Positions 1 to 64,000 of a DNA stretch of 64,000 nucleotides are shown piece by piece. Source of the DNA: Pseudomaricurvus alkylphenolicus. Its GTDB lineage: Bacteria > Pseudomonadota > Gammaproteobacteria > Pseudomonadales > Cellvibrionaceae. How positions within the stretch are numbered: position 1 is the first letter of the stretch; each line of letters opens with the position of its first letter. Location: the NCBI RefSeq assembly GCF_011683955.1, contig NZ_JAAQPI010000011.1, forward strand, positions 186,001-250,000, read 5' to 3'. The translations under genes were made by a program, and so were the position numbers. Under the pieces are notes generated by a model. It made no database searches. It was not told the DNA's origin and was given only the letters and a program-made list of their open reading frames with translations.

Positions 1-359
1 GTTATGTGGCCGAAGGTTCCGGCGAAAACATCTTTATCGTTCGTGACGGCATCATCTATACCCCCGAGTTGACCTCCTGCCTGGACGGCATTACCCGTGG
101 CACCATCTTCCAGCTGGCCGACGAGTTTGGCTACGAGGTTCGCGAAAAGCGTATCACCCGTGACGAGGTTTACGTTGCGGACGAGGCTTTCTTTACCGGT
201 ACCGCCGCTGAGGTTCTGCCCATCAACAGTCTGGATGGTCGCATCATCGGCGAGGGCCGCCGCGGTGAAATCACCACCAAGCTGCAGAGCACCTACTTTG
301 ATGTGGTCAAGGGCCAGAGTGAAGCTCATGCAGGCTGGCTGACTCCAGTGGCAGGCTAA
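1..359 (+). CDS. ilvE: Branched-chain amino acid aminotransferase, C-terminal part
   Basis: This is the 3' end of a class IV PLP-dependent aminotransferase that interconverts Val, Leu and Ile with their 2-oxo acids in the cytoplasm. The reading frame is open from the window edge (codons from base 3). It shows the family signatures EGSGENIF, the TSCLDGITRG segment that binds the cofactor phosphate, and ADEAFFTGTAAEV near the C-terminus. The N-terminal half, including the catalytic lysine, lies outside the window. The stop TAA is 24 bases before waaF. The order ilvE-waaF-waaC-waaG-waaP is the same as in Pseudomonas. Identity is firm; only the C-terminal roughly 118 residues are visible. Confidence 0.93.
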   Translation, partial: YVAEGSGENIFIVRDGIIYTPELTSCLDGITRGTIFQLADEFGYEVREKRITRDEVYVADEAFFTGTAAEVLPINSLDGRIIGEGRRGEITTKLQSTYFDVVKGQSEAHAGWLTPVAG

Positions 360-383
360 GCACCGCAGGACTTTAACATTCCT

Positions 384-1421
384 ATGTTCCAGCCCCAGCG
401 CATACTTATCGTCGGCCCGTCCTGGGTTGGCGATATGTTGATGAGCCACGCGCTCTATCGCCAGCTTAAAGCCCAATACCCTGAGTGCGAAATCGATGTG
501 TTGGCGCCGGACTGGTGCCGGGCGCTGCTTGAGCGTATGCCCGAAGTCAGCAACTCGATCGCCATGCCGGTAGGGCATGGCAGCTTGCAATTGGGAGTGC
601 GCCGCCGCTTGGCGGCCATGCTGGAACAGCGCGGTTACGATCAGGCAATCGTTTGCCCCAACTCTCTCAAATCTGCTCTGATTCCCTGGTTTGCCAATAT
701 TCCCCTGCGCACCGGCTGGTTGGGGGAAATGCGCTACTGGCTGCTCAATGATCCGCGCAAGCTCAATAAAGAAGCTTTTCCGTTGATGGTCCAGCGCTAT
801 GTGGCGCTCGCCGGCGAAGGTGTGCCCAGCGCCGAGCAGCTGCCGGAAATCTTACCGCCCAAGTTGACGGTTGATCGGGAAGCACAAGTAAAAGCCTTAC
901 AGCAGTTCTCACTGCCTGCGGAAAAATTGATCGGTCTGTGCCCGGGGGCGGAGTTCGGCCCCGCCAAGCGCTGGCCGGACTATCATTACGCTGAGCTCGC
1001 CGCTCGCCTGATTGACGATGGCTACCAGATCGCCTGTTTCGGTTCGGCCAAAGACGCGGAGGTGGTGCGGGAAATCGCCGCGCGCCTGACGGGGGACCAG
1101 CGTAAAAGGTTTCATGCGCTGGCGGGCAAAACCAGCCTGCCCCAGGCAATCGACTTGCTCGCCGCCTGTGATGCGGTGATTACCAACGACTCCGGGTTGA
1201 TGCACGTGGCCGCTGCGGTATCCACCCCGTTGGTGGCGCTCTATGGTCCCACCAGCCCGGACTTTACGCCGCCGCTGAGTGACAAGGCAGAGGTGATTCG
1301 TCTGATCGAAGGCTATTTGAAAATCCGCAAGGGCGACGCTGATCAGGGCTACCACCAGTCGATGATTGATATCAGCCCTGACCTGGTTGCCGACGCCCTG
1401 AACAAGGTGATGCCCGCGTGA
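384..1421 (+). CDS. waaF: ADP-heptose:LPS heptosyltransferase II
   Basis: A 345-residue GT-B (GT9) enzyme that adds the second L-glycero-D-manno-heptose to the LPS inner core at the cytoplasmic face of the inner membrane. The N-terminal motif GPSWVGDMLMSHAL (about 11-24) is the acceptor-side loop typical of WaaF. PGAEFGPAKRWP (near 187) and TNDSGLMHVAAA (near 267) form the ADP-heptose site. The length matches the family. Its end overlaps the waaC start by 4 bases (ATGA type), so the two are probably translationally coupled. It is the first gene after ilvE in the LPS core operon. Confidence 0.95.
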   Translation: MFQPQRILIVGPSWVGDMLMSHALYRQLKAQYPECEIDVLAPDWCRALLERMPEVSNSIAMPVGHGSLQLGVRRRLAAMLEQRGYDQAIVCPNSLKSALIPWFANIPLRTGWLGEMRYWLLNDPRKLNKEAFPLMVQRYVALAGEGVPSAEQLPEILPPKLTVDREAQVKALQQFSLPAEKLIGLCPGAEFGPAKRWPDYHYAELAARLIDDGYQIACFGSAKDAEVVREIAARLTGDQRKRFHALAGKTSLPQAIDLLAACDAVITNDSGLMHVAAAVSTPLVALYGPTSPDFTPPLSDKAEVIRLIEGYLKIRKGDADQGYHQSMIDISPDLVADALNKVMPA

Positions 1422-2428
1422 GAGTCCTGATTGTAAAAACCACGTCCATGGGCGATGTGATCCACACCCTGCCGGCACTGACTGATGCCAAACGCGCGCT
1501 GCCCCAGGTGCAGTTCGATTGGGTGGTGGAAGACAGTTTTGCCGAGGTGCCCAGCTGGCACCCAGCCGTGGATATGGTGATCCCGGTGGCCATTCGACGT
1601 TGGCGAAAGCACATTCTCGCGACCTTGCGTTCGAATGAGTGGAAGCAGTTTCGAACGCTGTTGCGAAAGCACCATTACGATCTGGTGATTGATGCCCAGG
1701 GATTGATCAAAAGTGCGTGGGTGACCTGGCTGACGAAAGCGCCGGCAGCGGGCTACGATCGCGAGTCAGCAAGGGAATCACTGGCTTCCTGGGCTTATCA
1801 GCATCGCTATAATGTGCCGCGGGAGTGCCATGCGGTGGAGAGAATTCGGCAGTTGTTTGCCAAAGCCCTCGACTACGAGCTGCCTGCCGGAAAAGGCAGT
1901 TATGGCCTCGATCGAAAGCGGTTTTGTGGTGGCACCCCCGAAGCACCCAACGTGGTGTTTCTGCACGGAACCACCTGGCATGACAAGCACTACCCCGAGG
2001 TCTACTGGCGCCAGTTGGCCCTGGAATTGACGCAACGCAATATTCGCGTGCGTCTGCCCTGGGGCAACGAGACGGAAAAAAATCGGGCCCATCGTATTGT
2101 CGACGGCATCGAAGGGGCTGAAGTGCTGCCCAAACTGAATCTCAATGGTGTTGCGGCTGTGCTGGGCCAGGCCTCTGCGGTAGTGGCGGTGGATACGGGA
2201 CTTGGTCACCTCAGCGCAGCGATGGACGTGCCCACCGTATCCTTATATGGTCCCACCAGCCCGGCGTTGGTCGGCGCTTACGGGGCCAACCAGATTCACC
2301 TGTGTGCATCCGATTGCGAGCCGGTATTGGCTGAGGCGGATCCGGCGGTATTCTCAGCGTTGACGCCGCAGGTGGTTCTGGGGGCATTGCAGCCCCTGTT
2401 GCCTGCCACAACCACTCCGGTGGTTTAA
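1418..2428 (+). CDS. waaC: LPS heptosyltransferase I
   Basis: A 336-residue GT9 glycosyltransferase that transfers the first heptose from ADP-heptose to Kdo of lipid A-Kdo2. Recognisable WaaC signatures are KTTSMGDVIHTLPALTDAKR (7-26), PVAIRRWRK, DAQGLIKSAW, and DTGLGHLSAAMDVP with YGPTSP in the C-terminal donor domain. Its GTG start lies inside the last codons of waaF, and it ends 4 bases before waaG, so all are read as one operon. Product specificity (I versus II) rests on the N-terminal and IRRWRK motifs and is secure. Confidence 0.95.
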   Translation: MRVLIVKTTSMGDVIHTLPALTDAKRALPQVQFDWVVEDSFAEVPSWHPAVDMVIPVAIRRWRKHILATLRSNEWKQFRTLLRKHHYDLVIDAQGLIKSAWVTWLTKAPAAGYDRESARESLASWAYQHRYNVPRECHAVERIRQLFAKALDYELPAGKGSYGLDRKRFCGGTPEAPNVVFLHGTTWHDKHYPEVYWRQLALELTQRNIRVRLPWGNETEKNRAHRIVDGIEGAEVLPKLNLNGVAAVLGQASAVVAVDTGLGHLSAAMDVPTVSLYGPTSPALVGAYGANQIHLCASDCEPVLAEADPAVFSALTPQVVLGALQPLLPATTTPVV

Positions 2429-2432
2429 GCTA

Positions 2433-3572
2433 ATGAGCGCCAGTCTGGGTTTCTGCCTCTACAAATATTTTCCATTCGGTGGTTTGCAGCGGGATTTACT
2501 GCGCATCGCACAGGCCTGTCACAAGCGTGGTGCCCGAATACGGGTTTACTGTTTTTCCTGGCAGGGTGACTGCCCCGACTGGATTGAGAGAGTGACCGTT
2601 CCTCGCAAGGGCTGGAGCAGCCAAAGCAAGAACCGTCATTTTTACGATTGGGTGCAGCAGCATCGTCGCAACAACCCGGTGGATTGCCTGGTGGGCTTCA
2701 ACAAAATGCCGGGGCTGGATGTCTACTACGCTGCCGATGGTTGTTATGAGGCCAGGGTTACGGAACTCTACGGGCGAATCTATCGCCTCGGAGGCCGCTA
2801 CCGCCATTTCTCGGAGTACGAAGCTGCCGTTTTTGGCCGCGGTGAGCCTACCGAGGTGTTGATGATTTCGCGTCTCCAGGTACCCATCTTTCAGCGTTTT
2901 TATCAGACCGAAGACAAACGTTTGCACCTATTGCCACCGGGTATTGCCCGCGACCGCATTGCGTCGGACGACAGTGAACACATTCGCCGGCAATTTCGTC
3001 GAGAGTTTGGCATTGCGGACGACGAATGCCTGCTATTGATGGTGGGGTCAGGGTTCAAAACCAAGGGCGTCGACCGCAGTGTTCGTGCCCTCGCCAGTCT
3101 CCCCGCAGAGCAGCGTCAGAAAACCCGTTTATTTGTAGTGGGGCAGGACAGACCGGCTGCCATTCAGCGCCTGGCACGCAAACTTGGCGTGGCTGAGCGT
3201 TTCCAGATCTTTTCCGGTCGCGATGATATTCCCCGCTTTATGCAAGGGGCGGATCTGCTGGTCCACCCGGCTCGCCATGAAAACACCGGTACCGTGCTGG
3301 TGGAAGCGGTGGTTGCCGGTCTGCCGGTTATGGTGACCGATGTTTGCGGCTACGCTCATTACATCAGCGATGCCGATATGGGCGAGGTGCTGGCATCGCC
3401 TTATGAGCAGTCGGCGTTTGATCATTCCCTGGCGCGGATTCTGCCCGAGCTGATAACCGGGCGTACCCAGTGGCGGCAACGGGGGCGTCAGTTTGCGGCT
3501 GAGCAGGACGTCTTCAGTATGCCGGAGGTGGCGGCGGAGCATATTCTGCGGTTTGCCGGAGGCCAGTCGTGA
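2433..3572 (+). CDS. waaG: LPS core UDP-glucose:(heptosyl) alpha-1,3-glycosyltransferase
   Basis: A 379-residue GT4 (GT-B) enzyme that adds the first hexose to heptose II of the LPS core. The N-terminus carries the WaaG glycine loop in LYKYFPFGGLQRDL (9-22). The C-terminal domain has GSGFKTKGVDRSV and the donor-binding HPARHENTGTVLVEA with its E-x7-E glutamates. It starts 4 bases after waaC and overlaps waaP by 4 bases. The sugar added in this organism cannot be read from sequence; glucose is the family norm. Confidence 0.93.
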   Translation: MSASLGFCLYKYFPFGGLQRDLLRIAQACHKRGARIRVYCFSWQGDCPDWIERVTVPRKGWSSQSKNRHFYDWVQQHRRNNPVDCLVGFNKMPGLDVYYAADGCYEARVTELYGRIYRLGGRYRHFSEYEAAVFGRGEPTEVLMISRLQVPIFQRFYQTEDKRLHLLPPGIARDRIASDDSEHIRRQFRREFGIADDECLLLMVGSGFKTKGVDRSVRALASLPAEQRQKTRLFVVGQDRPAAIQRLARKLGVAERFQIFSGRDDIPRFMQGADLLVHPARHENTGTVLVEAVVAGLPVMVTDVCGYAHYISDADMGEVLASPYEQSAFDHSLARILPELITGRTQWRQRGRQFAAEQDVFSMPEVAAEHILRFAGGQS

Positions 3573-4387
3573 ACCTGTATTTACGCGAGGAATTCCAGCG
3601 CTTATGGCGAGGGCAGGACCCGTTTGACGCCGTGCAATCGCTGCAGGGAAAAGTGTATCGGGAGCTGGAGGGGCGACGAACCCTGCGTTTCGAAGAGGGT
3701 GGCCGGGGTTACTTCCTGAAGTTGCACCGGGGTGTTGGCTGGAAGGAAATTATCAAGAATCTTATCCAGGGGCGTCTGCCGATACTGGGGGCCGCCAACG
3801 AAAAAGCCGCCGTCGATGCCCTCCAGACGATTGGCGTGGGCACTATGTCGGTGGCGGCATTTGGTGAACGTGGGGAAAATCCGGCCAGGCGACTGTCTTT
3901 TATTGTCACCGATGCGATAGAGCCCTCGATTTCATTGGAAGACCTGGCGCTGGAATGGCGTCAACGTCCGCCCCTGCTGTCTCTCAAGCGAAAATTGCTG
4001 GAGCGGGTATGCGATATGAGTCGCGAGATGCACCAGGCGGGTATCAATCACCGCGATTTTTATATCTGCCATTTTCTGCTGCGCAATCGCGCGGACTGCG
4101 AGTCCGATGCTACCGGTACAGTGCCTGATCTCGCCCTGATCGATCTGCATCGCGCCTTGATTCATCGCCATTTGCCTTATCGCTGGCGGCTCAAGGATCT
4201 CGCCAGCCTCTACTATTCCTCCTTTGATGTGCCGCTGAGCCTGCGTGACAAATTGAGGTTTATCCGCCGTTACAGCAATCGTCCGCTGCGAGAAGAGCTG
4301 CACCAAAACCGGCGCCTATGGCAGCAGGTGGAACTGAAGGCTCAGAAGCTGTATGCCAAGGCCCTGCGCAAGGGCATCGTACGTTGA
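3569..4387 (+). CDS. waaP: LPS core heptose(I) kinase
   Basis: A 272-residue protein-kinase-like enzyme that phosphorylates O-4 of heptose I, giving the negative charges that stabilise the outer membrane. RRTLRFEEGGRGYFLKLHRG holds the ATP-binding lysine (near 50). HQAGINHRDFYICHFLL (near 156) is the catalytic loop with its aspartate. LIDLHRALI supplies the metal-binding aspartate. It overlaps waaG by 4 bases. In Pseudomonas waaP is essential and sits at the same place in the operon. A basic C-terminus (KAQKLYAKALRKGIVR) is typical. Confidence 0.94.
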   Translation: MNLYLREEFQRLWRGQDPFDAVQSLQGKVYRELEGRRTLRFEEGGRGYFLKLHRGVGWKEIIKNLIQGRLPILGAANEKAAVDALQTIGVGTMSVAAFGERGENPARRLSFIVTDAIEPSISLEDLALEWRQRPPLLSLKRKLLERVCDMSREMHQAGINHRDFYICHFLLRNRADCESDATGTVPDLALIDLHRALIHRHLPYRWRLKDLASLYYSSFDVPLSLRDKLRFIRRYSNRPLREELHQNRRLWQQVELKAQKLYAKALRKGIVR

Positions 4388-4403
4388 CCGGTAGACGCTG
4401 AGC

Positions 4404-5825
4404 ATGGCAGATCAAATCAGTTTTCAAAAGCTGGCGAGCGCTGGCCGTCGCCCTGAGCTGCCCTTGGCACTGAATCTTAACGGCAACGAGCTGATCATCG
4501 ATACCTGGCTGCGGACCTTGCCTGGCAAACGCTATGTTGGCAGAGCAACCTGGCGGGGTCAGACGGTACTGGCCAAAATTTATCTGGGTAAGCGTGCCCT
4601 CACCAAAGCGGGTCTAGAAGTGCAGGGCAGTCGACGCCTGCTGCAGGCGAAGCTGCCATCACCGGAAGTGATTCACCACGGCCAGCTGACTGATGGCAAA
4701 GCCGCCTGGGTGGTGAGCCGCTTCTTGCCCGATAGCTGTAGCCTTGAGCAGCAGATCGGATTGCAGGTGGATTCCCTGTCGCTGGAGGACGAAGGTCTGC
4801 CCTGGGCCGTCAAAACCGCGCACACCATCGCACGCATGCACAATGCGGGGTTACAGCAGAAAGATATCCACCCCGGTAATTTTCTGTTCAGCGATGAGCA
4901 GTGTTGGATCATCGATACTGCCGACATTAAAGCCTTGGACGGCCACCATGATCGGGCTTACAACCTGGGCGTGTTCCTGTCGCAGCTGCCCGAACCCTGG
5001 TGGCCTGGTTTGCATGCCGCCTATCAGCGATTGGCCGACACCGGGCTGGATTATGGTACAGTGTGCGCGCTCGCGTGGGACTGGCAGGCGCGCCGCGCCG
5101 AAGACCTTGCCGAAAAGAGCGTGCGTGACTGCAGCTTGTTTGAAACCCGTGAAAGCTGGCGCCGTTTTCAATCCTGCTGGCGTGAAGACAGTGAGTCGCT
5201 ACGACCGTTGCTGGACGACCTCGACGGGGTCATAGCGCGCTCCAGGATCCTTAAAGATGGCGGCAGCGCCACCGTCAGTGAGATCGAATGGCAAGGGCGC
5301 AGGCTGGTGATCAAGCGCTACAACCTTAAGGGGTTGATGCACAGGCTCAAGCGTTTTTGGCGACCAACCCGCGCTTGGCACAGTTGGCAGGCGGGGCACC
5401 GGCTGCGAGGTTTGGGGGTGAACACTCCGAGGCCGGTTGCCATGGTGGAAGAGCGCTTTGGCGCATTGCGAGGCCGCGGCTACCTGATTACGGAGCACAG
5501 CGTGGGGGAAGATCTGCTCAAGGTCTGCGAGACCGCAGAGGAGCCTTTGCTGCACAAAATTGCCAATGCCTTACAGGGTTTGCTGCAGGTGATGGAGCGA
5601 TATCGCATCAGCCACGGTGATTTCAAAGCCACCAATCTGCTCTGGGAGCAGGGATTGGTGGTGATTGATTTGGATGCGGTGCGTTGGCACCGCAGCATCG
5701 GCAGCTGGCAAAAGGCCAATGCCAAGGACGAAGCGCGACTGTTACGTAACTGGGCGGTTGACTCTTTACCGCGAGATTGCATCGAGTCCGCTCTAACGGA
5801 ACAAGAACAGACACTACAGAATTGA
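4404..5825 (+). CDS. Tandem kinase-fold protein (InaA/LPS kinase family), PA5006-like
   Basis: A 473-residue protein made of two kinase-like domains. The first (about 20-235) has a lysine strand near GQTVLAKIYLGKRA, a catalytic-loop-like QQKDIHPGNFLF and a metal-binding-like IIDTADI. The second (about 255-470) has RRLVIKRYNLKG, a clean catalytic loop SHGDFKATNLLW and VVIDLDAVRW. It lies 16 bases after waaP and 24 bases before the carbamoyltransferase gene, so it belongs to the core-LPS operon. From memory, Pseudomonas carries a similarly sized gene at the equivalent position. A role in phosphorylating core heptose is likely but the substrate is unknown. Both domains keep a plausible catalytic aspartate, so neither is an obvious pseudokinase. 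Confidence 0.75.
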   Translation: MADQISFQKLASAGRRPELPLALNLNGNELIIDTWLRTLPGKRYVGRATWRGQTVLAKIYLGKRALTKAGLEVQGSRRLLQAKLPSPEVIHHGQLTDGKAAWVVSRFLPDSCSLEQQIGLQVDSLSLEDEGLPWAVKTAHTIARMHNAGLQQKDIHPGNFLFSDEQCWIIDTADIKALDGHHDRAYNLGVFLSQLPEPWWPGLHAAYQRLADTGLDYGTVCALAWDWQARRAEDLAEKSVRDCSLFETRESWRRFQSCWREDSESLRPLLDDLDGVIARSRILKDGGSATVSEIEWQGRRLVIKRYNLKGLMHRLKRFWRPTRAWHSWQAGHRLRGLGVNTPRPVAMVEERFGALRGRGYLITEHSVGEDLLKVCETAEEPLLHKIANALQGLLQVMERYRISHGDFKATNLLWEQGLVVIDLDAVRWHRSIGSWQKANAKDEARLLRNWAVDSLPRDCIESALTEQEQTLQN

Positions 5826-5849
5826 CAGTTTTTTAGAAGGAATCAGCCC

Positions 5850-7604
5850 GTGTCACTGATCGTTTTAGGATTATCCGGGGCGCTGAACCACGATCCCTCT
5901 GCCGCGCTTTACATCGATGGCAAGCTCGTGGCCGCCGCCGAGGAAGAGCGTTTTGTTCGTGACAAACACGCCAAAAACCGCCTGCCCTACGAGGCCGCGA
6001 AATTCTGTATCCAGCAGGCCGGTATTCAACCGGCCGACATCAATGTGGTGGCGATTCCATTTGCTCCCATCAGCCTATTTGAACCCCACCGCTGGCGCTA
6101 TGCCAAGCGCTACTGGTACGCGCCGGATCGTGCTCTTGATGCCATTGTGAACGGCAACCGCCGCTACCGCCGTTACAAAAAGAAGATTACCTGGTTACTG
6201 GAACAATTGGGTATTAACCCCAAGCAGGTGCAGTTGGATTCGGTGGAACATCATCTGGCCCATGCCTCCAGTGCCTATCACTGCAGCGGTTTTAAAGAAA
6301 AAACCGCAATCATGGGCATTGATGGCAAGGGTGAATATGCCACCACTTTCTTTGGTTATGGTGAAAACGGCAAAATCCACAAGATCAAAGAATTTGTCGA
6401 TCCCGATTCCCTAGGCGGCCTCTATGGTGCCATTACCGAATTTCTCGGTTTTGAAATGCTCGATGGTGAATACAAGGTCATGGGTATGGCGCCCTACGGT
6501 GATGCCAGCAAATATGACTTTTCCCGTCTGGCGGAATTCAAAGATGGCGAATTGGTGATCAACACCGACTATGCCAATGTGATCGGGCTGCGCCGTCACA
6601 AGGACAAGGGCAAAGGTTATTATTTTAGCGACAAGCTGATCGACTGGCTCGGTCCCAAGCGCGACGGGGATATTGCCGACGATCCGTACGTTCACTATGC
6701 TGCCAGCATGCAGGCCTTGTTTGAAAAGCTGGCGCTGCAGATGATGGATTACTACCTGGGCGACATTATTCGCGAAACCGGCAAACTGGCCTTTGCCGGT
6801 GGTGGGGCCTTAAACGTCAAGCTGAATCAGAAAATCATCGCCCGCGAAGAGCTGAAAGAGCTGTTTGTTCAGCCCGCCTCGGGGGATTCCGGTACTGCCA
6901 TTGGCGCGGCTGCCTACGCTTCGGAGCAGCGTGGCGTCTCGGTGGAGAAAATGGAGCATGTTTACCTCGGCCCCAGTTATACCAGCGAAGAAGTGGTAGC
7001 GGCCTGCGCCAAGCATCCGCACCAGCCCCAGTGGAACAAGATCGACGAGGTGCCGGCGGAAATTGCCAAAATCTTGGCTGATGGTAACCCGGTTGCCTGG
7101 TTCCAGGGGCGTATGGAGTTTGGTCCCCGTGCCCTGGGCGGTCGCTCTATCCTGGGGTGTCCGTCGGCGTCCGGTGTCGCGGACCGCATTAACGAGCAGA
7201 TCAAGTTTCGTGAGCGCTGGCGTCCCTTTTGTCCCAGTATGCTCAGCCGTGTGGCGCCGGAGATGTTCAAAGTTGATCATCCCGCGCCCTACATGACCTT
7301 TACTTTCGAAGTGAAGGACGAGTGGAAAACCCGGGTGCCCGAGGTCGTTCATGAGGATGGCACGGCCAGGGCCCAGGCGCTGCAGCCCGGTGTTAACGAG
7401 CCCTATTACCGACTGATGGAAGAAATGGAAAAGCTCACCGGTAATGGTGTGGTGCTCAATACCTCCTTGAACCGACGCGGTGAGGCCATGGTGTGTTCGC
7501 CCACCGATGCGCTGAACATGTTCTTCGGTTCGGATCTGGAGTATCTGATCATGGAAGATATTTTGGTCGTAAAAGAAACCGCCTCAACTGCGGTTGAGTC
7601 TTAA
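5850..7604 (+). CDS. Carbamoyltransferase (NodU/CmcH family), probable LPS core modification
   Basis: A 584-residue two-domain O-carbamoyltransferase. The N-terminal Kae1/YrdC-like domain begins GLSGALNHDPSAALYIDG and contains EHHLAHASSAYHCS, whose histidines bind metal, then GGGALNVKLNQK. The C-terminal NodU domain contains GRMEFGPRALGGRSILGCP. The family moves the carbamoyl group of carbamoyl phosphate onto a sugar hydroxyl using ATP. In Pseudomonas the equivalent gene (wapO) carbamoylates core heptose, and its position here after waaP supports the same role. The GTG start at 5850 is chosen because AGAAGGA lies 8-14 bases upstream. Confidence 0.88.
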   Translation: MSLIVLGLSGALNHDPSAALYIDGKLVAAAEEERFVRDKHAKNRLPYEAAKFCIQQAGIQPADINVVAIPFAPISLFEPHRWRYAKRYWYAPDRALDAIVNGNRRYRRYKKKITWLLEQLGINPKQVQLDSVEHHLAHASSAYHCSGFKEKTAIMGIDGKGEYATTFFGYGENGKIHKIKEFVDPDSLGGLYGAITEFLGFEMLDGEYKVMGMAPYGDASKYDFSRLAEFKDGELVINTDYANVIGLRRHKDKGKGYYFSDKLIDWLGPKRDGDIADDPYVHYAASMQALFEKLALQMMDYYLGDIIRETGKLAFAGGGALNVKLNQKIIAREELKELFVQPASGDSGTAIGAAAYASEQRGVSVEKMEHVYLGPSYTSEEVVAACAKHPHQPQWNKIDEVPAEIAKILADGNPVAWFQGRMEFGPRALGGRSILGCPSASGVADRINEQIKFRERWRPFCPSMLSRVAPEMFKVDHPAPYMTFTFEVKDEWKTRVPEVVHEDGTARAQALQPGVNEPYYRLMEEMEKLTGNGVVLNTSLNRRGEAMVCSPTDALNMFFGSDLEYLIMEDILVVKETASTAVES

Positions 7605-7629
7605 TTCCCTTGATTCAGGTAACCCTGCC

Positions 7630-8652
7630 ATGAGCCAGGCCATCGCATTTATTAATCCGCGTGTATCCACTAACAACGTCGGTGATCATTTTATCGAGGA
7701 TAGCGTCAAGCGCATTCTGGACTTTGACCCTCAACGCAGCATTGATATTGACCCGCGCAAACCACTCAACCCGGGTGACATCGAGCGCATCAATGAGTGC
7801 GACGTGGCGGTAATTGTCGGGACCAATCTGTGGTACCGCCACATCGCCAAACTCGGTCGTTGGATGATCTCCGTTGAAGAGCTACGTCAGATTAAGATTC
7901 CGTTCGTACCCCTGGGGGTAGGAACCACTCAGCATCGTCACGAAGTGGACACCTTTGCCTTCGACGAAGAAACCGTGCTGTTGTTGCAGGAAATTCACAA
8001 CAAGTGTGAATTTTCCAGTGCTCGCGATCCACGCACTTACGATACTCTCAAAAAGGCCGGTATCGAGAATGTGCGCATGACCGGTTGTCCGACACTGTAT
8101 CGCAGCCTCAAGCCAGAGTGGGCATTGAATAAAAAGAATGCCAAAGAAGTGGTGATTACCGCTCGCAAGGGGCATGACCGCAATATCAATATCATTGTGG
8201 ACGAATTGATTAAACGCGGCATGAAACCTGTGCTGGCTGCACAGAAAATCAAGGATCTGTACTGCGCCCGTCGGCGCCTGCCGTTGTTCCAGCGCAAGAT
8301 GGATACTCTTTACGAGTTCGACATCAAGCCCTATCAGGCACTGGTGGACAATGCTTACGGCGCTATTGGCTGGCGCTTGCACGGCAACATGTTCCACCTG
8401 GCCCATGGCAATCCCACCATGTTCTTTGCCAATTGTTCACGCTGCCTGTCATTCAGCGAAGCATTTGAATTGCCGTGTATTTACGCCGAAGACAAAGAGG
8501 TGATTGCCAAAGCGGATCTGATTGAATCCGTGGAACGTTTTCTGGCGGCGGACTACTTTGACAAGTTTATTCCCCGTTATGCGGCCAATTATCAGGAGAT
8601 GGCATCGTTTCTGGATGCCAATGGTTTGCGACATAACCTGACTAAGTGCTAG
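7630..8652 (+). CDS. Polysaccharide pyruvyl transferase family protein
   Basis: A 340-residue protein of the WcaK/CsaB family. The N-terminus INPRVSTNNVGDHFIEDSV is the family's nucleotide-fold start. The later segment YGAIGWRLHGNMFHLAHGNP contains the conserved R-L-H-G that is diagnostic of pyruvyl transferases. An in-frame earlier start (7594) exists inside the previous gene, but ATG 7630 gives a proper N-terminus and is preceded by AGGTAACC. It is 25 bases after the carbamoyltransferase and is the last gene of this + strand run, so it probably adds a ketal pyruvate (or related group) to the core or a surface glycan. The substrate is not known. Confidence 0.75.
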   Translation: MSQAIAFINPRVSTNNVGDHFIEDSVKRILDFDPQRSIDIDPRKPLNPGDIERINECDVAVIVGTNLWYRHIAKLGRWMISVEELRQIKIPFVPLGVGTTQHRHEVDTFAFDEETVLLLQEIHNKCEFSSARDPRTYDTLKKAGIENVRMTGCPTLYRSLKPEWALNKKNAKEVVITARKGHDRNINIIVDELIKRGMKPVLAAQKIKDLYCARRRLPLFQRKMDTLYEFDIKPYQALVDNAYGAIGWRLHGNMFHLAHGNPTMFFANCSRCLSFSEAFELPCIYAEDKEVIAKADLIESVERFLAADYFDKFIPRYAANYQEMASFLDANGLRHNLTKC

Positions 8653-8657
8653 CCCGA

Positions 8658-10304
8658 TCAAGGGTTGGGATTGGCAAACGCCGCCGCGCGAATGTCATCC
8701 CAATCTTTGCCTTGACGAACCTCTCGGCCTCCCTGAACCTGAATAATCACAATCTGATCACCGCGACTGTTGCTGATTTTCAGCAGGGGTTTAAAGTTTT
8801 GAGGCAGGGCGGCGACGTACTTGGCCAGTTTCTTATCCCGCTTTTTGATCTGCACTGCCAAAAAGTCATAGCCGGATAATACCTCGACGGACTCCTCCGC
8901 CATATGCTCCTTGGCCTTCTGCAAATGGGGCATATAGAAGTCACCACCACTGAGATACGCCAGCTGCTGTTCGTTGGCGTAGATCCAGCTGCCTTCGGGA
9001 GTATTGCTCTTGAGCCACTCAATAGCAGGTGGAATATGATGGTCCCGGTATCCGAAGCTCAGTTGACTGTCGAAAACCAGAATGACCGCCATCCCGATCA
9101 GAAACAGTCGCCCGTTGCGGCTGATGGTCATGTTGAGGGGGGAAGACAGCAATTGTCCCAGGCCAATGCAAAGGGGTACCAACAGCAATAAGGTAATCAG
9201 AATCAGGTAGCGGGTCTGGAGAAACTGGGTTTGGGCAAAAAACACGGCGACCACGACTGTCACCACCAATAACGTGGTTCGATAGGCGGCATGGCGTGGG
9301 AGATGCAGCAGACGACGACGGCTCACAAACAACCCAATCAGGATGATGGGAGCTGAGAAGGCTTTGAGAGTTTTCGCCACAAGGATGCCGAGCAGCAACA
9401 GGAAAACACCCAGGTTGGCAAACTCTCGGGAGTAGTGGCTGAGAACATGCTCTGTCAAATTGGCTTTCATGAGCCCCAGGTTGTGCCCCAGCTGTTGCAC
9501 AAAGCCGGTGTACTCCTTCAATGTGTTTTGCAGCAACGTGCCGACGGGATCGACCTCCACAACCGGTTCGCCCAAGAGTGCCATCAGCAGGCAGGCGGCC
9601 AGCAGTGAATATATTTTCAGACAGGCCAGTGCCCGATCCTTGAGGCTCAGCGAGCGGTTGAACAGCAGAGATATGGGTGTCACCAGCATGGGAATGGCCG
9701 CTTCGGGGCGCAATAGGGTTGCCAACAGACTCAGCGCCAACCACAACAGCAAGCCGGAGAGCCTGATGCCCTGATGCAGGCGTATCAGCTGCACCAAAGC
9801 CAATAGGGAAAAGGCCCAGTAGCCAAAGTCGCGAATAATGTAGTCCCGGTACGCGCACAATGCCGGGTAGCTTACAATGATAAAGGCCGCTACCCATTGG
9901 GCATTGCCTTTGCCACCCAGCTCCCGCACCAGTGCCACAAAGGCGTAACCCAACAGGGCCATCAGCAACAGATTGATAACGTAGGCGCCGGCCGTGGCGG
10001 AAATACCCAGCAGCCCGCTAAGCATACCGATTGAGGCCGGGTAGAAGGGGCGGTGGTAGATGTTCTCGGCGGCTTCCCAGCCCTGCAGGCGAAAGACATC
10101 GGCACTGACCAGGTACAGGGTGGCATCGTTGTTAAGACCATCCCCCATGGCGATAAGCAAGACACCACTCAGGGCGGACAGCAGGGCTGCCAAAACAGTG
10201 GGTCTGCGCCACAAGGGCGTATCGAGAGTGGGGTCGGCGAAAAATTCCCGGGCCGCTGTGAGTCTCATGGCTGCTGTATTTGCCCTGTCTGAAAACTCGG
10301 GCAT
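8658..10304 (-). CDS. Polytopic membrane protein, GT-C glycosyltransferase-like
   Basis: A 548-residue integral membrane protein with about ten hydrophobic helices in the first 420 residues and a C-terminal soluble domain (from about 430) ending QVQGGREVRQGKDWDD. The short loop after the first helix has GDGLNNDATLYLVSADVFRL, resembling the acidic first periplasmic loop of GT-C enzymes (PMT/ArnT type), followed by HRPFYPASIG. This suggests a transferase using a polyprenyl-phosphate sugar donor in the periplasm, but I cannot name it. ATG 10304 is preferred because GGAAAG lies just upstream; ATG 10268 is an alternative. It converges with the pyruvyl-transferase gene (5-base gap) and is divergent from msbA. 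Confidence 0.6.
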   Translation of the reverse strand: MPEFSDRANTAAMRLTAAREFFADPTLDTPLWRRPTVLAALLSALSGVLLIAMGDGLNNDATLYLVSADVFRLQGWEAAENIYHRPFYPASIGMLSGLLGISATAGAYVINLLLMALLGYAFVALVRELGGKGNAQWVAAFIIVSYPALCAYRDYIIRDFGYWAFSLLALVQLIRLHQGIRLSGLLLWLALSLLATLLRPEAAIPMLVTPISLLFNRSLSLKDRALACLKIYSLLAACLLMALLGEPVVEVDPVGTLLQNTLKEYTGFVQQLGHNLGLMKANLTEHVLSHYSREFANLGVFLLLLGILVAKTLKAFSAPIILIGLFVSRRRLLHLPRHAAYRTTLLVVTVVVAVFFAQTQFLQTRYLILITLLLLVPLCIGLGQLLSSPLNMTISRNGRLFLIGMAVILVFDSQLSFGYRDHHIPPAIEWLKSNTPEGSWIYANEQQLAYLSGGDFYMPHLQKAKEHMAEESVEVLSGYDFLAVQIKKRDKKLAKYVAALPQNFKPLLKISNSRGDQIVIIQVQGGREVRQGKDWDDIRAAAFANPNP

Positions 10305-10364
10305 TCTAGCGCTTTCCGGGCGCTTGTGCGCGCCCCAATCCCATTTGTCATCCACTCTCAATAA

Positions 10365-10393
10365 TTGGCGGCTTGCCTGGGGTGGTCTATGGT
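10365..10393 (+). promoter_or_regulatory. Possible sigma-70 promoter for msbA-hldE
   Basis: In the 137-base gap between the divergent membrane protein gene and msbA, TTGGCG (10365-10370) and TATGGT (10388-10393) are 17 bases apart, a plausible -35/-10 pair about 48 bases upstream of the msbA start. Both boxes match the consensus only partly, so this is a weak call by eye. Confidence 0.3.
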
Positions 10394-10441
10394 ACACTGC
10401 GCCCCATTGAATCGACCATCGAGACCATTGCGGAACCCCCT

Positions 10442-12199
10442 ATGAGTACCACCCCGCCTGTCACTGAGGGAGCCTCCTCCAACGGAGCCCGGATCTACTG
10501 GCGACTGCTGGGTTACCTCAAGCCCCACTGGTTGATGTTCTCCCTCAGTATCCTCGGTTTCCTCCTGTTTGCCGCCACCCAACCGGCGCTGGCACAGATG
10601 ATGGAATATCTGATCAATGCTATCGAAAGTTCAGATGCTTCCCAGAGGGTGGTTATTCCGCTGGTGATTGTGGGCATCTATCTGGTGCGTGGCATTGGCT
10701 TTTTTGTTGGTAACTATTTTATTGCTCGAGTGTCCCTGGGCATTGTGCACCAGCTGCGCACTGAACTGTTTAACCGCCTGACGGTGCTGCCGGGCGAGTA
10801 TTTCGACCGCAACAACTCCGGCCATCTGATCTCCCGCATCACCTTTAACGTGACTCAGGTCACCCAGGCCGCTACCGATGCACTGAAAGTTTTGATTCGT
10901 GAAGGTTTCACGGTTATTGGACTACTGATCTACCTGTTCTGGAAGGACTGGAAGCTGACACTGGTGTTTCTGGTGGTGGCTCCGTTTATCGGTGGTTTGG
11001 TGGCGGTGGTGGGCAAGCGCCTGCGCAAGCTCTCCAGCCGTATTCAGGTGACCATGGGTAATGTGACCCAAACCAGTTCCGAGATGATCAACGGCTACCG
11101 GGTGATGCGCAGCTTTGGCGGTGAAGATTACGAGCGCCAGCGCTTTGAAGACGCCAGCCGCGGCAACTTCCGCCAGAATCTCAAGCTGGTCACCACGTCT
11201 TCGTTTGCGACGCCGGTGCTGCAACTGATCGTCGCCGCCGCTATGGGGGCGCTGGTCTATCTGGCGATGACCTTTATGAACACTGACAACGCCGGTGCAT
11301 TTGTGGCCTATATCACCGCGGCGGGTTTGATCCCCAAGCCGGTACGCCAACTCAGTGAGGTTAATGCCAAAATTCAAAAGGGCATTGCGGCGGCAGAGAG
11401 TATCTTTGAGCAGCTCGATGAATTGGCGGAAGAAGATGAAGGCGAGTTGAACGTCGCTCGTGCACGGGGTGCTATTCAGATCCGCGATCTCAGCTTCTCC
11501 TACAATGAAGACGATGGCAATGTGCTCCACGACATCAATCTGGACATTCAACCCGGTGAGACCGTGGCTCTGGTCGGCCGTTCGGGCAGTGGCAAGACCA
11601 CTCTCGCCAGTCTGATACCACGCTTTTACCACCACGGTCGCGGTGACATTCTGCTGGACGGTCAGCCGGTACAGGCCTATACGCTGGCCAGTCTGCGTCG
11701 TCAGATTGCCCTGGTGAACCAGGATGTCACCCTGTTTAATGACACCGTGGCCCGTAATATCGCCTATGGTGATCTGGCCGACAAAACCGATGCCGAGATT
11801 CGCGCCGTCGCCGAAAGTGCCAACGCCACCGCTTTTATCGAACAAATGCCGGATGGCTTTGATACCGTTATCGGTGAAGATGGCACCCGTCTCTCGGGCG
11901 GACAACGCCAGCGTCTGGCAATTGCCCGCGCCCTGCTCAAAGATGCCCCCATTCTGATTCTCGATGAAGCTACATCGGCCCTCGACACGGAATCGGAGCG
12001 CAGCATCCAGAACGCGCTGGAAGAAGTCATGAAAGGGCGTACTACCCTGGTCATTGCCCACCGTCTGTCCACCATCGAAAATGCCGATAAGATTGTGGTG
12101 ATGGAAGCCGGGCGAGTGGTTGAACAGGGCAGTCACCAGGCGTTGTTGGAGCGGGGCGGTGCCTACGCCAAACTCCACGCCATGCAGTTTCAGGAGTAA
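10442..12199 (+). CDS. msbA: Lipid A-core flippase, ABC exporter
   Basis: A 585-residue half-transporter that flips lipid A-core across the inner membrane using ATP. The N-terminal half has six membrane helices (about 20-310). The ATPase domain has Walker A GRSGSGKTT, signature LSGGQRQRLAIARALL, Walker B ILILDEATSALD and the H-loop VIAHRLSTI. A longer in-frame ORF begins at 10373, but ATG 10442 gives the usual MsbA length and N-terminus. hldE follows after 3 bases, as in Pseudomonas. Confidence 0.95.
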   Translation: MSTTPPVTEGASSNGARIYWRLLGYLKPHWLMFSLSILGFLLFAATQPALAQMMEYLINAIESSDASQRVVIPLVIVGIYLVRGIGFFVGNYFIARVSLGIVHQLRTELFNRLTVLPGEYFDRNNSGHLISRITFNVTQVTQAATDALKVLIREGFTVIGLLIYLFWKDWKLTLVFLVVAPFIGGLVAVVGKRLRKLSSRIQVTMGNVTQTSSEMINGYRVMRSFGGEDYERQRFEDASRGNFRQNLKLVTTSSFATPVLQLIVAAAMGALVYLAMTFMNTDNAGAFVAYITAAGLIPKPVRQLSEVNAKIQKGIAAAESIFEQLDELAEEDEGELNVARARGAIQIRDLSFSYNEDDGNVLHDINLDIQPGETVALVGRSGSGKTTLASLIPRFYHHGRGDILLDGQPVQAYTLASLRRQIALVNQDVTLFNDTVARNIAYGDLADKTDAEIRAVAESANATAFIEQMPDGFDTVIGEDGTRLSGGQRQRLAIARALLKDAPILILDEATSALDTESERSIQNALEEVMKGRTTLVIAHRLSTIENADKIVVMEAGRVVEQGSHQALLERGGAYAKLHAMQFQE

Positions 12200-12202
12200 A
12201 TT

Positions 12203-13636
12203 ATGCAGCTTTCCATGCCTCAGTTTGATCGCTCCCAAGTCTTGGTGATTGGCGATGTCATGCTCGACCGCTACTGGAGTGGTGGTACCTCACGTATCTC
12301 TCCGGAAGCGCCCGTGCCGGTGGTTAAAGTCAATGGGGTGGAAGATCGCCCGGGTGGCGCGGCCAACGTTGCGCTCAATATCGCCGCGCTGGGATCCGGG
12401 GCTTCTGTGGTCAGTGTGGTCGGTGCCGACGAGGCGGCAGAAACCCTGCGAACGAGTTTGCAATCGGTGGGTATTCATACCGATTTTCAGGTTTCCGCTG
12501 ATAAGCCCACCATCACGAAACTGCGGGTAATCAGCCGCCATCAACAATTGATTCGCATGGATTTTGAAGAATCCTTTGGACTCGAAGACAGCGCCGACTT
12601 TCTCTCCAAGGCGAAAAAGCTTCTGCCTCATATGGGAGCGGTGATTCTCTCCGATTACGCCAAGGGCAGCCTGCAGGATACCCTGGGATTGATCGATGCG
12701 GCCCGCGACGCCAAGGTTCCGGTCTTGGTTGATCCCAAGGGTACTGATTTTGCCCGTTATCGCGGCGCCACTTTGCTCACCCCGAATCTGCATGAGTTTG
12801 AAGCGGTGGTCGGCAGCTGTTCTTCGGAGCTGGAACTGGTTAATCGCGGTACAGCGTTGATGCGCAAGCTGGATCTTGAAGCGCTGCTGGTGACCCGAGG
12901 CGAACACGGTATGACGCTGCTGCGCCCGGATATGCCCGAGCTGCATCTGCCGGCTCGCGCTCGCGAGGTGTTCGATGTTACCGGTGCCGGTGATACCGTC
13001 ATTTCTGTGCTTGCCTCCAGTCTTGCTGCCGGCACTGAACTGCCCCAAGCCGTGGCATTGGCCAATCTGGCCGCTGGTATCGTCGTGGGTAAACTGGGTA
13101 CAGCGACCATATCCGGTCCGGAACTGCGCCGTGCCATCCAGACCGAACAGGGCTCAGAGCGTGGCGTAATGAGCGAAGAACAATTACTGATTGCTTTGGC
13201 CGATGCCCGCGCTCACGGCGAAAAAATCGTTTTCACCAATGGCTGCTTTGACATCATTCACGCCGGGCATGTCGGTTATCTGGAAGACGCACGAGCCCTG
13301 GGCGACCGCCTGGTGGTTGCGATTAACAGCGACGATTCCGTTCGTCGTCTGAAAGGTCCGACCCGCCCCATCAACCCGGTGGATCGCCGCATGGCGGTAC
13401 TCGCTGGCCTGGAAGCGGTTGACTGGGTATTGGATTTTGAAGACGACACACCGCAACGACTGCTGCAATCCATCAAGCCGGACGTTTTGGTGAAGGGGGG
13501 TGACTACACCGCAGACCAGGTTGTGGGCTGGGAAATTGTGAAAGCTTACGGTGGTGAAGTGAAGGTGCTGAGCTTTTTTGATAACTGCTCCACAACAGCG
13601 ATTGTGGAAAAAATCCTCGATCAGGACGACAGCTGA
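12203..13636 (+). CDS. hldE: Bifunctional heptose-7-phosphate kinase / heptose-1-phosphate adenylyltransferase
   Basis: A 477-residue fusion enzyme of ADP-heptose synthesis, providing the donor used by WaaC and WaaF. The N-terminal ribokinase-type domain (1-320) has [21 protein letters not shown] and the anion-hole/catalytic DVTGAGDT. The C-terminal nucleotidylyltransferase (from about 340) has [18 protein letters not shown] with the HxGH motif and VLVKGGDYT. The length equals E. coli HldE. The start at 12203 has AGGAG 8 bases upstream, in the last codons of msbA; a second in-frame ATG at 12215 is possible. Confidence 0.95.
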
Positions 13637-13663
13637 AGCCACTCCGGACACAGCGATAACATT

Positions 13664-13700
13664 GCCTGCAGGATAGCCTGCGGGCTTGTCAGCTTATCTT
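13664..13700 (+). terminator. Probable intrinsic terminator after hldE
   Basis: GCCTGCAGG (13664-13672) and CCTGCGGGC (13677-13685) pair across an ATAG loop (one G-U pair) 28 bases after the hldE stop. The stem is followed by TTGTCAGCTTATCTT. The T-tract is interrupted, so termination may be partial. Confidence 0.45.
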
Positions 13701-13734
13701 CCCTCTACATATTCAGACACGATATTGACTTTTT

Positions 13735-13753
13735 AAGACAAATTGATTGTCTT
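13735..13753. promoter_or_regulatory. Palindromic operator-like site before the alcohol dehydrogenase operon
   Basis: AAGACAA and TTGTCTT form a perfect 7-base inverted repeat separated by ATTGA. A TTGACT (13725-13730) lies just before it and could be a -35 box, which would place the palindrome over the core promoter, as expected for a repressor site. It is about 100 bases upstream of the dehydrogenase start. No regulator gene is adjacent. Confidence 0.4.
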
Positions 13754-13853
13754 TGGGTTAATTACAGCAACAACGTAACATTTTTAACATTCACAGCTGC
13801 GGCGCCAACCTACACTCAGCCCCCCTGAACAAACCTGCGTGTAGAGGATGTCC

Positions 13854-15086
13854 ATGAGAGGATCACAATCGACGCTTGCCGAGCGCCTTAGATTTAAACT
13901 GCATCGTGCAGAGCTTAAAGCCACAGCCATGGGCTTAAAGTTAATGCCCCTGCGAGAATCCAGGTTGCATGAAGGCCTGGATGCCACCCATTCGCTCGCC
14001 AGGGAGATTGGCCATTACGGGGTCAATAAGGTTCTGATTGTCACCACAGCCGGCGTTGTCAAAAGGCAGCAGCTCGATACCCTCATAGCAGCGCTGGCAC
14101 AAAATCAGGTAGGCTTCGCCATCTATTCCGGTATCACACCAGACCCATCAGTCAGTGTGGTTAAAGAGGGCCTGCAAGCGCAACAACAGCACCAGTGTGA
14201 TGCCGTGGTTGCGTTCGGAGGAGGGTCGGCGATTGATGCTTCCAAAGCCATTGTTGTCGCCGCGACCAATGACAAGCCGGTTGAAAAACTGGTCGGCATT
14301 CGCAAGGGCCGTAACAAACCTCTGCCGTTGTTTTGTGTTCCGACCACTGCAGGGACTGGGTCAGAGGTCACCAGCGTTGCCGTGATATCGGACGATGTTA
14401 CCCATACCAAACGATTTATCATCGACAGTCGCACGATTGCAAAGGGAGTTGCCCTCGATCCTGCGCTGAGTCAATCCCTGCCGCCATCGATAACGGCGGA
14501 AACCGGAATGGATGCCCTCACTCATGCCATCGAAGCCTATTTGAGCCAGTTGGCCTCTCCCCAAACCGATGCTCTGGCGCTGGAAGCTATAGAGTTGATT
14601 TTCACGCATTTGCCAGAGGTATACAGAAACGGCGGCAATCTCGAATCCCGCGCCGCCATGGCCAGAGCTTCGTTAATTGCAGGCAAGGCATTTAGAAAAG
14701 CGATGCTGGGTTATGTACATGCGATTTCCCATCAATTGGGTGCCTGCTACGGGCTGCCCCATGGTTTTGCCAATGCCATATTACTTCCAAGAATTGTGGC
14801 GTTTTCTCAAGACGCCGTGCAGGACAAACTGGCTCAACTGGCAATCGAGACCGGGTTGGGTGAAGCCTCACTCGGCCGGTCAGATCTTGCCGGTCTCACG
14901 CTAGACCGTCTTGAACGTCTTAACACTGAACTTGGCATTCCCGACAACGTTGAAAGCCTGAAAGAACAGGATATCCCCTCGATAGCCTCAGCGGCGTACA
15001 AAGAGGCTTTGTCTGTTCACGCCGGACCAAAATATATGGGCAGAAAAGATATTCAAGCATTGTTGCGTGGACTGTTGCCGCAATGA
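13854..15086 (+). CDS. Iron-containing alcohol dehydrogenase
   Basis: A 410-residue group III (iron-dependent) dehydrogenase that reduces an aldehyde or oxidises an alcohol with NAD(P). It shows the dinucleotide-binding AFGGGSAIDASKA, PTTAGTGSEVT, and the metal-binding segments DALTHAIEAYLS and HAISHQLGACYGLPHG. ATG 13854 is preferred to the in-frame ATG at 13848, because AGAGG is correctly spaced only for the former. An N-terminal extension of about 35 basic residues precedes the domain. It is coupled by a 4-base overlap to an alpha/beta hydrolase gene. The substrate is not evident. Confidence 0.85.
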   Translation: MRGSQSTLAERLRFKLHRAELKATAMGLKLMPLRESRLHEGLDATHSLAREIGHYGVNKVLIVTTAGVVKRQQLDTLIAALAQNQVGFAIYSGITPDPSVSVVKEGLQAQQQHQCDAVVAFGGGSAIDASKAIVVAATNDKPVEKLVGIRKGRNKPLPLFCVPTTAGTGSEVTSVAVISDDVTHTKRFIIDSRTIAKGVALDPALSQSLPPSITAETGMDALTHAIEAYLSQLASPQTDALALEAIELIFTHLPEVYRNGGNLESRAAMARASLIAGKAFRKAMLGYVHAISHQLGACYGLPHGFANAILLPRIVAFSQDAVQDKLAQLAIETGLGEASLGRSDLAGLTLDRLERLNTELGIPDNVESLKEQDIPSIASAAYKEALSVHAGPKYMGRKDIQALLRGLLPQ

Positions 15087-15772
15087 GTTTGCCAAGACCG
15101 CCATCAATGCTGGAAACCGCCCTGGAAACCATGAGTGGTGTGGAGCTGGCGCGCCTGGCATTGGCCTATCCCGAATTGGTTCGCACGCAGGGCGGCAAAC
15201 CCAACTCGGTTTTGGTATTGCCGGGTATCGGGGCCAGTAATCTATCCACTGTGCTCTTGCGGCGGTTTCTGGAGCAACTCGGCCACCGGGTAAAGGGCTG
15301 GGAGCTGGGTCGCAATTTGGGCGATGTTCACGCCAATATTCCAAGAATCGCCGGGCAGGTGGCCGACATGAGCGAGGCAGACAATGGCCCCGTTTCAATT
15401 ATTGGCTGGAGCCTGGGTGGCATTCTGGGGCGGGAAGTGGCCAGGGAATATCCCGCTTTGGTTCAGCAGGTGATTACCTTGGGGAGCCCGATTTTGGGCG
15501 GCGCCAAGTACACCCGTTTTGCAGACTATTACCGGCGTCGGGGTATCGACCTGAACAGTATGGAAGCCAGACTGGCAGCCAGGGATCTGCGTCCGATAAC
15601 TGTGCCTGTCACCTGCATTTACTCGAAGCTGGACGGCATTGTGCATTGGCGAGCGGCGATTGATCGCACCAATCCCGATACGCGTCACCATGAGGTTCGA
15701 TCAACGCACCTTGGATTGGTGATATCTCCCGATGTGTTTCGGATCATCGCTGCGGAGTTGGTGCAAAAATAG
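15083..15772 (+). CDS. Alpha/beta hydrolase (esterase/lipase-like)
   Basis: A 229-residue hydrolase. VLVLPGIGASNLST (about 43-56) forms the oxyanion strand region. IIGWSLGGILGREVA holds the nucleophile elbow G-W-S-L-G. A late YSKLDGIVHW supplies the likely acid and TRHHEVRSTHLGL the histidine. No signal peptide is seen, so it is probably cytoplasmic. It overlaps the dehydrogenase by 4 bases, suggesting the two act on related substrates (perhaps ester then alcohol). It converges with the aldo/keto reductase gene with only 3 bases between stops. Confidence 0.75.
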   Translation: MSLPRPPSMLETALETMSGVELARLALAYPELVRTQGGKPNSVLVLPGIGASNLSTVLLRRFLEQLGHRVKGWELGRNLGDVHANIPRIAGQVADMSEADNGPVSIIGWSLGGILGREVAREYPALVQQVITLGSPILGGAKYTRFADYYRRRGIDLNSMEARLAARDLRPITVPVTCIYSKLDGIVHWRAAIDRTNPDTRHHEVRSTHLGLVISPDVFRIIAAELVQK

Positions 15773-15775
15773 GAT

Positions 15776-16573
15776 CTAGTTAAAGGTAAGCGCGTTAATC
15801 GCTTTTTCGCAGTTGCTCCGCAAGTGCCCAGGGTTAATGGTGCCGATAATCGCACTGCTGACGCCGGTATGGGCAAACAGGAAATCCATGCTCTCCTGCA
15901 CTGGGTCGCCATCACTGCCAACAGTGATATGGCCGCTGGCCAGGGCCTTCTTTATCAAGGCTCCTTTGCCGTGGTCGCGGCAGTAATCCAAAACCGGTTC
16001 TTCCTCAAGGTGGTTAAGGTTGTAAGTGACCATGACGCAGTCCGAGAGTTTGGCGGCGGCAAGGCCCCCTTCCACCGTTTTGGTAGACATGCCGTAGGCT
16101 TGTATCAGCCCTTCTTGTTTCAATTGGGCGAGGGTTGCCAATACATCAGTGTTGTTGATGATATCCATATCCTTGCCATCGGAATGCACCAACACCAGTT
16201 CGATCACGTTGGTATTGAGCCGCCTTAGGCTGCGCTCGATGCTAAAGCGTGTGTGTTTGGCAGAGAAGTCAAAGCTGGATTCGCCGTTATTGAATTCCTC
16301 GCCCACCTTGGAACAAATGACCCAGTTACTGCGCTGGCCCTTTAGCAGTTTTCCCAGGCGTTCTTCGCTGATGCCGTAGGCAGGTGCGGTATCAATCAGA
16401 TTGATTCCCAGGTCGCTGGCCTGGGCTATCAGGTTGGCGGCATCGGCGTCGCTGGGCAGTTCAAAACCGGAAGGGTATTTAACCCCCTGGTTGCGTCCGA
16501 GTTTTACTGTGCCCAGCCCGATAGGGCTGACTTGGAGTTCGCCAATGGCGCGACGGAAGTTATGCAATTTCAT
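15776..16573 (-). CDS. Aldo/keto reductase
   Basis: A 265-residue TIM-barrel NADPH oxidoreductase. IGLGTVKLGRNQGVKYPSG opens the barrel. LGINLIDTAPAYGISEERLG has the catalytic aspartate and tyrosine; VICSKVGEEF holds the lysine and ELVLVHSDG the histidine. The C-terminal TGVSSAIIGTINPGHLRSN binds the cofactor phosphate. It overlaps the upstream FAD oxidoreductase gene by 4 bases, so they form an operon. The physiological substrate is unknown. Confidence 0.85.
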   Translation of the reverse strand: MKLHNFRRAIGELQVSPIGLGTVKLGRNQGVKYPSGFELPSDADAANLIAQASDLGINLIDTAPAYGISEERLGKLLKGQRSNWVICSKVGEEFNNGESSFDFSAKHTRFSIERSLRRLNTNVIELVLVHSDGKDMDIINNTDVLATLAQLKQEGLIQAYGMSTKTVEGGLAAAKLSDCVMVTYNLNHLEEEPVLDYCRDHGKGALIKKALASGHITVGSDGDPVQESMDFLFAHTGVSSAIIGTINPGHLRSNCEKAINALTFN

Positions 16574-17823
16574 GAAACAAATTCGTTAAAGGGTTTAAAG
16601 TCCGCTTGGTCCCACGGGCAGGGGCTGACTTTCGCCTGCTCCAGAATATCCAGCGCGCTGAGATCCGGTTTGTGTGACGCAGTTTTGATGCCCTCTGCAT
16701 TGAGCAGTTCCATGCACTCACTGGCAAGGTTGGGGGCTAAAGTGAGTTTGGTCGGCCAGGCCACGGCGACATTGGAACATTTGCCGGCTTTGCCAATAAA
16801 GGCCTTGTCGGGGCGCAGCAGATTTTTCTGGCGCGGTTCGGCTCGGTTGACCGGCAGGCTGGCCCAAGTGGCTTCGGATAAGTCCATCCAAGGCATCAGG
16901 TGTGTGAGTTCTGCCTGTGCGGCGCGAATCACTTCAGCTTCTGTCTGTTGAGCCCCTTTCTCTGCAAGACTGCCGCCCAAGTACCAGACCCAGCGTCCAT
17001 CCTGAGTCGGATGTGTGGAGATGGTCAAGCGGGGCGTTTTGTCCGTGCCGAGGCAGTGGCCATAAAAGCGAATATCGTCAGAAGGCTGCTTGAGCTTGAC
17101 CATTACCTGTTGCAGCGGGCGCTCCTGCATCGCTGGCGTATTCTCGTCCAGGGCCCGCAACAGGGCTTGGTTGCCGCGACCGGCGCTAAAGATAAATTGT
17201 CCGGCAGTGACCCGTACATGGCCCTTGTCAGTTTTAACGCGCAGTTCGCACTCGCCACTCTCGTTTTTGATCCAATTGGCCCGTTCCGGGGGCAGTAACC
17301 AGGTTTGACCGGCAACATTGTTTGCCAGGGTGCGCAATACGCTGGGTACGTCGAGCACCATGTCCACCAGTCTATAGAGCTGGCCTTTAAATTTGCCCTG
17401 CCGGAATAAGGCCGGTCTGTCGTTGGCTGCCACCTTGTCCACCCGTCCGCGAGTGGCTTTGCTGGCAAAGAAGGTGGTGAGTTTGGAGGTAACACTGGCG
17501 CTGGACCACATATAAAAGTGGTCACAGAGGGTGTCTGCACCGCGCAGGTCAACATCACCTTCACCGTTGAGGCATTGGCGCCAGTGATCCGGCATGTCGG
17601 CAATAGCCTCAGAGGCACCGGTTAACGCACCTCCCAGGGTGTACTTGATGCCGCCGTGAATCATCCCCTGGGACGCCACCGATTGATCGCTGCCCAGGGC
17701 TTTGGCCTCGAACAAACCGCAATGATAACCGGCTTGCTGAAGTCGATTGATCAACCAGAGACCAGCGATACCGCCGCCGATGATGGCGACGTCGAGATGA
17801 ACATGGGGATCTTGGGCAGACAT
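16570..17823 (-). CDS. FAD-dependent oxidoreductase (DAO family)
   Basis: A 417-residue flavoprotein. The Rossmann motif DVAIIGGGIAGLWLINRL lies at 11-28, followed by the second FAD contact LFEAKALGSDQSVASQGMIHGG. FIFSAGRGNQALL is the C-terminal FAD loop of the D-amino-acid oxidase/glycerol-3-phosphate dehydrogenase group. An in-frame ORF extends up to 17982, into waaA, but ATG 17823 starts at the fold boundary. It is divergent from waaA (157-base gap) and coupled to the aldo/keto reductase. No specific substrate can be assigned. Confidence 0.75.
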   Translation of the reverse strand: MSAQDPHVHLDVAIIGGGIAGLWLINRLQQAGYHCGLFEAKALGSDQSVASQGMIHGGIKYTLGGALTGASEAIADMPDHWRQCLNGEGDVDLRGADTLCDHFYMWSSASVTSKLTTFFASKATRGRVDKVAANDRPALFRQGKFKGQLYRLVDMVLDVPSVLRTLANNVAGQTWLLPPERANWIKNESGECELRVKTDKGHVRVTAGQFIFSAGRGNQALLRALDENTPAMQERPLQQVMVKLKQPSDDIRFYGHCLGTDKTPRLTISTHPTQDGRWVWYLGGSLAEKGAQQTEAEVIRAAQAELTHLMPWMDLSEATWASLPVNRAEPRQKNLLRPDKAFIGKAGKCSNVAVAWPTKLTLAPNLASECMELLNAEGIKTASHKPDLSALDILEQAKVSPCPWDQADFKPFNEFVS

Positions 17824-17980
17824 ACGGAAACCGAGCGAGAAAAATCGGGGCCAATTATACGGGTTTTTAGTCCAAATAACTTTTCTGCCATGCGCAGTAT
17901 GGGTATGCTGGCCGCTTTGCGCCGCCAGGCCTCTTAATGACTGGCCTCCTACTGAATTTCGTCTGAGCCTCCGATCACCC

Positions 17981-19315
17981 ATGCGCTGGTTATATTCTCT
18001 CTGCTTTTATCTGTTGTTGCCTCTGGTGATTTTGCGACTGCTGTGGCGGGCCAAAGCGGCTCCGGCATACGCCCATCGCTGGTCTGAGCGCTTTGGTTTT
18101 GGCGCTTGTCGTCCCACGGGTAAGCCGGCTATTTGGGTGCACGCGGTATCCGTGGGGGAAACGCTGGCGGCGTTGCCCATGATTCGCCATTTGCAGCAGC
18201 GCTACCCGGAGTATGAGTTGGTGGTTACTACTACAACGCCGACGGGTTCTGATCGGGTGAAAGCGGCGCTGGGGGGGTCGGTGTTCCATGTTTATGCACC
18301 CTACGATCTTCCGGATTGCCTGGCTCGTTTTCTGCTCCGGGTGCGTCCCTGCTTGGCCGTTATCATGGAGACGGAGCTCTGGCCCAATACGGTGGCGGCT
18401 TGCCGCCATCGGGGGATTCCTGTGTTGGTGGCCAACGCGAGGCTCTCTGCCAAGTCGGCCCGCGGTTACCAGCGTTTTTCAGCACTGGCATCGCCGATGG
18501 TGGCGGGTCTGAGTGGCGTTGCGGCTCAGCATCAGGACGATGGTGATCGATTTTTGCAACTGGGTTTGCCCCCGTCGGCACTGACGGTAACGGGCAGTAT
18601 CAAGTTCGATCTGACGATCAGCAGAGAGACAGAGCAGCTGGCCAGCACCTATCGTAAACGGTGGCAGGGGAGCCTTCAGCGGGATAACAATAGCCTTCAG
18701 CGGGATAACAATAGCCTTCAGCGGGATAACAATAACCCTCGTCCCATTCTGCTGGCGGCCAGTACCCATGAGGGGGAAGATGAGCTGCTCTTGCAGGCGG
18801 CGAAGCAGCTTTGGCAAACCCACAGTGAACTTCTGTTGGTGCTGGTGCCTCGTCACCCTGAGCGTTTTGAGCGGGTGGTAAAGCTTGCAGAGACTTATGC
18901 TCCCACGCAAAGGCACAGCGAAGGCGAGGCTGTTCTGCCGCAAACCCGTGTGTTGGTGGGTGACACTATGGGGGAGATGATGGCCTTGCTGGGAGCCAGT
19001 GATCTGGTGTTTATGGGGGGGACTTGGGTGGAAACCGGGGGGCATAATCTGATTGAGCCGGCGGCCTGGGGTAAGCCCATTGTGTGTGGCCCCTCGCTGT
19101 TTAATTTCGCCGAGGTATCGAGGTTACTGCAAGAGGCAGGAGCGTTGGAGATAGTGGAGTCGCCGCAGCAGTTGGCGGCTCAGGTGGGGGTATTGTTGGG
19201 TGATGCCGATAAGGCTGAGGCTATGGGGCAGGCCGGTAAAGCCGTTGCCGAGGCTAATCGTGGGGCTTTGGAGCGGTTGTTGGGGTTGATTGATAGTACG
19301 TTGCCGCGCGGGTGA
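17981..19315 (+). CDS. waaA: 3-deoxy-D-manno-octulosonic acid (Kdo) transferase
   Basis: A 444-residue GT30 enzyme that adds Kdo to lipid IVA. An N-terminal membrane anchor (3-22) is followed by WVHAVSVGETLAALPMIRHL, TTTTPTGSDRV, METELWPNT and LVANARLS. The C-terminal domain has AASTHEGEDELLL, LVPRHPERF, MGGTWVETGGHNLIEPAAW and GKPIVCGPSLFNF. Residues 231-251, between the two Rossmann domains, are three exact copies of SLQRDNN, which makes the protein about 20 residues longer than usual. The core motifs are intact, so it should be functional. It converges with tolC. Confidence 0.95.
   Translation: MRWLYSLCFYLLLPLVILRLLWRAKAAPAYAHRWSERFGFGACRPTGKPAIWVHAVSVGETLAALPMIRHLQQRYPEYELVVTTTTPTGSDRVKAALGGSVFHVYAPYDLPDCLARFLLRVRPCLAVIMETELWPNTVAACRHRGIPVLVANARLSAKSARGYQRFSALASPMVAGLSGVAAQHQDDGDRFLQLGLPPSALTVTGSIKFDLTISRETEQLASTYRKRWQGSLQRDNNSLQRDNNSLQRDNNNPRPILLAASTHEGEDELLLQAAKQLWQTHSELLLVLVPRHPERFERVVKLAETYAPTQRHSEGEAVLPQTRVLVGDTMGEMMALLGASDLVFMGGTWVETGGHNLIEPAAWGKPIVCGPSLFNFAEVSRLLQEAGALEIVESPQQLAAQVGVLLGDADKAEAMGQAGKAVAEANRGALERLLGLIDSTLPRG
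18671..18733 (+). repeat. In-frame 21-bp tandem repeat, three copies, inside waaA
   Basis: Three perfect copies of a 21-base unit (starting AGCCTTCAGCGGGATAACAA) at 18671-18691, 18692-18712 and 18713-18733 encode SLQRDNN three times. A fourth copy begins to decay at AACCCT. The unit is a multiple of three, so copy changes alter linker length, not frame. Exact identity suggests recent expansion. Confidence 0.97.
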
Positions 19316-19438
19316 ATCGGGTTCTTGATTACCCCGCAGGTGTTTCGATCGATCCTCTTTAACTGGGACTTGAGCTATCCTTCCGAGACCTGCTGCCACA
19401 ACCGGAACATAGGTAGAGTTGCCGGAGCGTCCGGTTCG

Positions 19439-19626
19439 GTGCCTCAAAAGGCGGCTGGGGTGCTGTTTTCAGAGCGAATCGGCGGCCCTCCGGGCTACCC
19501 TCAGTCGCCAATGAGCCCGGCAAAAAGCGCCGGTCTCATTGACTCCTTCGGCGCTCGCTTTTAATGCTCTGAAAACAGCACCCCAGCCACCTCAGACTCT
19601 GTAGTTTGTCGAGTCTGTTGCCTCAA
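19439..19626 (+). repeat. Cruciform repeat family, copy A
   Basis: Outer arms 19450-19475 and 19566-19591 are inverted repeats matching at 25 of 26 positions (left starts GGCGGCTGGGGTGCTG, right ends CACCCCAGCCACC). An inner hairpin pairs ATGAGCCCGGC with GCCGGTCTCAT around AAAAAGC. The core is 142 bases. It is flanked by a near-direct repeat, GTGCCTCA (19439) and TTGCCTCA (19619). It fills most of the 379-base gap between the convergent waaA and tolC genes, so it may also terminate both. A degenerate second right arm follows at 19645-19694. No open reading frame of note lies in it. Confidence 0.85.
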
Positions 19627-19694
19627 TGTGAAGGTCTTGTTTACGCTTCGAAAACGCAATTCCCGACCACCGCTAACACCGCAGTGCGTCGAGC

Positions 19695-21098
19695 CTATTC
19701 GTACTTCGCCCGATTTACCTGCTGCCCGGATTCGAGCCAGCGGTTCAGCTGCAGCACGTCCTCTGGGGTCAGGTTGCCGGCCACTTCTTTCAGACGCAGC
19801 ATGTTGATGATGTAGCCGTAGCGGGTGTCGTCGTAGTTGCGCTGGGATTGGTACAGATTGCGCTGGGCGACCAGTACGTCCACCAGGTTACGGGTGCCGA
19901 CTTCGTAGCCGGCCTGGGTGGCTTCCAGCGCACTTTTGCTGGAAGTGATGGCCTGTTTGCGGGCTTTGACCTGGGCGACGTTGGTGACTACGGAGAGGTG
20001 CAGTGAGCGGGTGGCCTGGATGATGTCACGCTGGGTCTGGTTGTAAATTTCCTGGGCCTGCATGTGTTGTTGGTGGGCCTGTCGGCGCTCACCCGAGACG
20101 CGCATGCCGCTGAAGATCGGCACGTTCAATTGCAGTGCAACGGTGGAGCTTTCGTTGCTGCGGGAGTCATTGTCGGCGGAGGCGCCCGGGCCAAAGTCCA
20201 CACTTGTGTTGGTGTCGTCGCGGTCGGTGTAGCTGAGGCTGGCGGTCAGGGTTGGCAGGTGGCCGGATGCCTTGGCGCGAGCGTTTTGGCGAGAGGCGTC
20301 TGAATTGAGTTTGGCCACTTTTAGGGTGTAGTTGTTTTCCAGGGCAAAATCGACCCAATTGCCGCGGCTGTTGGGGTCCGGGTTGGTGACCGGAAAGGTA
20401 CTCAGCAGTGGGGCAACGGTATCATGGCTGCGTCCGGTCAGTACCTCCAGGGCTTCAAAAGCGATTCCCAGATTGCCCTGGGCTTCCAGGGTGGTGGCCG
20501 TGGCGGTGTCGTAAGCGGCCTGGGCTTCGTGGACGTCGGTAATGGCTGTCAGGCCCACTTCGAAGCGCTGGCGGGTCTGTTCCAGTTGGTGGCCGAGGGC
20601 TTTTTCTTCGGCTTTGGCGGTCTCCATGTTGTCGATGGAGCGCAGTACATTAAAGTAGGCCTCTGAGACGCGAATGATCACGGCTTGCTGGTCGGCGCTG
20701 AACTGGGCTTCGGCCTGTTCACTCAGGGCCTCGCCCTGTTTGTAGCCAAACCAGGCAGCCATATTGAACAGGGGCTGGGTCAGGCTGACGGAGTAGCTTT
20801 CGTTTTCGCTCTCGATGTCGAAGGTGGCGGTTGGCTGGTCGAACTGGAGCTTGCCCACTTGGGTCTGGTCGGTGTCGGAATAGCTGATAGTGCCACTGAT
20901 CTGAGGCAGCAGGCCTGATCGGCCGATAGTGAGTGCTTCTTTACCAGCGTTGTAGACGGCGGTGTCGGCTTTCAATTGGTGGTCGTTGTCCAGGGCCAGG
21001 GCGTAGATTTCCTGCAGGGTTTCTGCCTGAAGGGGGAGGGCAGTCAGGCTGAGGGCACCGGCCAGGCTCACGCCCAAACGAAGGCTTCGCGATAACAT
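19695..21098 (-). CDS. tolC: Outer membrane efflux protein TolC
   Basis: A 467-residue outer-membrane channel for tripartite efflux and type I secretion. A signal peptide (about 1-26, ending LPLQA) is followed by two repeats of the OEP fold: EIYALALDNDHQLKAD/SLTQPLFNMAAWF in the first and WVDFALENNYTLKVAKLN/LNVPIFSGMRVSG in the second. Long helical segments in between and YEVGTRNLVDVLVAQRNLYQ near the C-terminus are typical. ATG 21098 has AGGA 6 bases upstream. In E. coli tolC is the divergent neighbour of nudF; here 16.8 kb separates them. Confidence 0.92.
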   Translation of the reverse strand: MLSRSLRLGVSLAGALSLTALPLQAETLQEIYALALDNDHQLKADTAVYNAGKEALTIGRSGLLPQISGTISYSDTDQTQVGKLQFDQPTATFDIESENESYSVSLTQPLFNMAAWFGYKQGEALSEQAEAQFSADQQAVIIRVSEAYFNVLRSIDNMETAKAEEKALGHQLEQTRQRFEVGLTAITDVHEAQAAYDTATATTLEAQGNLGIAFEALEVLTGRSHDTVAPLLSTFPVTNPDPNSRGNWVDFALENNYTLKVAKLNSDASRQNARAKASGHLPTLTASLSYTDRDDTNTSVDFGPGASADNDSRSNESSTVALQLNVPIFSGMRVSGERRQAHQQHMQAQEIYNQTQRDIIQATRSLHLSVVTNVAQVKARKQAITSSKSALEATQAGYEVGTRNLVDVLVAQRNLYQSQRNYDDTRYGYIINMLRLKEVAGNLTPEDVLQLNRWLESGQQVNRAKYE

Positions 21099-21236
21099 AA
21101 ACAATCCTGTTCAAGAGACGGGGCTTCTGCGGGGGAGACTCAGTCGGGAACCCGCAGAGCTTGGCAAAATACAAACCTGCGGCAGTTTAGCGGTTTGGGG
21201 GCTGAGCGTCGACCAAACGCCGGGTATGGCGGGTTA

Positions 21237-21256
21237 ATTAGTGTTAAACCACTAAT
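21237..21256. promoter_or_regulatory. Inverted repeat upstream of tolC
   Basis: ATTAGTG (21237-21243) and CACTAAT (21250-21256) form a perfect 7-base inverted repeat with a TTAAAC centre, about 140 bases upstream of the tolC start. No T-tract follows on either strand, so a regulator-binding site is likelier than a terminator. The factor is unknown. Confidence 0.35.
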
Positions 21257-21338
21257 CATTTAGGATGCTTTGATTAACTTAACAAAGCCCCGGTTAACCT
21301 AAGCCCTTCCATATTTAACGTTGAGGCGTTGCTTCTAC

Positions 21339-22361
21339 TTATGAGGCTCGGGAGGGAACCCACTCCTGTCGCCAGCGCTGGGGGGAGATGCCAAACCAGC
21401 GCTTGAAGCTGCGGGTAAAGGCGCTCAGTTCGGAATAACCGAGCAGGGCGGCGATGTCTGTAAGCCGGTAGTAGTGCGAGCTGAGGTATTCCAGGGCCTG
21501 TTGGCGTCGTACTTCTTCCACCAGCTGTTGGAAAGTCGCCTGTTGCTCCTGCAGGTGTCTCTGCAGGGTTCGAGTGCTGAAACCCATGGCCGTGGCTACG
21601 GTGTGAATACTGCAATCCCCCATGATCAAATGGTGGCTGATGATCTGTTTGACCTGTTCAGTCAATTTGCCCTGATGCTTTTCCTGCAGGTGCTGGCGCA
21701 GCAAATGGGGGATCTGACGGGCGCTCTCGGCAATGGGAGCGAGTACGTAGCGGGCATCCGCCACCAGTTCCAGGTTGGGGTGGTTAAAGGCTACCGGGCA
21801 GCGAAAAAAGCGGGTGTATACACTGGTATCGGCGGGGGCTTCATGGCGGAAGTAAACGGCCCTGAGGTTACATTTGTCACCGTACAGAATCTGCATGTTC
21901 TGCCAGGCCAGACCCATGGCGTGGTCCTGGAAGGTGGTGCTGTTGTCGATGGCGCTATTGCGCGCCATGGCGGAGAACACGGCCAGGTCGTCGTTGAGGT
22001 GAATCTGGATATCGAGATTCTGGACGCAGATGTTCAGGTGCCGCGCCAGCAGGTAAAAGCCCTCCTCAACCGTTTCACTGCGTGTCATCAGAGCAAAGAG
22101 AGGGCCAAAGACGGCAACGCTCTGGCGCCTGGCCATCTCCAGGCCCAGCCAGGGGGTGTCGTATTCCCGGGCGACCAGTTCCAGCAGGTGAGTGTGTTCC
22201 AGATAGGGCACCAGCAGGTTGTCCGCGTGCAGAGCCGCGCGGCTCAGGCCCACCCGCCGGGCATAGTCTTCAGGGTCGCCACCCCGCTCAAGGACAAAAT
22301 CACTCAGTCCTTCCAGAAAGCTTGAACTGATGAGTGGATGAGCCACGTTTTCTACCTGCAT
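21339..22361 (-). CDS. AraC-family transcriptional regulator (OruR-like)
   Basis: A 340-residue regulator. The N-terminal domain (about 10-200) is of the arabinose_bd/OruR type, with the pattern YLEHTHLLELVAREYDTPWL. The C-terminal AraC HTH domain has SIHTVATAMGFSTRTLQRHL and LTDIAALLGYSELSAFTRSF, ending KRWFGISPQRWRQEW. ATG 22361 is used (an in-frame TTG lies one codon earlier). It is divergent from the TonB receptor gene and probably controls it in response to a small lipophilic ligand, the usual effector type of this group (inference). Confidence 0.85.
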   Translation of the reverse strand: MQVENVAHPLISSSFLEGLSDFVLERGGDPEDYARRVGLSRAALHADNLLVPYLEHTHLLELVAREYDTPWLGLEMARRQSVAVFGPLFALMTRSETVEEGFYLLARHLNICVQNLDIQIHLNDDLAVFSAMARNSAIDNSTTFQDHAMGLAWQNMQILYGDKCNLRAVYFRHEAPADTSVYTRFFRCPVAFNHPNLELVADARYVLAPIAESARQIPHLLRQHLQEKHQGKLTEQVKQIISHHLIMGDCSIHTVATAMGFSTRTLQRHLQEQQATFQQLVEEVRRQQALEYLSSHYYRLTDIAALLGYSELSAFTRSFKRWFGISPQRWRQEWVPSRAS

Positions 22362-22373
22362 CAAACATCGACG

Positions 22374-22412
22374 GGTTAACCGTCTGACAAATGGGCAATT
22401 TGGTCAACCGAC
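22374..22412. promoter_or_regulatory. Direct repeat in the AraC/TonB-receptor intergenic region
   Basis: GGTTAACCGTC (22374-22384) and GGTCAACCGAC (22402-22412) match at 9 of 11 bases and start 28 bases apart. They lie just upstream of the AraC gene, in the 259-base divergent gap. AraC proteins bind direct repeats, so this is a candidate operator. Confidence 0.35.
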
Positions 22413-22620
22413 TTTTGGCGCGTACTGGTAAATACGCTCCCTCATGGCTGAAAACCTCGGAGCACTGGCGCGAAGTGTAAAGCAGCGTTAAGAGGTCTCG
22501 ATACACTCGCAGCCTGTCCGGTGAATCAACAACCGGCTCAGGGGGCGACCTGCACCTGGCTACCCGGCCCGATCGTCGTTGCCATAACTGAACAATTATA
22601 ACCAAGCGAGAGACTGACAC

Positions 22621-25113
22621 ATGAGCTTTACTTACCGATTGGCTCCCATGGCGCTGGCAATTGCCGCCATTTCCACCCCAGCCCTGTCCGATGGCTTTAC
22701 CCTGGAAGAAGTTGTGGTGACCGCACAGAAGCGGGCGGAAAGTCTGCAGGATGTTCCCATTTCAGTATCCGCCATGAGCGGAGAGAAAATTGCCGAGGCG
22801 GGAATTCCCGGCTTCCAGGATTTTTCCGCCTATGTGCCCAACTTTAACGTTACCTCCAACGCTATTGGCGATGTGATCTCTATTCGTGGTATTCAGTCCG
22901 GTATCCTGGCCAGTGTTGAGCAGTCCGTAGGTACTTTTGTTGATGGTGTCTACCGCGGTCGTGGTACGCAGTCCCGTTTCAGTTTTCTGGATGTGGGCAC
23001 GGTAGAGGTGTTGCGCGGACCCCAGAGTACGTTATTTGGTAAGAACACGATTGGCGGAGCCCTTAATATCACCTCTGCCGCACCCACTGAAGAGTTTGAA
23101 GCACAGCTATCCGCACTCTATGAACTGGAGCACGAAGAGACTGAACTGCAGGGTTATGTCTCCGGTCCATTGAGCGAAAATGTGCGCGGCCGCCTGGCAT
23201 TCCTGACCCGTGAGATGGATGAAGGCTGGATCGAGAATACCTACTACGATCAGAACGAACCCCAGACCGACGAGTGGGCTGCGCGCGGGTCCATCGAGTG
23301 GGATGTCAACGAAAACCTGTTGATCAAGGCCAAGCTGGAACACGGGGACTGGGATAACCACGGTAACGCCTACGAGCAGTTTATCCTGGCGCCCAGTCAC
23401 GAGGCCCTGTTTGCTTCTTTAGGCGCGGACATTACGCCGGAGAACAACGTTAACACCATGGGCAACAGCACAGATGGTATCGACTATGGCGCCTCTCAAG
23501 TGTTCGTCGGCGATTCAGACGAGTTTGGGATACGGGCGGATTATACCCTGGATACGGGCACGATCACGGCCATTTATGGTTACTCAACCTACGAATTCAA
23601 CCGCGATCTGGATGCCGACTTTAATGTCATGGACGGCATCGGTTTCGAAGAATACGAGGACTACGAGCAGCACAGTATTGAGCTTCGGTTTGTGTCTGAG
23701 CTGGGCAATGGCTTCGAATATATCGCCGGCTTCTACTATCAGGACAGCGACTTTACCGCCACCGCCAAATCCAACTTTAACGTCGACGCCACCAATCCCT
23801 TGTCATTTGCGGGCCCCGCCGGTATTGCGGCGATGACTGACCACAATAACCTGATCGCGCTGACCGGCGGCGCCATTGGTTTGCCAGGGCTTCCTTTGGC
23901 ACCCATCGATCCCGCTACCGGGGTCGCTTACGTTGGCTCTATTGGGCAGTTTACCCGCGCTGCACAGTTGGAACAGGAAACTGAAAGCTGGGCGGCTTTT
24001 GCTCAGGGCACCTGGGATATCTCTGAGACTGTGCGTCTGACAGTCGGTTTGCGCTATGGCGAAGAAGAAAAAACGGCGATGCAAAGCGTGCATTGCGCCG
24101 AGTGGGACAGCTTTAATCTGATTGATGCTGCAACTTGCGCCTCAACCAATCCTCTGGGTCTGGTGTTGGGCGAATTTACCCCGCATACCTTTGAAAATCT
24201 GCAGCGCGATGAAGAAGACTGGACCTATAGCGTTAATGTGCAGTGGGACGTCACCAGCGATATTATGGCCTATGCCACGGTGTCCACAGGCACGAAGTCC
24301 GGAGGCTTTAATAACTTTGCCCTGACCGCCAGTGCAGAAGAAGCGGAGTTCGATCAGGAGAAAGTGAAGTCTATGGAAATCGGTGCCAAGATGACGCTGC
24401 TGGATGGGGCCGCTGAGATTAATATGGCGCTGTTCGATATGGACTATGACGATCTGCAGGCGTCCATCTTTACCGGTGCCACTGGTTTTAAAGTGGAAAA
24501 CGCGGCAACGGCCAGCGTTCGTGGTTTTGAAGCCGATGGCCGCTGGCAGTTGGCTGAAAGCCTGATGCTGCGGGGTAGCGTGGGCATCCTGGATTTCGAG
24601 TTCGATGAATACCCCAATGCCGGTTGCACCAACACTCAAAAAGCGGCACTGAATTTCTCCACCTTCCTTAAGCCGCCAGCGGGTACCAGTGTGGGCAATG
24701 CCACTGCCGTGGATCTGGATGGTGATGGCCTGACCGATACCTGTGAGCAAAATCTGAAGGGCGGGACCAATGCCTTTACGCCAGAGTTAACGGCCAGTTT
24801 GTCGTTGGAGCACGAGCTGGACTTGGGCGATAACCTGTATCTGCGCACCGTTCTGGATGCCAACTATATGGACGATCATCATAGTGCACAGGACAACGAC
24901 GTACTGGCCGAGCAGGCTGCTTATACGCTGTGGAATCTGACGCTGACAATTGGCTCTCAGGATGATGACTGGGATGTATCGCTGGTGGGACGCAATATAA
25001 CTGACGAGCAGTACATCACCTATTCAAATGACATGCCGTTGTTTGCCGGTAGCCAGCAAGTGGCTTGGGGACGTGAAGCCAACTACGCTATTCGTGGACG
25101 CTTGCGCTTCTGA
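22621..25113 (+). CDS. TonB-dependent outer membrane receptor
   Basis: An 830-residue receptor. A signal peptide (1-24) is followed by a TonB box-like EEVVVTAQKRAESLQDVP. The plug domain has ISIRGIQSGI, FVDGVYRGRGTQ and VEVLRGPQSTLFGKNTIGGA. A 22-strand barrel follows and ends in the terminal phenylalanine RGRLRF. Features such as RAESLQDVPISVSA are shared by receptors of sphingomonads and marine gammaproteobacteria that take up complex organics rather than classic siderophores. The ligand is unknown. Flanked by AraC regulators on both sides (one divergent, one convergent). Confidence 0.9.
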   Translation: MSFTYRLAPMALAIAAISTPALSDGFTLEEVVVTAQKRAESLQDVPISVSAMSGEKIAEAGIPGFQDFSAYVPNFNVTSNAIGDVISIRGIQSGILASVEQSVGTFVDGVYRGRGTQSRFSFLDVGTVEVLRGPQSTLFGKNTIGGALNITSAAPTEEFEAQLSALYELEHEETELQGYVSGPLSENVRGRLAFLTREMDEGWIENTYYDQNEPQTDEWAARGSIEWDVNENLLIKAKLEHGDWDNHGNAYEQFILAPSHEALFASLGADITPENNVNTMGNSTDGIDYGASQVFVGDSDEFGIRADYTLDTGTITAIYGYSTYEFNRDLDADFNVMDGIGFEEYEDYEQHSIELRFVSELGNGFEYIAGFYYQDSDFTATAKSNFNVDATNPLSFAGPAGIAAMTDHNNLIALTGGAIGLPGLPLAPIDPATGVAYVGSIGQFTRAAQLEQETESWAAFAQGTWDISETVRLTVGLRYGEEEKTAMQSVHCAEWDSFNLIDAATCASTNPLGLVLGEFTPHTFENLQRDEEDWTYSVNVQWDVTSDIMAYATVSTGTKSGGFNNFALTASAEEAEFDQEKVKSMEIGAKMTLLDGAAEINMALFDMDYDDLQASIFTGATGFKVENAATASVRGFEADGRWQLAESLMLRGSVGILDFEFDEYPNAGCTNTQKAALNFSTFLKPPAGTSVGNATAVDLDGDGLTDTCEQNLKGGTNAFTPELTASLSLEHELDLGDNLYLRTVLDANYMDDHHSAQDNDVLAEQAAYTLWNLTLTIGSQDDDWDVSLVGRNITDEQYITYSNDMPLFAGSQQVAWGREANYAIRGRLRF

Positions 25114-25134
25114 TCGGTTGGTAAAGCAGAGGAC

Positions 25135-25165
25135 AAAAATCCCGTGCATTAGCGCGGGATTTTTT
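25135..25165. terminator. Bidirectional intrinsic terminator
   Basis: AAAAATCCCG (25135-25144) and CGGGATTTTTT (25155-25165) form a stem with A and T runs on opposite sides, giving a T-tract whichever strand is read. It sits between the converging TonB receptor and AraC genes and should stop both. Confidence 0.9.
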
Positions 25166-25175
25166 GAATACGGGT

Positions 25176-26168
25176 TTAATGCATATGAGCTTTGCGCCAG
25201 GTTTGCGGCGATTGCTGGTGCCAGCGTTTAAAACTGCGGCTAAAGGCTGAAAGTTGAGAGTAACCCAACATCGCGGCAACATCGCCGAGAGAGTAATGGC
25301 GATTGCGCAAATAGGTTAATGCCTGTTCGCTGCGAACACAGTTGACCAGATCTTTAAAGCTGGTTTCATTTTCCTGCAAACGCCGTTGCAAAGTCCGCTT
25401 GCTCATATGCAATTGATCTGCAAGATTCTCGATATTACAGGCGTCTTCGCTTAACAGTACCGCAATAACTCCGCGAGTGTGGGCGGGCAAATTCTGCTCA
25501 GCGTTGACAGGAGCGGGTTGATCAGCCCACATCAACTGGATCTCATCCACTTTGGCCAGCCCGTTAAGCCAGGAAGCATTAAACACGATTCCTGTTAAAG
25601 CGTGATTGAATGCCAGTGGTGCACCAAAGAAATCGTGATAGGCCTTAAGGTCCGAATGTTCCGGATGCTGGAAAAACACGGAACGCGGTTTCCACTTGAT
25701 ACCACACAGGGTACGCATAATGATACACAACAGTGCCAGCCCATGATCCTGCATAAAGGGGTTGTTCTGCAAAGAGGGGTCGGCGCTGTGGATACTTAAA
25801 ATGGCGGTATCTTCATTGACATCCAATCGCAGGGAAACACTGTCCACACTTAGATGCAGGTTTTCCTGCACCAGCTGCAGGGCTTCTTTTACCGAACAGT
25901 CGCGCAGCAGAGAGCGGGTCACCGGGCCCATGGCAAATACATCCTGCCGGCGCGCCAGATCCAGGCAGATTTCGGGCTGGGAGAAATACTTGGCTGCCAT
26001 TTCGAACAGTCGCAGTTCCTGATGGAACGGCAGTAACTTTTCCTGGCTGTTGGCTCGGAACGGGGGCAATTGCGCCTGTCGATAAAAGCTGCCTGGACTC
26101 ACTCCTTTTTCCTGGAGCAATTGATCGAATCCCTGAATAAAGGAGCTGCTAATCTGCGGCCGCGTCAT
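25176..26168 (-). CDS. AraC-family transcriptional regulator (OruR-like)
   Basis: A 330-residue regulator of the same architecture as the one at 21.3 kb: a ligand-binding N-terminal domain (RPQISSSFIQGFDQLLQEKG and following) and a C-terminal HTH pair, ENLADQLHMSKRTLQRRLQE and LGDVAAMLGYSQLSAFSRSF. ATG 26168 follows GAGGTGACC, a good ribosome site. The two regulators are clear paralogues (shared QLSAFSRSFKRW-type endings), which suggests a duplicated control layer around the TonB receptor. Confidence 0.85.
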   Translation of the reverse strand: MTRPQISSSFIQGFDQLLQEKGVSPGSFYRQAQLPPFRANSQEKLLPFHQELRLFEMAAKYFSQPEICLDLARRQDVFAMGPVTRSLLRDCSVKEALQLVQENLHLSVDSVSLRLDVNEDTAILSIHSADPSLQNNPFMQDHGLALLCIIMRTLCGIKWKPRSVFFQHPEHSDLKAYHDFFGAPLAFNHALTGIVFNASWLNGLAKVDEIQLMWADQPAPVNAEQNLPAHTRGVIAVLLSEDACNIENLADQLHMSKRTLQRRLQENETSFKDLVNCVRSEQALTYLRNRHYSLGDVAAMLGYSQLSAFSRSFKRWHQQSPQTWRKAHMH

Positions 26169-26272
26169 GGTCACCTCTCTTCAGTTTGAGTGCAGGCACA
26201 CTTGTGCCGCTCGTTTTTTGTTCACATCATGCGAGGCGGCGGCACGGTTTGTCAAAGAAATGGCGTGAGATG

Positions 26273-27217
26273 TCAAACTTTGGGGGTGGTTGGGTCCTCA
26301 TAGGCCATATCCAGGATCTGGTCTTTAAGCCATTGATGTGCTCGACTATTGAGGCTGCGGCGGTGCTGTACTAAAGCGAAAGAGATTTCAGGAAAGGGGA
26401 GGTCTTCGGGGAAGGGCATGGCGTGCAGCAATCCAGAGAAACGTTTGAGATTGGTGTAATGCATAGCCCCAACCATCAGGCAGTCAGATTGGATCAGGGT
26501 TTCCAGAGCAGAACCCAGGTCTGTAGTGGCCAGCAGCACTCTTCTGGTCAGCTGTTGTTGCTGTAGCACTTCGTCAATCAGGCCGGCATTGTTATCGTTC
26601 ATGCCGGGAAAGTAGACCCGAACATGCGGGTAGCTCAGGTAATCTTCGAGGCTCATCCGGGATTTGTGACTGAGCGGATGGTCATGCCGCATCAGGCATA
26701 GTGCCTGTCCAAATCCCAGGGTATGGCAAAGGTAATCCGGATCAAAATTGAGCTGACGCTGGATAATAAAATCCCGCTGACCGGTAGCCAGTTCTTCCAA
26801 ATAATTTGCTGACAGATCGGTAACCTCCAACTCCAGTTGCGGCGCCCGCTGCGACAGGCGCTCAACCAGATGCGGTACCATGGTTTGGGCGATCAGCTGA
26901 GGCAGTGCCAGGCGAAACCGGCCGCGATAACGGGTGGGATCAAACTCCTGTTCCTCGACCAACAGCTGCAACTGTTCCAGTAGCGGTGGCAGCTTTAGTG
27001 CCAACTCTTCGGTTTTGGGGGTGGGGATCAGTCCATGGGAACCACGGGTAAAGAGGGGGTCGTTAAATAACTCTTTGAGCTTTTGTAGCGTCTTGCTCAA
27101 TGCCGGCTGGGTTACATGTAAACGCTCGGCTGCTCGAGTAACGTTGCGTTCCTCGATCAACACCTGCAATGCCAGCAGCAATTTGAAATCGACTCGTGAT
27201 AGTTGATTACGTCTCAT
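26273..27217 (-). CDS. LysR-family transcriptional regulator
   Basis: A 314-residue LysR regulator. The N-terminal winged helix contains LIEERNVTRAAERLHVTQPA and LSKTLQKLKELFNDPLF (about 20-60). The periplasmic-binding-like effector domain fills the rest (from about 90: GRFRLALPQLIAQT). ATG 27217 is favoured over an in-frame GTG at 27223 by the spacing of AGAGGA. It is divergent from the arylsulfatase gene with a 239-base gap, the classic LysR-target arrangement, so it probably regulates the sulfatase cluster (inference). Confidence 0.87.
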   Translation of the reverse strand: MRRNQLSRVDFKLLLALQVLIEERNVTRAAERLHVTQPALSKTLQKLKELFNDPLFTRGSHGLIPTPKTEELALKLPPLLEQLQLLVEEQEFDPTRYRGRFRLALPQLIAQTMVPHLVERLSQRAPQLELEVTDLSANYLEELATGQRDFIIQRQLNFDPDYLCHTLGFGQALCLMRHDHPLSHKSRMSLEDYLSYPHVRVYFPGMNDNNAGLIDEVLQQQQLTRRVLLATTDLGSALETLIQSDCLMVGAMHYTNLKRFSGLLHAMPFPEDLPFPEISFALVQHRRSLNSRAHQWLKDQILDMAYEDPTTPKV

Positions 27218-27277
27218 TTTCACCGGTCCTCTATGGCTATGAGCTGACGCCGCGCGTTACTGTGCAGGTGAGCCTAT

Positions 27278-27299
27278 GATATTCCATTTTTGCAATATC
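27278..27299. promoter_or_regulatory. Candidate LysR-type binding site
   Basis: GATATT (27278-27283) and AATATC (27294-27299) form an inverted repeat with a 10-base spacer, including the T-N11-A pattern of LysR boxes. It lies between the divergent LysR and arylsulfatase genes, about 60 bases from the regulator start. Confidence 0.4.
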
Positions 27300-27456
27300 T
27301 GTTATCAAGAAATAGTCATTGGAGTTATATCTCTGTCCTAAGTATCCTCTTAGATTCCATTTTCAGTGTGCTCTGGTGTGTTTAAAACCCCTGGTTATGA
27401 CCAAGCGACTACACTGAAAAAAACAGCCATAAAAGATACCCAAGGGAGAGAGATTC

Positions 27457-28998
27457 ATGCCCATTGGCAAGCACCCTTTCACATTGGCCCTTTGCCTGTT
27501 GGCCGCTTTGTTCAGTGGCCTGCTGCAGGCGGCCGACCGCCCCAACATTCTGGTGATTTGGGGCGATGATATTGGCCAGAGTAACATCAGTGCCTACAGT
27601 CACGGTCTGATGGGATACCAGACTCCCAATATTGATCGCATTGCCCGCGAGGGCGTTATGTTTACCGATTACTACGGTGAACAGAGCTGTACCGCAGGGC
27701 GCTCAGCGTTTATTACGGGTCAGCACCCGGTGCGTACCGGTTTGACCAAGGTGGGGACCCCCGGCGCCGACACTGGCATTCGCCCGCAGGATCCCACCTT
27801 GGCTGAAATGCTCAAACCCCTGGGCTATGCCACTGGCCAGTTTGGCAAAAACCATCTGGGGGACCGGGACGAGTTCCTGCCCACCAATCACGGCTTCGAT
27901 GAGTTCTTTGGCAACCTCTATCACCTCAATGCTGAGGAGTTGCCGGAAAGCCCTGACTACCCCAAAGATGCCTGGTTTCAGAAGATGGCCAATCCCCGAG
28001 GTGTGATTCACAGCTACGCCGACGGCCGTATTGAAGATTCCGGCCCACTGACCCGCAAGCGCATGGAAACAGTAGACGAGGAGTTCACAGCCGCTGCCAA
28101 AAACTTTATCGACAAAGCCCACAAGGCCAAAAAGCCCTTCTTCGTTTGGTTGAACACCACTGGCATGCACTTCTGGACGCATCCCGCCAAAAAGCACCTG
28201 GGTAAGTCTGGTCAGGGGTTCTATAACGACGTGATGGTGGCTCACGATGAACTGGTCGGCGAGATGCTCAAGCAGCTTGAAGATCTGGATATCGACGAGA
28301 ATACCATCGTGGTTTACAGCACCGACAACGGTCCTCACTACAACACCTGGCCGGATGCTGCCATTACCCCATTCCGCAGCGAAAAGAACACCAACTGGGA
28401 AGGCGGTTATCGGGTGCCGGCTGCAGTGCGCTGGCCCGGAAAGATCAAAGGTGGTCAGGTTTCCAATGAGATCATGTCACATCAGGATTGGGTGCCGACT
28501 TTAATGGCAGCCGTGGGTGAAGATAAAGTCGTCAGACAGCTGAAAAAAGGGCGCAAGTTTGGAGACAAGGAATACAAAGTACATCTGGACGGCTTTAACT
28601 TTCTGCCCTACCTGACCGGCAAGAAGACCAAAGGGCCTCGCAAGGACTTCTTTTACTTCAGCGACGATGGTCAGCTGGTAGGCGTACGCACCGGAGATTG
28701 GAAAATTGTCTATGCCGAACAGCGGGCGACCCAGTTCCAGGTCTGGCGTGAGCCTTTCGTTCGGTTGCGTATCCCCAAGCTGTTTAACCTGCGCCGTGAT
28801 CCTTACGAACGCGCCGATGTGCATTCCAACACCTACAATACCTGGTGGGAAAACAACTCCGCATGGGTATTCTATGGCTCTGCCAAAGCCGTGCAGTTTG
28901 CTCAGACCTTCCGGCGTTTTCCCTCCCGTCAGGCGCCCAACAGCTTTACCGTGGATGGCATTGTTGAGCAGATGACGAAGTACCGACCACAACAATAA
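27457..28998 (+). CDS. Secreted arylsulfatase
   Basis: A 513-residue sulfatase with a cleavable signal peptide (about 1-25, ending LLQA). It hydrolyses sulfate esters in the periplasm. Asp37 and Asp38 (WGDDIGQ) bind calcium. Cys78 in CTAGR is the site oxidised to formylglycine (C-x-A/P-x-R type). GKNHLGD supplies catalytic Lys and His, and YSTDNGPHYN the remaining metal ligands. The length is normal. A strong ribosome site (GGGAGAG) precedes ATG 27457. No formylglycine-generating enzyme or anSME gene is in the window. The MoxR cluster follows 88 bases downstream on the same strand. Confidence 0.92.
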   Translation: MPIGKHPFTLALCLLAALFSGLLQAADRPNILVIWGDDIGQSNISAYSHGLMGYQTPNIDRIAREGVMFTDYYGEQSCTAGRSAFITGQHPVRTGLTKVGTPGADTGIRPQDPTLAEMLKPLGYATGQFGKNHLGDRDEFLPTNHGFDEFFGNLYHLNAEELPESPDYPKDAWFQKMANPRGVIHSYADGRIEDSGPLTRKRMETVDEEFTAAAKNFIDKAHKAKKPFFVWLNTTGMHFWTHPAKKHLGKSGQGFYNDVMVAHDELVGEMLKQLEDLDIDENTIVVYSTDNGPHYNTWPDAAITPFRSEKNTNWEGGYRVPAAVRWPGKIKGGQVSNEIMSHQDWVPTLMAAVGEDKVVRQLKKGRKFGDKEYKVHLDGFNFLPYLTGKKTKGPRKDFFYFSDDGQLVGVRTGDWKIVYAEQRATQFQVWREPFVRLRIPKLFNLRRDPYERADVHSNTYNTWWENNSAWVFYGSAKAVQFAQTFRRFPSRQAPNSFTVDGIVEQMTKYRPQQ

Positions 28999-29086
28999 AG
29001 GCAATCCCATCGACTGGGGCATTGATCACAGAGCGATTGATGCCTACAGTTGATGAGAGCGATGCCGCTAACTAATTGGAGTATTG

Positions 29087-30052
29087 ATGGATTCAACGCA
29101 GACGGCTCTGAGGCAACTCCAGGAAACCATCCAGGCTCAAATTGTTGGCCAAAATAATCTTATCGAAAAACTGCTGATTGCGCTGTTGGCGTCCGGCAAT
29201 GTGCTGCTCGAAGGCATGCCCGGTACCGCCAAAACCCGCTCCATCAAAGCTTTGGCACGAGGTTTGAGCGCCAGCCTCGGGCGCATTCAATTTACCCCGG
29301 ATCTGTTGCCCTCTGATGTTACTGGTACAGAGGTATTTCATCAGCAAGGCAGCCACGAACAGCTGGTGTTTCAGCCTGGCCCATTGTTTAACAATCTGGT
29401 GTTGGCCGATGAAATTAACCGCGCTCCGGCGAAGGTGCAGTCGGCACTGCTTGAAGCAATGGAAGAGCGTCAGGTCACGGTCGCCGGAAAAACCTACCCG
29501 ATGCCGGAACTGTTTATGGTTCTGGCGACCCAGAATCCAATCGAGCAGGAAGGTACTTATCCCTTGCCGGAAGCGCAAATGGATCGCTTCCTGATGAAGG
29601 TGTGCCTGGACTACCCGGACGAAGCCTCCGAGATGGAAATTGTCAGGCTCGTGCGAGAGGAAGAAGAAACCGGCGAGGCCACTTTGCCAACACTGGATCC
29701 ACAGCAGATATTTGATGCCCGTGGACTGGTCAGAAAAGTTGGCGTCAGTGAGGCCGTGGAGCGCTACCAGGTGGCGTTGGTCATGGCGACACGGACTCCG
29801 GATCGTTACGGTGAGGAGCTGGCTCAATGGATCAGCGTAGGTGCCAGCCCTCGTGCCAGTATTGCCCTCGACCGCTGCGCACGCGCGCACGCGTGGATCA
29901 ATGGTCAGAGCCAAGTGACGCCGGAAAATGTCCGAGCGGTGGCGATGGATGTACTGGGTCATCGCGTGCTGGTCAGTTATCACGGTCAAGCCGAAGGTGT
30001 CAGCAGTCGCCAGGTCATTGCCGAAATTCTTCGCCAGGTGGCGGTGGTATGA
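29087..30052 (+). CDS. MoxR-family AAA+ ATPase
   Basis: A 321-residue AAA+ protein of the MoxR class, chaperone-like ATPases that assemble or activate partner complexes together with VWA proteins. Walker A is GMPGTAKT (about 44-51), Walker B LVLADEINRAPAK, sensor 1 MVLATQNPIEQEGTYPLPEA with the family's conserved PEAQMDRF. ATG 29087 is preceded by GGAG. It is one base upstream of the DUF58 gene. The order MoxR-DUF58-DUF4381-VWA-VWA-TPR-BatD is the Bat (aerotolerance) type operon. Confidence 0.92.
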   Translation: MDSTQTALRQLQETIQAQIVGQNNLIEKLLIALLASGNVLLEGMPGTAKTRSIKALARGLSASLGRIQFTPDLLPSDVTGTEVFHQQGSHEQLVFQPGPLFNNLVLADEINRAPAKVQSALLEAMEERQVTVAGKTYPMPELFMVLATQNPIEQEGTYPLPEAQMDRFLMKVCLDYPDEASEMEIVRLVREEEETGEATLPTLDPQQIFDARGLVRKVGVSEAVERYQVALVMATRTPDRYGEELAQWISVGASPRASIALDRCARAHAWINGQSQVTPENVRAVAMDVLGHRVLVSYHGQAEGVSSRQVIAEILRQVAVV

Positions 30053-30053
30053 G

Positions 30054-30965
30054 ATGGGACGGGTTAGTGTCGATCTCAGACATCTGATCGAGTTGCGACA
30101 CCAGGCGCGTCATCTTCCCCTTAGTTCCGCCGGTGTCATCAATAGTGTTTTGGTGGGGCGCCATCGCTCGCGCATTCGCGGGCGGGGGCTGAATTTCGAA
30201 GAGTTACGCCACTATCGAACGGGTGATGATATTCGTCTGCTCGATTGGAAAGTCACCCGGCGTACCGGCAAACCTCACGTGCGTGTTTACGCCGAAGAGC
30301 GCGAACGCCCCGTATTGCTGGTGGTAGATCAGCGATTGTCGATGTTTTTTGGCTCCAGCCGCGCCATGAAGTCGGTGGTGGCTGCAGAGCTGGCATCGGT
30401 TCTAGCCTGGCATACTTTGGCTCAGGACGATCGAGTAGGATCTCTGGTGTTCGGTGATGATTACATTTCCGAACTGCGTCCCCGCAGATCTGATGCCCAA
30501 GTGATGCAATTGCTGCAGCGGTTGCAGCAAAGCAACGAGGCCCTGCGTGGGCAAACACAACGTGGGAATCCCGCCCAATTGAATCGCGCCCTGCAACAGG
30601 TGCTCAACCTGGCTGGACACGGTTGCGTGGTTTATTTGCTGAGTGACCTTGACGGCGCCGATGAAACCACCGGCCATCTGTTGTCTCAGCTGACTCGTCA
30701 CAACAGCGTCCTGCTGGGGTTTGTCTATGATCGTTTGGAGCAGCAGTTGCCAGTGAGTGGTCGTCTGGCCGTGAGTGATGGCGAATTTCAAGTGGAAATC
30801 GATACCGCTGATGCCGGTTTGCGCGAAAGGTTTTCGGAGTTGTTCGAGAAAAGGCTGTGGCGTGCGCGCAGGTTTCTGCAGCAGCGTCAAGTGCCGGTAT
30901 TGGCCATTCACACCCATGAGCCGGTGGTCAAACAATTGACAAGAATGCTGGGTTCGGTGCCGTGA
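30054..30965 (+). CDS. DUF58 protein (Bat operon)
   Basis: A 303-residue cytoplasmic protein. It has the DUF58 signature GRGLNFEELRHYRTGDDIR with LDWKVTRRTGKPHVR (about 43-75), then a VWA-like fold with LLVVDQRLSMFFGS (D-x-x-x-S pattern). ATG 30054 lies one base after the MoxR stop; longer in-frame ORFs overlap moxR and are not needed. DUF58 proteins are regular MoxR partners; their biochemical role is not established. The next gene starts 4 bases before this stop. Confidence 0.88.
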   Translation: MGRVSVDLRHLIELRHQARHLPLSSAGVINSVLVGRHRSRIRGRGLNFEELRHYRTGDDIRLLDWKVTRRTGKPHVRVYAEERERPVLLVVDQRLSMFFGSSRAMKSVVAAELASVLAWHTLAQDDRVGSLVFGDDYISELRPRRSDAQVMQLLQRLQQSNEALRGQTQRGNPAQLNRALQQVLNLAGHGCVVYLLSDLDGADETTGHLLSQLTRHNSVLLGFVYDRLEQQLPVSGRLAVSDGEFQVEIDTADAGLRERFSELFEKRLWRARRFLQQRQVPVLAIHTHEPVVKQLTRMLGSVP

Positions 30966-31498
30966 GTGAGCGTCATTGGCGAAAAGACGATACCGAGTCA
31001 TCAATGCCTTTTGGTAATGACTGGCTCACCAACATACACGAAATAATATTGCCGGAACCCATCAGCAGTTGGCCTCAGGGAGTCGGGTGGTGGGCACTGT
31101 TGATACTGATTGGTGCCTGTGGATTGCGTTGGGCATGGTTGCAGTATCGGCATTGGAAAGCCAACGCGTATCGACGCGCGGGTATAGAGCGGCTTGGTCA
31201 GCTCCGTGAGCAAATTGAAAGCGGGCAAACTCAATGCCTGGCGCAACTTCCGGAGCTGGTACGGCAAGTGGCCCTCTGTGTCTACCCGCGCCGACGGGTG
31301 GTTACTCTCTCCGGCAGAGAGTGGTTGGATTTTCTAGAGCGCAGTACCGACAGATCCATACCCGACATATTGCAGAACCTCGCTTACTGCAGTGAACAAC
31401 AATTGCGGGAAGTCGGAGAAAATCAAAAGCAGCAATTGTTTGATTGGATCGCCTATTGGATTGAGACTCACGATGCCATGTATGAGGCGGACCGGTGA
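30962..31498 (+). CDS. DUF4381 membrane protein (Bat operon)
   Basis: A 178-residue protein with one membrane helix (about 42-60, GWWALLILIGACGLRWAW) and a cytoplasmic C-terminal domain containing RQVALCVYPRRRVVTLSGREWLDFL, typical of DUF4381. The N-terminal segment LPEPISSWPQGVGWW is also family-like. GTG start at 30962 overlaps the DUF58 stop; the VWA gene again begins at a GTG overlapping this stop. Function unknown apart from its constant place in MoxR/VWA operons. Confidence 0.82.
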   Translation: MSERHWRKDDTESSMPFGNDWLTNIHEIILPEPISSWPQGVGWWALLILIGACGLRWAWLQYRHWKANAYRRAGIERLGQLREQIESGQTQCLAQLPELVRQVALCVYPRRRVVTLSGREWLDFLERSTDRSIPDILQNLAYCSEQQLREVGENQKQQLFDWIAYWIETHDAMYEADR

Positions 31499-32538
31499 TT
31501 CTGTTCGAATTGCCCTGGGCTTTTCTGTTGCTGCCAGCGCCCTTGTTGGTCAAATGGCTCAGCGCTGCCTACCACACGCCGAGAGCTGCGCTGCGGGTGC
31601 CTTTGTTTCATTTGCTGGTCAGATTGTCTGGCAATCGCCCCGGGCGGGGTGCCTTGATCCTGCGTCGCAATATCTATCAACGGCTGACCCTCGCGGTGAG
31701 CTGGATTGCCGTGGTCACCGCCCTCGCCAATCCTGTGTGGCTGGGCGATCCCATTGTCAAACAACAACCGACCCGCGATTTGATGCTGGCGCTCGATCTT
31801 TCGGCGTCGATGGAGACGGAGGATTTCGCTGTTGACACTGGTACCCCTCTCAGTCGCTTTGACGGGGTGCGGGAGGTGGTTTCAACGTTTGTGGCACAAC
31901 GTCGCCATGATCGTGTTGGTTTGATTGTGTTTGGTTCGGCACCCTATCTGCAAGTGCCTTTTACGCTCGATCATGATTTGTATCTGCAGCTGCTGCGGGA
32001 ATTACAGACCGGCATGGCGGGACCGAAAACCATGCTCGGGGACGCCGTGGGCCTTGCCGTTAACCACTTCACTGCTGCCGAGGAGAAACGACTTCTTCAA
32101 GGGCGTAAGCCTGCCAGCAAAGTTCTGATCCTGCTTACCGACGGCAATGACTCAGGTAGTCGGGTACCGCCTCTCGATGCGGCGCGCGTGGCCGCAGATG
32201 CCGGTATCGTGATTCATACCATCGCCATCGGAAAGCTGACGGCCGATGGCGATCAACGGGTTGATGTGGAGTCTCTGGCCGAAATCAGCCAGACCACGGG
32301 AGGTGTTTTCTTTCGTGCGGAAGATGGTGCCGAACTGCAAAAGATTTACGCACATCTGGATCGATTGGAACCCGAAAAGGTTGACGCTGAGTACTTCCGG
32401 CCGCGTTTTTCTTTGTTTCACTGGCCACTGGGCTTGGCGTTGTGCCTGCAGTTGATACTGCAATTCACCATGGCGTGGTGGTCGAGCGGAACGGGCATTG
32501 CAAAGCGTGGATCGAAAAAGGAGTCTGCCAGTGGTTGA
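31495..32538 (+). CDS. VWA-domain membrane protein, BatA-like
   Basis: A 347-residue inner-membrane protein with two N-terminal helices (about 8-25 and 60-80), a periplasmic von Willebrand factor A domain and a C-terminal helix (about 308-330). The metal-ion site D101-L-S-A-S is intact, with LLTDGNDSGS as the later aspartate. VWA domains bind protein partners through Mg2+. It begins at GTG 31495, coupled to DUF4381, and overlaps the second VWA gene by 8 bases. Confidence 0.88.
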   Translation: MILFELPWAFLLLPAPLLVKWLSAAYHTPRAALRVPLFHLLVRLSGNRPGRGALILRRNIYQRLTLAVSWIAVVTALANPVWLGDPIVKQQPTRDLMLALDLSASMETEDFAVDTGTPLSRFDGVREVVSTFVAQRRHDRVGLIVFGSAPYLQVPFTLDHDLYLQLLRELQTGMAGPKTMLGDAVGLAVNHFTAAEEKRLLQGRKPASKVLILLTDGNDSGSRVPPLDAARVAADAGIVIHTIAIGKLTADGDQRVDVESLAEISQTTGGVFFRAEDGAELQKIYAHLDRLEPEKVDAEYFRPRFSLFHWPLGLALCLQLILQFTMAWWSSGTGIAKRGSKKESASG

Positions 32539-33433
32539 GTTTCATGGCGATTTGCTGGAAGCGCTACAGGCCTTTCATTTTCTGAGACCCTGGTGGTTAT
32601 TGGCCATGCCTCTGGCCTGGTATATCAAGCGTGCGCTGGAGCGTCGTGCCGTGCAATCCGACTGGCGCGAGCACATCGATCCGACGCTCTTGGAGGCTTT
32701 GCTGTTAAGACCCGCAGAAGAGGCGCGCCTGACCCCCAGGCGGCTGGCGACAGTTATGATGTTGATCTGGGTCCTGGCGCTGGCCGGGCCCAGCTGGCAA
32801 CGCCAGCCGTCGCCGTTGAGTGAAAATCAAGCCCCTCTGGTGATTGCCCTGCACTTGAGCGAGTCGATGTTGCAACGGGATCTTCGGCCCAGTCGCCTGG
32901 CTCACGCCAAGCACAAATTGTCCGACTTGCTTAGGCGGCGCCCCGGTGCGCCCGTTGCATTGGTCGTATATGGCGGCAGCGCCCATACGGTTCTGCCGTT
33001 GACGGAAGATCACGATGTGGTTGACTTGTATTTGCGATCACTGCATCCGGAGATTCTTCCCGAACCGGGAAATCGCACTGACCTGGCTCTAACGCTGTCA
33101 GCGGATTTACTTGGCGACGGGGGCGGCAGTGTATTACTCGTCAGCGATCAGGTGACTTCGGTTTCAGTCCCTGAGCTGCTGGATGTGCAGATGCTGCTGG
33201 TGACGCCATTGGGAGTTGATACCTTGAACCCATCAACTCAAGTCGCTACAACCGGCATTACCCTGGACAACGGCGACCTGGAGCAACTTCTTAATGGTAT
33301 TCGCCACCGCTGGCAAAATCGTCTGGATGAGACGGAGCAAGCTCAGTGGCGAGATTGTGGCTACTACCTGCTGTGGCCGTTAATGGGGTTGATGTTGTTA
33401 TGGTTTCGGCGCGGAATGGTGTTGCCGTGGTAG
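32531..33433 (+). CDS. VWA-domain membrane protein, BatB-like, with degenerate MIDAS
   Basis: A 300-residue protein with N-terminal helices (about 18-32 and 70-88), a VWA-like domain and a C-terminal helix (PLMGLMLLWF). The first MIDAS position is histidine, not aspartate: H108-L-S-E-S. The later RTDLALTLSAD keeps a threonine/aspartate pair. GTG 32531 follows AAGGAG at good spacing and is preferred to the TTG at 32498. Loss of the first aspartate suggests altered or absent metal binding. It pairs with the intact VWA protein before it. Confidence 0.82.
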   Translation: MVEFHGDLLEALQAFHFLRPWWLLAMPLAWYIKRALERRAVQSDWREHIDPTLLEALLLRPAEEARLTPRRLATVMMLIWVLALAGPSWQRQPSPLSENQAPLVIALHLSESMLQRDLRPSRLAHAKHKLSDLLRRRPGAPVALVVYGGSAHTVLPLTEDHDVVDLYLRSLHPEILPEPGNRTDLALTLSADLLGDGGGSVLLVSDQVTSVSVPELLDVQMLLVTPLGVDTLNPSTQVATTGITLDNGDLEQLLNGIRHRWQNRLDETEQAQWRDCGYYLLWPLMGLMLLWFRRGMVLPW

Positions 33434-34089
33434 CTCAGAAACGCTTTTTTTCCCAAGGTTTTATTCTGGGGTTAGCGGCGGTTTACGCACTACAGTTCTG
33501 TGCCTGGTTGATCCACTCAGACCAGCCGTTGTGGCAGGATCTGTGGATGAGTCGTGATCAACAGGGGCAGTATTACTTTGAGCGGGGCGACTACAAACTT
33601 GCTGCCCAGCGCTTTATCGATCGCAACTGGAAGGCGGCGGCGCTTTACGCCGATGGCCAATTCGAGCCGGCTGAAATCCTCTGGAGTCGCCAGAGTGGTG
33701 CCCGTGCGTTGTTTAATCAGGGCAACGCACTGGCTCATCAGAAACGGTATCGACAGGCCGCCGATAATTTTTGGTTGGCGTTGCAGCAGCGTCCGGATTG
33801 GTCAGCGGCGCAGCACAACCTGGAGCTGGTGCGTGCCTTGGCGGAAGAACCGGAGGCGGTCACCGATTTCAGCGGCGACACGGTGGCGCAGCTGGAGGCC
33901 GATCAAGTGGTCTTCGATCGCGCAGACAGTGAGCGTATGCAGCAGGCGACGGAAACCCAACAGCAAGAAAGACACGATATGTCTTCACAGGAGATACAGG
34001 CCCTGTGGATGCGTCGCCTGCAGTCGACCCCGTCGGACTTCCTGCGATTGAAGTTCTATTATCAGACTCAATCGGAGCCATCCCGATGA
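33427..34089 (+). CDS. TPR-containing membrane protein, BatC/BatE-like
   Basis: About 220 residues. One membrane helix (GFILGLAAVYALQFCAWLI) is followed by a periplasmic TPR region: YFERGDYKLAAQRF, ALFNQGNALAHQKRYRQAADN and FWLALQQRPDWSAAQHNLEL. The C-terminus is Gln/Glu-rich. GTG 33427 overlaps the previous stop by 7 bases, like other joints in this operon; ATG 33400 is an alternative. TPR proteins of Bat operons probably hold the VWA proteins in a complex (inference). Confidence 0.75.
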   Translation: MVAQKRFFSQGFILGLAAVYALQFCAWLIHSDQPLWQDLWMSRDQQGQYYFERGDYKLAAQRFIDRNWKAAALYADGQFEPAEILWSRQSGARALFNQGNALAHQKRYRQAADNFWLALQQRPDWSAAQHNLELVRALAEEPEAVTDFSGDTVAQLEADQVVFDRADSERMQQATETQQQERHDMSSQEIQALWMRRLQSTPSDFLRLKFYYQTQSEPSR

Positions 34090-35402
34090 TGTGGCGACGG
34101 ATCACTTGGATGTCGATTTTTCTGATTTGCGGTTGCGAGTGGGCATTGGCGGCCAGCACTGCAGAACCGAGGGTGCGAACCCAATGGATTGACGCAGAGG
34201 GCTATGCCACCGGTGAGCACTGGCAACCCCATGTGGGGGAACCGGTGGTTCTGGCGGTGGATGTCTTGACGCAGACCTGGTTCAGCCGTGCCCCGCGTTT
34301 TCCCGGACTGCAATTGCGCGATGTAATCAGTCTGCAGAGCTCTTCTTTTGCCACCAATTTCTCCGAGCGTGTTAACGGGGTTATGTATGCGGTACAGCGA
34401 CGGGAATATCTATTGTACCCACAGCGTTCCGGTCAGTTTGTCATTCCCGGGCTTGAACTTGAGGTGTGGGTGGCGGGAGAAGACGGGCCATCCATGCATA
34501 AGCTTCGTTCGTTGCCGATGTTATTGCAGGTTTTGCCATTACCATTGGTTGGCAAGTCGTCTCCGGCCCCGCCTTTTGTGGCTGACGAAGTCTCTGTTTC
34601 GCAGCAGTTGCAGGGCGCGCAAGGTGAAACCTGGCGGCTTGGTGACTTGGTGCAGCGCCGTGTGGTCATTGCCGCTGAGGGTACGCCGGGGATGCTGATA
34701 CCTGCGTTGTCTATGTCACAGGCTGATGGTGTTCAATCAGCGTTGGTAGAGGTTCGCATTGACGATCAGAATGATCGCGGTCAACTTATCGGCAAGCGCA
34801 CGGAGGTTTATCAATATCAGCTCCTGCGCGAGGGCGTACAACAGTTGCCTGAATTAACCTTGACGTGGTGGAATCGCCGGCAACGGGATTGGGAGACCGC
34901 TCAGGTGCCCTCGCTTCAACTCCAGGTCCTGCCAGCAGTTCTTGCCGCATCTGAAGCGGTGGGCACCGGCATAGAGTTTGGTTGGCTGAGACCCATACTG
35001 CTCTTGGGAGCGCTGGTACTGATGGCACTGAGCGCCCTATTGTGGCTGGTATTGCAGCTTGCCCGGGTGGGGCGACGGCTTTGGTTAAAGCGGAAGGCAT
35101 CAGAACCTTACCATTATTGGATACTGCGCCTCGCGCTGAGAAAGCGCAATCCTCAAGCGATCATAACCCGTTACTACGCCTGGGTTCGCTGTTGCGAGGC
35201 CGAAGACGTGCAGACCCAACAATGGTTGCAAGACTGGGCAGAAGTGTGCGCTGCTGTTGACGACAGTCGCTTGCTGCAGAAACAAATCGCCGTACGGTTG
35301 GCAAGAGAACTGGATGCGCGCAGATTGCGATTGGCCGGAGTCGAACAAAAGTCGAAGTCCGAAAAACGGTCTGACTACCTGAAGCCGCTCAATCCCGCTT
35401 GA
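34086..35402 (+). CDS. batD: BatD-like periplasmic/membrane protein
   Basis: A 438-residue protein with a signal peptide (about 1-22), beta-rich periplasmic domains (EPVVLAVDVLTQTWFS, YAVQRREYLLYPQRSGQFVI and WRLGDLVQRRVVIAAEG), and a membrane helix (about 304-328, LGALVLMALSALLWLVL) before a basic cytoplasmic tail. This is the BatD (oxygen tolerance) plan. ATG 34086 is preceded by GGAG and overlaps the TPR gene stop. It is the last gene of the tightly coupled run; the octaheme cytochrome starts 101 bases later on the same strand. Confidence 0.83.
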   Translation: MMWRRITWMSIFLICGCEWALAASTAEPRVRTQWIDAEGYATGEHWQPHVGEPVVLAVDVLTQTWFSRAPRFPGLQLRDVISLQSSSFATNFSERVNGVMYAVQRREYLLYPQRSGQFVIPGLELEVWVAGEDGPSMHKLRSLPMLLQVLPLPLVGKSSPAPPFVADEVSVSQQLQGAQGETWRLGDLVQRRVVIAAEGTPGMLIPALSMSQADGVQSALVEVRIDDQNDRGQLIGKRTEVYQYQLLREGVQQLPELTLTWWNRRQRDWETAQVPSLQLQVLPAVLAASEAVGTGIEFGWLRPILLLGALVLMALSALLWLVLQLARVGRRLWLKRKASEPYHYWILRLALRKRNPQAIITRYYAWVRCCEAEDVQTQQWLQDWAEVCAAVDDSRLLQKQIAVRLARELDARRLRLAGVEQKSKSEKRSDYLKPLNPA

Positions 35403-35503
35403 CCCACTACCCTGGTTTCAATTACGCCGGTTTCTATAGTGATCCTGGTGTGGGCGTCGCGAACTTGAGTAAATCCACCATCGAACCTGGCCTTTGAGGC
35501 ATA

Positions 35504-37873
35504 ATGGCGGATGTGGACATATACCACCCTATCACTCATTTTGCGGGACCCCAGTTAACAGTGAAGTTGTTATTGCCCTCTCAACCAATCGCCGCCTTTT
35601 TGTGGTTGCTTGCAGGCCTGTGTCTGTCAAGTCAACTGTTTGCAGCCGCGCCTGCCTTCGTCGGTAATAGCAGCTGCAAAGGCTGTCACGATAGCGAATA
35701 CCAGCTGTGGAAGGGCTCTCATCACGACTGGGCCATGCAGCCGGCCTCGGATAACACCGTATTGGGGGACTTTAACGATGTGAGCTTTGAGCACTACGGT
35801 GAGATGACCCGTCTGCATCGGGACGGGGATCGTTTTCTGGTGACCACCAACAATGCTCAGGGTGAGCCCCAAACGTTTGAAGTCGCCTACACGTTTGGTT
35901 TTTATCCTTTGCAGCAATATCTTTTGCCGGTTGGTGACGGTCGGCTGCAGGCTCTGAGTGTCAGCTGGGACTCGCGGCCCAAGGCTGAAGGCGGGCAGCG
36001 CTGGTTTCACCTTTTTCCGCATGAGGCGATACCTTTCGATGATCCGCTGCATTGGACCGGCAGTTACTTTACCTGGAACAGTCGCTGTGCTGAGTGCCAC
36101 TCCACCAATCTGGAGCGCAATTACAATGCTGCCTCCAACAGCTACGAGACTCGTTGGTCGGAGATTAATGTAAGCTGCGAGGCCTGCCACGGTCCCGCCA
36201 GCGAACATCTAAAGCTTGCTCAAAACGGGCAACTGGCGGAGAACAGCACGGGGTTCAGTCGCACCTTGGAGCCCGTGGGTAACTGGCTATATCAACAGGG
36301 CCTGACCACGGCCATAAACCCGCAGGCAACGCAGTTGCAGCAACAATTGCAACAGCAACATCCCCAGCTGTCGGTATGCGGCAGTTGCCACGCCCGCCGC
36401 TCACTGATGGCCGATCAGGATGAGGACGGCGAATTCCATCAGAAACACAATTTGCAGCTGTTACAGGCGCCGCTCTATCACGCCGATGGTCAGATACTCG
36501 ATGAAGTTTATGTTCTAGGCTCATTTCTGCAGAGCAAGATGCACCAGCAGGGGGTGGTGTGCAGCAACTGCCACGAGCCCCACAGCCTTGAATTGAGAGC
36601 GCCGGGCAATGGCGTTTGTGCCCAATGCCATAGCCCGCAGCGGTTTGACACACCGGATCATCACCATCACCCAGTCGGTTCGGACGGCGCCAGCTGTGCC
36701 AATTGCCACATGCCGGAAACCACCTACATGGTGGTGGATCCCCGTCGCGATCACAGCCTCCGAATACCCAGGCCAGATCTCAGCGTCCGCTACGGCACGC
36801 CCAACGCCTGCACTCAATGTCATAATGACAAGCCTGCTGAGTGGGCGGCCGATGCGGTTGGCCACTGGTTGAAAGACACCAAGGGATCAGACAAAAGCAC
36901 CAGCGCCTGGCACTTCAGTGACGATCTTGTGCCGGCCCTCAGTGGCAGCGCCGATGCGCAGTCTCGACTGATGAAACTGGCGATGTCCAATAGCATACCG
37001 GCCCTGGTGCAAGCTTCCGCGGTTGATGCTCTGAGTGGATACCTGGATCAACGCAGTCTGCTGGTGGCACAAACCCAACTAAACCATAGCGATGCGATGG
37101 TGCGCACGGCTGCCATTGGACTACTGGCTGCTCTGCCACCAGAGCAGCGCTGGCAGGAACTAAAACCGCTATTAAGCGACTCCAGCAAGCAAGTGCGGCT
37201 GGAATTGGCGCGTCAGCTTCTGGATATCGACACGGCCATACTCAGCGAGAATGACAAGAGGCAGCATCAGCTGCTGCTGCAGGAATATTGGCAGGTGCTG
37301 CAGATGCACCTGGATACGCCCAACGGACAGATGAATCTCGGTCTATACCAAATGGCCACGGGCCATCCCGAAAAGGCCAGAGCCGCCTATGAACAGGCAC
37401 TGGCCTTCAATGACAGTCATCTCGGTGCCTACTTGAATCTGGCTGACTGGTACCGACAGCAAAAAGATGAAACGGCGGCAGAGCAGACCTTGGTAGCAGG
37501 GCTGAAGCGGCTGCCGGAGGTGGCAGCGTTGCACCATTCCCTGGGGTTACTTCAGGTGCGACAACAAAATTATCCTGCCGCCCGCGAATCACTTGGCAAG
37601 GCGGCACAGCTGGAACCTGAAAACGCTCATTACGGTTATCTCTATGGGCTGATTCTGCAGCGTTTGCAGCAACCGACGGAGGCTTTGGTGCAGTGGCAAC
37701 AGGCTTTGAAGTACCAGCCCAATCACCGCAATCTGCTGTTGTCACTCTTGAATCTCACCCAGACTCAGGGACAATGGACGCTGGCGCGGGATTATGCCCA
37801 GCGGTTGGCAGAGCTGGAGCCGGACAACCCACAGTGGCGACAGGTTTTGCAGCGCATGCCGCCATCCCGCTAG
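35504..37873 (+). CDS. Octaheme c-type cytochrome with C-terminal TPR region
   Basis: A 789-residue periplasmic cytochrome. Eight CxxCH heme sites start near residues 58, 195, 225, 292, 353, 372, 398 and 436 (CKGCH, CAECH, CEACH, CGSCH, CSNCH, CAQCH, CANCH, CTQCH). After the heme region come HEAT-like helices (about 470-590) and TPRs (from about 605: LDTPNGQMNLGLYQMATGHP and four more units). A hydrophobic segment at 29-48 ends FAAA as a signal peptide with a long n-region; a GTG at 35561 is a possible shorter start. It resembles cytochrome c554-type multihemes fused to TPRs. The electron partner is unknown, and the next gene is nudF. Confidence 0.85.
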   Translation: MADVDIYHPITHFAGPQLTVKLLLPSQPIAAFLWLLAGLCLSSQLFAAAPAFVGNSSCKGCHDSEYQLWKGSHHDWAMQPASDNTVLGDFNDVSFEHYGEMTRLHRDGDRFLVTTNNAQGEPQTFEVAYTFGFYPLQQYLLPVGDGRLQALSVSWDSRPKAEGGQRWFHLFPHEAIPFDDPLHWTGSYFTWNSRCAECHSTNLERNYNAASNSYETRWSEINVSCEACHGPASEHLKLAQNGQLAENSTGFSRTLEPVGNWLYQQGLTTAINPQATQLQQQLQQQHPQLSVCGSCHARRSLMADQDEDGEFHQKHNLQLLQAPLYHADGQILDEVYVLGSFLQSKMHQQGVVCSNCHEPHSLELRAPGNGVCAQCHSPQRFDTPDHHHHPVGSDGASCANCHMPETTYMVVDPRRDHSLRIPRPDLSVRYGTPNACTQCHNDKPAEWAADAVGHWLKDTKGSDKSTSAWHFSDDLVPALSGSADAQSRLMKLAMSNSIPALVQASAVDALSGYLDQRSLLVAQTQLNHSDAMVRTAAIGLLAALPPEQRWQELKPLLSDSSKQVRLELARQLLDIDTAILSENDKRQHQLLLQEYWQVLQMHLDTPNGQMNLGLYQMATGHPEKARAAYEQALAFNDSHLGAYLNLADWYRQQKDETAAEQTLVAGLKRLPEVAALHHSLGLLQVRQQNYPAARESLGKAAQLEPENAHYGYLYGLILQRLQQPTEALVQWQQALKYQPNHRNLLLSLLNLTQTQGQWTLARDYAQRLAELEPDNPQWRQVLQRMPPSR

Positions 37874-37901
37874 ATTCGACAAAGAGTTTACACAGTCTGA
37901 T

Positions 37902-38546
37902 ATGCACGACACTCAGGATTTTCTCAGGCCAGCTTTCGGCCGCGACGATTTGGAAATGCTGGAGCGCGAACAGCTGCACCAGGGTTTCTTTAGAATGGAA
38001 CGCCTCCACTACCGCCACCGTTGCTACCAGGGCGGCTGGAGTGGCAGGGTGAGCCGCGAGGTGCTTTACCGGGGGGAGGCCGTTGGAGCCGTTCTCTATG
38101 ATCCGCAGCGGGATCTGATAGGGCTGGTGGAGCAGGCGCGTCCGGGAGCGCTGGATGACCCCAATGGGCCCTGGTGTTTGGAGGTGGTTGCCGGCATGAT
38201 CGAGGCTGGCGAGGAGCGCGACGATGTGATGCGGCGCGAGATGCAGGAGGAGACCGGCCTGCAACCCCAGTCGCTGGAGTACATATGCCAGTATTTGGCC
38301 AGCCCTGGCGGATGCGATGAACGACTCCACGTTTACTGTGCTTTGGTGGATCTAGAAGGCAAAGACGGTATTGTCAGTGGGCTGGATCACGAGGGCGAGG
38401 ATATTCGCCTGTTGGTGATGCCCGCTTCGGCGGTGTTTGAGCATCTTTATGGCGGTCGTTTCAACAATGCGGCCACATTGATTGCTCTGCAATGGCTGCA
38501 GATGAATCGCCCGCGGTTGTGTCAGGCGACAACTGCCCCAGCTTAA
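37902..38546 (+). CDS. nudF: ADP-ribose pyrophosphatase (Nudix)
   Basis: A 214-residue Nudix hydrolase that cleaves ADP-ribose to AMP and ribose-5-phosphate. The full Nudix box is present: GMIEAGE, seven residues, then REMQEETGL. VGAVLYDPQRDLIGLVEQAR and YASPGG-like LASPGGCDE with a later glutamate are as in NudF. ATG 37902 is chosen over an in-frame ORF that begins inside the cytochrome gene. The order nudF-DUF1249-cpdA-yqiA-parE is that of E. coli and Pseudomonas. Confidence 0.92.
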   Translation: MHDTQDFLRPAFGRDDLEMLEREQLHQGFFRMERLHYRHRCYQGGWSGRVSREVLYRGEAVGAVLYDPQRDLIGLVEQARPGALDDPNGPWCLEVVAGMIEAGEERDDVMRREMQEETGLQPQSLEYICQYLASPGGCDERLHVYCALVDLEGKDGIVSGLDHEGEDIRLLVMPASAVFEHLYGGRFNNAATLIALQWLQMNRPRLCQATTAPA

Positions 38547-38714
38547 ACGATGTGAGTCGGCTTCGAGGGCGTAATCAGCCTGACAATGGGCTAGACTTTG
38601 CAGAAGCCCGGGTTTGAAGGGGCTTTGGCCCGTATCACCTCGGTGATAAATTTCAATGAGCAAAGTGCCAAACCGAGACGCGGTTAACAGATTTTTTGGT
38701 GTCACGAGATCAGA

Positions 38715-39185
38715 ATGAATACGGACAGAAATCACAGCAAAACGGCAGACCAGAGGCGCTATAAGGTGAATCTGGTGGAGCAGATGGCTTGTTGCGAAGC
38801 CAACTACGCCCGGCTGTTGAAACTGATGCCAAAACTGGATGAACGGGATAACTGGCAATATCAGGTGCAATCTGGTGGCTCGGCCTGGGATATACGCTTG
38901 AAGGTGACGGAGCGTGCCCGTTACACCACCATGTTGGAAGTGAGCCAGAGCGATGCACTGGAAAAGTGGGGCAGCTCGCCAAAGTTAGAGGTGAGGCTCT
39001 ACCATGATGCCCGTATGGCCGAGGTCATCGCCTGGCGCGAGCACCAGCGGGTCAAACCCAGATATGATTATCCGAATCGCAACATGTACCAGAAGGACGA
39101 GAAGGCCCAGTTCAATCAGTTTCTGAGCGACTGGCTGATTCATAGCCTCGCCAATGGTCAGGTGCGGGAATTGGCGGAGTTCTGA
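38715..39185 (+). CDS. yqiB: DUF1249 protein (YqiB family)
   Basis: A 156-residue protein of unknown function, conserved between nudF and cpdA in gammaproteobacteria. Family features visible are QMACCEANYARLLKLMP, ARYTTMLEVSQ, MRLYHDARMAEV-like VRLYHDARMAEVIAW and the C-terminal YPNRNMYQKDEKAQFNQFLS. No signal peptide or membrane helix. A 168-base gap separates it from nudF and may hold a promoter, but I see no clear -35/-10 pair. Confidence 0.88.
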   Translation: MNTDRNHSKTADQRRYKVNLVEQMACCEANYARLLKLMPKLDERDNWQYQVQSGGSAWDIRLKVTERARYTTMLEVSQSDALEKWGSSPKLEVRLYHDARMAEVIAWREHQRVKPRYDYPNRNMYQKDEKAQFNQFLSDWLIHSLANGQVRELAEF

Positions 39186-39383
39186 TTTCTGCCGATTGGC
39201 CCCAACGGACTGGTTTAAGTCGTTAGGGGGGTTCTGTTAAGCTGGTATTACAGGACTTTAAAAGGCAATCAGGCTATATTTAGCCCTGTTTTGGAATTGG
39301 CCCTGATTAGGATCTGGTCCCGGTTGGATCTGGCCCAGAGGGCGCAAACGGATGTAGTGACGGCGGCAAGACGGATTTTTACA

Positions 39384-40196
39384 GTGCAGAGCATTAACTC
39401 AGAAAAAGCCTCTCAGCCATTGCGGTTGATCCAGATAACGGATTGTCACCTGGGCCCTCGCCCCGGGGAGCAGTTATTGGGTATGGATACCGATGAGAGC
39501 CTGCTGGATGTGCTGTCGAGGCTCAAGCAGCGAGAGCAGAAGGCTGACTATGTGATTGCTACCGGGGATATCACCAGTAACGCCCATATAGATGCCTACG
39601 AGCGCTTTCTGGGCTATATGCAACAATACTATCCTTTGCCCCTGGCCTGGCTCTCCGGTAACCACGATCTCGATACCGTCATGCGCCGCTTTCCCTCTGA
39701 CCGCGTTCAACGGGAGTACATTGAACTGGAACACTGGCAGCTGATCCTGCTCGATTCCAGTGTTCCCGGCCACGAACATGGCGATATTACCCCCGAAGAA
39801 CTGCAAAGGCTGGAAGACTGTCTGCAAGGCTGCGCCAAACCGGCACTGGTGTTTGTGCATCATCAGCCGGTGCCAGTGGGTTGTACCTGGATTGATCAAT
39901 ATGTGATTCGCAGCTCGGAGGCCCTGTTGGAAATCATCGATCGCCACGATCAGGTAAAGGGCCTGGTTTGGGGGCATGTGCATCAGGCATTTGAGGGGCT
40001 CAGAGGCGAAGTGCCACTGTGGGCGACCCCTTCCACCTGCATTCAGTTCAAACCCAGGATGGTCGACTTCGCCCTGGACGACACTATGCCGGGCTATCGC
40101 TGGTTTGATTTGTACCCGGATGGCCGGATTGAAACCGGCGTTGAGAGAATCGCGGAAAAAGCCTACGGCATCGACTTTGCTTCTTCGGGTTATTAA
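39384..40196 (+). CDS. cpdA: 3',5'-cyclic AMP phosphodiesterase
   Basis: A 270-residue class III phosphodiesterase that hydrolyses cAMP. The metallophosphoesterase ligands are complete: QITDCHLG, ATGDITSN, SGNHDLD, VHHQP and WGHVHQ. The open frame extends upstream to 39291, but GTG 39384 starts just before the domain and gives the normal length; its ribosome site (ACGGA) is weak. Its place between DUF1249 and yqiA agrees with CpdA. Confidence 0.9.
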   Translation: MQSINSEKASQPLRLIQITDCHLGPRPGEQLLGMDTDESLLDVLSRLKQREQKADYVIATGDITSNAHIDAYERFLGYMQQYYPLPLAWLSGNHDLDTVMRRFPSDRVQREYIELEHWQLILLDSSVPGHEHGDITPEELQRLEDCLQGCAKPALVFVHHQPVPVGCTWIDQYVIRSSEALLEIIDRHDQVKGLVWGHVHQAFEGLRGEVPLWATPSTCIQFKPRMVDFALDDTMPGYRWFDLYPDGRIETGVERIAEKAYGIDFASSGY

Positions 40197-40228
40197 ACTT
40201 CAGGCCTTTACGTGCTGACAGGTTAATC

Positions 40229-40807
40229 ATGCCCACTCTGCTATATATTCACGGCTTTCTCAGTTCCCCTCAGTCGCACAAGGCGCTGCTGACAGAACAG
40301 TGGCTGCCCGCTCATCACCCTGAAATCCGTTACCTGTGCCCCTACCTAAGCCCCTATCCCCTGGAGACAGAGCGCCAGCTCAGAGAGATAATGGCAGAGC
40401 TTGATGGCGAGCAGGTGGGGCTGATAGGCAGCTCATTGGGGGGATTCTGGTCCACCTGGCTGGTGGAAAATTATGACAACTGCCGAGCTGTGTTGATCAA
40501 TCCCTCGGTGCGCCCGTTCGCGCTGGTTGACCGTGTCGCCGGGGAGCCCCAACGCAACTACCACAACGATGATGTCTACGTTATGACCGCGGAGCATGGT
40601 GAGCAGTTTCGTCGGGTTTATCCACAGCAACTCAAGCACCTGGATCGCTACTACTTACTAGCGCAAACCGGAGATGAGACGCTGGATTATCGCCATGCCG
40701 CAGAGCGTTTTGCCGGCTGCCGCCAGACCATTGAAGAAGGCGGTGATCATGGATTTCAGGGCTACCAATCGCACCTGCCGGATATCATTGAGTTTCTCTT
40801 CTCCTGA
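40229..40807 (+). CDS. yqiA: YqiA-type alpha/beta hydrolase esterase
   Basis: A 192-residue compact esterase. YIHGFLSSPQSHK is the oxyanion motif, IGSSLGGFWSTWL the nucleophile elbow with its serine, QTGDETLDYRHA the acid region and GGDHGFQGYQ the catalytic histidine. It lies 32 bases after cpdA and 101 bases before parE, as in E. coli. The natural substrate is unknown; the family hydrolyses short acyl esters. Confidence 0.9.
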   Translation: MPTLLYIHGFLSSPQSHKALLTEQWLPAHHPEIRYLCPYLSPYPLETERQLREIMAELDGEQVGLIGSSLGGFWSTWLVENYDNCRAVLINPSVRPFALVDRVAGEPQRNYHNDDVYVMTAEHGEQFRRVYPQQLKHLDRYYLLAQTGDETLDYRHAAERFAGCRQTIEEGGDHGFQGYQSHLPDIIEFLFS

Positions 40808-40809
40808 TT

Positions 40810-40845
40810 CCCCGCTCATGGGGTGCCCGCGGGGCGTTTATTGTG
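40810..40845 (+). terminator. Possible terminator or hairpin after yqiA
   Basis: CCCCGC (40810-40815) pairs with GCGGGG (40829-40834) across a 13-base loop, followed by CGTTTATTGTG. The T-run is short, so parE may still be reached by readthrough. Confidence 0.35.
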
Positions 40846-40908
40846 TTACAACAGGCGCCTCGTTCAATAATAAGCACGTTTTACCAGGTTGTATAAAAGA
40901 TAGTCAGT

Positions 40909-42798
40909 ATGGCGAACTATACCGCAGAAGATATTGAAGTACTCACGGGCCTGGACCCGGTCAAAAAGCGTCCCGGTATGTATACCGAGACCACCCGCCC
41001 CAACCACCTGGCTCAGGAAGTGATCGACAACAGTGTCGATGAAGCCCTGGCGGGCCACGCCAGAAACATTGAGGTGGTCTTGCACAAGGATCAGTCACTG
41101 ACCTGTAGCGATGACGGCCGGGGTATGCCGGTGGATATTCATCCCGAACAGGGACGGCCAGGCGTAGAGGTTATCCTGTCCACACTGCACGCAGGGGGAA
41201 AATTCTCTAACGATAATTACCAGTTTTCAGGCGGTTTGCACGGTGTCGGCGTGTCTGTGGTGAATGCACTGTCCAAGGCCTTGGAGGTAACTATCCGCCG
41301 GGATGGCAAGGTGCATCGCATCGGCTTTCGGGACGGCGACAAAGCCAGTGACCTGCAGGTGATTGATAGCTGCGGCAAACGCACTACCGGTACCAGCGTT
41401 CGTTTTCTGCCCGACCCGCAGTACTTTGACTCTCATAAGTTTTCCGTTTCCCGGTTGCGGCATGTGCTGCGAGCCAAGGCCGTGTTGTGCCCCGGTTTAA
41501 AGGTTGTATTTCGCGATGAGCTCAGCGGCGAAACTGACGAGTGGTACTACGAGGATGGTCTTAAGGATTATCTTAGCGCGGCCACCAATGGGTGGGAAAG
41601 TCTGCCTGCCACCCCGTTTATCGGATCCTTTGCCGGTGAAACCGAGGCGGCTGATTGGGCGGTTCAATGGCTGCCGGAAGGTGGTGAGCTAACCCAGGAA
41701 AGTTACGTAAACCTGATCCCCACAGCGCAGGGTGGTACTCACGTTAACGGATTGCGTACCGGATTGTTGGAGGCCTTGCGCGAGTATTGCGAATTCCGCA
41801 ATCTGTTGCCCCGAGGCGTCAAACTGGCACCGGACGATATTTGGGCCAACTGTTGTTATGTGCTGTCGTCCAAACTGGCCGATCCGCAATTCTCCGGTCA
41901 AACCAAAGAGCGCCTGTCTTCCCGCGAAGCGGCAGCATTTGTCTCGGGCGTGGCCAAGGACGCTTTCAGCTTGTGGCTCAATCAGCACACGGAAGAGGGC
42001 GACAAGCTGGCTGAGTTCTGCATCAGCAACGCCCAAAAGCGGGTTCGCTCCAGCAAAAAAGTCGCCCGTAAAAAAGTCACCCAAGGGCCCGCACTGCCGG
42101 GTAAATTGGCCGACTGTTCGTCGGGCGAACCGGAGCGCGGTGAACTGTTCCTGGTGGAAGGGGACTCTGCGGGCGGGTCGGCCAAACAGGCTCGCGATCG
42201 TGAATTCCAGGCAATCCTGCCGTTGCGCGGTAAGATTCTCAACAGCTGGGAAGTGGAGAGTGGTGAGGTGCTCAGTTCTCAGGAAATTCACGATATTTCG
42301 GTTGCTCTGGGGGTGGACCCCGGAAGTGATAATCTGGAAAACCTGCGTTATCACAAAATCTGTATTCTGGCGGATGCGGATTCGGATGGCCTGCATATTG
42401 CCACGCTGATTTGTGCACTGTTTGTTCGTCATTTCCGTCCCATGGTGATGGCCGGCCATGTGTACGTGGCCATGCCGCCGCTTTATCGAATTGATGTCGG
42501 CAAAGAAGTTTTTTACGCGCTTGATGAGGCAGAAAAAGAAGGCGTACTTGACCGTATCAAAGCGGAGAAGAAAAAGGGTAAGGTGGGTGTGCAACGCTTT
42601 AAGGGTTTGGGTGAAATGAATCCTATGCAGTTGCGCGAAACCACTATGGATCCGGACACCCGCCGCCTGGTGCAGCTGCAGGTGGAGCCAGGTGATGACA
42701 CCAACCAGATTCTGGATATGCTGCTGGGTAAAAAGCGCGCGGCGGATCGCAAGACCTGGTTGGAAGAAAAGGGTAACCTGGCGGATACCGGCGTCTGA
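40909..42798 (+). CDS. parE: DNA topoisomerase IV subunit B
   Basis: A 629-residue type IIA topoisomerase ATPase subunit that with ParC decatenates daughter chromosomes. The GHKL ATPase has EVIDNSVDEALAGHA, DDGRGMPVDIH and SGGLHGVGVSVVNALS. The TOPRIM domain has LVEGDSAGGSAKQARDRE, PLRGKILN and DADSDGLHI. The C-terminal QRFKGLGEMNP is conserved. ParE rather than GyrB is indicated by the length and the short region after TOPRIM. parC is not the next gene here. Confidence 0.96.
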   Translation: MANYTAEDIEVLTGLDPVKKRPGMYTETTRPNHLAQEVIDNSVDEALAGHARNIEVVLHKDQSLTCSDDGRGMPVDIHPEQGRPGVEVILSTLHAGGKFSNDNYQFSGGLHGVGVSVVNALSKALEVTIRRDGKVHRIGFRDGDKASDLQVIDSCGKRTTGTSVRFLPDPQYFDSHKFSVSRLRHVLRAKAVLCPGLKVVFRDELSGETDEWYYEDGLKDYLSAATNGWESLPATPFIGSFAGETEAADWAVQWLPEGGELTQESYVNLIPTAQGGTHVNGLRTGLLEALREYCEFRNLLPRGVKLAPDDIWANCCYVLSSKLADPQFSGQTKERLSSREAAAFVSGVAKDAFSLWLNQHTEEGDKLAEFCISNAQKRVRSSKKVARKKVTQGPALPGKLADCSSGEPERGELFLVEGDSAGGSAKQARDREFQAILPLRGKILNSWEVESGEVLSSQEIHDISVALGVDPGSDNLENLRYHKICILADADSDGLHIATLICALFVRHFRPMVMAGHVYVAMPPLYRIDVGKEVFYALDEAEKEGVLDRIKAEKKKGKVGVQRFKGLGEMNPMQLRETTMDPDTRRLVQLQVEPGDDTNQILDMLLGKKRAADRKTWLEEKGNLADTGV

Positions 42799-42944
42799 TC
42801 AACAACCTTCACCTAGCGTTTGGGGTAGTCGATCTAAAACAATCGAATCAACTTTGTTGATTCAAATCAGCAGGGCATGGGTACCGGGGTGTTTTAATCT
42901 GGAAGTATTATCCAGTGTAAGACAACGCCCCGGGGAGAAGCGCT

Positions 42945-43388
42945 ATGGAACCCATGCCACATCACTATCAAGTCTCTTTTTCCGCCACACCGGAGAGCGG
43001 CCCCATAGGCGGCACCGGTGACCTGCCGAAGATAGAATTGGCGCCCCCGGTCCAATTCGATGGTCCGGGCAATCAGTGGTCGCCGGAGGAGTTGCTGATG
43101 GCATCACTCTCCAGCTGTCTGATTCTCTCCTTTAAAGCCATCGCCCGTACCTCCAGTCTGGCTTGGGTCAACATCGAATGCCGAACCCGTGGCACTCTCG
43201 ATAGGGTGGATGGGTTGAACCGATTTACCGAGATTCTCTCCGAGGTGGTTCTGACCATCCCTGATACTGCCCAGCCAGAAAAGGCTCGCCGATTGGTTGA
43301 AAAGGCCGAACAGACCTGCTTTATTGCCAACAGTCTGAATGGAGACAAACGCCTCAGTTGTGAACTGCACGTACTGAACGCACTCTGA
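42945..43388 (+). CDS. OsmC-family peroxidase-like protein
   Basis: A 147-residue OsmC/Ohr-fold protein. The two redox cysteines appear in MASLSSCLILSFKAIAR (about 46-62) and AEQTCFIANSL (about 122-132), as in thiol peroxidases that reduce organic hydroperoxides. It lies alone after parE with a 146-base upstream gap. The VOC-family gene follows 35 bases later on the same strand. The exact subfamily cannot be set by eye. Confidence 0.82.
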   Translation: MEPMPHHYQVSFSATPESGPIGGTGDLPKIELAPPVQFDGPGNQWSPEELLMASLSSCLILSFKAIARTSSLAWVNIECRTRGTLDRVDGLNRFTEILSEVVLTIPDTAQPEKARRLVEKAEQTCFIANSLNGDKRLSCELHVLNAL

Positions 43389-43423
43389 GGCGCGCAAGTG
43401 CATTTCAGTTCAAGGAGTTTGGG

Positions 43424-43816
43424 ATGAATCTCAACCAAGTCACATTGCCGGTTACCGATATGCGGCGCGCCGTCGAGTTTTATCGGCACCTCGGTTTCAC
43501 GTTGATCGTCGACACCCCTCATTATGCGCGGTTTGAATGCCCGGACGGGGGCGCGGCTACCTTTTCACTGTCTCTGAGTGAAGCGTCGTTCAACAGCGGT
43601 ACGGTCATTTACTTCGAGGAAGAGCATCTTGATGACTGGGTTGACCGATTGGTTGCAAAGGGCGTCGAGTTTGAGCAGATGCCGAAGGATATGAGTTATT
43701 TGTGGCGTGAAGCGGTGCTTAAGGATCCAGACGGCAACAAGATCAAACTCTATTGGGCGGGGGAGAATCGCCGTTTTCCTCCCTGGCGGGTAGTCGACAC
43801 CAGCGCCCCTCAATAG
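43424..43816 (+). CDS. VOC-family (glyoxalase/bleomycin-resistance fold) protein
   Basis: A 130-residue protein with two beta-alpha-beta-beta-beta units. LPVTDMRRAVEFYRHLGF is the standard N-terminal signature and VLKDPDGNKIKLYWAG the C-terminal one, which normally supplies a metal-binding glutamate (here replaced in part, ending IKLYW). The enzyme class (glyoxalase, dioxygenase or resistance protein) is not determinable. AGGAG precedes the ATG. Confidence 0.8.
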   Translation: MNLNQVTLPVTDMRRAVEFYRHLGFTLIVDTPHYARFECPDGGAATFSLSLSEASFNSGTVIYFEEEHLDDWVDRLVAKGVEFEQMPKDMSYLWREAVLKDPDGNKIKLYWAGENRRFPPWRVVDTSAPQ

Positions 43817-43954
43817 CCTTATGGCGTCCACGCTTGAGACATCCAGTGGCCATTCTTTGTGGCGCTGCTGCCTCTGCCTCAGGCCGGGGTAGCGATTGGT
43901 ATGGCATTGGCACGGGCAACGTCAATTCACTGAAGCCGTGCCATAGGGTGTGTT

Positions 43955-44350
43955 TTATTTGCCAAAATCGCCAAGTGCATCCTTGGCCTTGTCCATTTGT
44001 GATTCCACTTCGCTTTCCGTGGCTTCCACGGCATCGCCAATTTCGCTTTTGGCGCGCTCGCTCAATTCCTCAGCGGCGTCCCCGGCGTCTGCGGCCATCT
44101 CCTGGGCTTGGTCAACGGCTTTGGATGCTGCTGCTTCAGCCTGACTTCTGGCATCTGCGGCCATGGCCTTGGCCTTGTCTGTGGCGTCTTGCACCATGTT
44201 TTGAGCATTATCCCGTGTCTGCTCTAGCATGGATTTGGCTTCATCAGTGCCGCTGGAGGCGCTGGAAGAGGTGTTCTCTTGCTCCTGACTGCAACCGGCC
44301 AGGGCGGTGCTGAGGATAAGCACGGCAGATAGGGTTATCATGGGTTTCAT
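43955..44350 (-). CDS. Small Ala/Glu/Asp-rich lipoprotein
   Basis: A 131-residue predicted lipoprotein. The signal peptide MKPMITLSAVLILSTALAGC ends in a lipobox with Cys20. The mature part is a low-complexity, strongly charged amphipathic helix (ATDKAKAMAADARSQAEAAA and similar heptad-like runs), reminiscent of LEA or Lpp-like coiled coils. ATG 44350 follows AAGGAAAG; longer in-frame starts are ignored. No enzymatic motif. It is probably an envelope stress or spacer protein (inference), divergent from a tiny membrane protein. Confidence 0.75.
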   Translation of the reverse strand: MKPMITLSAVLILSTALAGCSQEQENTSSSASSGTDEAKSMLEQTRDNAQNMVQDATDKAKAMAADARSQAEAAASKAVDQAQEMAADAGDAAEELSERAKSEIGDAVEATESEVESQMDKAKDALGDFGK

Positions 44351-44488
44351 TGGCTTGCTTTCCTTGTTCCATATTGATATTTCTGCAGTGTAGCCAACGA
44401 CCTCGTGAGGCAACAGTAGCGAGCGGGGTGAAAACGTAAAAGCTATGTTAAATGCGGGTTGGCTGTTGACCGGCAACGAGGTGAAACC

Positions 44489-44668
44489 ATGACGTTATTA
44501 TGGATATTGGGTGGTCTGTTTCTGGCGCTGATGATTGCAGTGCCGTTGCTGGAGCGCTTTGGCAAGCCTCATGCAGAGGAGGAAGTCAGTTCTCTCAGCC
44601 GCTGGATACTGCCTCTGTGTATGTTGCTGGCGGTGGTACAGCTGATCATGTATATGATGCGAGGTTAG
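44489..44668 (+). CDS. Small membrane protein, 59 residues
   Basis: A 59-residue protein with two hydrophobic helices (about 2-20, LLWILGGLFLALMIAVPLL, and 39-57, ILPLCMLLAVVQLIMYMM) joined by a charged loop (ERFGKPHAEEEVSS). ATG 44489 is preceded by GAGGTGA. I do not recognise the family. Its start signal is strong and the hydrophobic pattern coherent, so it is likely real. It is divergent from the lipoprotein gene. Confidence 0.6.
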   Translation: MTLLWILGGLFLALMIAVPLLERFGKPHAEEEVSSLSRWILPLCMLLAVVQLIMYMMRG

Positions 44669-44720
44669 TACTCCTTAAAAGAGTACTACCACTTTGGCGT
44701 ACACCCGTACGCCTGTGGTA
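44666..44720. promoter_or_regulatory. Two adjacent hairpins before the metallo-beta-lactamase gene
   Basis: TAGTACTC (44666-44673) and GAGTACTA (44681-44688) form a perfect 8-base stem. It is followed at once by a longer one: TACCAC..GGCGTAC (44687-44702) pairs with GTACGCC.GTGGTA (44707-44720) around an ACCC loop. There is no T-tract, so this may be an mRNA leader structure or protein site for the gene at 44766 rather than a simple terminator. Confidence 0.5.
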
Positions 44721-44765
44721 TCCTTCTCGCCGTTTTTTGCCCAGAAGCCAGCGCGAGACAACTCC

Positions 44766-45413
44766 ATGAAGTTCCAGGTGATTCCCGTAACCCCCTACCA
44801 GCAAAACTGCACCCTGTTGTGGTGTGAAGCCACCAATAAGGCCGCAGTGGTGGATCCCGGTGGGGATTTGGAGCGCATTGAGCAGGCCATTGCAGAGCAT
44901 GGCGTGGAGCTGGAGAAGATCCTGGTGACACACGCTCACCTGGATCACGTGGGCGGCGTGGCGGAGCTGGCCAAGCGACTGGGGCTGCCGATTGAGGGGC
45001 CGCACCGAGAGGATCAGTTCTGGATCGATATGCTGCCTCAGCAGGCACAGATGATGAACTTTCCACCCACCGACGTATTTGAACCAACCCGCTGGCTGCA
45101 GGGGGGCGATACGGTGACTGTCGGTGAAGAGGTGTTGGAGGTGCGTCACTGTCCCGGCCATACTCCGGGTCATGTGATTCTCTTTCATCGCCCCAGCCAG
45201 GTGGCCATGGTCGGTGATGTCTTGTTCCAGGGCTCGATAGGTCGCACGGACTTTCCAAAGGGTGACTACGACACTCTGATCAAGTCGATTCGGCGTGAGC
45301 TCTGGCCATTGGGGGATGATGTCCAGTTTATTCCGGGGCACGGGCCAACCTCCACATTTGGGCAGGAGCGCAAGACCAATCCGTTTGTCGCGGACCACAG
45401 CCTCAAGCAGTAA
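44766..45413 (+). CDS. Metallo-beta-lactamase-fold hydrolase (YcbL/glyoxalase II-like)
   Basis: A 215-residue MBL-fold enzyme. The HxHxDH motif is VTHAHLDHVGG, followed by HCPGHTPGHV, the bridging aspartate in VGDVLFQGSIGRTDFP, and the last histidine in PGHGPTSTFGQER. It lacks the C-terminal helical domain of true glyoxalase II, which points to the YcbL type (thioester/hydroxyacylglutathione hydrolase-like). ATG 44766 starts the fold; an earlier in-frame codon exists. It is followed after 26 bases by a YtoQ-family gene. Confidence 0.87.
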   Translation: MKFQVIPVTPYQQNCTLLWCEATNKAAVVDPGGDLERIEQAIAEHGVELEKILVTHAHLDHVGGVAELAKRLGLPIEGPHREDQFWIDMLPQQAQMMNFPPTDVFEPTRWLQGGDTVTVGEEVLEVRHCPGHTPGHVILFHRPSQVAMVGDVLFQGSIGRTDFPKGDYDTLIKSIRRELWPLGDDVQFIPGHGPTSTFGQERKTNPFVADHSLKQ

Positions 45414-45439
45414 TTTAATTGTTAACGGGAGTATCGAGT

Positions 45440-45880
45440 ATGAGCTGGAACGTTTATCTTTCCGGAGAGATCCACACAGACTGGCGTGACCAGATTGAGC
45501 AGGGTTGTCGTGAGGCCGGGCTGGATGTCAGCTTTTCTTCCGCAGTCACTGATCACGATGCTTCGGATGCGGCCGGTGATCATCTGATGCCCAATGACAA
45601 TGGTTTCTGGCGCGATCACCAGTCTTCCAAGGTTAATCTGATTCGCACCAAAACCATGATCGAAAAAGCCGATCTGGTGGTGGTGCGCTTTGGTGACAAA
45701 TACAAGCAGTGGAATGCGGCATTTGATGCGGGTTATTGCGCGGCGCTGGGCAAGCCCTATGTGACTTTGCATGATGAAGCTATTATTCACCCTCTCAAAG
45801 AGGTGGATGCACAAGCCATGGCGTGGGCGAAAACACCTGCGCAGGTGGTGGAGATTCTGAAGTACGTGATTACCGCCTGA
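45440..45880 (+). CDS. YtoQ-family protein
   Basis: A 146-residue protein of the YtoQ family, which has a nucleoside 2-deoxyribosyltransferase-like fold. MSWNVYLSGEIHTDWRDQI opens it; TDHDASDAAGDHLM and KADLVVVRFGDKYKQWNAAFDAGY are conserved family stretches. The function is uncharacterised. Convergent with the WYL-domain regulator; the stop codons abut with no spacer. Confidence 0.8.
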   Translation: MSWNVYLSGEIHTDWRDQIEQGCREAGLDVSFSSAVTDHDASDAAGDHLMPNDNGFWRDHQSSKVNLIRTKTMIEKADLVVVRFGDKYKQWNAAFDAGYCAALGKPYVTLHDEAIIHPLKEVDAQAMAWAKTPAQVVEILKYVITA

Positions 45881-46570
45881 TTATTGGTCCGGGCAGACCA
45901 TCGACATGTAGTGCTGCAGGCTGCGGTCGGCCCGGTTTTCGAATGTTTCTTCCAGCGTCTCTAGTGTGTTGATCCGATCCAGGCGAAACATGCGGTAGTC
46001 GTTGCGCTCTTCGCACCAGGCCACCAGGGTCCAGGTGCGTCCCCAATAGAACAGGCCCAGTGGCCACAGTGTCCGGCTGGAGTGTTCGCCGTCTTCGCGG
46101 GTGTAGTCGATACGCAGTTTGTTCTGGTGTTTGATGGAGGCCCGTATGTCGGCGCTGAAGGGTGCGCTTTGCTGTTGGTAAATATCAGGTACTTGCAGCC
46201 ACTCTTCTCTGGAGGTATGCAGGTGGTGAAGCCGGTCTGGCAGTACTGCGCGGATTTTGTTGAGTACGCTGTCGGCGGCGCTGCCGAGGGCCTCGTCACT
46301 CCAGGCCTGCACCATTCTGACTCCGAGTAGCAGCGCTTCGAGTTCTTGTTCGTCGAACATCAGGGGCGGCAGGCTGAAGCCGGGTTTGAGCCGGTAGCCG
46401 ACACCGGCTTCGCCTTCGATGGGTACGCCAGACAGGGTCAGGGTTTGCATATCCCGATAGATGGTGCGCTCTGACACGTTCATCAGTTGTGCCAGGGATT
46501 CAGCGGTGATGGCGCGGCGGCGGCTGCGCAGTAGCGTCATGAGTTGGAAGAGTCGTTCGGCTTTCTGCAT
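45881..46570 (-). CDS. HTH-11/WYL-domain transcriptional regulator (YafY-like)
   Basis: A 229-residue regulator. The N-terminal winged helix contains ITAESLAQLMNVSERTIYRD (about 21-40). The C-terminal WYL domain begins near 140 (NKLRIDYTREDGE) with the WTLVAWCEERNDYRMFRLDR segment. WYL domains sense nucleotides or nucleic acids and usually repress or activate nearby genes. It is downstream of the small ABM-like gene on the same strand (54-base gap), a common pairing. Confidence 0.83.
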   Translation of the reverse strand: MQKAERLFQLMTLLRSRRRAITAESLAQLMNVSERTIYRDMQTLTLSGVPIEGEAGVGYRLKPGFSLPPLMFDEQELEALLLGVRMVQAWSDEALGSAADSVLNKIRAVLPDRLHHLHTSREEWLQVPDIYQQQSAPFSADIRASIKHQNKLRIDYTREDGEHSSRTLWPLGLFYWGRTWTLVAWCEERNDYRMFRLDRINTLETLEETFENRADRSLQHYMSMVCPDQ

Positions 46571-46624
46571 GGTTGTGTTTCCTTGTCCGCCACCGCTTTT
46601 TCGTTTAATACAGTAGAGTAATAA

Positions 46625-46957
46625 TTACATGGCTGCTTCTTCGCAGTTGCCGGTCATGGCTTCTGTGGCGACTTCCATGTGTTGCATGTTGACGCTTTCC
46701 ATGTCGGTCAGCGCGATGAGGCTCTGGCCGGCGGGGCTTTTCATAAAAGCATCGCCGGCGGCTTTGGCGCATTCCATATTTTGCCAAAAGACGAGGTCGT
46801 ACCACAGTCCATTTTTTCCCTGACTGAGTGAGCGGTAGTAGAAACCGTCTTGTGCCTTGAGGAAGTTGTTGACCTGGTCGTGGGTGGCGTTGAGGTCTGT
46901 TTCGGTAACGCCGTCTTTGAGGCGGTAGGAGACCATTTCTACGGTTGTCTTTTCCAT
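46625..46957 (-). CDS. Small dimeric alpha-beta barrel-like protein
   Basis: A 110-residue protein resembling the antibiotic-biosynthesis-monooxygenase/stress-responsive barrel fold: VEMVSYRLKDGVTETDLNAT, then QDGFYYRSLSQGKNGLWYDL and VFWQNMECAKAAGDAF. The C-terminus is Met/Glu-rich. ATG 46957 is preceded by AAGGA; the long in-frame extension reaches into the repeat copy B and is not credible. It may act with the neighbouring WYL regulator. No active-site assignment is possible. Confidence 0.65.
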   Translation of the reverse strand: MEKTTVEMVSYRLKDGVTETDLNATHDQVNNFLKAQDGFYYRSLSQGKNGLWYDLVFWQNMECAKAAGDAFMKSPAGQSLIALTDMESVNMQHMEVATEAMTGNCEEAAM

Positions 46958-47089
46958 GCTTGTGTTCCTTGTGTCGGGTTGTGTTGAGGAGTGTTGTCCG
47001 GACTTGGGTAAGCATAGGGGAGGGGGCTGACAGGGTGTGTCAGTAGGGGTGGGATGTTCGTGCCAGGGTTGCTGAGGGCATTGTGCCAA

Positions 47090-47232
47090 GGCGGCTGGGG
47101 GTTCCGTTTTCGGCGCTGTCGCGCGCCCGTCCCGGGTGCCTTCTCTCCCAAAAGAGCCCGGCAAAAAACGCCGGTCTCTTTTACTCGTTCAGCGCGCTCT
47201 TTAATGCGCCGAAAACGAAACCCCCAGCCACC
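47090..47232 (+). repeat. Cruciform repeat family, copy B
   Basis: Outer arms 47090-47116 and 47206-47232 pair at 25 of 27 bases (left begins GGCGGCTGGGGGTTCCG, right ends CCCCCAGCCACC). An inner hairpin pairs AAAAGAGCCCGGC with GCCGGTCTCTTTT around AAAAAAC. The length is 143 bases. It shares the inner GAGCCCGGCAAAAA and the TTTAATGC before the right arm with copies A and C. It occupies the 339-base gap between the stop of the acyl-CoA ligase gene and the start of the 110-residue gene; the rest of that gap shows nothing clear. The left flank has only GTGCCA instead of GTGCCTCA. Confidence 0.85.
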
Positions 47233-47296
47233 TACCAAACATTGGAGTACGACCATTAGGGCATTAGGGGCATTCGTTCGATGTGAGTGGGTGAGG

Positions 47297-49204
47297 TTAG
47301 GCAGAAATCTCAGTTTTGAATGCAAATTGGCCCAGGCATTCGGATGCTTGGGTTTGGTCGGCGTTGTTTGCCACTTTGAGTTTTACGAACTGGCCGTATT
47401 TTTTGTCCACTTCAACAGATAGTTCTGCGATTTCCAATCCGAGCTTGGCCATTTCCTCTTTAACCAGTGTTTCCACGGTGTCGTTGCGCAGGTCGGGTTT
47501 GAAGATTTTGCCGACGGCGGTGAGTGGCATGGCATCGACGATATGGATTTCTTTGGGGACGGCGGCACGTTCGGAGATGTGTTCGGCCGCGAAGGCGAGC
47601 AGTTCTTCCACAGTGGCGGTGGCGCCGGGTTTGAGCTGGATGTAGGCGATGGGCAGTTCGCCGACGCGGGCGTCAGGTTTGCCGATGGCGGCGACGTCGG
47701 CCACGGCGTCGTGTTCGAACAGGGCTTCTTCGATCATTTGGGGGTCGATGTTGTGGCCGCCGCGGATGATCAGGTCTTTGCTGCGGCCGGTGAGCGACAG
47801 GTAGCCGTCGGCGTCGAGGCGGCCGAGGTCGCCGGTGTTGAACCAGCCATCGTCAACCCATTGGCCCTGGTTTTGGTGTTTCTGTTTGTAGCCTTTGAAG
47901 ACGTTGGGACCTTTGATGGCGATGACGCCGGCTTCATTGGTGTCGCAGTCGCGTACAGCCAGACCGGTTTTTTCGTCGACTTCGACAATGCGCACTTGCA
48001 GATAGGGCAGGTTTACGCCGACGGAGCCGATGCGGCGGTCGCCAAAGCGGGGACTGATGGTACTGGCGCAAGTGCCCTCGGTCTGACCGTAACCTTCCAG
48101 TAGTACCAGGCCGGTCTGGTCTTCAAATTGTCGGGCCAGTTCGGTGGCCAGCGGCGCGGCGCCGCAGATAGCGAATTGCAGGGAGGACAGGTCGTAGTCT
48201 TCGGTGGGAAAGTTGAGCAGCCCGCTGAGGATGGTGGGTACGGCGCTGAAGACGCCCACTCGGTGTTTTTCGACGATGGCCCAGAAGTTTTCCATCAGCG
48301 CCGGGGTTCGGTAGCCCTGGGGTGTGGCCAGTAACAGTTCGCCGCCGCCCAGCCAAGTGGAGAGTCCGGTGAACACAGCGTTAACGTGGAATAGCGGCAG
48401 GCCAACGAGGGTGACGATGTCGCCGTTCATGGAGGTGGCGGTGTTGATCTGGAAGGTGCTGGCAACTTCGTTGGCGTGCGTGTGTGGTGCCAGTTTGGGG
48501 GTACCGGTGGTGCCGCCGGTGTGGAAGTAGGAAGCGATGTCTTCGCTGTCGATGATTCGTCCGCTGTCCAGTCCATCGCTGTTTTGGCCGCCAATGAGTT
48601 GGTCGAAGTCGAGTACGTTGTCGTTGAGGTAGTCTTCGCGGTCGGCGGTGACCAGGGCTTTCATGTCGTCGCCGAGGAAGTTGGCAAGATCTACGGCAAC
48701 GATGGTTTTCAGCGACGGTACCCGTGCCTTGATTTGTTGAGCTTTGGCCCAGAGTTCGGTACCTGCCATGGGGGCCAGGGTGACCAGGACGGGGCAATGG
48801 ACCTCATTGAGGATAGCAGCGATGTGTTCGACTTCGAGCAGCGGGTTGATCGGGTTGAAGATGCCGGCGGCTTCGGCGCCCCAGATGGTGAAGTAGGCCT
48901 GGGGCAGGTTGGGCAGCAGCATGGCTACGGTGTCGTCGCTGTTGATGCCCAACTGGTGGAAGGCGTTGGCCGTCTGGGTGATGCGCTGCAAAAATTCGCG
49001 ATAGCTGTAGGTGATGCCATCTTCGTCGGCGAGTCCCTGCAGCAGGAAACGCAGTGCGATTTTGTCTCCGTGACGTTCGGCCGCTTCGCTCAGGAGTTGG
49101 TAGGTGCTGGCGGGCAGGCCGCGTTCACCCAGCGGTGTCGCCTCCAGTGTTTGCAGGGCGTCAAGACCGGTCATTTTGAAGTCAGATGGGATATAGGGGT
49201 TCAT
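47297..49204 (-). CDS. Acyl-CoA synthetase (AMP-forming)
   Basis: A 635-residue ANL-superfamily ligase that activates a carboxylic acid through acyl-AMP to acyl-CoA. The P-loop is YFHTGGTTGTPKLAPHTH. Further motifs are GYGQTEGTC, GWFNTGDLGRLDADGYLSLT and GRSKDLIIRGGHNI; the catalytic lysine lies in TAVGKIFKPDLRN. ATG 49204 follows ACGGAG; a GTG at 49225 is a weaker alternative. Acid specificity is unknown. The divergently oriented or co-directional AraC gene next to it may control it. Confidence 0.88.
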   Translation of the reverse strand: MNPYIPSDFKMTGLDALQTLEATPLGERGLPASTYQLLSEAAERHGDKIALRFLLQGLADEDGITYSYREFLQRITQTANAFHQLGINSDDTVAMLLPNLPQAYFTIWGAEAAGIFNPINPLLEVEHIAAILNEVHCPVLVTLAPMAGTELWAKAQQIKARVPSLKTIVAVDLANFLGDDMKALVTADREDYLNDNVLDFDQLIGGQNSDGLDSGRIIDSEDIASYFHTGGTTGTPKLAPHTHANEVASTFQINTATSMNGDIVTLVGLPLFHVNAVFTGLSTWLGGGELLLATPQGYRTPALMENFWAIVEKHRVGVFSAVPTILSGLLNFPTEDYDLSSLQFAICGAAPLATELARQFEDQTGLVLLEGYGQTEGTCASTISPRFGDRRIGSVGVNLPYLQVRIVEVDEKTGLAVRDCDTNEAGVIAIKGPNVFKGYKQKHQNQGQWVDDGWFNTGDLGRLDADGYLSLTGRSKDLIIRGGHNIDPQMIEEALFEHDAVADVAAIGKPDARVGELPIAYIQLKPGATATVEELLAFAAEHISERAAVPKEIHIVDAMPLTAVGKIFKPDLRNDTVETLVKEEMAKLGLEIAELSVEVDKKYGQFVKLKVANNADQTQASECLGQFAFKTEISA

Positions 49205-49321
49205 CGCTTGCTCCGTTAATTGCACGTTCTGATGGGTATAGCACCCGCGGAATGTGTTATCGAGCCACTCTAGCTTGAATTTGTGACCAACAGGTATTCC
49301 TGACTCGACAAGAAAATGTCC

Positions 49322-50350
49322 CTAGTCGCCATCTGTTCCGGAGAAGTGTTGGCTGTGTTGCCGGCGCCAGCGCTGGGGGGAGATACCATGACGGTGTTTG
49401 AAGGCTCGGGTCAGGCCGCTGAGTTCGCTAAAGCCAAGGATGTCTGCCAGGGTGGTCAGTGGCAGATCTGAGTCTTTGAGGTAGTGTTCGGCCATATCCA
49501 AGCGGATTTCGGCTTTCAGTCGGCGGAAGGTCCAGCCTTCGCTCTCCAGGCTGCGCTGCAGTTTTTTGGGGTGCAGTTTGAGTCTGGCCGCCAGTGTCTC
49601 CAATTGACACTCCTGTTTATGCAGTTGTGAGCGAATCAGTGTCTCAACCCGCTGCAGCAAGGGGCGGTCGGCCGAGGGCAATTTTTGCAGGTGTTTTCGG
49701 GCCAATTGTTGCAGCTGGGGCTGGTGATAGGGAACAGCCCGCTCCAGCAGAGAAGTCGGGAACCTCATGCAGGTGCGTTCCCGATTGAATTCCACCCGGC
49801 AGCCAAAGTAATGGTTAAAGCGCTGGGGTAGCCGCACTGATCCAAAGGAAAAGTGCAGTGCGCTGGGGTACCAGCATTTTTCACCGGTCAAGAATCGCAT
49901 CGCCATCATGGCGTGGGCCATGGATAAGGTGGCGTATTGGAAGCCGGCCTGGCGCCCGGCGGTGCGGTCGTCCCTCAGCAGCCAGCTTTGCGGGCCATCA
50001 CTATCCATTAACCAGAGGATGCCCTCGGAGTGCAGGTGGATATAGTCCGTCATGATGGACATGGCCTGTCCAACGGTGGGGGCATGCTGGACGCTGAGTC
50101 TGGAGATGCCAATGGGTAGCGGCCGCTGATATCTGGCCAGCTGCAGGCAAAAATCTTCTCGACGGCAGGCTCGGCTGGCATTTTCGTAGAGCTGCATCAC
50201 AGCACTGTTAGGCAGCAGACGGTCACGATCAGCCACCAGCGCTGGCGATAAACCCGCTTCGAGTAACAGGGCTTCAGGGTCTTGACCCAGCTCCGTGACC
50301 AATTGTGTAAAGCCTTCGATGATTTCGGCTCGTACCAGATACGTCTTCAT
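49322..50350 (-). CDS. AraC-family transcriptional regulator (OruR-like)
   Basis: A 342-residue regulator with the arabinose_bd/OruR N-terminal domain (EGFTQLVTELGQDPEALLLE, QLARYQRPLPIGISRLS) and a C-terminal HTH unit (LETLAARLKLHPKKLQRSLE and LTTLADILGFSELSGLTRAF, ending HRHGISPQRWRRQ). It is the third regulator of this type in the window. It lies between two acyl-CoA ligase genes: co-directional with the one at 47.3 kb and divergent from the one at 50.5 kb, so it is a likely regulator of one or both. Confidence 0.86.
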   Translation of the reverse strand: MKTYLVRAEIIEGFTQLVTELGQDPEALLLEAGLSPALVADRDRLLPNSAVMQLYENASRACRREDFCLQLARYQRPLPIGISRLSVQHAPTVGQAMSIMTDYIHLHSEGILWLMDSDGPQSWLLRDDRTAGRQAGFQYATLSMAHAMMAMRFLTGEKCWYPSALHFSFGSVRLPQRFNHYFGCRVEFNRERTCMRFPTSLLERAVPYHQPQLQQLARKHLQKLPSADRPLLQRVETLIRSQLHKQECQLETLAARLKLHPKKLQRSLESEGWTFRRLKAEIRLDMAEHYLKDSDLPLTTLADILGFSELSGLTRAFKHRHGISPQRWRRQHSQHFSGTDGD

Positions 50351-50458
50351 GGCGCCTTATGTTAAGCCTTTGTCTTCTTATGACAAGCGGCTCTTCCTCG
50401 ACTTGCTAAGATAAAACCACCACCCCTTTGATCAAAAATACAACGGTGAGACACAAGC

Positions 50459-52117
50459 ATGAGCGAAACAGACTTCAAGTCCCCTTTAGATATGTTTTAT
50501 CAGTGGGAGCAGCAGACTCCCGATAAGACCTGGCTGCGCCAGCATGACGGCGTTGAGTGGGTCAACATCAGCTGGTCCCAGGCAGGTCAGACGGCCAGGG
50601 CACTGGCGGCCGGTATGCGTGAGCTGGGCCTGGAAGACGGTGATCGGGTGGGCCTTTACGCGGAAAACAGCGCCCGCTGGATGCTGTTGGATCTGGCCAT
50701 CATGATGGCTGGCCTGGTGAGCGTGCCTATTTACACCTCAATGCCAGAAGACAAGATTCGCTATGTGGTTGATCACAGTGGCATGAAGTTACTGTGGGTA
50801 GGCGACAAGTGCGCTCGCAGCGTAGAGGCAGTGCGCGAGGGCTTCCCCGGCATTCAGGTGTTGGGTTGTGGCTACGGACAGGGCGACGAAGACTGGGCCA
50901 GGCTTGAGCAGACCAAACCATTGCAAGGTCAACCTCAACGTGCTCACAGTGACCTTTGGAGTATTTCATACACCTCTGGTACGACAGGTGAGCCCAAAGG
51001 GGTCATGCACAGTTTTGAGACCCTGCCATTCTCCGCCAAGGAGTTGGGCTTTTTCGCCGAGACGGGGCCGGACACGCGCTTTTTCTCTTATCTGCCACTG
51101 GCGCATATTGCCGAACGCTGTGTGATTGATATCCACTCCTACTACGCCGGTGCCATGGTGGGTTTCAACCGCGACAAGGAATCATTCGTCGCGGATCTGC
51201 TGGAAATTCGACCCACGTTCTTCTTTTCGGTGCCACGCATCTGGGCCAATCTGAAAGCGGGGATCATTGCCCAGTTGGGTAAGGAAAACTGGCTTCGTTG
51301 CATTGAAGAGCCCGAGTTTGGCCGCGCCACGGGTGAGAAAATTCTTGCCTCCATGGGACTGGATCAGGTCACCATCGCTCTGACCGGCAGTGCTCCGATT
51401 CCACCCGATGACATTCGTGCCTGGCGCTGCCTGGGTATGCCGCTGTGTGAGGGTTTTGGTCAGTCAGAGACCATGGGCGGGACCTTCAATCCCATTGAGG
51501 GCTTCAAGATCGGCAGTGTGGGCCAGATGATTTCGCCGAATTCCGAGATGAAAATTTCGGAAGAAGGTGAGCTGTTACTGAGTTCTCAGGGCAACATGCT
51601 TGGCTATTACCGCAACCCGGAGAAGACAGCGGAAACCCTGGTGGATGGTTGGATTCGTACCGGTGACAAAGGGCGGATCGATGAAGATGGCTTCCTGTTC
51701 ATTACCGGTCGGGTCAAAGATATCTTTAAGACCGCCAAGGGCAAGTATGTGGCTCCGGCACCGGTGGAAAATCGCTTTGGGTTGCTGCCGGGCGTCGAAC
51801 AGTGCTGTCTGGTAGGCTGTGGTTTGCCTCAAACGGTGATGCTGACGGTGTTGTCAGAGGGCGTTGATGCGGCGTCGATGCTGGAGAGCCTGCAGTCACA
51901 AATGGAGGCAGTGAACGCTCAGCTGGAAGTCCATGAGCGAATGAGCCATGTCATTGTCTGTGCTGAAGCCTGGACGATCGAGAACGGGCTGCTCACTCAC
52001 ACTCTGAAGATTCTGCGTGACGATCTGGAAAAACGTTATCAGGATCTTATTGAGAACGCGCTGGCGGGTGACAACAGTGTGGTGCTGGAGGCGGCTTCGC
52101 TGGCGGCCTCGGCCTAA
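50459..52117 (+). CDS. Long-chain acyl-CoA synthetase-like AMP-binding protein
   Basis: A 552-residue ANL ligase, distinct from the one at 47.3 kb and closer to the bubblegum/FadD15-like long-chain group. The P-loop is SYTSGTTGEPKGVMHSF. GFGQSETMGG, GWIRTGDKGRIDEDGFLFIT and GRVKDIFKTAKGKYVAPAPVE follow; the last is typical of long-chain fatty acyl ligases, with the lysine in GKYVAP. An intact C-terminal domain follows with LTHTLKILRDDL. It is divergent from the AraC gene with a 108-base gap. Confidence 0.87.
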   Translation: MSETDFKSPLDMFYQWEQQTPDKTWLRQHDGVEWVNISWSQAGQTARALAAGMRELGLEDGDRVGLYAENSARWMLLDLAIMMAGLVSVPIYTSMPEDKIRYVVDHSGMKLLWVGDKCARSVEAVREGFPGIQVLGCGYGQGDEDWARLEQTKPLQGQPQRAHSDLWSISYTSGTTGEPKGVMHSFETLPFSAKELGFFAETGPDTRFFSYLPLAHIAERCVIDIHSYYAGAMVGFNRDKESFVADLLEIRPTFFFSVPRIWANLKAGIIAQLGKENWLRCIEEPEFGRATGEKILASMGLDQVTIALTGSAPIPPDDIRAWRCLGMPLCEGFGQSETMGGTFNPIEGFKIGSVGQMISPNSEMKISEEGELLLSSQGNMLGYYRNPEKTAETLVDGWIRTGDKGRIDEDGFLFITGRVKDIFKTAKGKYVAPAPVENRFGLLPGVEQCCLVGCGLPQTVMLTVLSEGVDAASMLESLQSQMEAVNAQLEVHERMSHVIVCAEAWTIENGLLTHTLKILRDDLEKRYQDLIENALAGDNSVVLEAASLAASA

Positions 52118-52342
52118 ACTCCCTGCCGAGCAGGCGGCCGCTCTTCGTTGCAGTGGCGCCTGCTCTACCTCCAACCCCCATCTGCTCCTCTTTATTCCTC
52201 TGCGCCATTGCCGTCCCGCCTGCAACCTGACGCCATTGCGATCAAATATGATGAATTGTGATGACTTCCTGCTCTGACTGGTCGCCGGCCTGGAGTCCGG
52301 TACAATGGCGGGACAGGAACAGAGACGGATCAGGGAAAATCT

Positions 52343-53041
52343 ATGGCTCGTACCATTGCTGTGGTAGAAGACGAAATTGCCATTGCAGAGAATTATCGCG
52401 ATGCCTTGCAGCGCCAGGGCTATCAGGTCCGACTATACCGGGATCGGCCGCAGGCAATGGCGGCGTTCGACAGGCAACTGCCGGACCTGGCGATTATTGA
52501 TGTGGGCCTGGGTGAAGAGGTGGAAGGTGGTTTCGATCTCTGTCGCGAGCTGAGGGCAAGGGCACCACAACTCCCCATCATTTTTCTCACCGCCCGGGAC
52601 AGTGAGTTTGACGTGGTGTCCGGGTTGAGGCTGGGGGCGGACGACTACCTGACCAAGGACATCAGCCAGCCCCATATGCTGGCCCGCATTGTTGCCCTTT
52701 TTCGTCGGGTGGATGCGCTGAGCGAGTCTTTCAAAAGTGATGCGGAGGATGTGCTTGAGCGCGGTGCCTTGAGTCTGAATATGGATCGTATGAGCGCCCA
52801 TTGGCGTGACCAGCGGGTGGAGTTAACGGTGACCGAGTTGTGGATGGTGCATTCTCTGGCCCGACACCCCGGCCACGTTAAAAATCGTCAGCAGTTGATG
52901 GATGCTGCCAATGTCGTTCTCGATGACAATACCATCACCTCCCATATCAAGCGTATTCGCAAGAAATTCCAGATGGTGGACACGAATTTCCAATCCATTG
53001 AGACCGCTTATGGCATGGGGTATCGCTGGATCAGTGAGTAA
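52343..53041 (+). CDS. pdsR: Response regulator of the proteobacterial dedicated sortase type
   Basis: A 232-residue OmpR-type regulator. The receiver domain has VVEDEIAIAENYRDAL (acidic pocket Glu9, Asp10, Glu11), the phospho-acceptor Asp53 in AIIDVGLG and the lysine in DYLTKDIS. The winged helix (from about 135) contains ELTVTELWMVHSLARHPGHV and TITSHIKRIRKKF. These stretches match my memory of the PdsR (TIGR03787) family, paired with a sortase system in marine proteobacteria. It is 22 bases upstream of its kinase. No sortase is in the window. Confidence 0.75.
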   Translation: MARTIAVVEDEIAIAENYRDALQRQGYQVRLYRDRPQAMAAFDRQLPDLAIIDVGLGEEVEGGFDLCRELRARAPQLPIIFLTARDSEFDVVSGLRLGADDYLTKDISQPHMLARIVALFRRVDALSESFKSDAEDVLERGALSLNMDRMSAHWRDQRVELTVTELWMVHSLARHPGHVKNRQQLMDAANVVLDDNTITSHIKRIRKKFQMVDTNFQSIETAYGMGYRWISE

Positions 53042-53063
53042 GTCTCTGTGAAGCCCTGAGCAA

Positions 53064-55118
53064 ATGAAACTACGCCGCCAACTGCTGCTGGTCAGCCTGC
53101 TCACGCTTAGTTTGCCCTGGGCCGGATGCCAGTACATTCAAGAAATGGAGAGTGCTCTACGGCAGGGGCAAGTAGAGGCCCTGCGCGCCACCGCTAAGGC
53201 CGTGGCGGATCGGGTAAGCAGTGAAGCGGACTTTGTGCAGCGCTTGCAACAACCTGACTGGCAGCAGCCCTTCGAGCGACAGCTGTATCTTCACCCGATA
53301 AACACACCCATGCAGATCGACGGGTATGACGACGACTGGCGTCATTCACGGATTCGTCCAAGGCGCTTTCGCGACCTGGTGGATAACAGTCTTGAAATGG
53401 AGCTGCGGCTCGCTCGGCAGGCGCAACAGGTGTTGCTGTTTGTTCGCGTCACAGATCCGAATATTCGATATCACAACCCCTCTATATCTCCACTGGCCAG
53501 TGGTGATCATCTGCTTCTTCGGGGTATGGAGCCGGGTGGTCGGGTTCAGGATTATGTGCTGAGGGCCGGAGCACCGGGCGAAATTCAGGCACGCTACCGA
53601 GATTCATCCGGCAGAGTGCGCGAGGAACCCCGAATTCGCGGGTATTGGCAGGAACATCAACAGGGATATCAACTGGAACTGCAGATGCCGCTGACAATGA
53701 TGGAGGCGGGGCTCTCGGTGGCGGTGGTTGATCGTCGGGAAGGTGGCGGTTCGCGGTGGCTGGGTACGGTTCACGGGCAGGAGCGACCGGCGCCCCTCGC
53801 TGGTCTCGAAGCGCCCCTGCAACGCGCGGTTGAAGTGTTCAGCGATGAAGGGCTGCGTTTACAGCTGCTCAGCCGCAATGGTTGGCAAGTGGCTAAGGCA
53901 GGTGATCTGCAGCCGCCTTATAGGGTAGTGCAACAGCATGGTCTGCTCAGTTGGATTTATCTCCGGGTGCTGGCGGACAACTACCTGCCCCCTGCTGCGG
54001 AGCCTGCAATCAATGGCCGTTCCGGTTCTCCCCAGGTTTTGGAAGCACAGCAGGGGCAGGCTGCCAGTGGCTGGTACCAGTGGCGGGATCTGCGATTGGC
54101 GCAGGTGGCGTTGCCGATCAGAGGTCGGAACAAGGAAGTGATTGCAGTGGTTCTTGCGGAGCAAACCTCCGCACAGTTGTTGGCTCTGACAAACAGTGCC
54201 TTTAACCGGTTATTCCACTTTACGCTGTTGGCGACGCTGATCACCGGGATGGGATTGCTGGCCTATGCGAGTTGGCTGTCATTTCGCATTCGTCGGCTCA
54301 GCAAAGCTGCCGATCAGGCGCTGTTGGAAGGTGGGCGGCTGCAGGTGGAGTTCCCCCATTCGAAATCCGCCGATGAGCTGGGCGATTTGAACCGCAGCTA
54401 CGCCACCCTGCTGGAGAGATTGCGTGAGTACACGGACTATCTGCGCAGTCTGTCCAGCAAGCTTTCCCATGAACTGCGAACGCCGCTGGCGGTAGTGCGC
54501 AGTTCATTGGACAACCTGGAGCATGAGGCGCTGTCGGAGTCGGCCCGCACCTATGCCGAAAGGGCTCAGCAGGGCAGCCAGCGATTGTCGTCGATTATCA
54601 CGGCGATGAGTTCTGCCAGCCGGGTGGAGGAGAGCATTCGCCATGCAGAGACGGAGACATTTGAGCTGGCGCCGGTGATCGAGAGTCTGGGCCAGGCTTA
54701 TACGGATCTGCATCAGCATGTGTGTCTTCAGGTGGAGGTTGATGACCTGGCGCGCGGGCGCAAGCTGCAAGGCTCGGTGGAGTTGGTGGTGCAGATGCTC
54801 GACAAACTGGTGGATAACGGTGCCGACTTTTGCCCCTCTGGCGGCCTATTGAAGATCACTCTGTTGGCGGGGCAGCGAGGATTGCTGCTGACGGTGGCCA
54901 ACGATGGCCCGCCGTTGCCGGAGAAAATGCAGGGGCAACTGTTTGATTCGCTGGTGTCTGTACGCGAACCAGGGGGTGAGACCACCCACCTGGGTTTGGG
55001 GCTTCACATCGTCAGGTTGATTGTGGAGTTTCATGGCGGCACGGTAACGGCCCGCAATCGGCCCGACAGTGGTGTGGAGTTTGAGGTCAGTTTCCCTTGC
55101 CCGGATGTACCGCTCTAG
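53064..55118 (+). CDS. pdsS: Sensor histidine kinase, proteobacterial dedicated sortase type
   Basis: A 684-residue membrane kinase. An N-terminal helix (about 5-20) is followed by a large periplasmic region, with a carbohydrate-binding family 9-like start INTPMQIDGYDDDW near 77 and a beta-rich segment to about 370. A second helix (about 386-410) and a HAMP-like linker precede His469 in KLSHELRTPLAVV (HisKA), and the ATPase has LVDNGADFCPSG and THLGLGLHIVRLI. The layout and size match the PdsS (TIGR03785) kinase as I recall it. It may sense an envelope glycan or protein. It converges with panB. Confidence 0.72.
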   Translation: MKLRRQLLLVSLLTLSLPWAGCQYIQEMESALRQGQVEALRATAKAVADRVSSEADFVQRLQQPDWQQPFERQLYLHPINTPMQIDGYDDDWRHSRIRPRRFRDLVDNSLEMELRLARQAQQVLLFVRVTDPNIRYHNPSISPLASGDHLLLRGMEPGGRVQDYVLRAGAPGEIQARYRDSSGRVREEPRIRGYWQEHQQGYQLELQMPLTMMEAGLSVAVVDRREGGGSRWLGTVHGQERPAPLAGLEAPLQRAVEVFSDEGLRLQLLSRNGWQVAKAGDLQPPYRVVQQHGLLSWIYLRVLADNYLPPAAEPAINGRSGSPQVLEAQQGQAASGWYQWRDLRLAQVALPIRGRNKEVIAVVLAEQTSAQLLALTNSAFNRLFHFTLLATLITGMGLLAYASWLSFRIRRLSKAADQALLEGGRLQVEFPHSKSADELGDLNRSYATLLERLREYTDYLRSLSSKLSHELRTPLAVVRSSLDNLEHEALSESARTYAERAQQGSQRLSSIITAMSSASRVEESIRHAETETFELAPVIESLGQAYTDLHQHVCLQVEVDDLARGRKLQGSVELVVQMLDKLVDNGADFCPSGGLLKITLLAGQRGLLLTVANDGPPLPEKMQGQLFDSLVSVREPGGETTHLGLGLHIVRLIVEFHGGTVTARNRPDSGVEFEVSFPCPDVPL

Positions 55119-55133
55119 ATAGCGCCTGAGAGT

Positions 55134-55961
55134 TCAACCAAAAGTGTGTTCGTCATCAGGAAACACACCGCTTTTCACATCGCTGGCGTACTTGCGCAAG
55201 GCCCCCGGAATATCTTCGGCCTCCACCAGGAAGTTTTTGGAAAACTTGGGGGGCTGCTCGGTGAGGCCGAGAATATCATTGATCACCAGGACCTGAGCAT
55301 CGGTGTCTCTGCCGGCGCCGATACCAATCGTCGGCATGCTCACCGCTTCGGTAATACGCTTGGCCAGTTCATTGGGAACACATTCGAGGACCAACAGATC
55401 GGCCCCGGCCCGGTCGAGAGCAATGGCATCCTTCAGAATCTGCTCGGCCTGCTCGTCGCTGCGGCCCTGAACGCGAAAGCCACCAAACTTATTCACTGAC
55501 TGTGGTGTCAGTCCGATATGCGCGCAAACGGGAATACCACGATCACTGAGCATCCTGACGGTGGGGGCCAACCATTCTCCACCTTCGATTTTGACCATGT
55601 GGGCACCGGCTTGCATGATGCGGGTCGCGTTGGTCATGGCTTGCTCGGGCGTGGCGTAGGTCATAAACGGCATGTCACCCATGATGAGGGATTTGCTGTT
55701 GCCGCGTTTCACCGCCTCCACGTGATAAATCATCTGTTCCATAGTGACGGGGATAGTGCTGTCGTAACCCAGCACGGTCATGCCCAGGCTGTCGCCCACC
55801 AGCAAGACCTCGACACCACTTTTCTGCGCCATTGCCGCCATGGGGGCGTCGTACAGGGCGACGGTTACGAATTTATGGCCTTCGGCCTTCATTTTGCGCA
55901 GTGTCAGTGTGGTAATGGGTTTGGTAAGGCCGCTGTCGGCCTGAACAGTTCCGTATGGCAT
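55134..55961 (-). CDS. panB: 3-methyl-2-oxobutanoate hydroxymethyltransferase
   Basis: A 275-residue ketopantoate synthase, the first step of pantothenate synthesis, using 5,10-methylene-tetrahydrofolate. TLRKMKAEGHKFVTVALYDA, VGDSLGMTVLGYDST (metal-binding Asp), PFMTYATPEQAM and MVKIEGGEW are conserved, as is HIGLTPQSVN. The C-terminal IGIGAGRDTDAQVLVIND is present. It lies in a minus-strand run with a deoxynucleoside kinase, folK and pcnB. panC is not adjacent in the window. Confidence 0.95.
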   Translation of the reverse strand: MPYGTVQADSGLTKPITTLTLRKMKAEGHKFVTVALYDAPMAAMAQKSGVEVLLVGDSLGMTVLGYDSTIPVTMEQMIYHVEAVKRGNSKSLIMGDMPFMTYATPEQAMTNATRIMQAGAHMVKIEGGEWLAPTVRMLSDRGIPVCAHIGLTPQSVNKFGGFRVQGRSDEQAEQILKDAIALDRAGADLLVLECVPNELAKRITEAVSMPTIGIGAGRDTDAQVLVINDILGLTEQPPKFSKNFLVEAEDIPGALRKYASDVKSGVFPDDEHTFG

Positions 55962-55998
55962 GGTTCGGTATTCCGATCGAAAATCACATCGTCCCAGT

Positions 55999-56679
55999 TT
56001 ACAGGGTCGGGGTGGGGTTGTAGTAGTGTCGGCCGCTCTTAATGGTCAGCATATATTCAACCAGATGCCGGTAGTGATCGATGTTGTGGGCGAGATCCAA
56101 CTCAGCCGCATTGACGATCAGCAGAGGGGCGCGGTTGTAAAAATGGAAGAATTCCATGTAGGCGTTGTTGAGGTTGTCCAGATAGTCGCGAGTCATATGG
56201 CGTTCAGCCTCAAGTCCGCGTGCCGCCACTCGTTCTTGAAGGACATCACTGGGTGCCTGCAGGTAGATCACCAGGTCGGGCAGGGGGGCTTCGATGTTGA
56301 GGCTGTCGTAAACCTGCTGGTAAATCTTGTGTTCATCCTCGTCGAGGGTGATTTGCGCGAACAACTGGTCTTTATCCATCAGATAGTCTGCAACCAGTGA
56401 TTGCTGGAACAGGTCCTGTTGGCGCAGGTCCTGCAGTTGCTGAGAGCGCTGGAACAGGAAAAACAGTTGCGTCGGTAATGCCGCAGCCCGTGGGTTGCGG
56501 TAGAAGCGTTCCAGAAAAGGGTTGGCCTCGGCGTTTTCTTCCAGCAGACCCACGTTCAGGGTCTGGGCCAGGTTACGGGCCAGAGTGGTTTTGCCGGCGC
56601 CTATGGGACCTTCTACGGCGATAAACTGCGGCAGATCCAGGCCCTGAGTATTGAGGGAAAGGGCAAAACCGTCACTCAT
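55999..56679 (-). CDS. Deoxynucleoside kinase
   Basis: A 226-residue kinase of the deoxyadenosine/deoxyguanosine family. The P-loop is VEGPIGAGKTTLARNLA (about 22-38). The catalytic ENAEANPFLERFYRN and DRY-like SLVADYLMDKD follow, with the lid RVAARGLEAERHM. It salvages deoxynucleosides to dNMPs. It lies between panB (37 bases) and folK (29 bases) and is co-directional; the Pseudomonas folK-panB pair, as I recall, lacks this insert, but related gammaproteobacteria may have it. Confidence 0.85.
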   Translation of the reverse strand: MSDGFALSLNTQGLDLPQFIAVEGPIGAGKTTLARNLAQTLNVGLLEENAEANPFLERFYRNPRAAALPTQLFFLFQRSQQLQDLRQQDLFQQSLVADYLMDKDQLFAQITLDEDEHKIYQQVYDSLNIEAPLPDLVIYLQAPSDVLQERVAARGLEAERHMTRDYLDNLNNAYMEFFHFYNRAPLLIVNAAELDLAHNIDHYRHLVEYMLTIKSGRHYYNPTPTL

Positions 56680-56708
56680 GAATCCACTCCTGATTTGTTC
56701 GCGGGAGG

Positions 56709-57191
56709 CTAATCTTCGAGCGCCTCCAGGCCATCGCTGGTGCTCAGTGCCAATAATGACTCAAGTGACTCGCCGGAGGGAAGCGTTAAATCGCGCGCCA
56801 GGTCTGCCAGTGGGAACAGCACAAAGTTTCGCTCTTTGAGATAAGCGTGGGGTACGGTCAATCGCTCGGTGGCGATGATGTCGTCGCCGTAGAGCAGCAG
56901 ATCAAGGTCCAGTGTTCTCGGTCCCCATCGCTCTAACCGTACCCGCTGGTGGGCCTGTTCAATGGCCTGCAGCTGGTCGAGCAGGGCGTGGGCTTCGAGA
57001 TCGGTTTCCAATTCCGCCACAGCGTTAATGTAGTCGGGCTGATCTCCAGGCCCTACGGCCACACTGCGGTACCAGCGGGAATGCGCCAGCACACGGGTCT
57101 CGGGGATTTGATCGAGTTCCGCTATGGCGCGGCGAACCTGTTCCAGCGGTTGCGCCAGGTTGCTGCCAAGGCCGATGTAAGCGCAGACCAT
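56709..57191 (-). CDS. folK: 2-amino-4-hydroxy-6-hydroxymethyldihydropteridine pyrophosphokinase
   Basis: A 160-residue folate-pathway enzyme that transfers pyrophosphate from ATP to hydroxymethyldihydropterin. YIGLGSNLAQPL opens it, VGPGDQPDYINAVAELET binds pterin, and RWGPRTLDLDLLLYGD is the ATP/Mg motif with the paired aspartates. VPHAYLKERNFVLFPLADLA completes it. The start is 3 bases after the pcnB stop, so the genes are coupled. The pcnB-folK-panB order is Pseudomonas-like. Confidence 0.95.
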   Translation of the reverse strand: MVCAYIGLGSNLAQPLEQVRRAIAELDQIPETRVLAHSRWYRSVAVGPGDQPDYINAVAELETDLEAHALLDQLQAIEQAHQRVRLERWGPRTLDLDLLLYGDDIIATERLTVPHAYLKERNFVLFPLADLARDLTLPSGESLESLLALSTSDGLEALED

Positions 57192-57194
57192 AAA

Positions 57195-58595
57195 TCAACT
57201 CTGAGAAGAGTTGTTATGAGACGAGCTGCCGTTACCGCCGCGGTTGCCGCCGGAGGGCTTGCGTCTGCGTCGACGGCGACGGTTGGCTCCCCCACCCGGG
57301 CCCGATATCTTTTCACTCATGCGGGTGCGTTCGTCCGCGTCCACATCCTGATAGCGGGTCCACCAATCTCCAAGGCCCTCCAGATCCTCACCGGCCTGCT
57401 CCCTCAGTAATACAAAGTCATAGGCGGCCCGGAAGCGGGGGTGTTCGAAGATCCGCTCGGCGCGTTTGCCCTGGCGGCGGGTCAAGCGATGCTGAAGGTC
57501 CCAGATTTCTTTCATGCCCTGAGTAAAGCGTTTGGGGATAGAAGTGCGTTGCAGTTGCTGGCTGATCACATTTTGAGCGGCTTCTGCAGAGGCTTGCACC
57601 GGAGGCATACCCTCGTCCAGCAATTTGCGTGTTTCGGACTGAACGCTGGGCCAAAGCAGAGCGGCAAAGATAAATGCCGGAGTGACCCGCAGATCTCTCT
57701 GGATGCGATCATCGGTGTTGTGGGCGGCCTGCTCGAACAGGGCCTCGGCATAGGGTAGCTGTTGTTTGAGCGCCTGATCGGTTGCGGGCAGCAGGTATTG
57801 AAGCAGGTCATACTCGCGCAGGCCTTTAAGAACGGCGACACCGTAGCCACCCATAAAGAGTTTGAGAACCTCTTCAAACAGTCTGGCCGCTGGGATGTTC
57901 TCCAGCAGTGGGCCCATTTTGCCAATGGGGGTTGCCGTCGACCGTTCGATATCGAAGTTAAGTTTGGCGGCGAATCTTACGGCGCGCAGCATTCGCACCG
58001 GATCTTCCTGGTAGCGGGTTTCCGGTTTGCCGATCATCCGGATTTTGCGCTCCTGGATGTCTCTCATACCATTGGTAAAGTCGTGGACACTGAATTTATT
58101 CAGGGTGTAATAGAGCGCATTGACGGTAAAGTCACGACGAATGGCATCGGACTGGATGTCGCCATACACGTTGTCGCGCAGCAGCATGCCATCTTCGGAG
58201 CGGGCAGAGTGTTTGGAGCTGGAGGCGTCATGGTGGTGGCCACGGAAGGTGGTGACTTCGATGATTTCTCTGCCAAAGCGAACGTGGACGATTTTGAAGC
58301 GGCGACCAATGATGCGGGCATTGCGAAACAGCTGTTTGACTTGTTCCGGGGTAGCATCGGTGGCGACGTCAAAGTCTTTGGGCTGGTCTTTCAGCAGGAG
58401 ATCCCGGACGCCACCGCCGACCAGGTAAGCTTCGTAGCCTCCATCGCCAAGGCGTTGCATGACTTTAAGGGCGGCACGGCTGATCTGGCGGCGTGAGATG
58501 TTGTGCTCATCTCGCGGCAGTATCTGGTGGTTAATGGCCGGGGTAGACCGGGCCAGGGGGTTCTTGAACGGTAAGCTGAATAGCCGCTTTAACAT
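57195..58595 (-). CDS. pcnB: Poly(A) polymerase I
   Basis: A 466-residue nucleotidyltransferase that adds poly(A) tails to RNA and promotes decay. The Pol-beta type active site is YLVGGGVRDLLLKDQPKDFD with both metal-binding aspartates, followed by RRFKIVHVRFGREIIEV, RRDFTVNALYY and the RNA-binding region (RYQEDPVRMLRAVRFAAKL). The tail is arginine-rich (GANRRRRRRRKPSGG), typical of RNA binders. ATG 58595 is used; an upstream ATG at 58640 has no ribosome site. It is located just downstream of the predicted CrcZ-like RNA, as in Pseudomonas. Confidence 0.92.
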   Translation of the reverse strand: MLKRLFSLPFKNPLARSTPAINHQILPRDEHNISRRQISRAALKVMQRLGDGGYEAYLVGGGVRDLLLKDQPKDFDVATDATPEQVKQLFRNARIIGRRFKIVHVRFGREIIEVTTFRGHHHDASSSKHSARSEDGMLLRDNVYGDIQSDAIRRDFTVNALYYTLNKFSVHDFTNGMRDIQERKIRMIGKPETRYQEDPVRMLRAVRFAAKLNFDIERSTATPIGKMGPLLENIPAARLFEEVLKLFMGGYGVAVLKGLREYDLLQYLLPATDQALKQQLPYAEALFEQAAHNTDDRIQRDLRVTPAFIFAALLWPSVQSETRKLLDEGMPPVQASAEAAQNVISQQLQRTSIPKRFTQGMKEIWDLQHRLTRRQGKRAERIFEHPRFRAAYDFVLLREQAGEDLEGLGDWWTRYQDVDADERTRMSEKISGPGGGANRRRRRRRKPSGGNRGGNGSSSHNNSSQS

Positions 58596-58740
58596 GGTCT
58601 GGACTGCTGATATTGGGTGTGTGAGGACGCAGGGTCTCATTTTCGGGGGCGAAGTGTATCACGGTGACCGGGTAAAGGCATTGTTGTGCTGCCGTTGGCG
58701 GCTTTTATAAGCGGCGTGGGATAGAGAGCGGAGGGCAGAA

Positions 58741-58769
58741 ATGAAAACGGGAAAGCCGAGGCTTTCCCG
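58741..58769 (-). terminator. Intrinsic terminator of the CrcZ-like RNA
   Basis: CGGGAAAGCC (58748-58757) and GGCTTTCCCG (58760-58769) are perfect 10-base arms. On the minus strand the stem is followed directly by TTTTCATTT. The + strand side also has a T-run (GAATTTTTT), but set off by five bases. It lies 146 bases upstream of the pcnB start, so pcnB needs its own promoter or readthrough. Confidence 0.85.
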
Positions 58770-59129
58770 CAGAATTTTTTATTGTCCTTATTATTCTAAG
58801 CAGTCGCGCTGTCTAAAAGAGCGCAGCTTCCTTGCGTCAGGGTTGTTTGCTCTATGGCAAATCCTCTCCAAGTTTTTTAGTCAGTTGTAACAGTCAGTTT
58901 TTAACGCTTTTGTACTTATTGTTTTTTGTTGTTATTAAATTATGTCTTCTTGTTATTGTTTTTTGTTCTTATTGTTAATTTAGTCTTTGTTGTTATTGTT
59001 TGTTGTTTTTATTCTAAGTAGCTTTTTTCTTATTATTTGTTGTTGTTATTTTTATTAATCTTTTTCTTATTGTTTGTTGTTATTAGCGTTGATGTCGTTT
59101 GTTTTTATTGTTTGTTGTTTTTATTATGC
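58741..59129 (-). ncRNA. crcZ: CrcZ-like Hfq/Crc-sequestering small RNA
   Basis: Predicted RNA of about 389 nt read leftward between cbrB and pcnB, the genomic place of Pseudomonas crcZ (about 400 nt). Read on the minus strand, it carries at least six clusters of AAYAAYAA-type motifs, visible on the plus strand as TTRTTRTT: near 58916-58936, 58950-58976, 58987-59007, 59030-59050, 59067-59084 and 59105-59119. Such motifs bind Hfq and Crc. The predicted 5' end follows a sigma-54 promoter (59140-59156), the 3' end an intrinsic terminator (58748-58769). There is no coding ORF. The identity rests on synteny, promoter type, motif clusters and terminator, not on primary-sequence alignment. Confidence 0.8.
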
Positions 59130-59139
59130 TGCCCACTAA

Positions 59140-59156
59140 AGCATTGCCCGTGCCAA
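59140..59156 (-). promoter_or_regulatory. Sigma-54 (-24/-12) promoter of the CrcZ-like RNA
   Basis: On the minus strand the sequence is TTGGCACGGGCAATGCT, matching YTGGCACG-N4-TTGCW at all positions but one (A for T in the -12 box). The invariant GG and GC are separated by the required 10 bases. The preceding AATG also fits the extended consensus. The predicted start is near 59129. Confidence 0.85.
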
Positions 59157-59231
59157 CATTGAAATTTCCTTATTTTTCAATGACTTGTAGGTTAAGAAAG
59201 GTTTGCTTATTTGGATTCGTTATTACCGCTC

Positions 59232-59311
59232 GTTACCTATTGTCCCGAATCTTGTTACGAATCTGTGACGTTGGTAACACTTTGAAATACGTGTAACGGG
59301 TGACTGTTACA
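59232..59311. promoter_or_regulatory. Array of GTTAC/GTAAC half-sites, candidate CbrB enhancer
   Basis: Five half-sites lie 103-182 bases upstream of the predicted sRNA start: GTTAC at 59232, TGTTAC at 59253 with GTAACA at 59274 (15 bases between), and TGTAAC at 59292 with GTTACA at 59306. I recall a TGTTAC/GTAACA palindrome as the CbrB site in Pseudomonas. Enhancer distance suits a sigma-54 activator, which CbrB is. Confidence 0.65.
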
Positions 59312-59424
59312 TTTGGTATTGGGTTCGGGTTGGTGATATTTCCGGGGGTTGAGGTTTGGTGGTTCCGGGTTTCCAGGTCCGTGCCTCAAGCGGCGGCAAG
59401 GGGCTTTGGGGAGCATAGACTATC

Positions 59425-59610
59425 GTGCCTCAAACGGTGGCTGGGGCACTGTTTCCGGAGCGGTCGGGTGGCCCTCCGGGCTTCCCTCAGTCCCAAAAGA
59501 GCCCAGCAAAAGACGCCGGTCTCTTTTGCTCTTTCGGCACCCTCTTTAATGCTCCGGAAACAGTACCCCAGCCACCTTTTACACCGTAGTGCGCTGAGCT
59601 TTGTGCCTCA
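59425..59610 (+). repeat. Cruciform repeat family, copy C
   Basis: Outer arms 59436-59461 and 59551-59576 pair at 25 of 26 bases (left begins GGTGGCTGGGGCACTG, right ends CCCCAGCCACC). An inner hairpin pairs AAAAGAGCCCAGC with GCCGGTCTCTTTT. The core is 141 bases. Direct repeats GTGCCTCA flank it (59425-59432 and 59603-59610), with another GTGCCTCA at 59381 leading a degenerate left arm (59381-59414). It sits between the cbrB stop and the sRNA enhancer region. The remaining parts of this gap (59312-59380 and 59611-59711) show nothing I can name. Confidence 0.85.
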
Positions 59611-59711
59611 TTGGTATTTTAAGGCCAAGGAGACTAAGGGGTCAGCCTCCTTGGAATCACAGTGATTCAGGAGGGGTATCAGCTAGAGAGTGAGTATTGG
59701 AAGGGATACGG

Positions 59712-59733
59712 GGGTGGAACACGATTTCCACCC
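59712..59733 (-). terminator. Hairpin just after cbrB
   Basis: GGGTGGAA (59712-59719) and TTCCACCC (59726-59733) pair around CACGAT, 20 bases after the cbrB stop on the minus strand. No T-tract follows, so it may stabilise the mRNA end or terminate weakly. Confidence 0.4.
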
Positions 59734-59753
59734 TCAGAAGCGGCGGGGTGGTG

Positions 59754-61169
59754 TTACTTGGCCCCGGCGGCGGTCTTCTTGCGCGGAATGCCCAGGCGTT
59801 GGCGGCGTTCCCACAGGCATTTGCGACTGACGCCCAGTTTACGGGCCAGTTCGGTTTCGCTCATGGTGTCCTGGTGTTCCAGGACGAAACGCTGGAAGTA
59901 ATCTTCCAGTGACAGATCTTCGTTGGGATCCTGGGCCGGGCTGCTGGTCTGCTGCCGGCTTTTCTGGGTCATTTGTACTTGCTGGATGATTTCGTCTTTT
60001 TCGTCGCTGATCTGGACCAGGTCGAGGTCGATGGCAAGCAGGTCGTGGCTGATTTCTTTTTCGTCTTCACAGAGGATCACAGCGCGCTGCATGGCGTTTT
60101 CGAGTTCACGGACGTTACCGGGCCAGGTGTAGGTGGTAACAGCCTGTATGGACTCGGGGCTGAGGGACAGCAGGGGTTTGTCCATGTCGTCACAGAATCG
60201 CTGCAGCAGGTGCTCAGCCAGGGCGATGATGTCTTTGCCGCGGTCTCGCAGTGGTGGCAGTTGCAGTTGTACAACGTTGATACGGTAGTAGAGATCTTCC
60301 CGGAATTTGCCTTCTTTACAGAGTTTGCGCAGGTCGCGGTGAGTGGCGGCTACCAGGCGAACGTCAACTTTGTGGGATTCGGTGGAGCCGATGGGGCGGA
60401 CTTCGCCCTCTTGTAGCACCCTCAGGAGGCGAGCCTGGGCTTCCAGAGGCAGTTCACCGATTTCATCCAGGAACAGTGTGCCACCGTGAGCTGCGGCCAC
60501 CAGGCCCTCACTCTTACTGGCCGCACCGGTAAAGGCGCCTTTTTCATGCCCGAAAAGCTCGGATTCAATCAGGGTCTCAGGGATGGCGGCGCAGTTGACG
60601 GAGATCAGGGGTTTGTTCTGGCGAGGGCTTTCGCTGTGGATGGCCCTGGCGACGAGTTCTTTTCCGGTGCCCGTTTCTCCATTGACCAGGACAGTGGCTG
60701 AGGTGGGGGCGACTTTGTGGATTCGGTTGTAGAGGGTTTTCATGACCGGGCTGGTGCCGATCATGCCCGGGATCTGGTGGCTGGAGGTCTTGCTGGGTTT
60801 TCGTTGGCGGGCGGCGTCGTTGGCTTTGCCGATGACTCGTTTGACTGCGTTGACCATTTCGTCATGGTCAAAGGGCTTGGCGATGTAATCGACGGCACCC
60901 AAGCGCATGGAGTCCACGGCGGATCTGAGGCTGGCGTAGCTGGTCATGATCAGCACCGGAACTTCGCCGGCTTCCTTGATCAGATCGGTGCCTGGAGCAC
61001 CGGGCAGGCGCAGGTCACTGATGATGAGGTCGTAGCGGCTGAGATCATGGCGATGGCAGGCTTCCTTGACCGAGGCGGCTTCACTGACACTGTATTTGTT
61101 GCGCTCAAGCAATTTGCGCAGTGCCGTGCGGATGATGGCCTCATCTTCAACAACCAGAATGTTACTCAT
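59754..61169 (-). CDS. cbrB: Sigma-54-dependent response regulator CbrB
   Basis: A 471-residue NtrC-family activator. The receiver domain has [16 protein letters not shown] with the acid pocket and the phospho-acceptor near residue 52 in IISDLRLPG. The AAA+ domain has Walker [22 protein letters not shown] (sigma-54 contact loop), [20 protein letters not shown] and a later arginine finger. The C-terminal Fis-type HTH is [23 protein letters not shown] 61169 is the domain start. It is 34 bases after cbrA, and its target is probably the sRNA downstream. In Pseudomonas CbrAB senses C/N balance. Confidence 0.9.
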
Positions 61170-61203
61170 AGACGCAGTGTTACCCGATTTGTTACAAGAA
61201 TAA

Positions 61204-64000
61204 TCAGTTAGTGTTACCTGACTCGTGCTGACTTTCAAGGTTTAGGGGCAATTTAATGGAAATTTGAGTGCCAAGTGTTTGTCCGGGGGCCGGACTGAGA
61301 ATATCCAGGTGCCCTTCGTGGTCTTCGACGATGCTGTAAACCATGGCCAGGCCCAGCCCCGTCCCCTCGCCGGGGTCTTTACTGGTGAAAAAGGGTTCCA
61401 ATACCCGTTCCTGGTGTTCGGCGGGTATGCCGCTACCCTGGTCGATGACACGGAACTGGGCAAAGTGGCCTTCTATCGAGCTTTCCAGTCTGACTTCACT
61501 GTCTTCGGGGCTGGCGTCGCGGGCATTGGACAGCAGGTTGATAAACACCTGGATCAGGCGCTGTGAGTCGGCACGCACAGAAAGGTGGGTGTCGATGTGG
61601 TTGCGGAAGCGGACCTGTGTCTTATCCTTTTGCAGCGACAGCAGAGCAATGGCTTCTTCGGCGCAATCTCTCAGGCTCACCGTCATAAAGTCGATTTTGT
61701 CTTGCTGGCCAGTGTGGGAGAAGCTCACAAGAGACTGAACAATACGGCTGACCCGTTGGGTCTGACTGAGGATCTGCTGGGCGGTGTCTTCGGCTGCTTC
61801 CGGATCATCGGTCTCGTACTTTAGGTTCTGGGCAAGACAGGCAATACCGGTGATGGGGTTGCCAATTTCGTGGGCAACGCCAGCGGCCAGTCGGCCCACG
61901 GAGGCCAGTCGTTCACTGTGCACCAGTTCTTGCTCAAGCAGTTGGGTTTCAGTCATGTCTTCCAGCAGAATGACCTGACCATCGGCGCTGTTGGCCACGG
62001 GGCTGGCGATATTGGCTTTGTGCAGACTAATCCAATGGGAGCGGCCACCCAGGTCCAGCTGCTGTTTATGCAAGTGGGGCATAGGGCTGCGGGAGAAGTC
62101 TTCCAACAGTTGGCGCCAGGGTTGTTTGAGATCGTCCAGGTGCGATCCTATCACTGTCTCGGATGGGATATCGGTCAGCGCCACCATTGCCTGGTTCCAC
62201 ATCAGGATCTCCAGGTCTTGCCCCAGCGAGCAAACCGCCATCGGTAGTTCTTCCAGGGTGTTGCGGTGGTACAGCCTCAGGTTGTTGAGTTCGGCCGCCA
62301 TGCCGGTCAGTTGGCTGCGGTATTTGGTCAAGCGGTTTTCAATCAGGTTGATGTCGGCTGTGCCCTTCGCCTCTGGCAGATGGTAGGGGATGTGGCGGTC
62401 GAGGATTTCGGATGCCACCGCAGTGCCCATCAGGCCCGACAGGTTGGCTTCCAGCTTGTCGCGCAGACGCCTGAGGGCGTAAGGGCGACGTTCATTGCGG
62501 TTGAGATTGAGATCGTCCAGCGCCCGCTTCAATTCTTTGCGCGCACTGTCTTCGCCCAGACTCTTGGCCAGGCGGGTAGCAAATTCATCTGCGCTGTGTA
62601 CGTCGAGGATCATACGCAGGGGGTGGCTGAGTTCATCTTCGGCGCAAAGCTCGGCACTGTAACGCTCTTCCTCACTGGTGCGAGTGGTGAGTGACAACAG
62701 AACGAATGCACCCACATTGAGGCCCAGGGACATCAGCGTGATGGTATTCCAGTAATCAATTCCCAGTCCGATTTCTTTATCCAGCACAGGCACGGTTACG
62801 TGATCGATACCAAAGACTGTTGGCAGTAAGAGCCCGACCATCCACACCAGTGTGCCGAGGCACAGCCCCCAGATAAATCCCCGGCTGTTGGCCGTTGGCC
62901 AGTAGGCGACGGCAAAGATGCCTGGCAGAAACTGCAGCGTTTCAATAAATGCCATCAGCGCCAGATGGGTAAGGCTGTAGTTATTATCCAGCAATTGATA
63001 GAAGGCATAACCGGCAGAGAATACCAATAAAATCAATACTCTCCGTGACCACAGCAGTTGGCGATAGAGGTTGTGACGCCCCAATCGGGTGGCCGGTAAC
63101 AACCAGTAGTTGAGCAGCATGGTGCTCAGTGCCAGGCACAGGGCCACCATGGCCCCGGTGGCCGCCGCCACGCCTCCGAGGAAGGCCAGCAGGGTGAACC
63201 CGGGAGAGTTCATTTGCATGGGGATGCCGAGGGTAAAGTACTGGGCTGGCAAGTTGACTCCCAGTTCGAAGCCGGCCCAGAGAATCGGGAAGATGGGTAG
63301 CGCCAAAAACAGCAAAAACAGGGGAAAGGCCCAGCTCAGTGTGGCCGTGGTTTTGTGCAGGGGGTTTTCCACCACGCTCATATGGAAGATGTGAGGCATG
63401 GAGATGGCCGTCGCCAGGAATACCAGCAGCAGGGTGTGCGAGGCGGTGTCGTGGATTGGCTGGTGCAGTAATTCCAGGTTTTCTGGGTAGTCCAGCAGCC
63501 ATTGGTCCAGTTCGTCAAGTCCGCCAAAAACGCCATAGACAGCCAGCAGGCCAATTGCCATCAGGGCGACTACCTTGATCAGAGATTCAAGCGCCATGGC
63601 GACCACCAGGCCTGGATGTTGATCGCGGCCCGAGCCGAACAGTACGGTGAACAGGGCCAGCAATACGCAATAGGCCAGAGCCATCACCTCACGGAAACTC
63701 CAGTCGTTAAGTGCATCCGGGAGCTCTTCGGTACTGTTGATGGTGATAATCTGAAGGGTGTCGGCAACCGCCTGTATTTGCAGGGCCAGCAGTGGCAGAC
63801 AGGCCATCACCATACCGGCCGTTACCAGACTGCCCGCCGCCTGGCTGTGGTACCGAAATACCAACAGATCCGCCAGGCTGCCAATCTGGAAGCGGCGGGC
63901 GAGCTGAGCCAGCGGTGCAATTGCGACAGGGGCAAACAGGAATAACGCGCCGGTGCCCAGGTAATAAGCCAGAGCGCCATAGCCAAATTGAAACGCCAGG
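61204..64000 (-). CDS. cbrA: Sensor kinase CbrA with SSF transporter domain, 5' end outside window
   Basis: The frame is open to the window edge, so only the C-terminal 931 residues are seen. The visible N-terminal part is a sodium:solute symporter (SSF) membrane domain with about ten helices, beginning before RFQIGSLADLLVFRYHS. A linker and a PAS-like region (LEELPMAVCSLGQDLEILMW) follow. HisKA has GVAHEIGNPITGIACLAQNL with the phospho-histidine; the ATPase has NLLSNARDASPEDSEV and GEGTGLGLAMVYSIVEDH. This transporter-kinase fusion is characteristic of CbrA. The neighbour cbrB and the downstream pcnB-folK-panB support the call. The missing N-terminus is not annotated. Confidence 0.9.
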   Translation of the reverse strand, partial: LAFQFGYGALAYYLGTGALFLFAPVAIAPLAQLARRFQIGSLADLLVFRYHSQAAGSLVTAGMVMACLPLLALQIQAVADTLQIITINSTEELPDALNDWSFREVMALAYCVLLALFTVLFGSGRDQHPGLVVAMALESLIKVVALMAIGLLAVYGVFGGLDELDQWLLDYPENLELLHQPIHDTASHTLLLVFLATAISMPHIFHMSVVENPLHKTTATLSWAFPLFLLFLALPIFPILWAGFELGVNLPAQYFTLGIPMQMNSPGFTLLAFLGGVAAATGAMVALCLALSTMLLNYWLLPATRLGRHNLYRQLLWSRRVLILLVFSAGYAFYQLLDNNYSLTHLALMAFIETLQFLPGIFAVAYWPTANSRGFIWGLCLGTLVWMVGLLLPTVFGIDHVTVPVLDKEIGLGIDYWNTITLMSLGLNVGAFVLLSLTTRTSEEERYSAELCAEDELSHPLRMILDVHSADEFATRLAKSLGEDSARKELKRALDDLNLNRNERRPYALRRLRDKLEANLSGLMGTAVASEILDRHIPYHLPEAKGTADINLIENRLTKYRSQLTGMAAELNNLRLYHRNTLEELPMAVCSLGQDLEILMWNQAMVALTDIPSETVIGSHLDDLKQPWRQLLEDFSRSPMPHLHKQQLDLGGRSHWISLHKANIASPVANSADGQVILLEDMTETQLLEQELVHSERLASVGRLAAGVAHEIGNPITGIACLAQNLKYETDDPEAAEDTAQQILSQTQRVSRIVQSLVSFSHTGQQDKIDFMTVSLRDCAEEAIALLSLQKDKTQVRFRNHIDTHLSVRADSQRLIQVFINLLSNARDASPEDSEVRLESSIEGHFAQFRVIDQGSGIPAEHQERVLEPFFTSKDPGEGTGLGLAMVYSIVEDHEGHLDILSPAPGQTLGTQISIKLPLNLESQHESGNTN

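Follow-up and report, generated by a model that had tools for sequence, protein, structure and literature searches.

The minus strand of the window (the whole stretch of DNA that was analysed, 64 kb of the 8.88-Mb genome of Pseudomaricurvus alkylphenolicus, a member of the Cellvibrionaceae) encodes cbrA (61204..63999, its 5' end lying outside the window), cbrB (59754..61205) and, further downstream, pcnB (57195..58595, with an alternative start at 58640). The cbrA product joins an SLC5 transporter part to a histidine kinase: its residues 1-540 match PDB 10ED (Pseudomonas CbrXA SLC5-STAC, E 5.3e-145) and are followed by HisKA and HATPase_c domains. CbrB is an NtrC-type sigma-54 activator with Response_reg and Sigma54_activat domains, and the pcnB product, a poly(A) polymerase, scores 542.6 bits against TIGR01942 (cut-off 305.65). 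On the same strand, 3' of cbrB and 5' of pcnB, lies a predicted RNA gene of 390 nt (58741..59130), the start of which, at about 59130, we infer from the usual spacing of a sigma-54 box. The initial annotation had read this gap as a sigma-54 promoter followed by a crcZ-type noncoding RNA at 58741-59129 and a strong terminator; its coordinates were correct to about one base (predicted transcript 59130-58741), and the promoter is found as TGGCACGGGCAATGC, of the form GG-N10-GC, at 59155-59141.

What that annotation had overlooked are the CbrB half-sites upstream of the sigma-54 box. Three of them, F1 (TGTTAC, 59279-59274), R1 (GTAACA, 59258-59253) and R2 (GTAACG, 59236-59231), form the array TGTTAC-N15-GTAACA-N16-GTAACG, 75 nt upstream of the box on the minus strand, and two additional half-sites (59293..59310) stand at 59310-59305 (GTAACA) and 59298-59293 (CGTTAC). 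The array fits the consensus TGTTAC-N12-14-GTAACA-N15-19-GTAACA given in published sections on CbrB (PMC8871633; see also PMC6296734) except in the first spacer, which is 15 nt long instead of 12-14. Judged from the sequence, the gene has the F1-R1-R2 half-sites and sigma-54 promoter of a crcZ gene. Between cbrB and the CbrB boxes there is also a long inverted repeat (59432-59461 / 59551-59580), a similar copy of which occurs elsewhere in the window (19449-19475 / 19566-19592), indicating a repeated hairpin element; two Rfam matches to microRNA families in the window both fall on this repeat (59432-59580) and were rejected.

The predicted RNA and its proposed protein partners

The predicted RNA begins with an A-rich domain (A makes up 65% of nt 1-230) that is largely unpaired in the predicted fold and ends with an intrinsic terminator, a hairpin at 58770-58747 with a T-rich tail. 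Its sense strand carries 20 AAYAAYAA motifs, grouped in eight clusters (the initial annotation had given at least six), and its antisense strand carries none. Most of these motifs, candidate sites of the Hfq distal-face type, lie in the 5' domain (58906..59124, minus strand); several A-rich sites on the sense strand are likewise a feature of CrcZ. First-order Markov resampling of the same 390 nt gave a mean of 0.92 motifs and a maximum of 6, letter shuffles a mean of 0.93 and a maximum of 8 (n=2000 each), and the remainder of the 64-kb window holds seven motifs on both strands, with at most two per 390 nt of a single strand. All three sense frames of the RNA are interrupted by many stops.

The comparison with the Rfam CrcZ model (RF01675) gives a more nuanced picture. 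The predicted RNA matches the model with 39.4 bits (E 1.3e-8 when the window was searched, 2.1e-8 genome-wide), and nothing else in the genome matches the model at E<=0.001. However, the gathering score is 95 bits, and Rfam run over the window at the gathering threshold returned zero matches, the CrcZ match appearing by E-value search only. As the alignment starts within the A-rich domain and extends beyond the terminator, the score may in part reflect composition. The expectation that an ordinary homology search would miss this RNA therefore holds only in part: the model does find it (E 2.1e-8), but with a score far under the cut-off, and it matches only seven of the 61 genomes of the family under stricter filters, one of the seven matches (G034) lying away from cbrB. 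By position, promoter and motifs, although not by Rfam's rule, the predicted RNA is of the CrcZ type.

The proteins of the circuit are encoded in the same genome. Hfq is near-identical to P. aeruginosa Hfq (E 1.8e-40) and retains Y25. The crc gene, which the initial annotation had proposed to look for, is present next to pyrE, in divergent orientation; its product of 257 aa matches P. aeruginosa Crc (E 1.9e-74), retains none of the four nuclease residues, keeps R140, and stands apart from ExoIII-type proteins on the tree described below. The published text on the structure of the Hfq-Crc-amiE complex (PMC6422490) places R140 in contact with RNA. The residues R229, R230, F231, R233 and W255 of the P. 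aeruginosa Crc dimer interface are not conserved in this Crc, and the Hfq-Crc assembly may differ for this reason.

Taken together, we consider it highly probable that the cbrB-pcnB gap encodes a CrcZ-type decoy RNA acting within a CbrAB/Hfq/Crc circuit. We base this explanation directly on the sequence architecture, on how widely that architecture is conserved and on the finding that CbrA, CbrB, Hfq and Crc are all encoded, while transcription, Hfq/Crc binding and the effect on translation are carried over from Pseudomonas. On that analogy, when good carbon sources are exhausted, the transporter-kinase CbrA would phosphorylate CbrB, which, bound to its half-sites, would act with sigma-54 RNA polymerase to transcribe the 390-nt RNA; the A-rich 5' domain would then capture Hfq by its distal face, at several sites and along with Crc in genomes that have it, and Hfq/Crc would be drawn away from A-rich ribosome-binding sites, allowing catabolic mRNAs to be translated. 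The RNA very likely titrates Hfq and would thereby relieve carbon catabolite repression. It resembles CrcZ of P. aeruginosa and P. putida (RF01675) in its cbrB-pcnB position, half-sites, sigma-54 promoter, length (about 400 nt for CrcZ) and several A-rich sites, and a single promoter pattern fits both; it differs from CrcZ in falling under the Rfam cut-off and in its 20 AAYAAYAA motifs. CrcY and CrcX of P. putida, P. syringae and A. vinelandii are decoys of the same kind, as described in part of a review (PMC8871633); unlike their bearers, the present genome has one copy by the promoter pattern and the Rfam model. It is well supported, from architecture and synteny, that the element would be a CrcZ-type Hfq decoy, a known kind of RNA now found outside the Pseudomonadaceae.

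Conservation in the Cellvibrionaceae and a candidate RsmA/CsrA site

All 61 genomes of the family have a CbrB match at E<=1e-100, and in 57 of them at least three AAYAAYAA motifs were counted on the sense strand 3' of cbrB, as far as pcnB or over at most 1400 nt, with antisense counts of 0 or 1 in all 61; motifs were not seen in the gaps of L018, L051 (a contig end), L058 and L069. A TGGCAY box with upstream half-sites, mostly near -123, -102 and -80 relative to the box, is found in 55 of the 61 genomes. Here and in the other families the box was picked for having the best surroundings, the motifs counting among these, which makes the counts motif-aware; the antisense and resampling controls are separate. 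This conservation of the motif clusters in relatives, along with the crc gene, supports the crcZ-type reading proposed initially.

The A-rich stretch might instead be the 5' leader of the pcnB mRNA, an untranslated region regulated by Hfq, as it lies directly 5' of pcnB on the same strand and read-through could occur. However, the strong terminator would end the RNA ahead of pcnB, and 44 of the 55 family RNAs have a terminator-like hairpin, which scores at least 30 in 40 of them. Moreover, the stretch searched contained an identified pcnB in 49 of the 61 genomes, and eight of the 12 stretches in which none was found keep at least three sense motifs. We therefore regard a pcnB leader as very improbable and retain the CrcZ-type decoy RNA.

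The 3' domain of the RNA presents a second conserved feature. In an alignment of this domain from 37 family RNAs, CA-N-GGA-N-G is near-invariant, and CANGGANG occurs in 41 of the 55 family RNAs where 2.7 were expected by Markov resampling; in the window it forms the loop (CAAGGAAG) of a hairpin at 58827..58834 on the minus strand. The pair adjoining the closing C-G pair of this hairpin (n=41) is G-C in 27 RNAs, A-U in 11, G-U in one and non-standard in two, where reshuffled pairing gave a mean of 31.6 and a maximum of 37 in 5000 rounds, relatedness being uncorrected, and an outer stem of at least three pairs is possible in 27 of the 41 as against 17.8 expected (maximum 24 in 300), relatedness being again uncorrected. 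According to the available text of one study, RsmA favours ANGGA within hairpins, and P. aeruginosa CrcZ is bound in vitro by both RsmA and RsmN, through its AGGGA and UUGGA elements (PMC6061880). We take the conserved CANGGANG hairpin as a lead, a candidate RsmA/CsrA site. The window RNA has a UUGGA element as well (58867..58871, minus strand), but as a second candidate Rsm site it is weak: UUGGA occurs in 22 of the 55 family RNAs where 11.2 would be expected. With a signal this weak, we rejected it on this recount as a strongly conserved element. Nor does CANGGANG stand as a general feature of CrcZ, an idea we also rejected: in contrast to the family RNAs, it occurs in one of nine Rfam-located loci (eight of family f20 and one of f2; a tenth, L114, has no row) and in none of the 41 listed Pseudomonadaceae stretches. 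Family f20 is taken here as Pseudomonadaceae because it gives the top RF01675 scores and its Crc groups with P. aeruginosa Crc.

RsmY, RsmZ and CsrB are protein-titrating decoy RNAs with many GGA hairpins, in which GGA lies in loops. One may then ask whether the RNA is mainly a decoy of RsmA/CsrA, with Hfq secondary. The CANGGANG loop with its covarying closing stem, the in vitro binding cited above and the csrA genes of this genome (three above the cut-off, a fourth under it) would fit such a role. Set against RsmY, RsmZ and CsrB, though, the window RNA has a single CANGGANG beside about eight A-rich clusters, and ANGGA altogether is below expectation in the 55 family RNAs (68 against 96.7 expected), which makes a primarily Rsm-directed function, in our opinion, a very small probability compared with the Hfq decoy.

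Distribution across the order Pseudomonadales

According to passages of a review and of a research article, CbrAB occurs exclusively in the Pseudomonadaceae (PMC8871633, PMC6296734), and the open-licence articles, in the parts available, yielded no report of CrcZ outside this family. The statement on CbrAB is too narrow. The order Pseudomonadales is used here in the GTDB sense, in which, as the consulted portion of Liao et al. describes, Cellvibrionales and most Oceanospirillales are merged into it (PMC7498684). The order was scanned with a promoter pattern that contained only R1, R2 and the sigma-54 box: it hit 63 of the 244 genomes, as against one of 244 for the reversed pattern, and all nine genomes of f20. 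In named genomes, a narrower promoter pattern matched at least 119 stretches, which by their titles sort into 41 of Pseudomonadaceae, 72 of other compatible gammaproteobacteria, one of Granulosicoccaceae and five of unrelated groups (Porphyromonas, Thermodesulfobacteriota, Clostridiales, Rhodopila and Oscillospiraceae). Among the matches listed, at least two sense motifs follow within the next 420 nt in 41 of 41 Pseudomonadaceae stretches and 67 of the 72 other compatible ones, with totals of 176 and 539 sense motifs, respectively, against two antisense for these 41 and 72 stretches. Fewer than two motifs were seen in five of the 72 listed (none in L125, L172, L181 and L212, one in L215); likewise among the matches listed, the Granulosicoccaceae stretch has one motif and so does not reach two, and none of the five unrelated stretches has any motif in the next 420 nt. 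Since the pattern required no motifs, these counts constitute an independent test. Culturable relatives that bear the gene include Microbulbifer thermotolerans DSM 19189 (L228) and Marinimicrobium agarilyticum DSM 16975 (L167).

We then sampled other families by hand, picking, among the matches listed, 78 of the 184 genomes of other families whose CbrB match reaches E<=1e-120; families f5, f13, f15, f20, f35, f39 and f43 have CbrB matches outside this sample. Two of the 78 were dropped for a gap of at most 200 nt, L360 at a contig end and L357 (G101 of f42), a negative in which the cbrB-pcnB gap of 89 nt leaves no space for an RNA gene, and 76 were usable. The full layout, defined as two or more half-sites and two or more sense motifs together with a TGGCA box, was found in 61 of these 76 genomes and in at least one genome of 28 of the 33 other families, whereas it was found on none of the 76 antisense strands and never in 20 rounds of Markov resampling. 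Beside cbrB it is missing from 15 of the 76, including all sampled genomes of f2, f8, f10, f17 and f29; in f2 the stretch ends at a contig end and RF01675 scores above its cut-off elsewhere in the same genome, and in f8 RF01675 has a match in G067 away from cbrB. The idea that the A-rich stretch is low-complexity DNA or a chance spacer with no RNA function, to which the poor conservation between motifs lends itself (mean column identity of 42% in the 3' domain alignment of the family RNAs), appears extremely improbable in view of the strand asymmetry of AAYAAYAA in the other families (402 sense, 19 antisense, 20.3 expected), the absence of the full layout from antisense and resampled sequence, the constant position 3' of a conserved CbrB/sigma-54 promoter and the conserved terminator.

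The suggestion that the circuit might be more widespread than thought is borne out, the layout occurring in 28 families besides the window's own. Most likely, the CbrAB-crcZ circuit is not an invention of the Pseudomonadaceae and dates from early in the order Pseudomonadales. With 28 further families bearing the layout, control of carbon use by an Hfq decoy may operate across much of the marine gammaproteobacteria, and this wider spread, partly in genomes with no detectable Crc, is of more interest than the single member in the window. In family f47 (L088-L094) and in L189 (HTCC2143), two tandem CbrB/sigma-54 promoters are separated by about 290-490 bp and each leads into a separate stretch of A-rich motifs, so that the copies lie side by side; a GAGACCTGGATGGGG block is common to several of the f47 copies.

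Crc presence and absence beside the RNA gene

Identity alone was rejected as a test for Crc, given that ExoIII-type paralogs whose active site is intact can score as well as E 4e-75 (G128). Crc hits were re-sorted by their active-site residues, which altered the Crc status of f16, f21, f25, f32, f44 and of G087 of f28. Sixty-six rows, including P. aeruginosa, are Crc-type, with 0-2 of the four nuclease residues and R140 in all, and 16 rows are ExoIII-type, with 3-4 of the four; a tree of the 82 rows separates the 66 from the 16 with a support of 100/100. G173 counts among the Crc families by virtue of a fragment of Crc where a contig ends, and in f17 the sorted hit of G149 is ExoIII-type and G176 has Crc. 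Family f26 has a Crc hit in nine of nine genomes, Crc-type in the six sorted, and none of its genomes has a CbrB match at E<=1e-120.

A Crc-type hit is absent from 20 genomes of eight families. In ten of them the best hit is ExoIII-type only (G084 of f25, G087 of f28, G091 of f32, G116 and G175 of f16, G120 of f21, and G139, G193, G258 and G277 of f44); in eight f28 genomes, 93-99% complete, the best Crc match is no better than 1.9e-9; and G062 (f3, 75% complete) and G092 (f33) have no Crc match at 1e-3. The searches went to 1e-40 for f16, f21, G139 and G193 and to 1e-30 for G084, G091, G258 and G277, and a highly divergent Crc could escape them. The full crcZ layout is nonetheless found in 19 of these 20 genomes, G206 of f28 being the exception, and seven f28 genomes have 10-15 motifs each. 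In an unrooted tree built from partial PcnB sequences, the 13 Crc-less rows (f16, f21, f25, f28 and f44) need three changes of Crc status, two of them forced by well-supported branches, in a tree whose bootstrap has not settled. We read the absence of Crc as loss, the alternative being that some lineages never had Crc; in either case, the RNA gene is kept where Crc is not detected. Hfq is itself the repressor, and CrcZ binds its distal face, as reported in the part of the article available (PMC4063720). The retention of the RNA gene without detectable Crc fits a predicted titration of Hfq itself, and such genomes offer natural experiments on what Crc contributes to Hfq.

It is therefore tempting to combine these observations into one picture, in which an ancestral CbrAB-crcZ circuit of the Pseudomonadales has Hfq as its primary target, circuits free of Crc exist, and an Rsm site characterizes the Cellvibrionaceae; we lean towards this joint reading by a narrow balance. 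If it is true, the RsmA/CsrA site of the Cellvibrionaceae would link the Gac/Rsm and carbon circuits. Two minor observations concern the comparison of genomes with and without Crc. A half-site stands near -80 in 35 of the 42 full layouts of Crc families and near -90 in 14 of the 19 of Crc-less families, a shift of about one helical turn that is confounded by relatedness. Lastly, in L370, L421 and L434 Crc is accompanied by an ExoIII-type paralog whose active site is largely intact, a combination that should be useful to date the origin of Crc.
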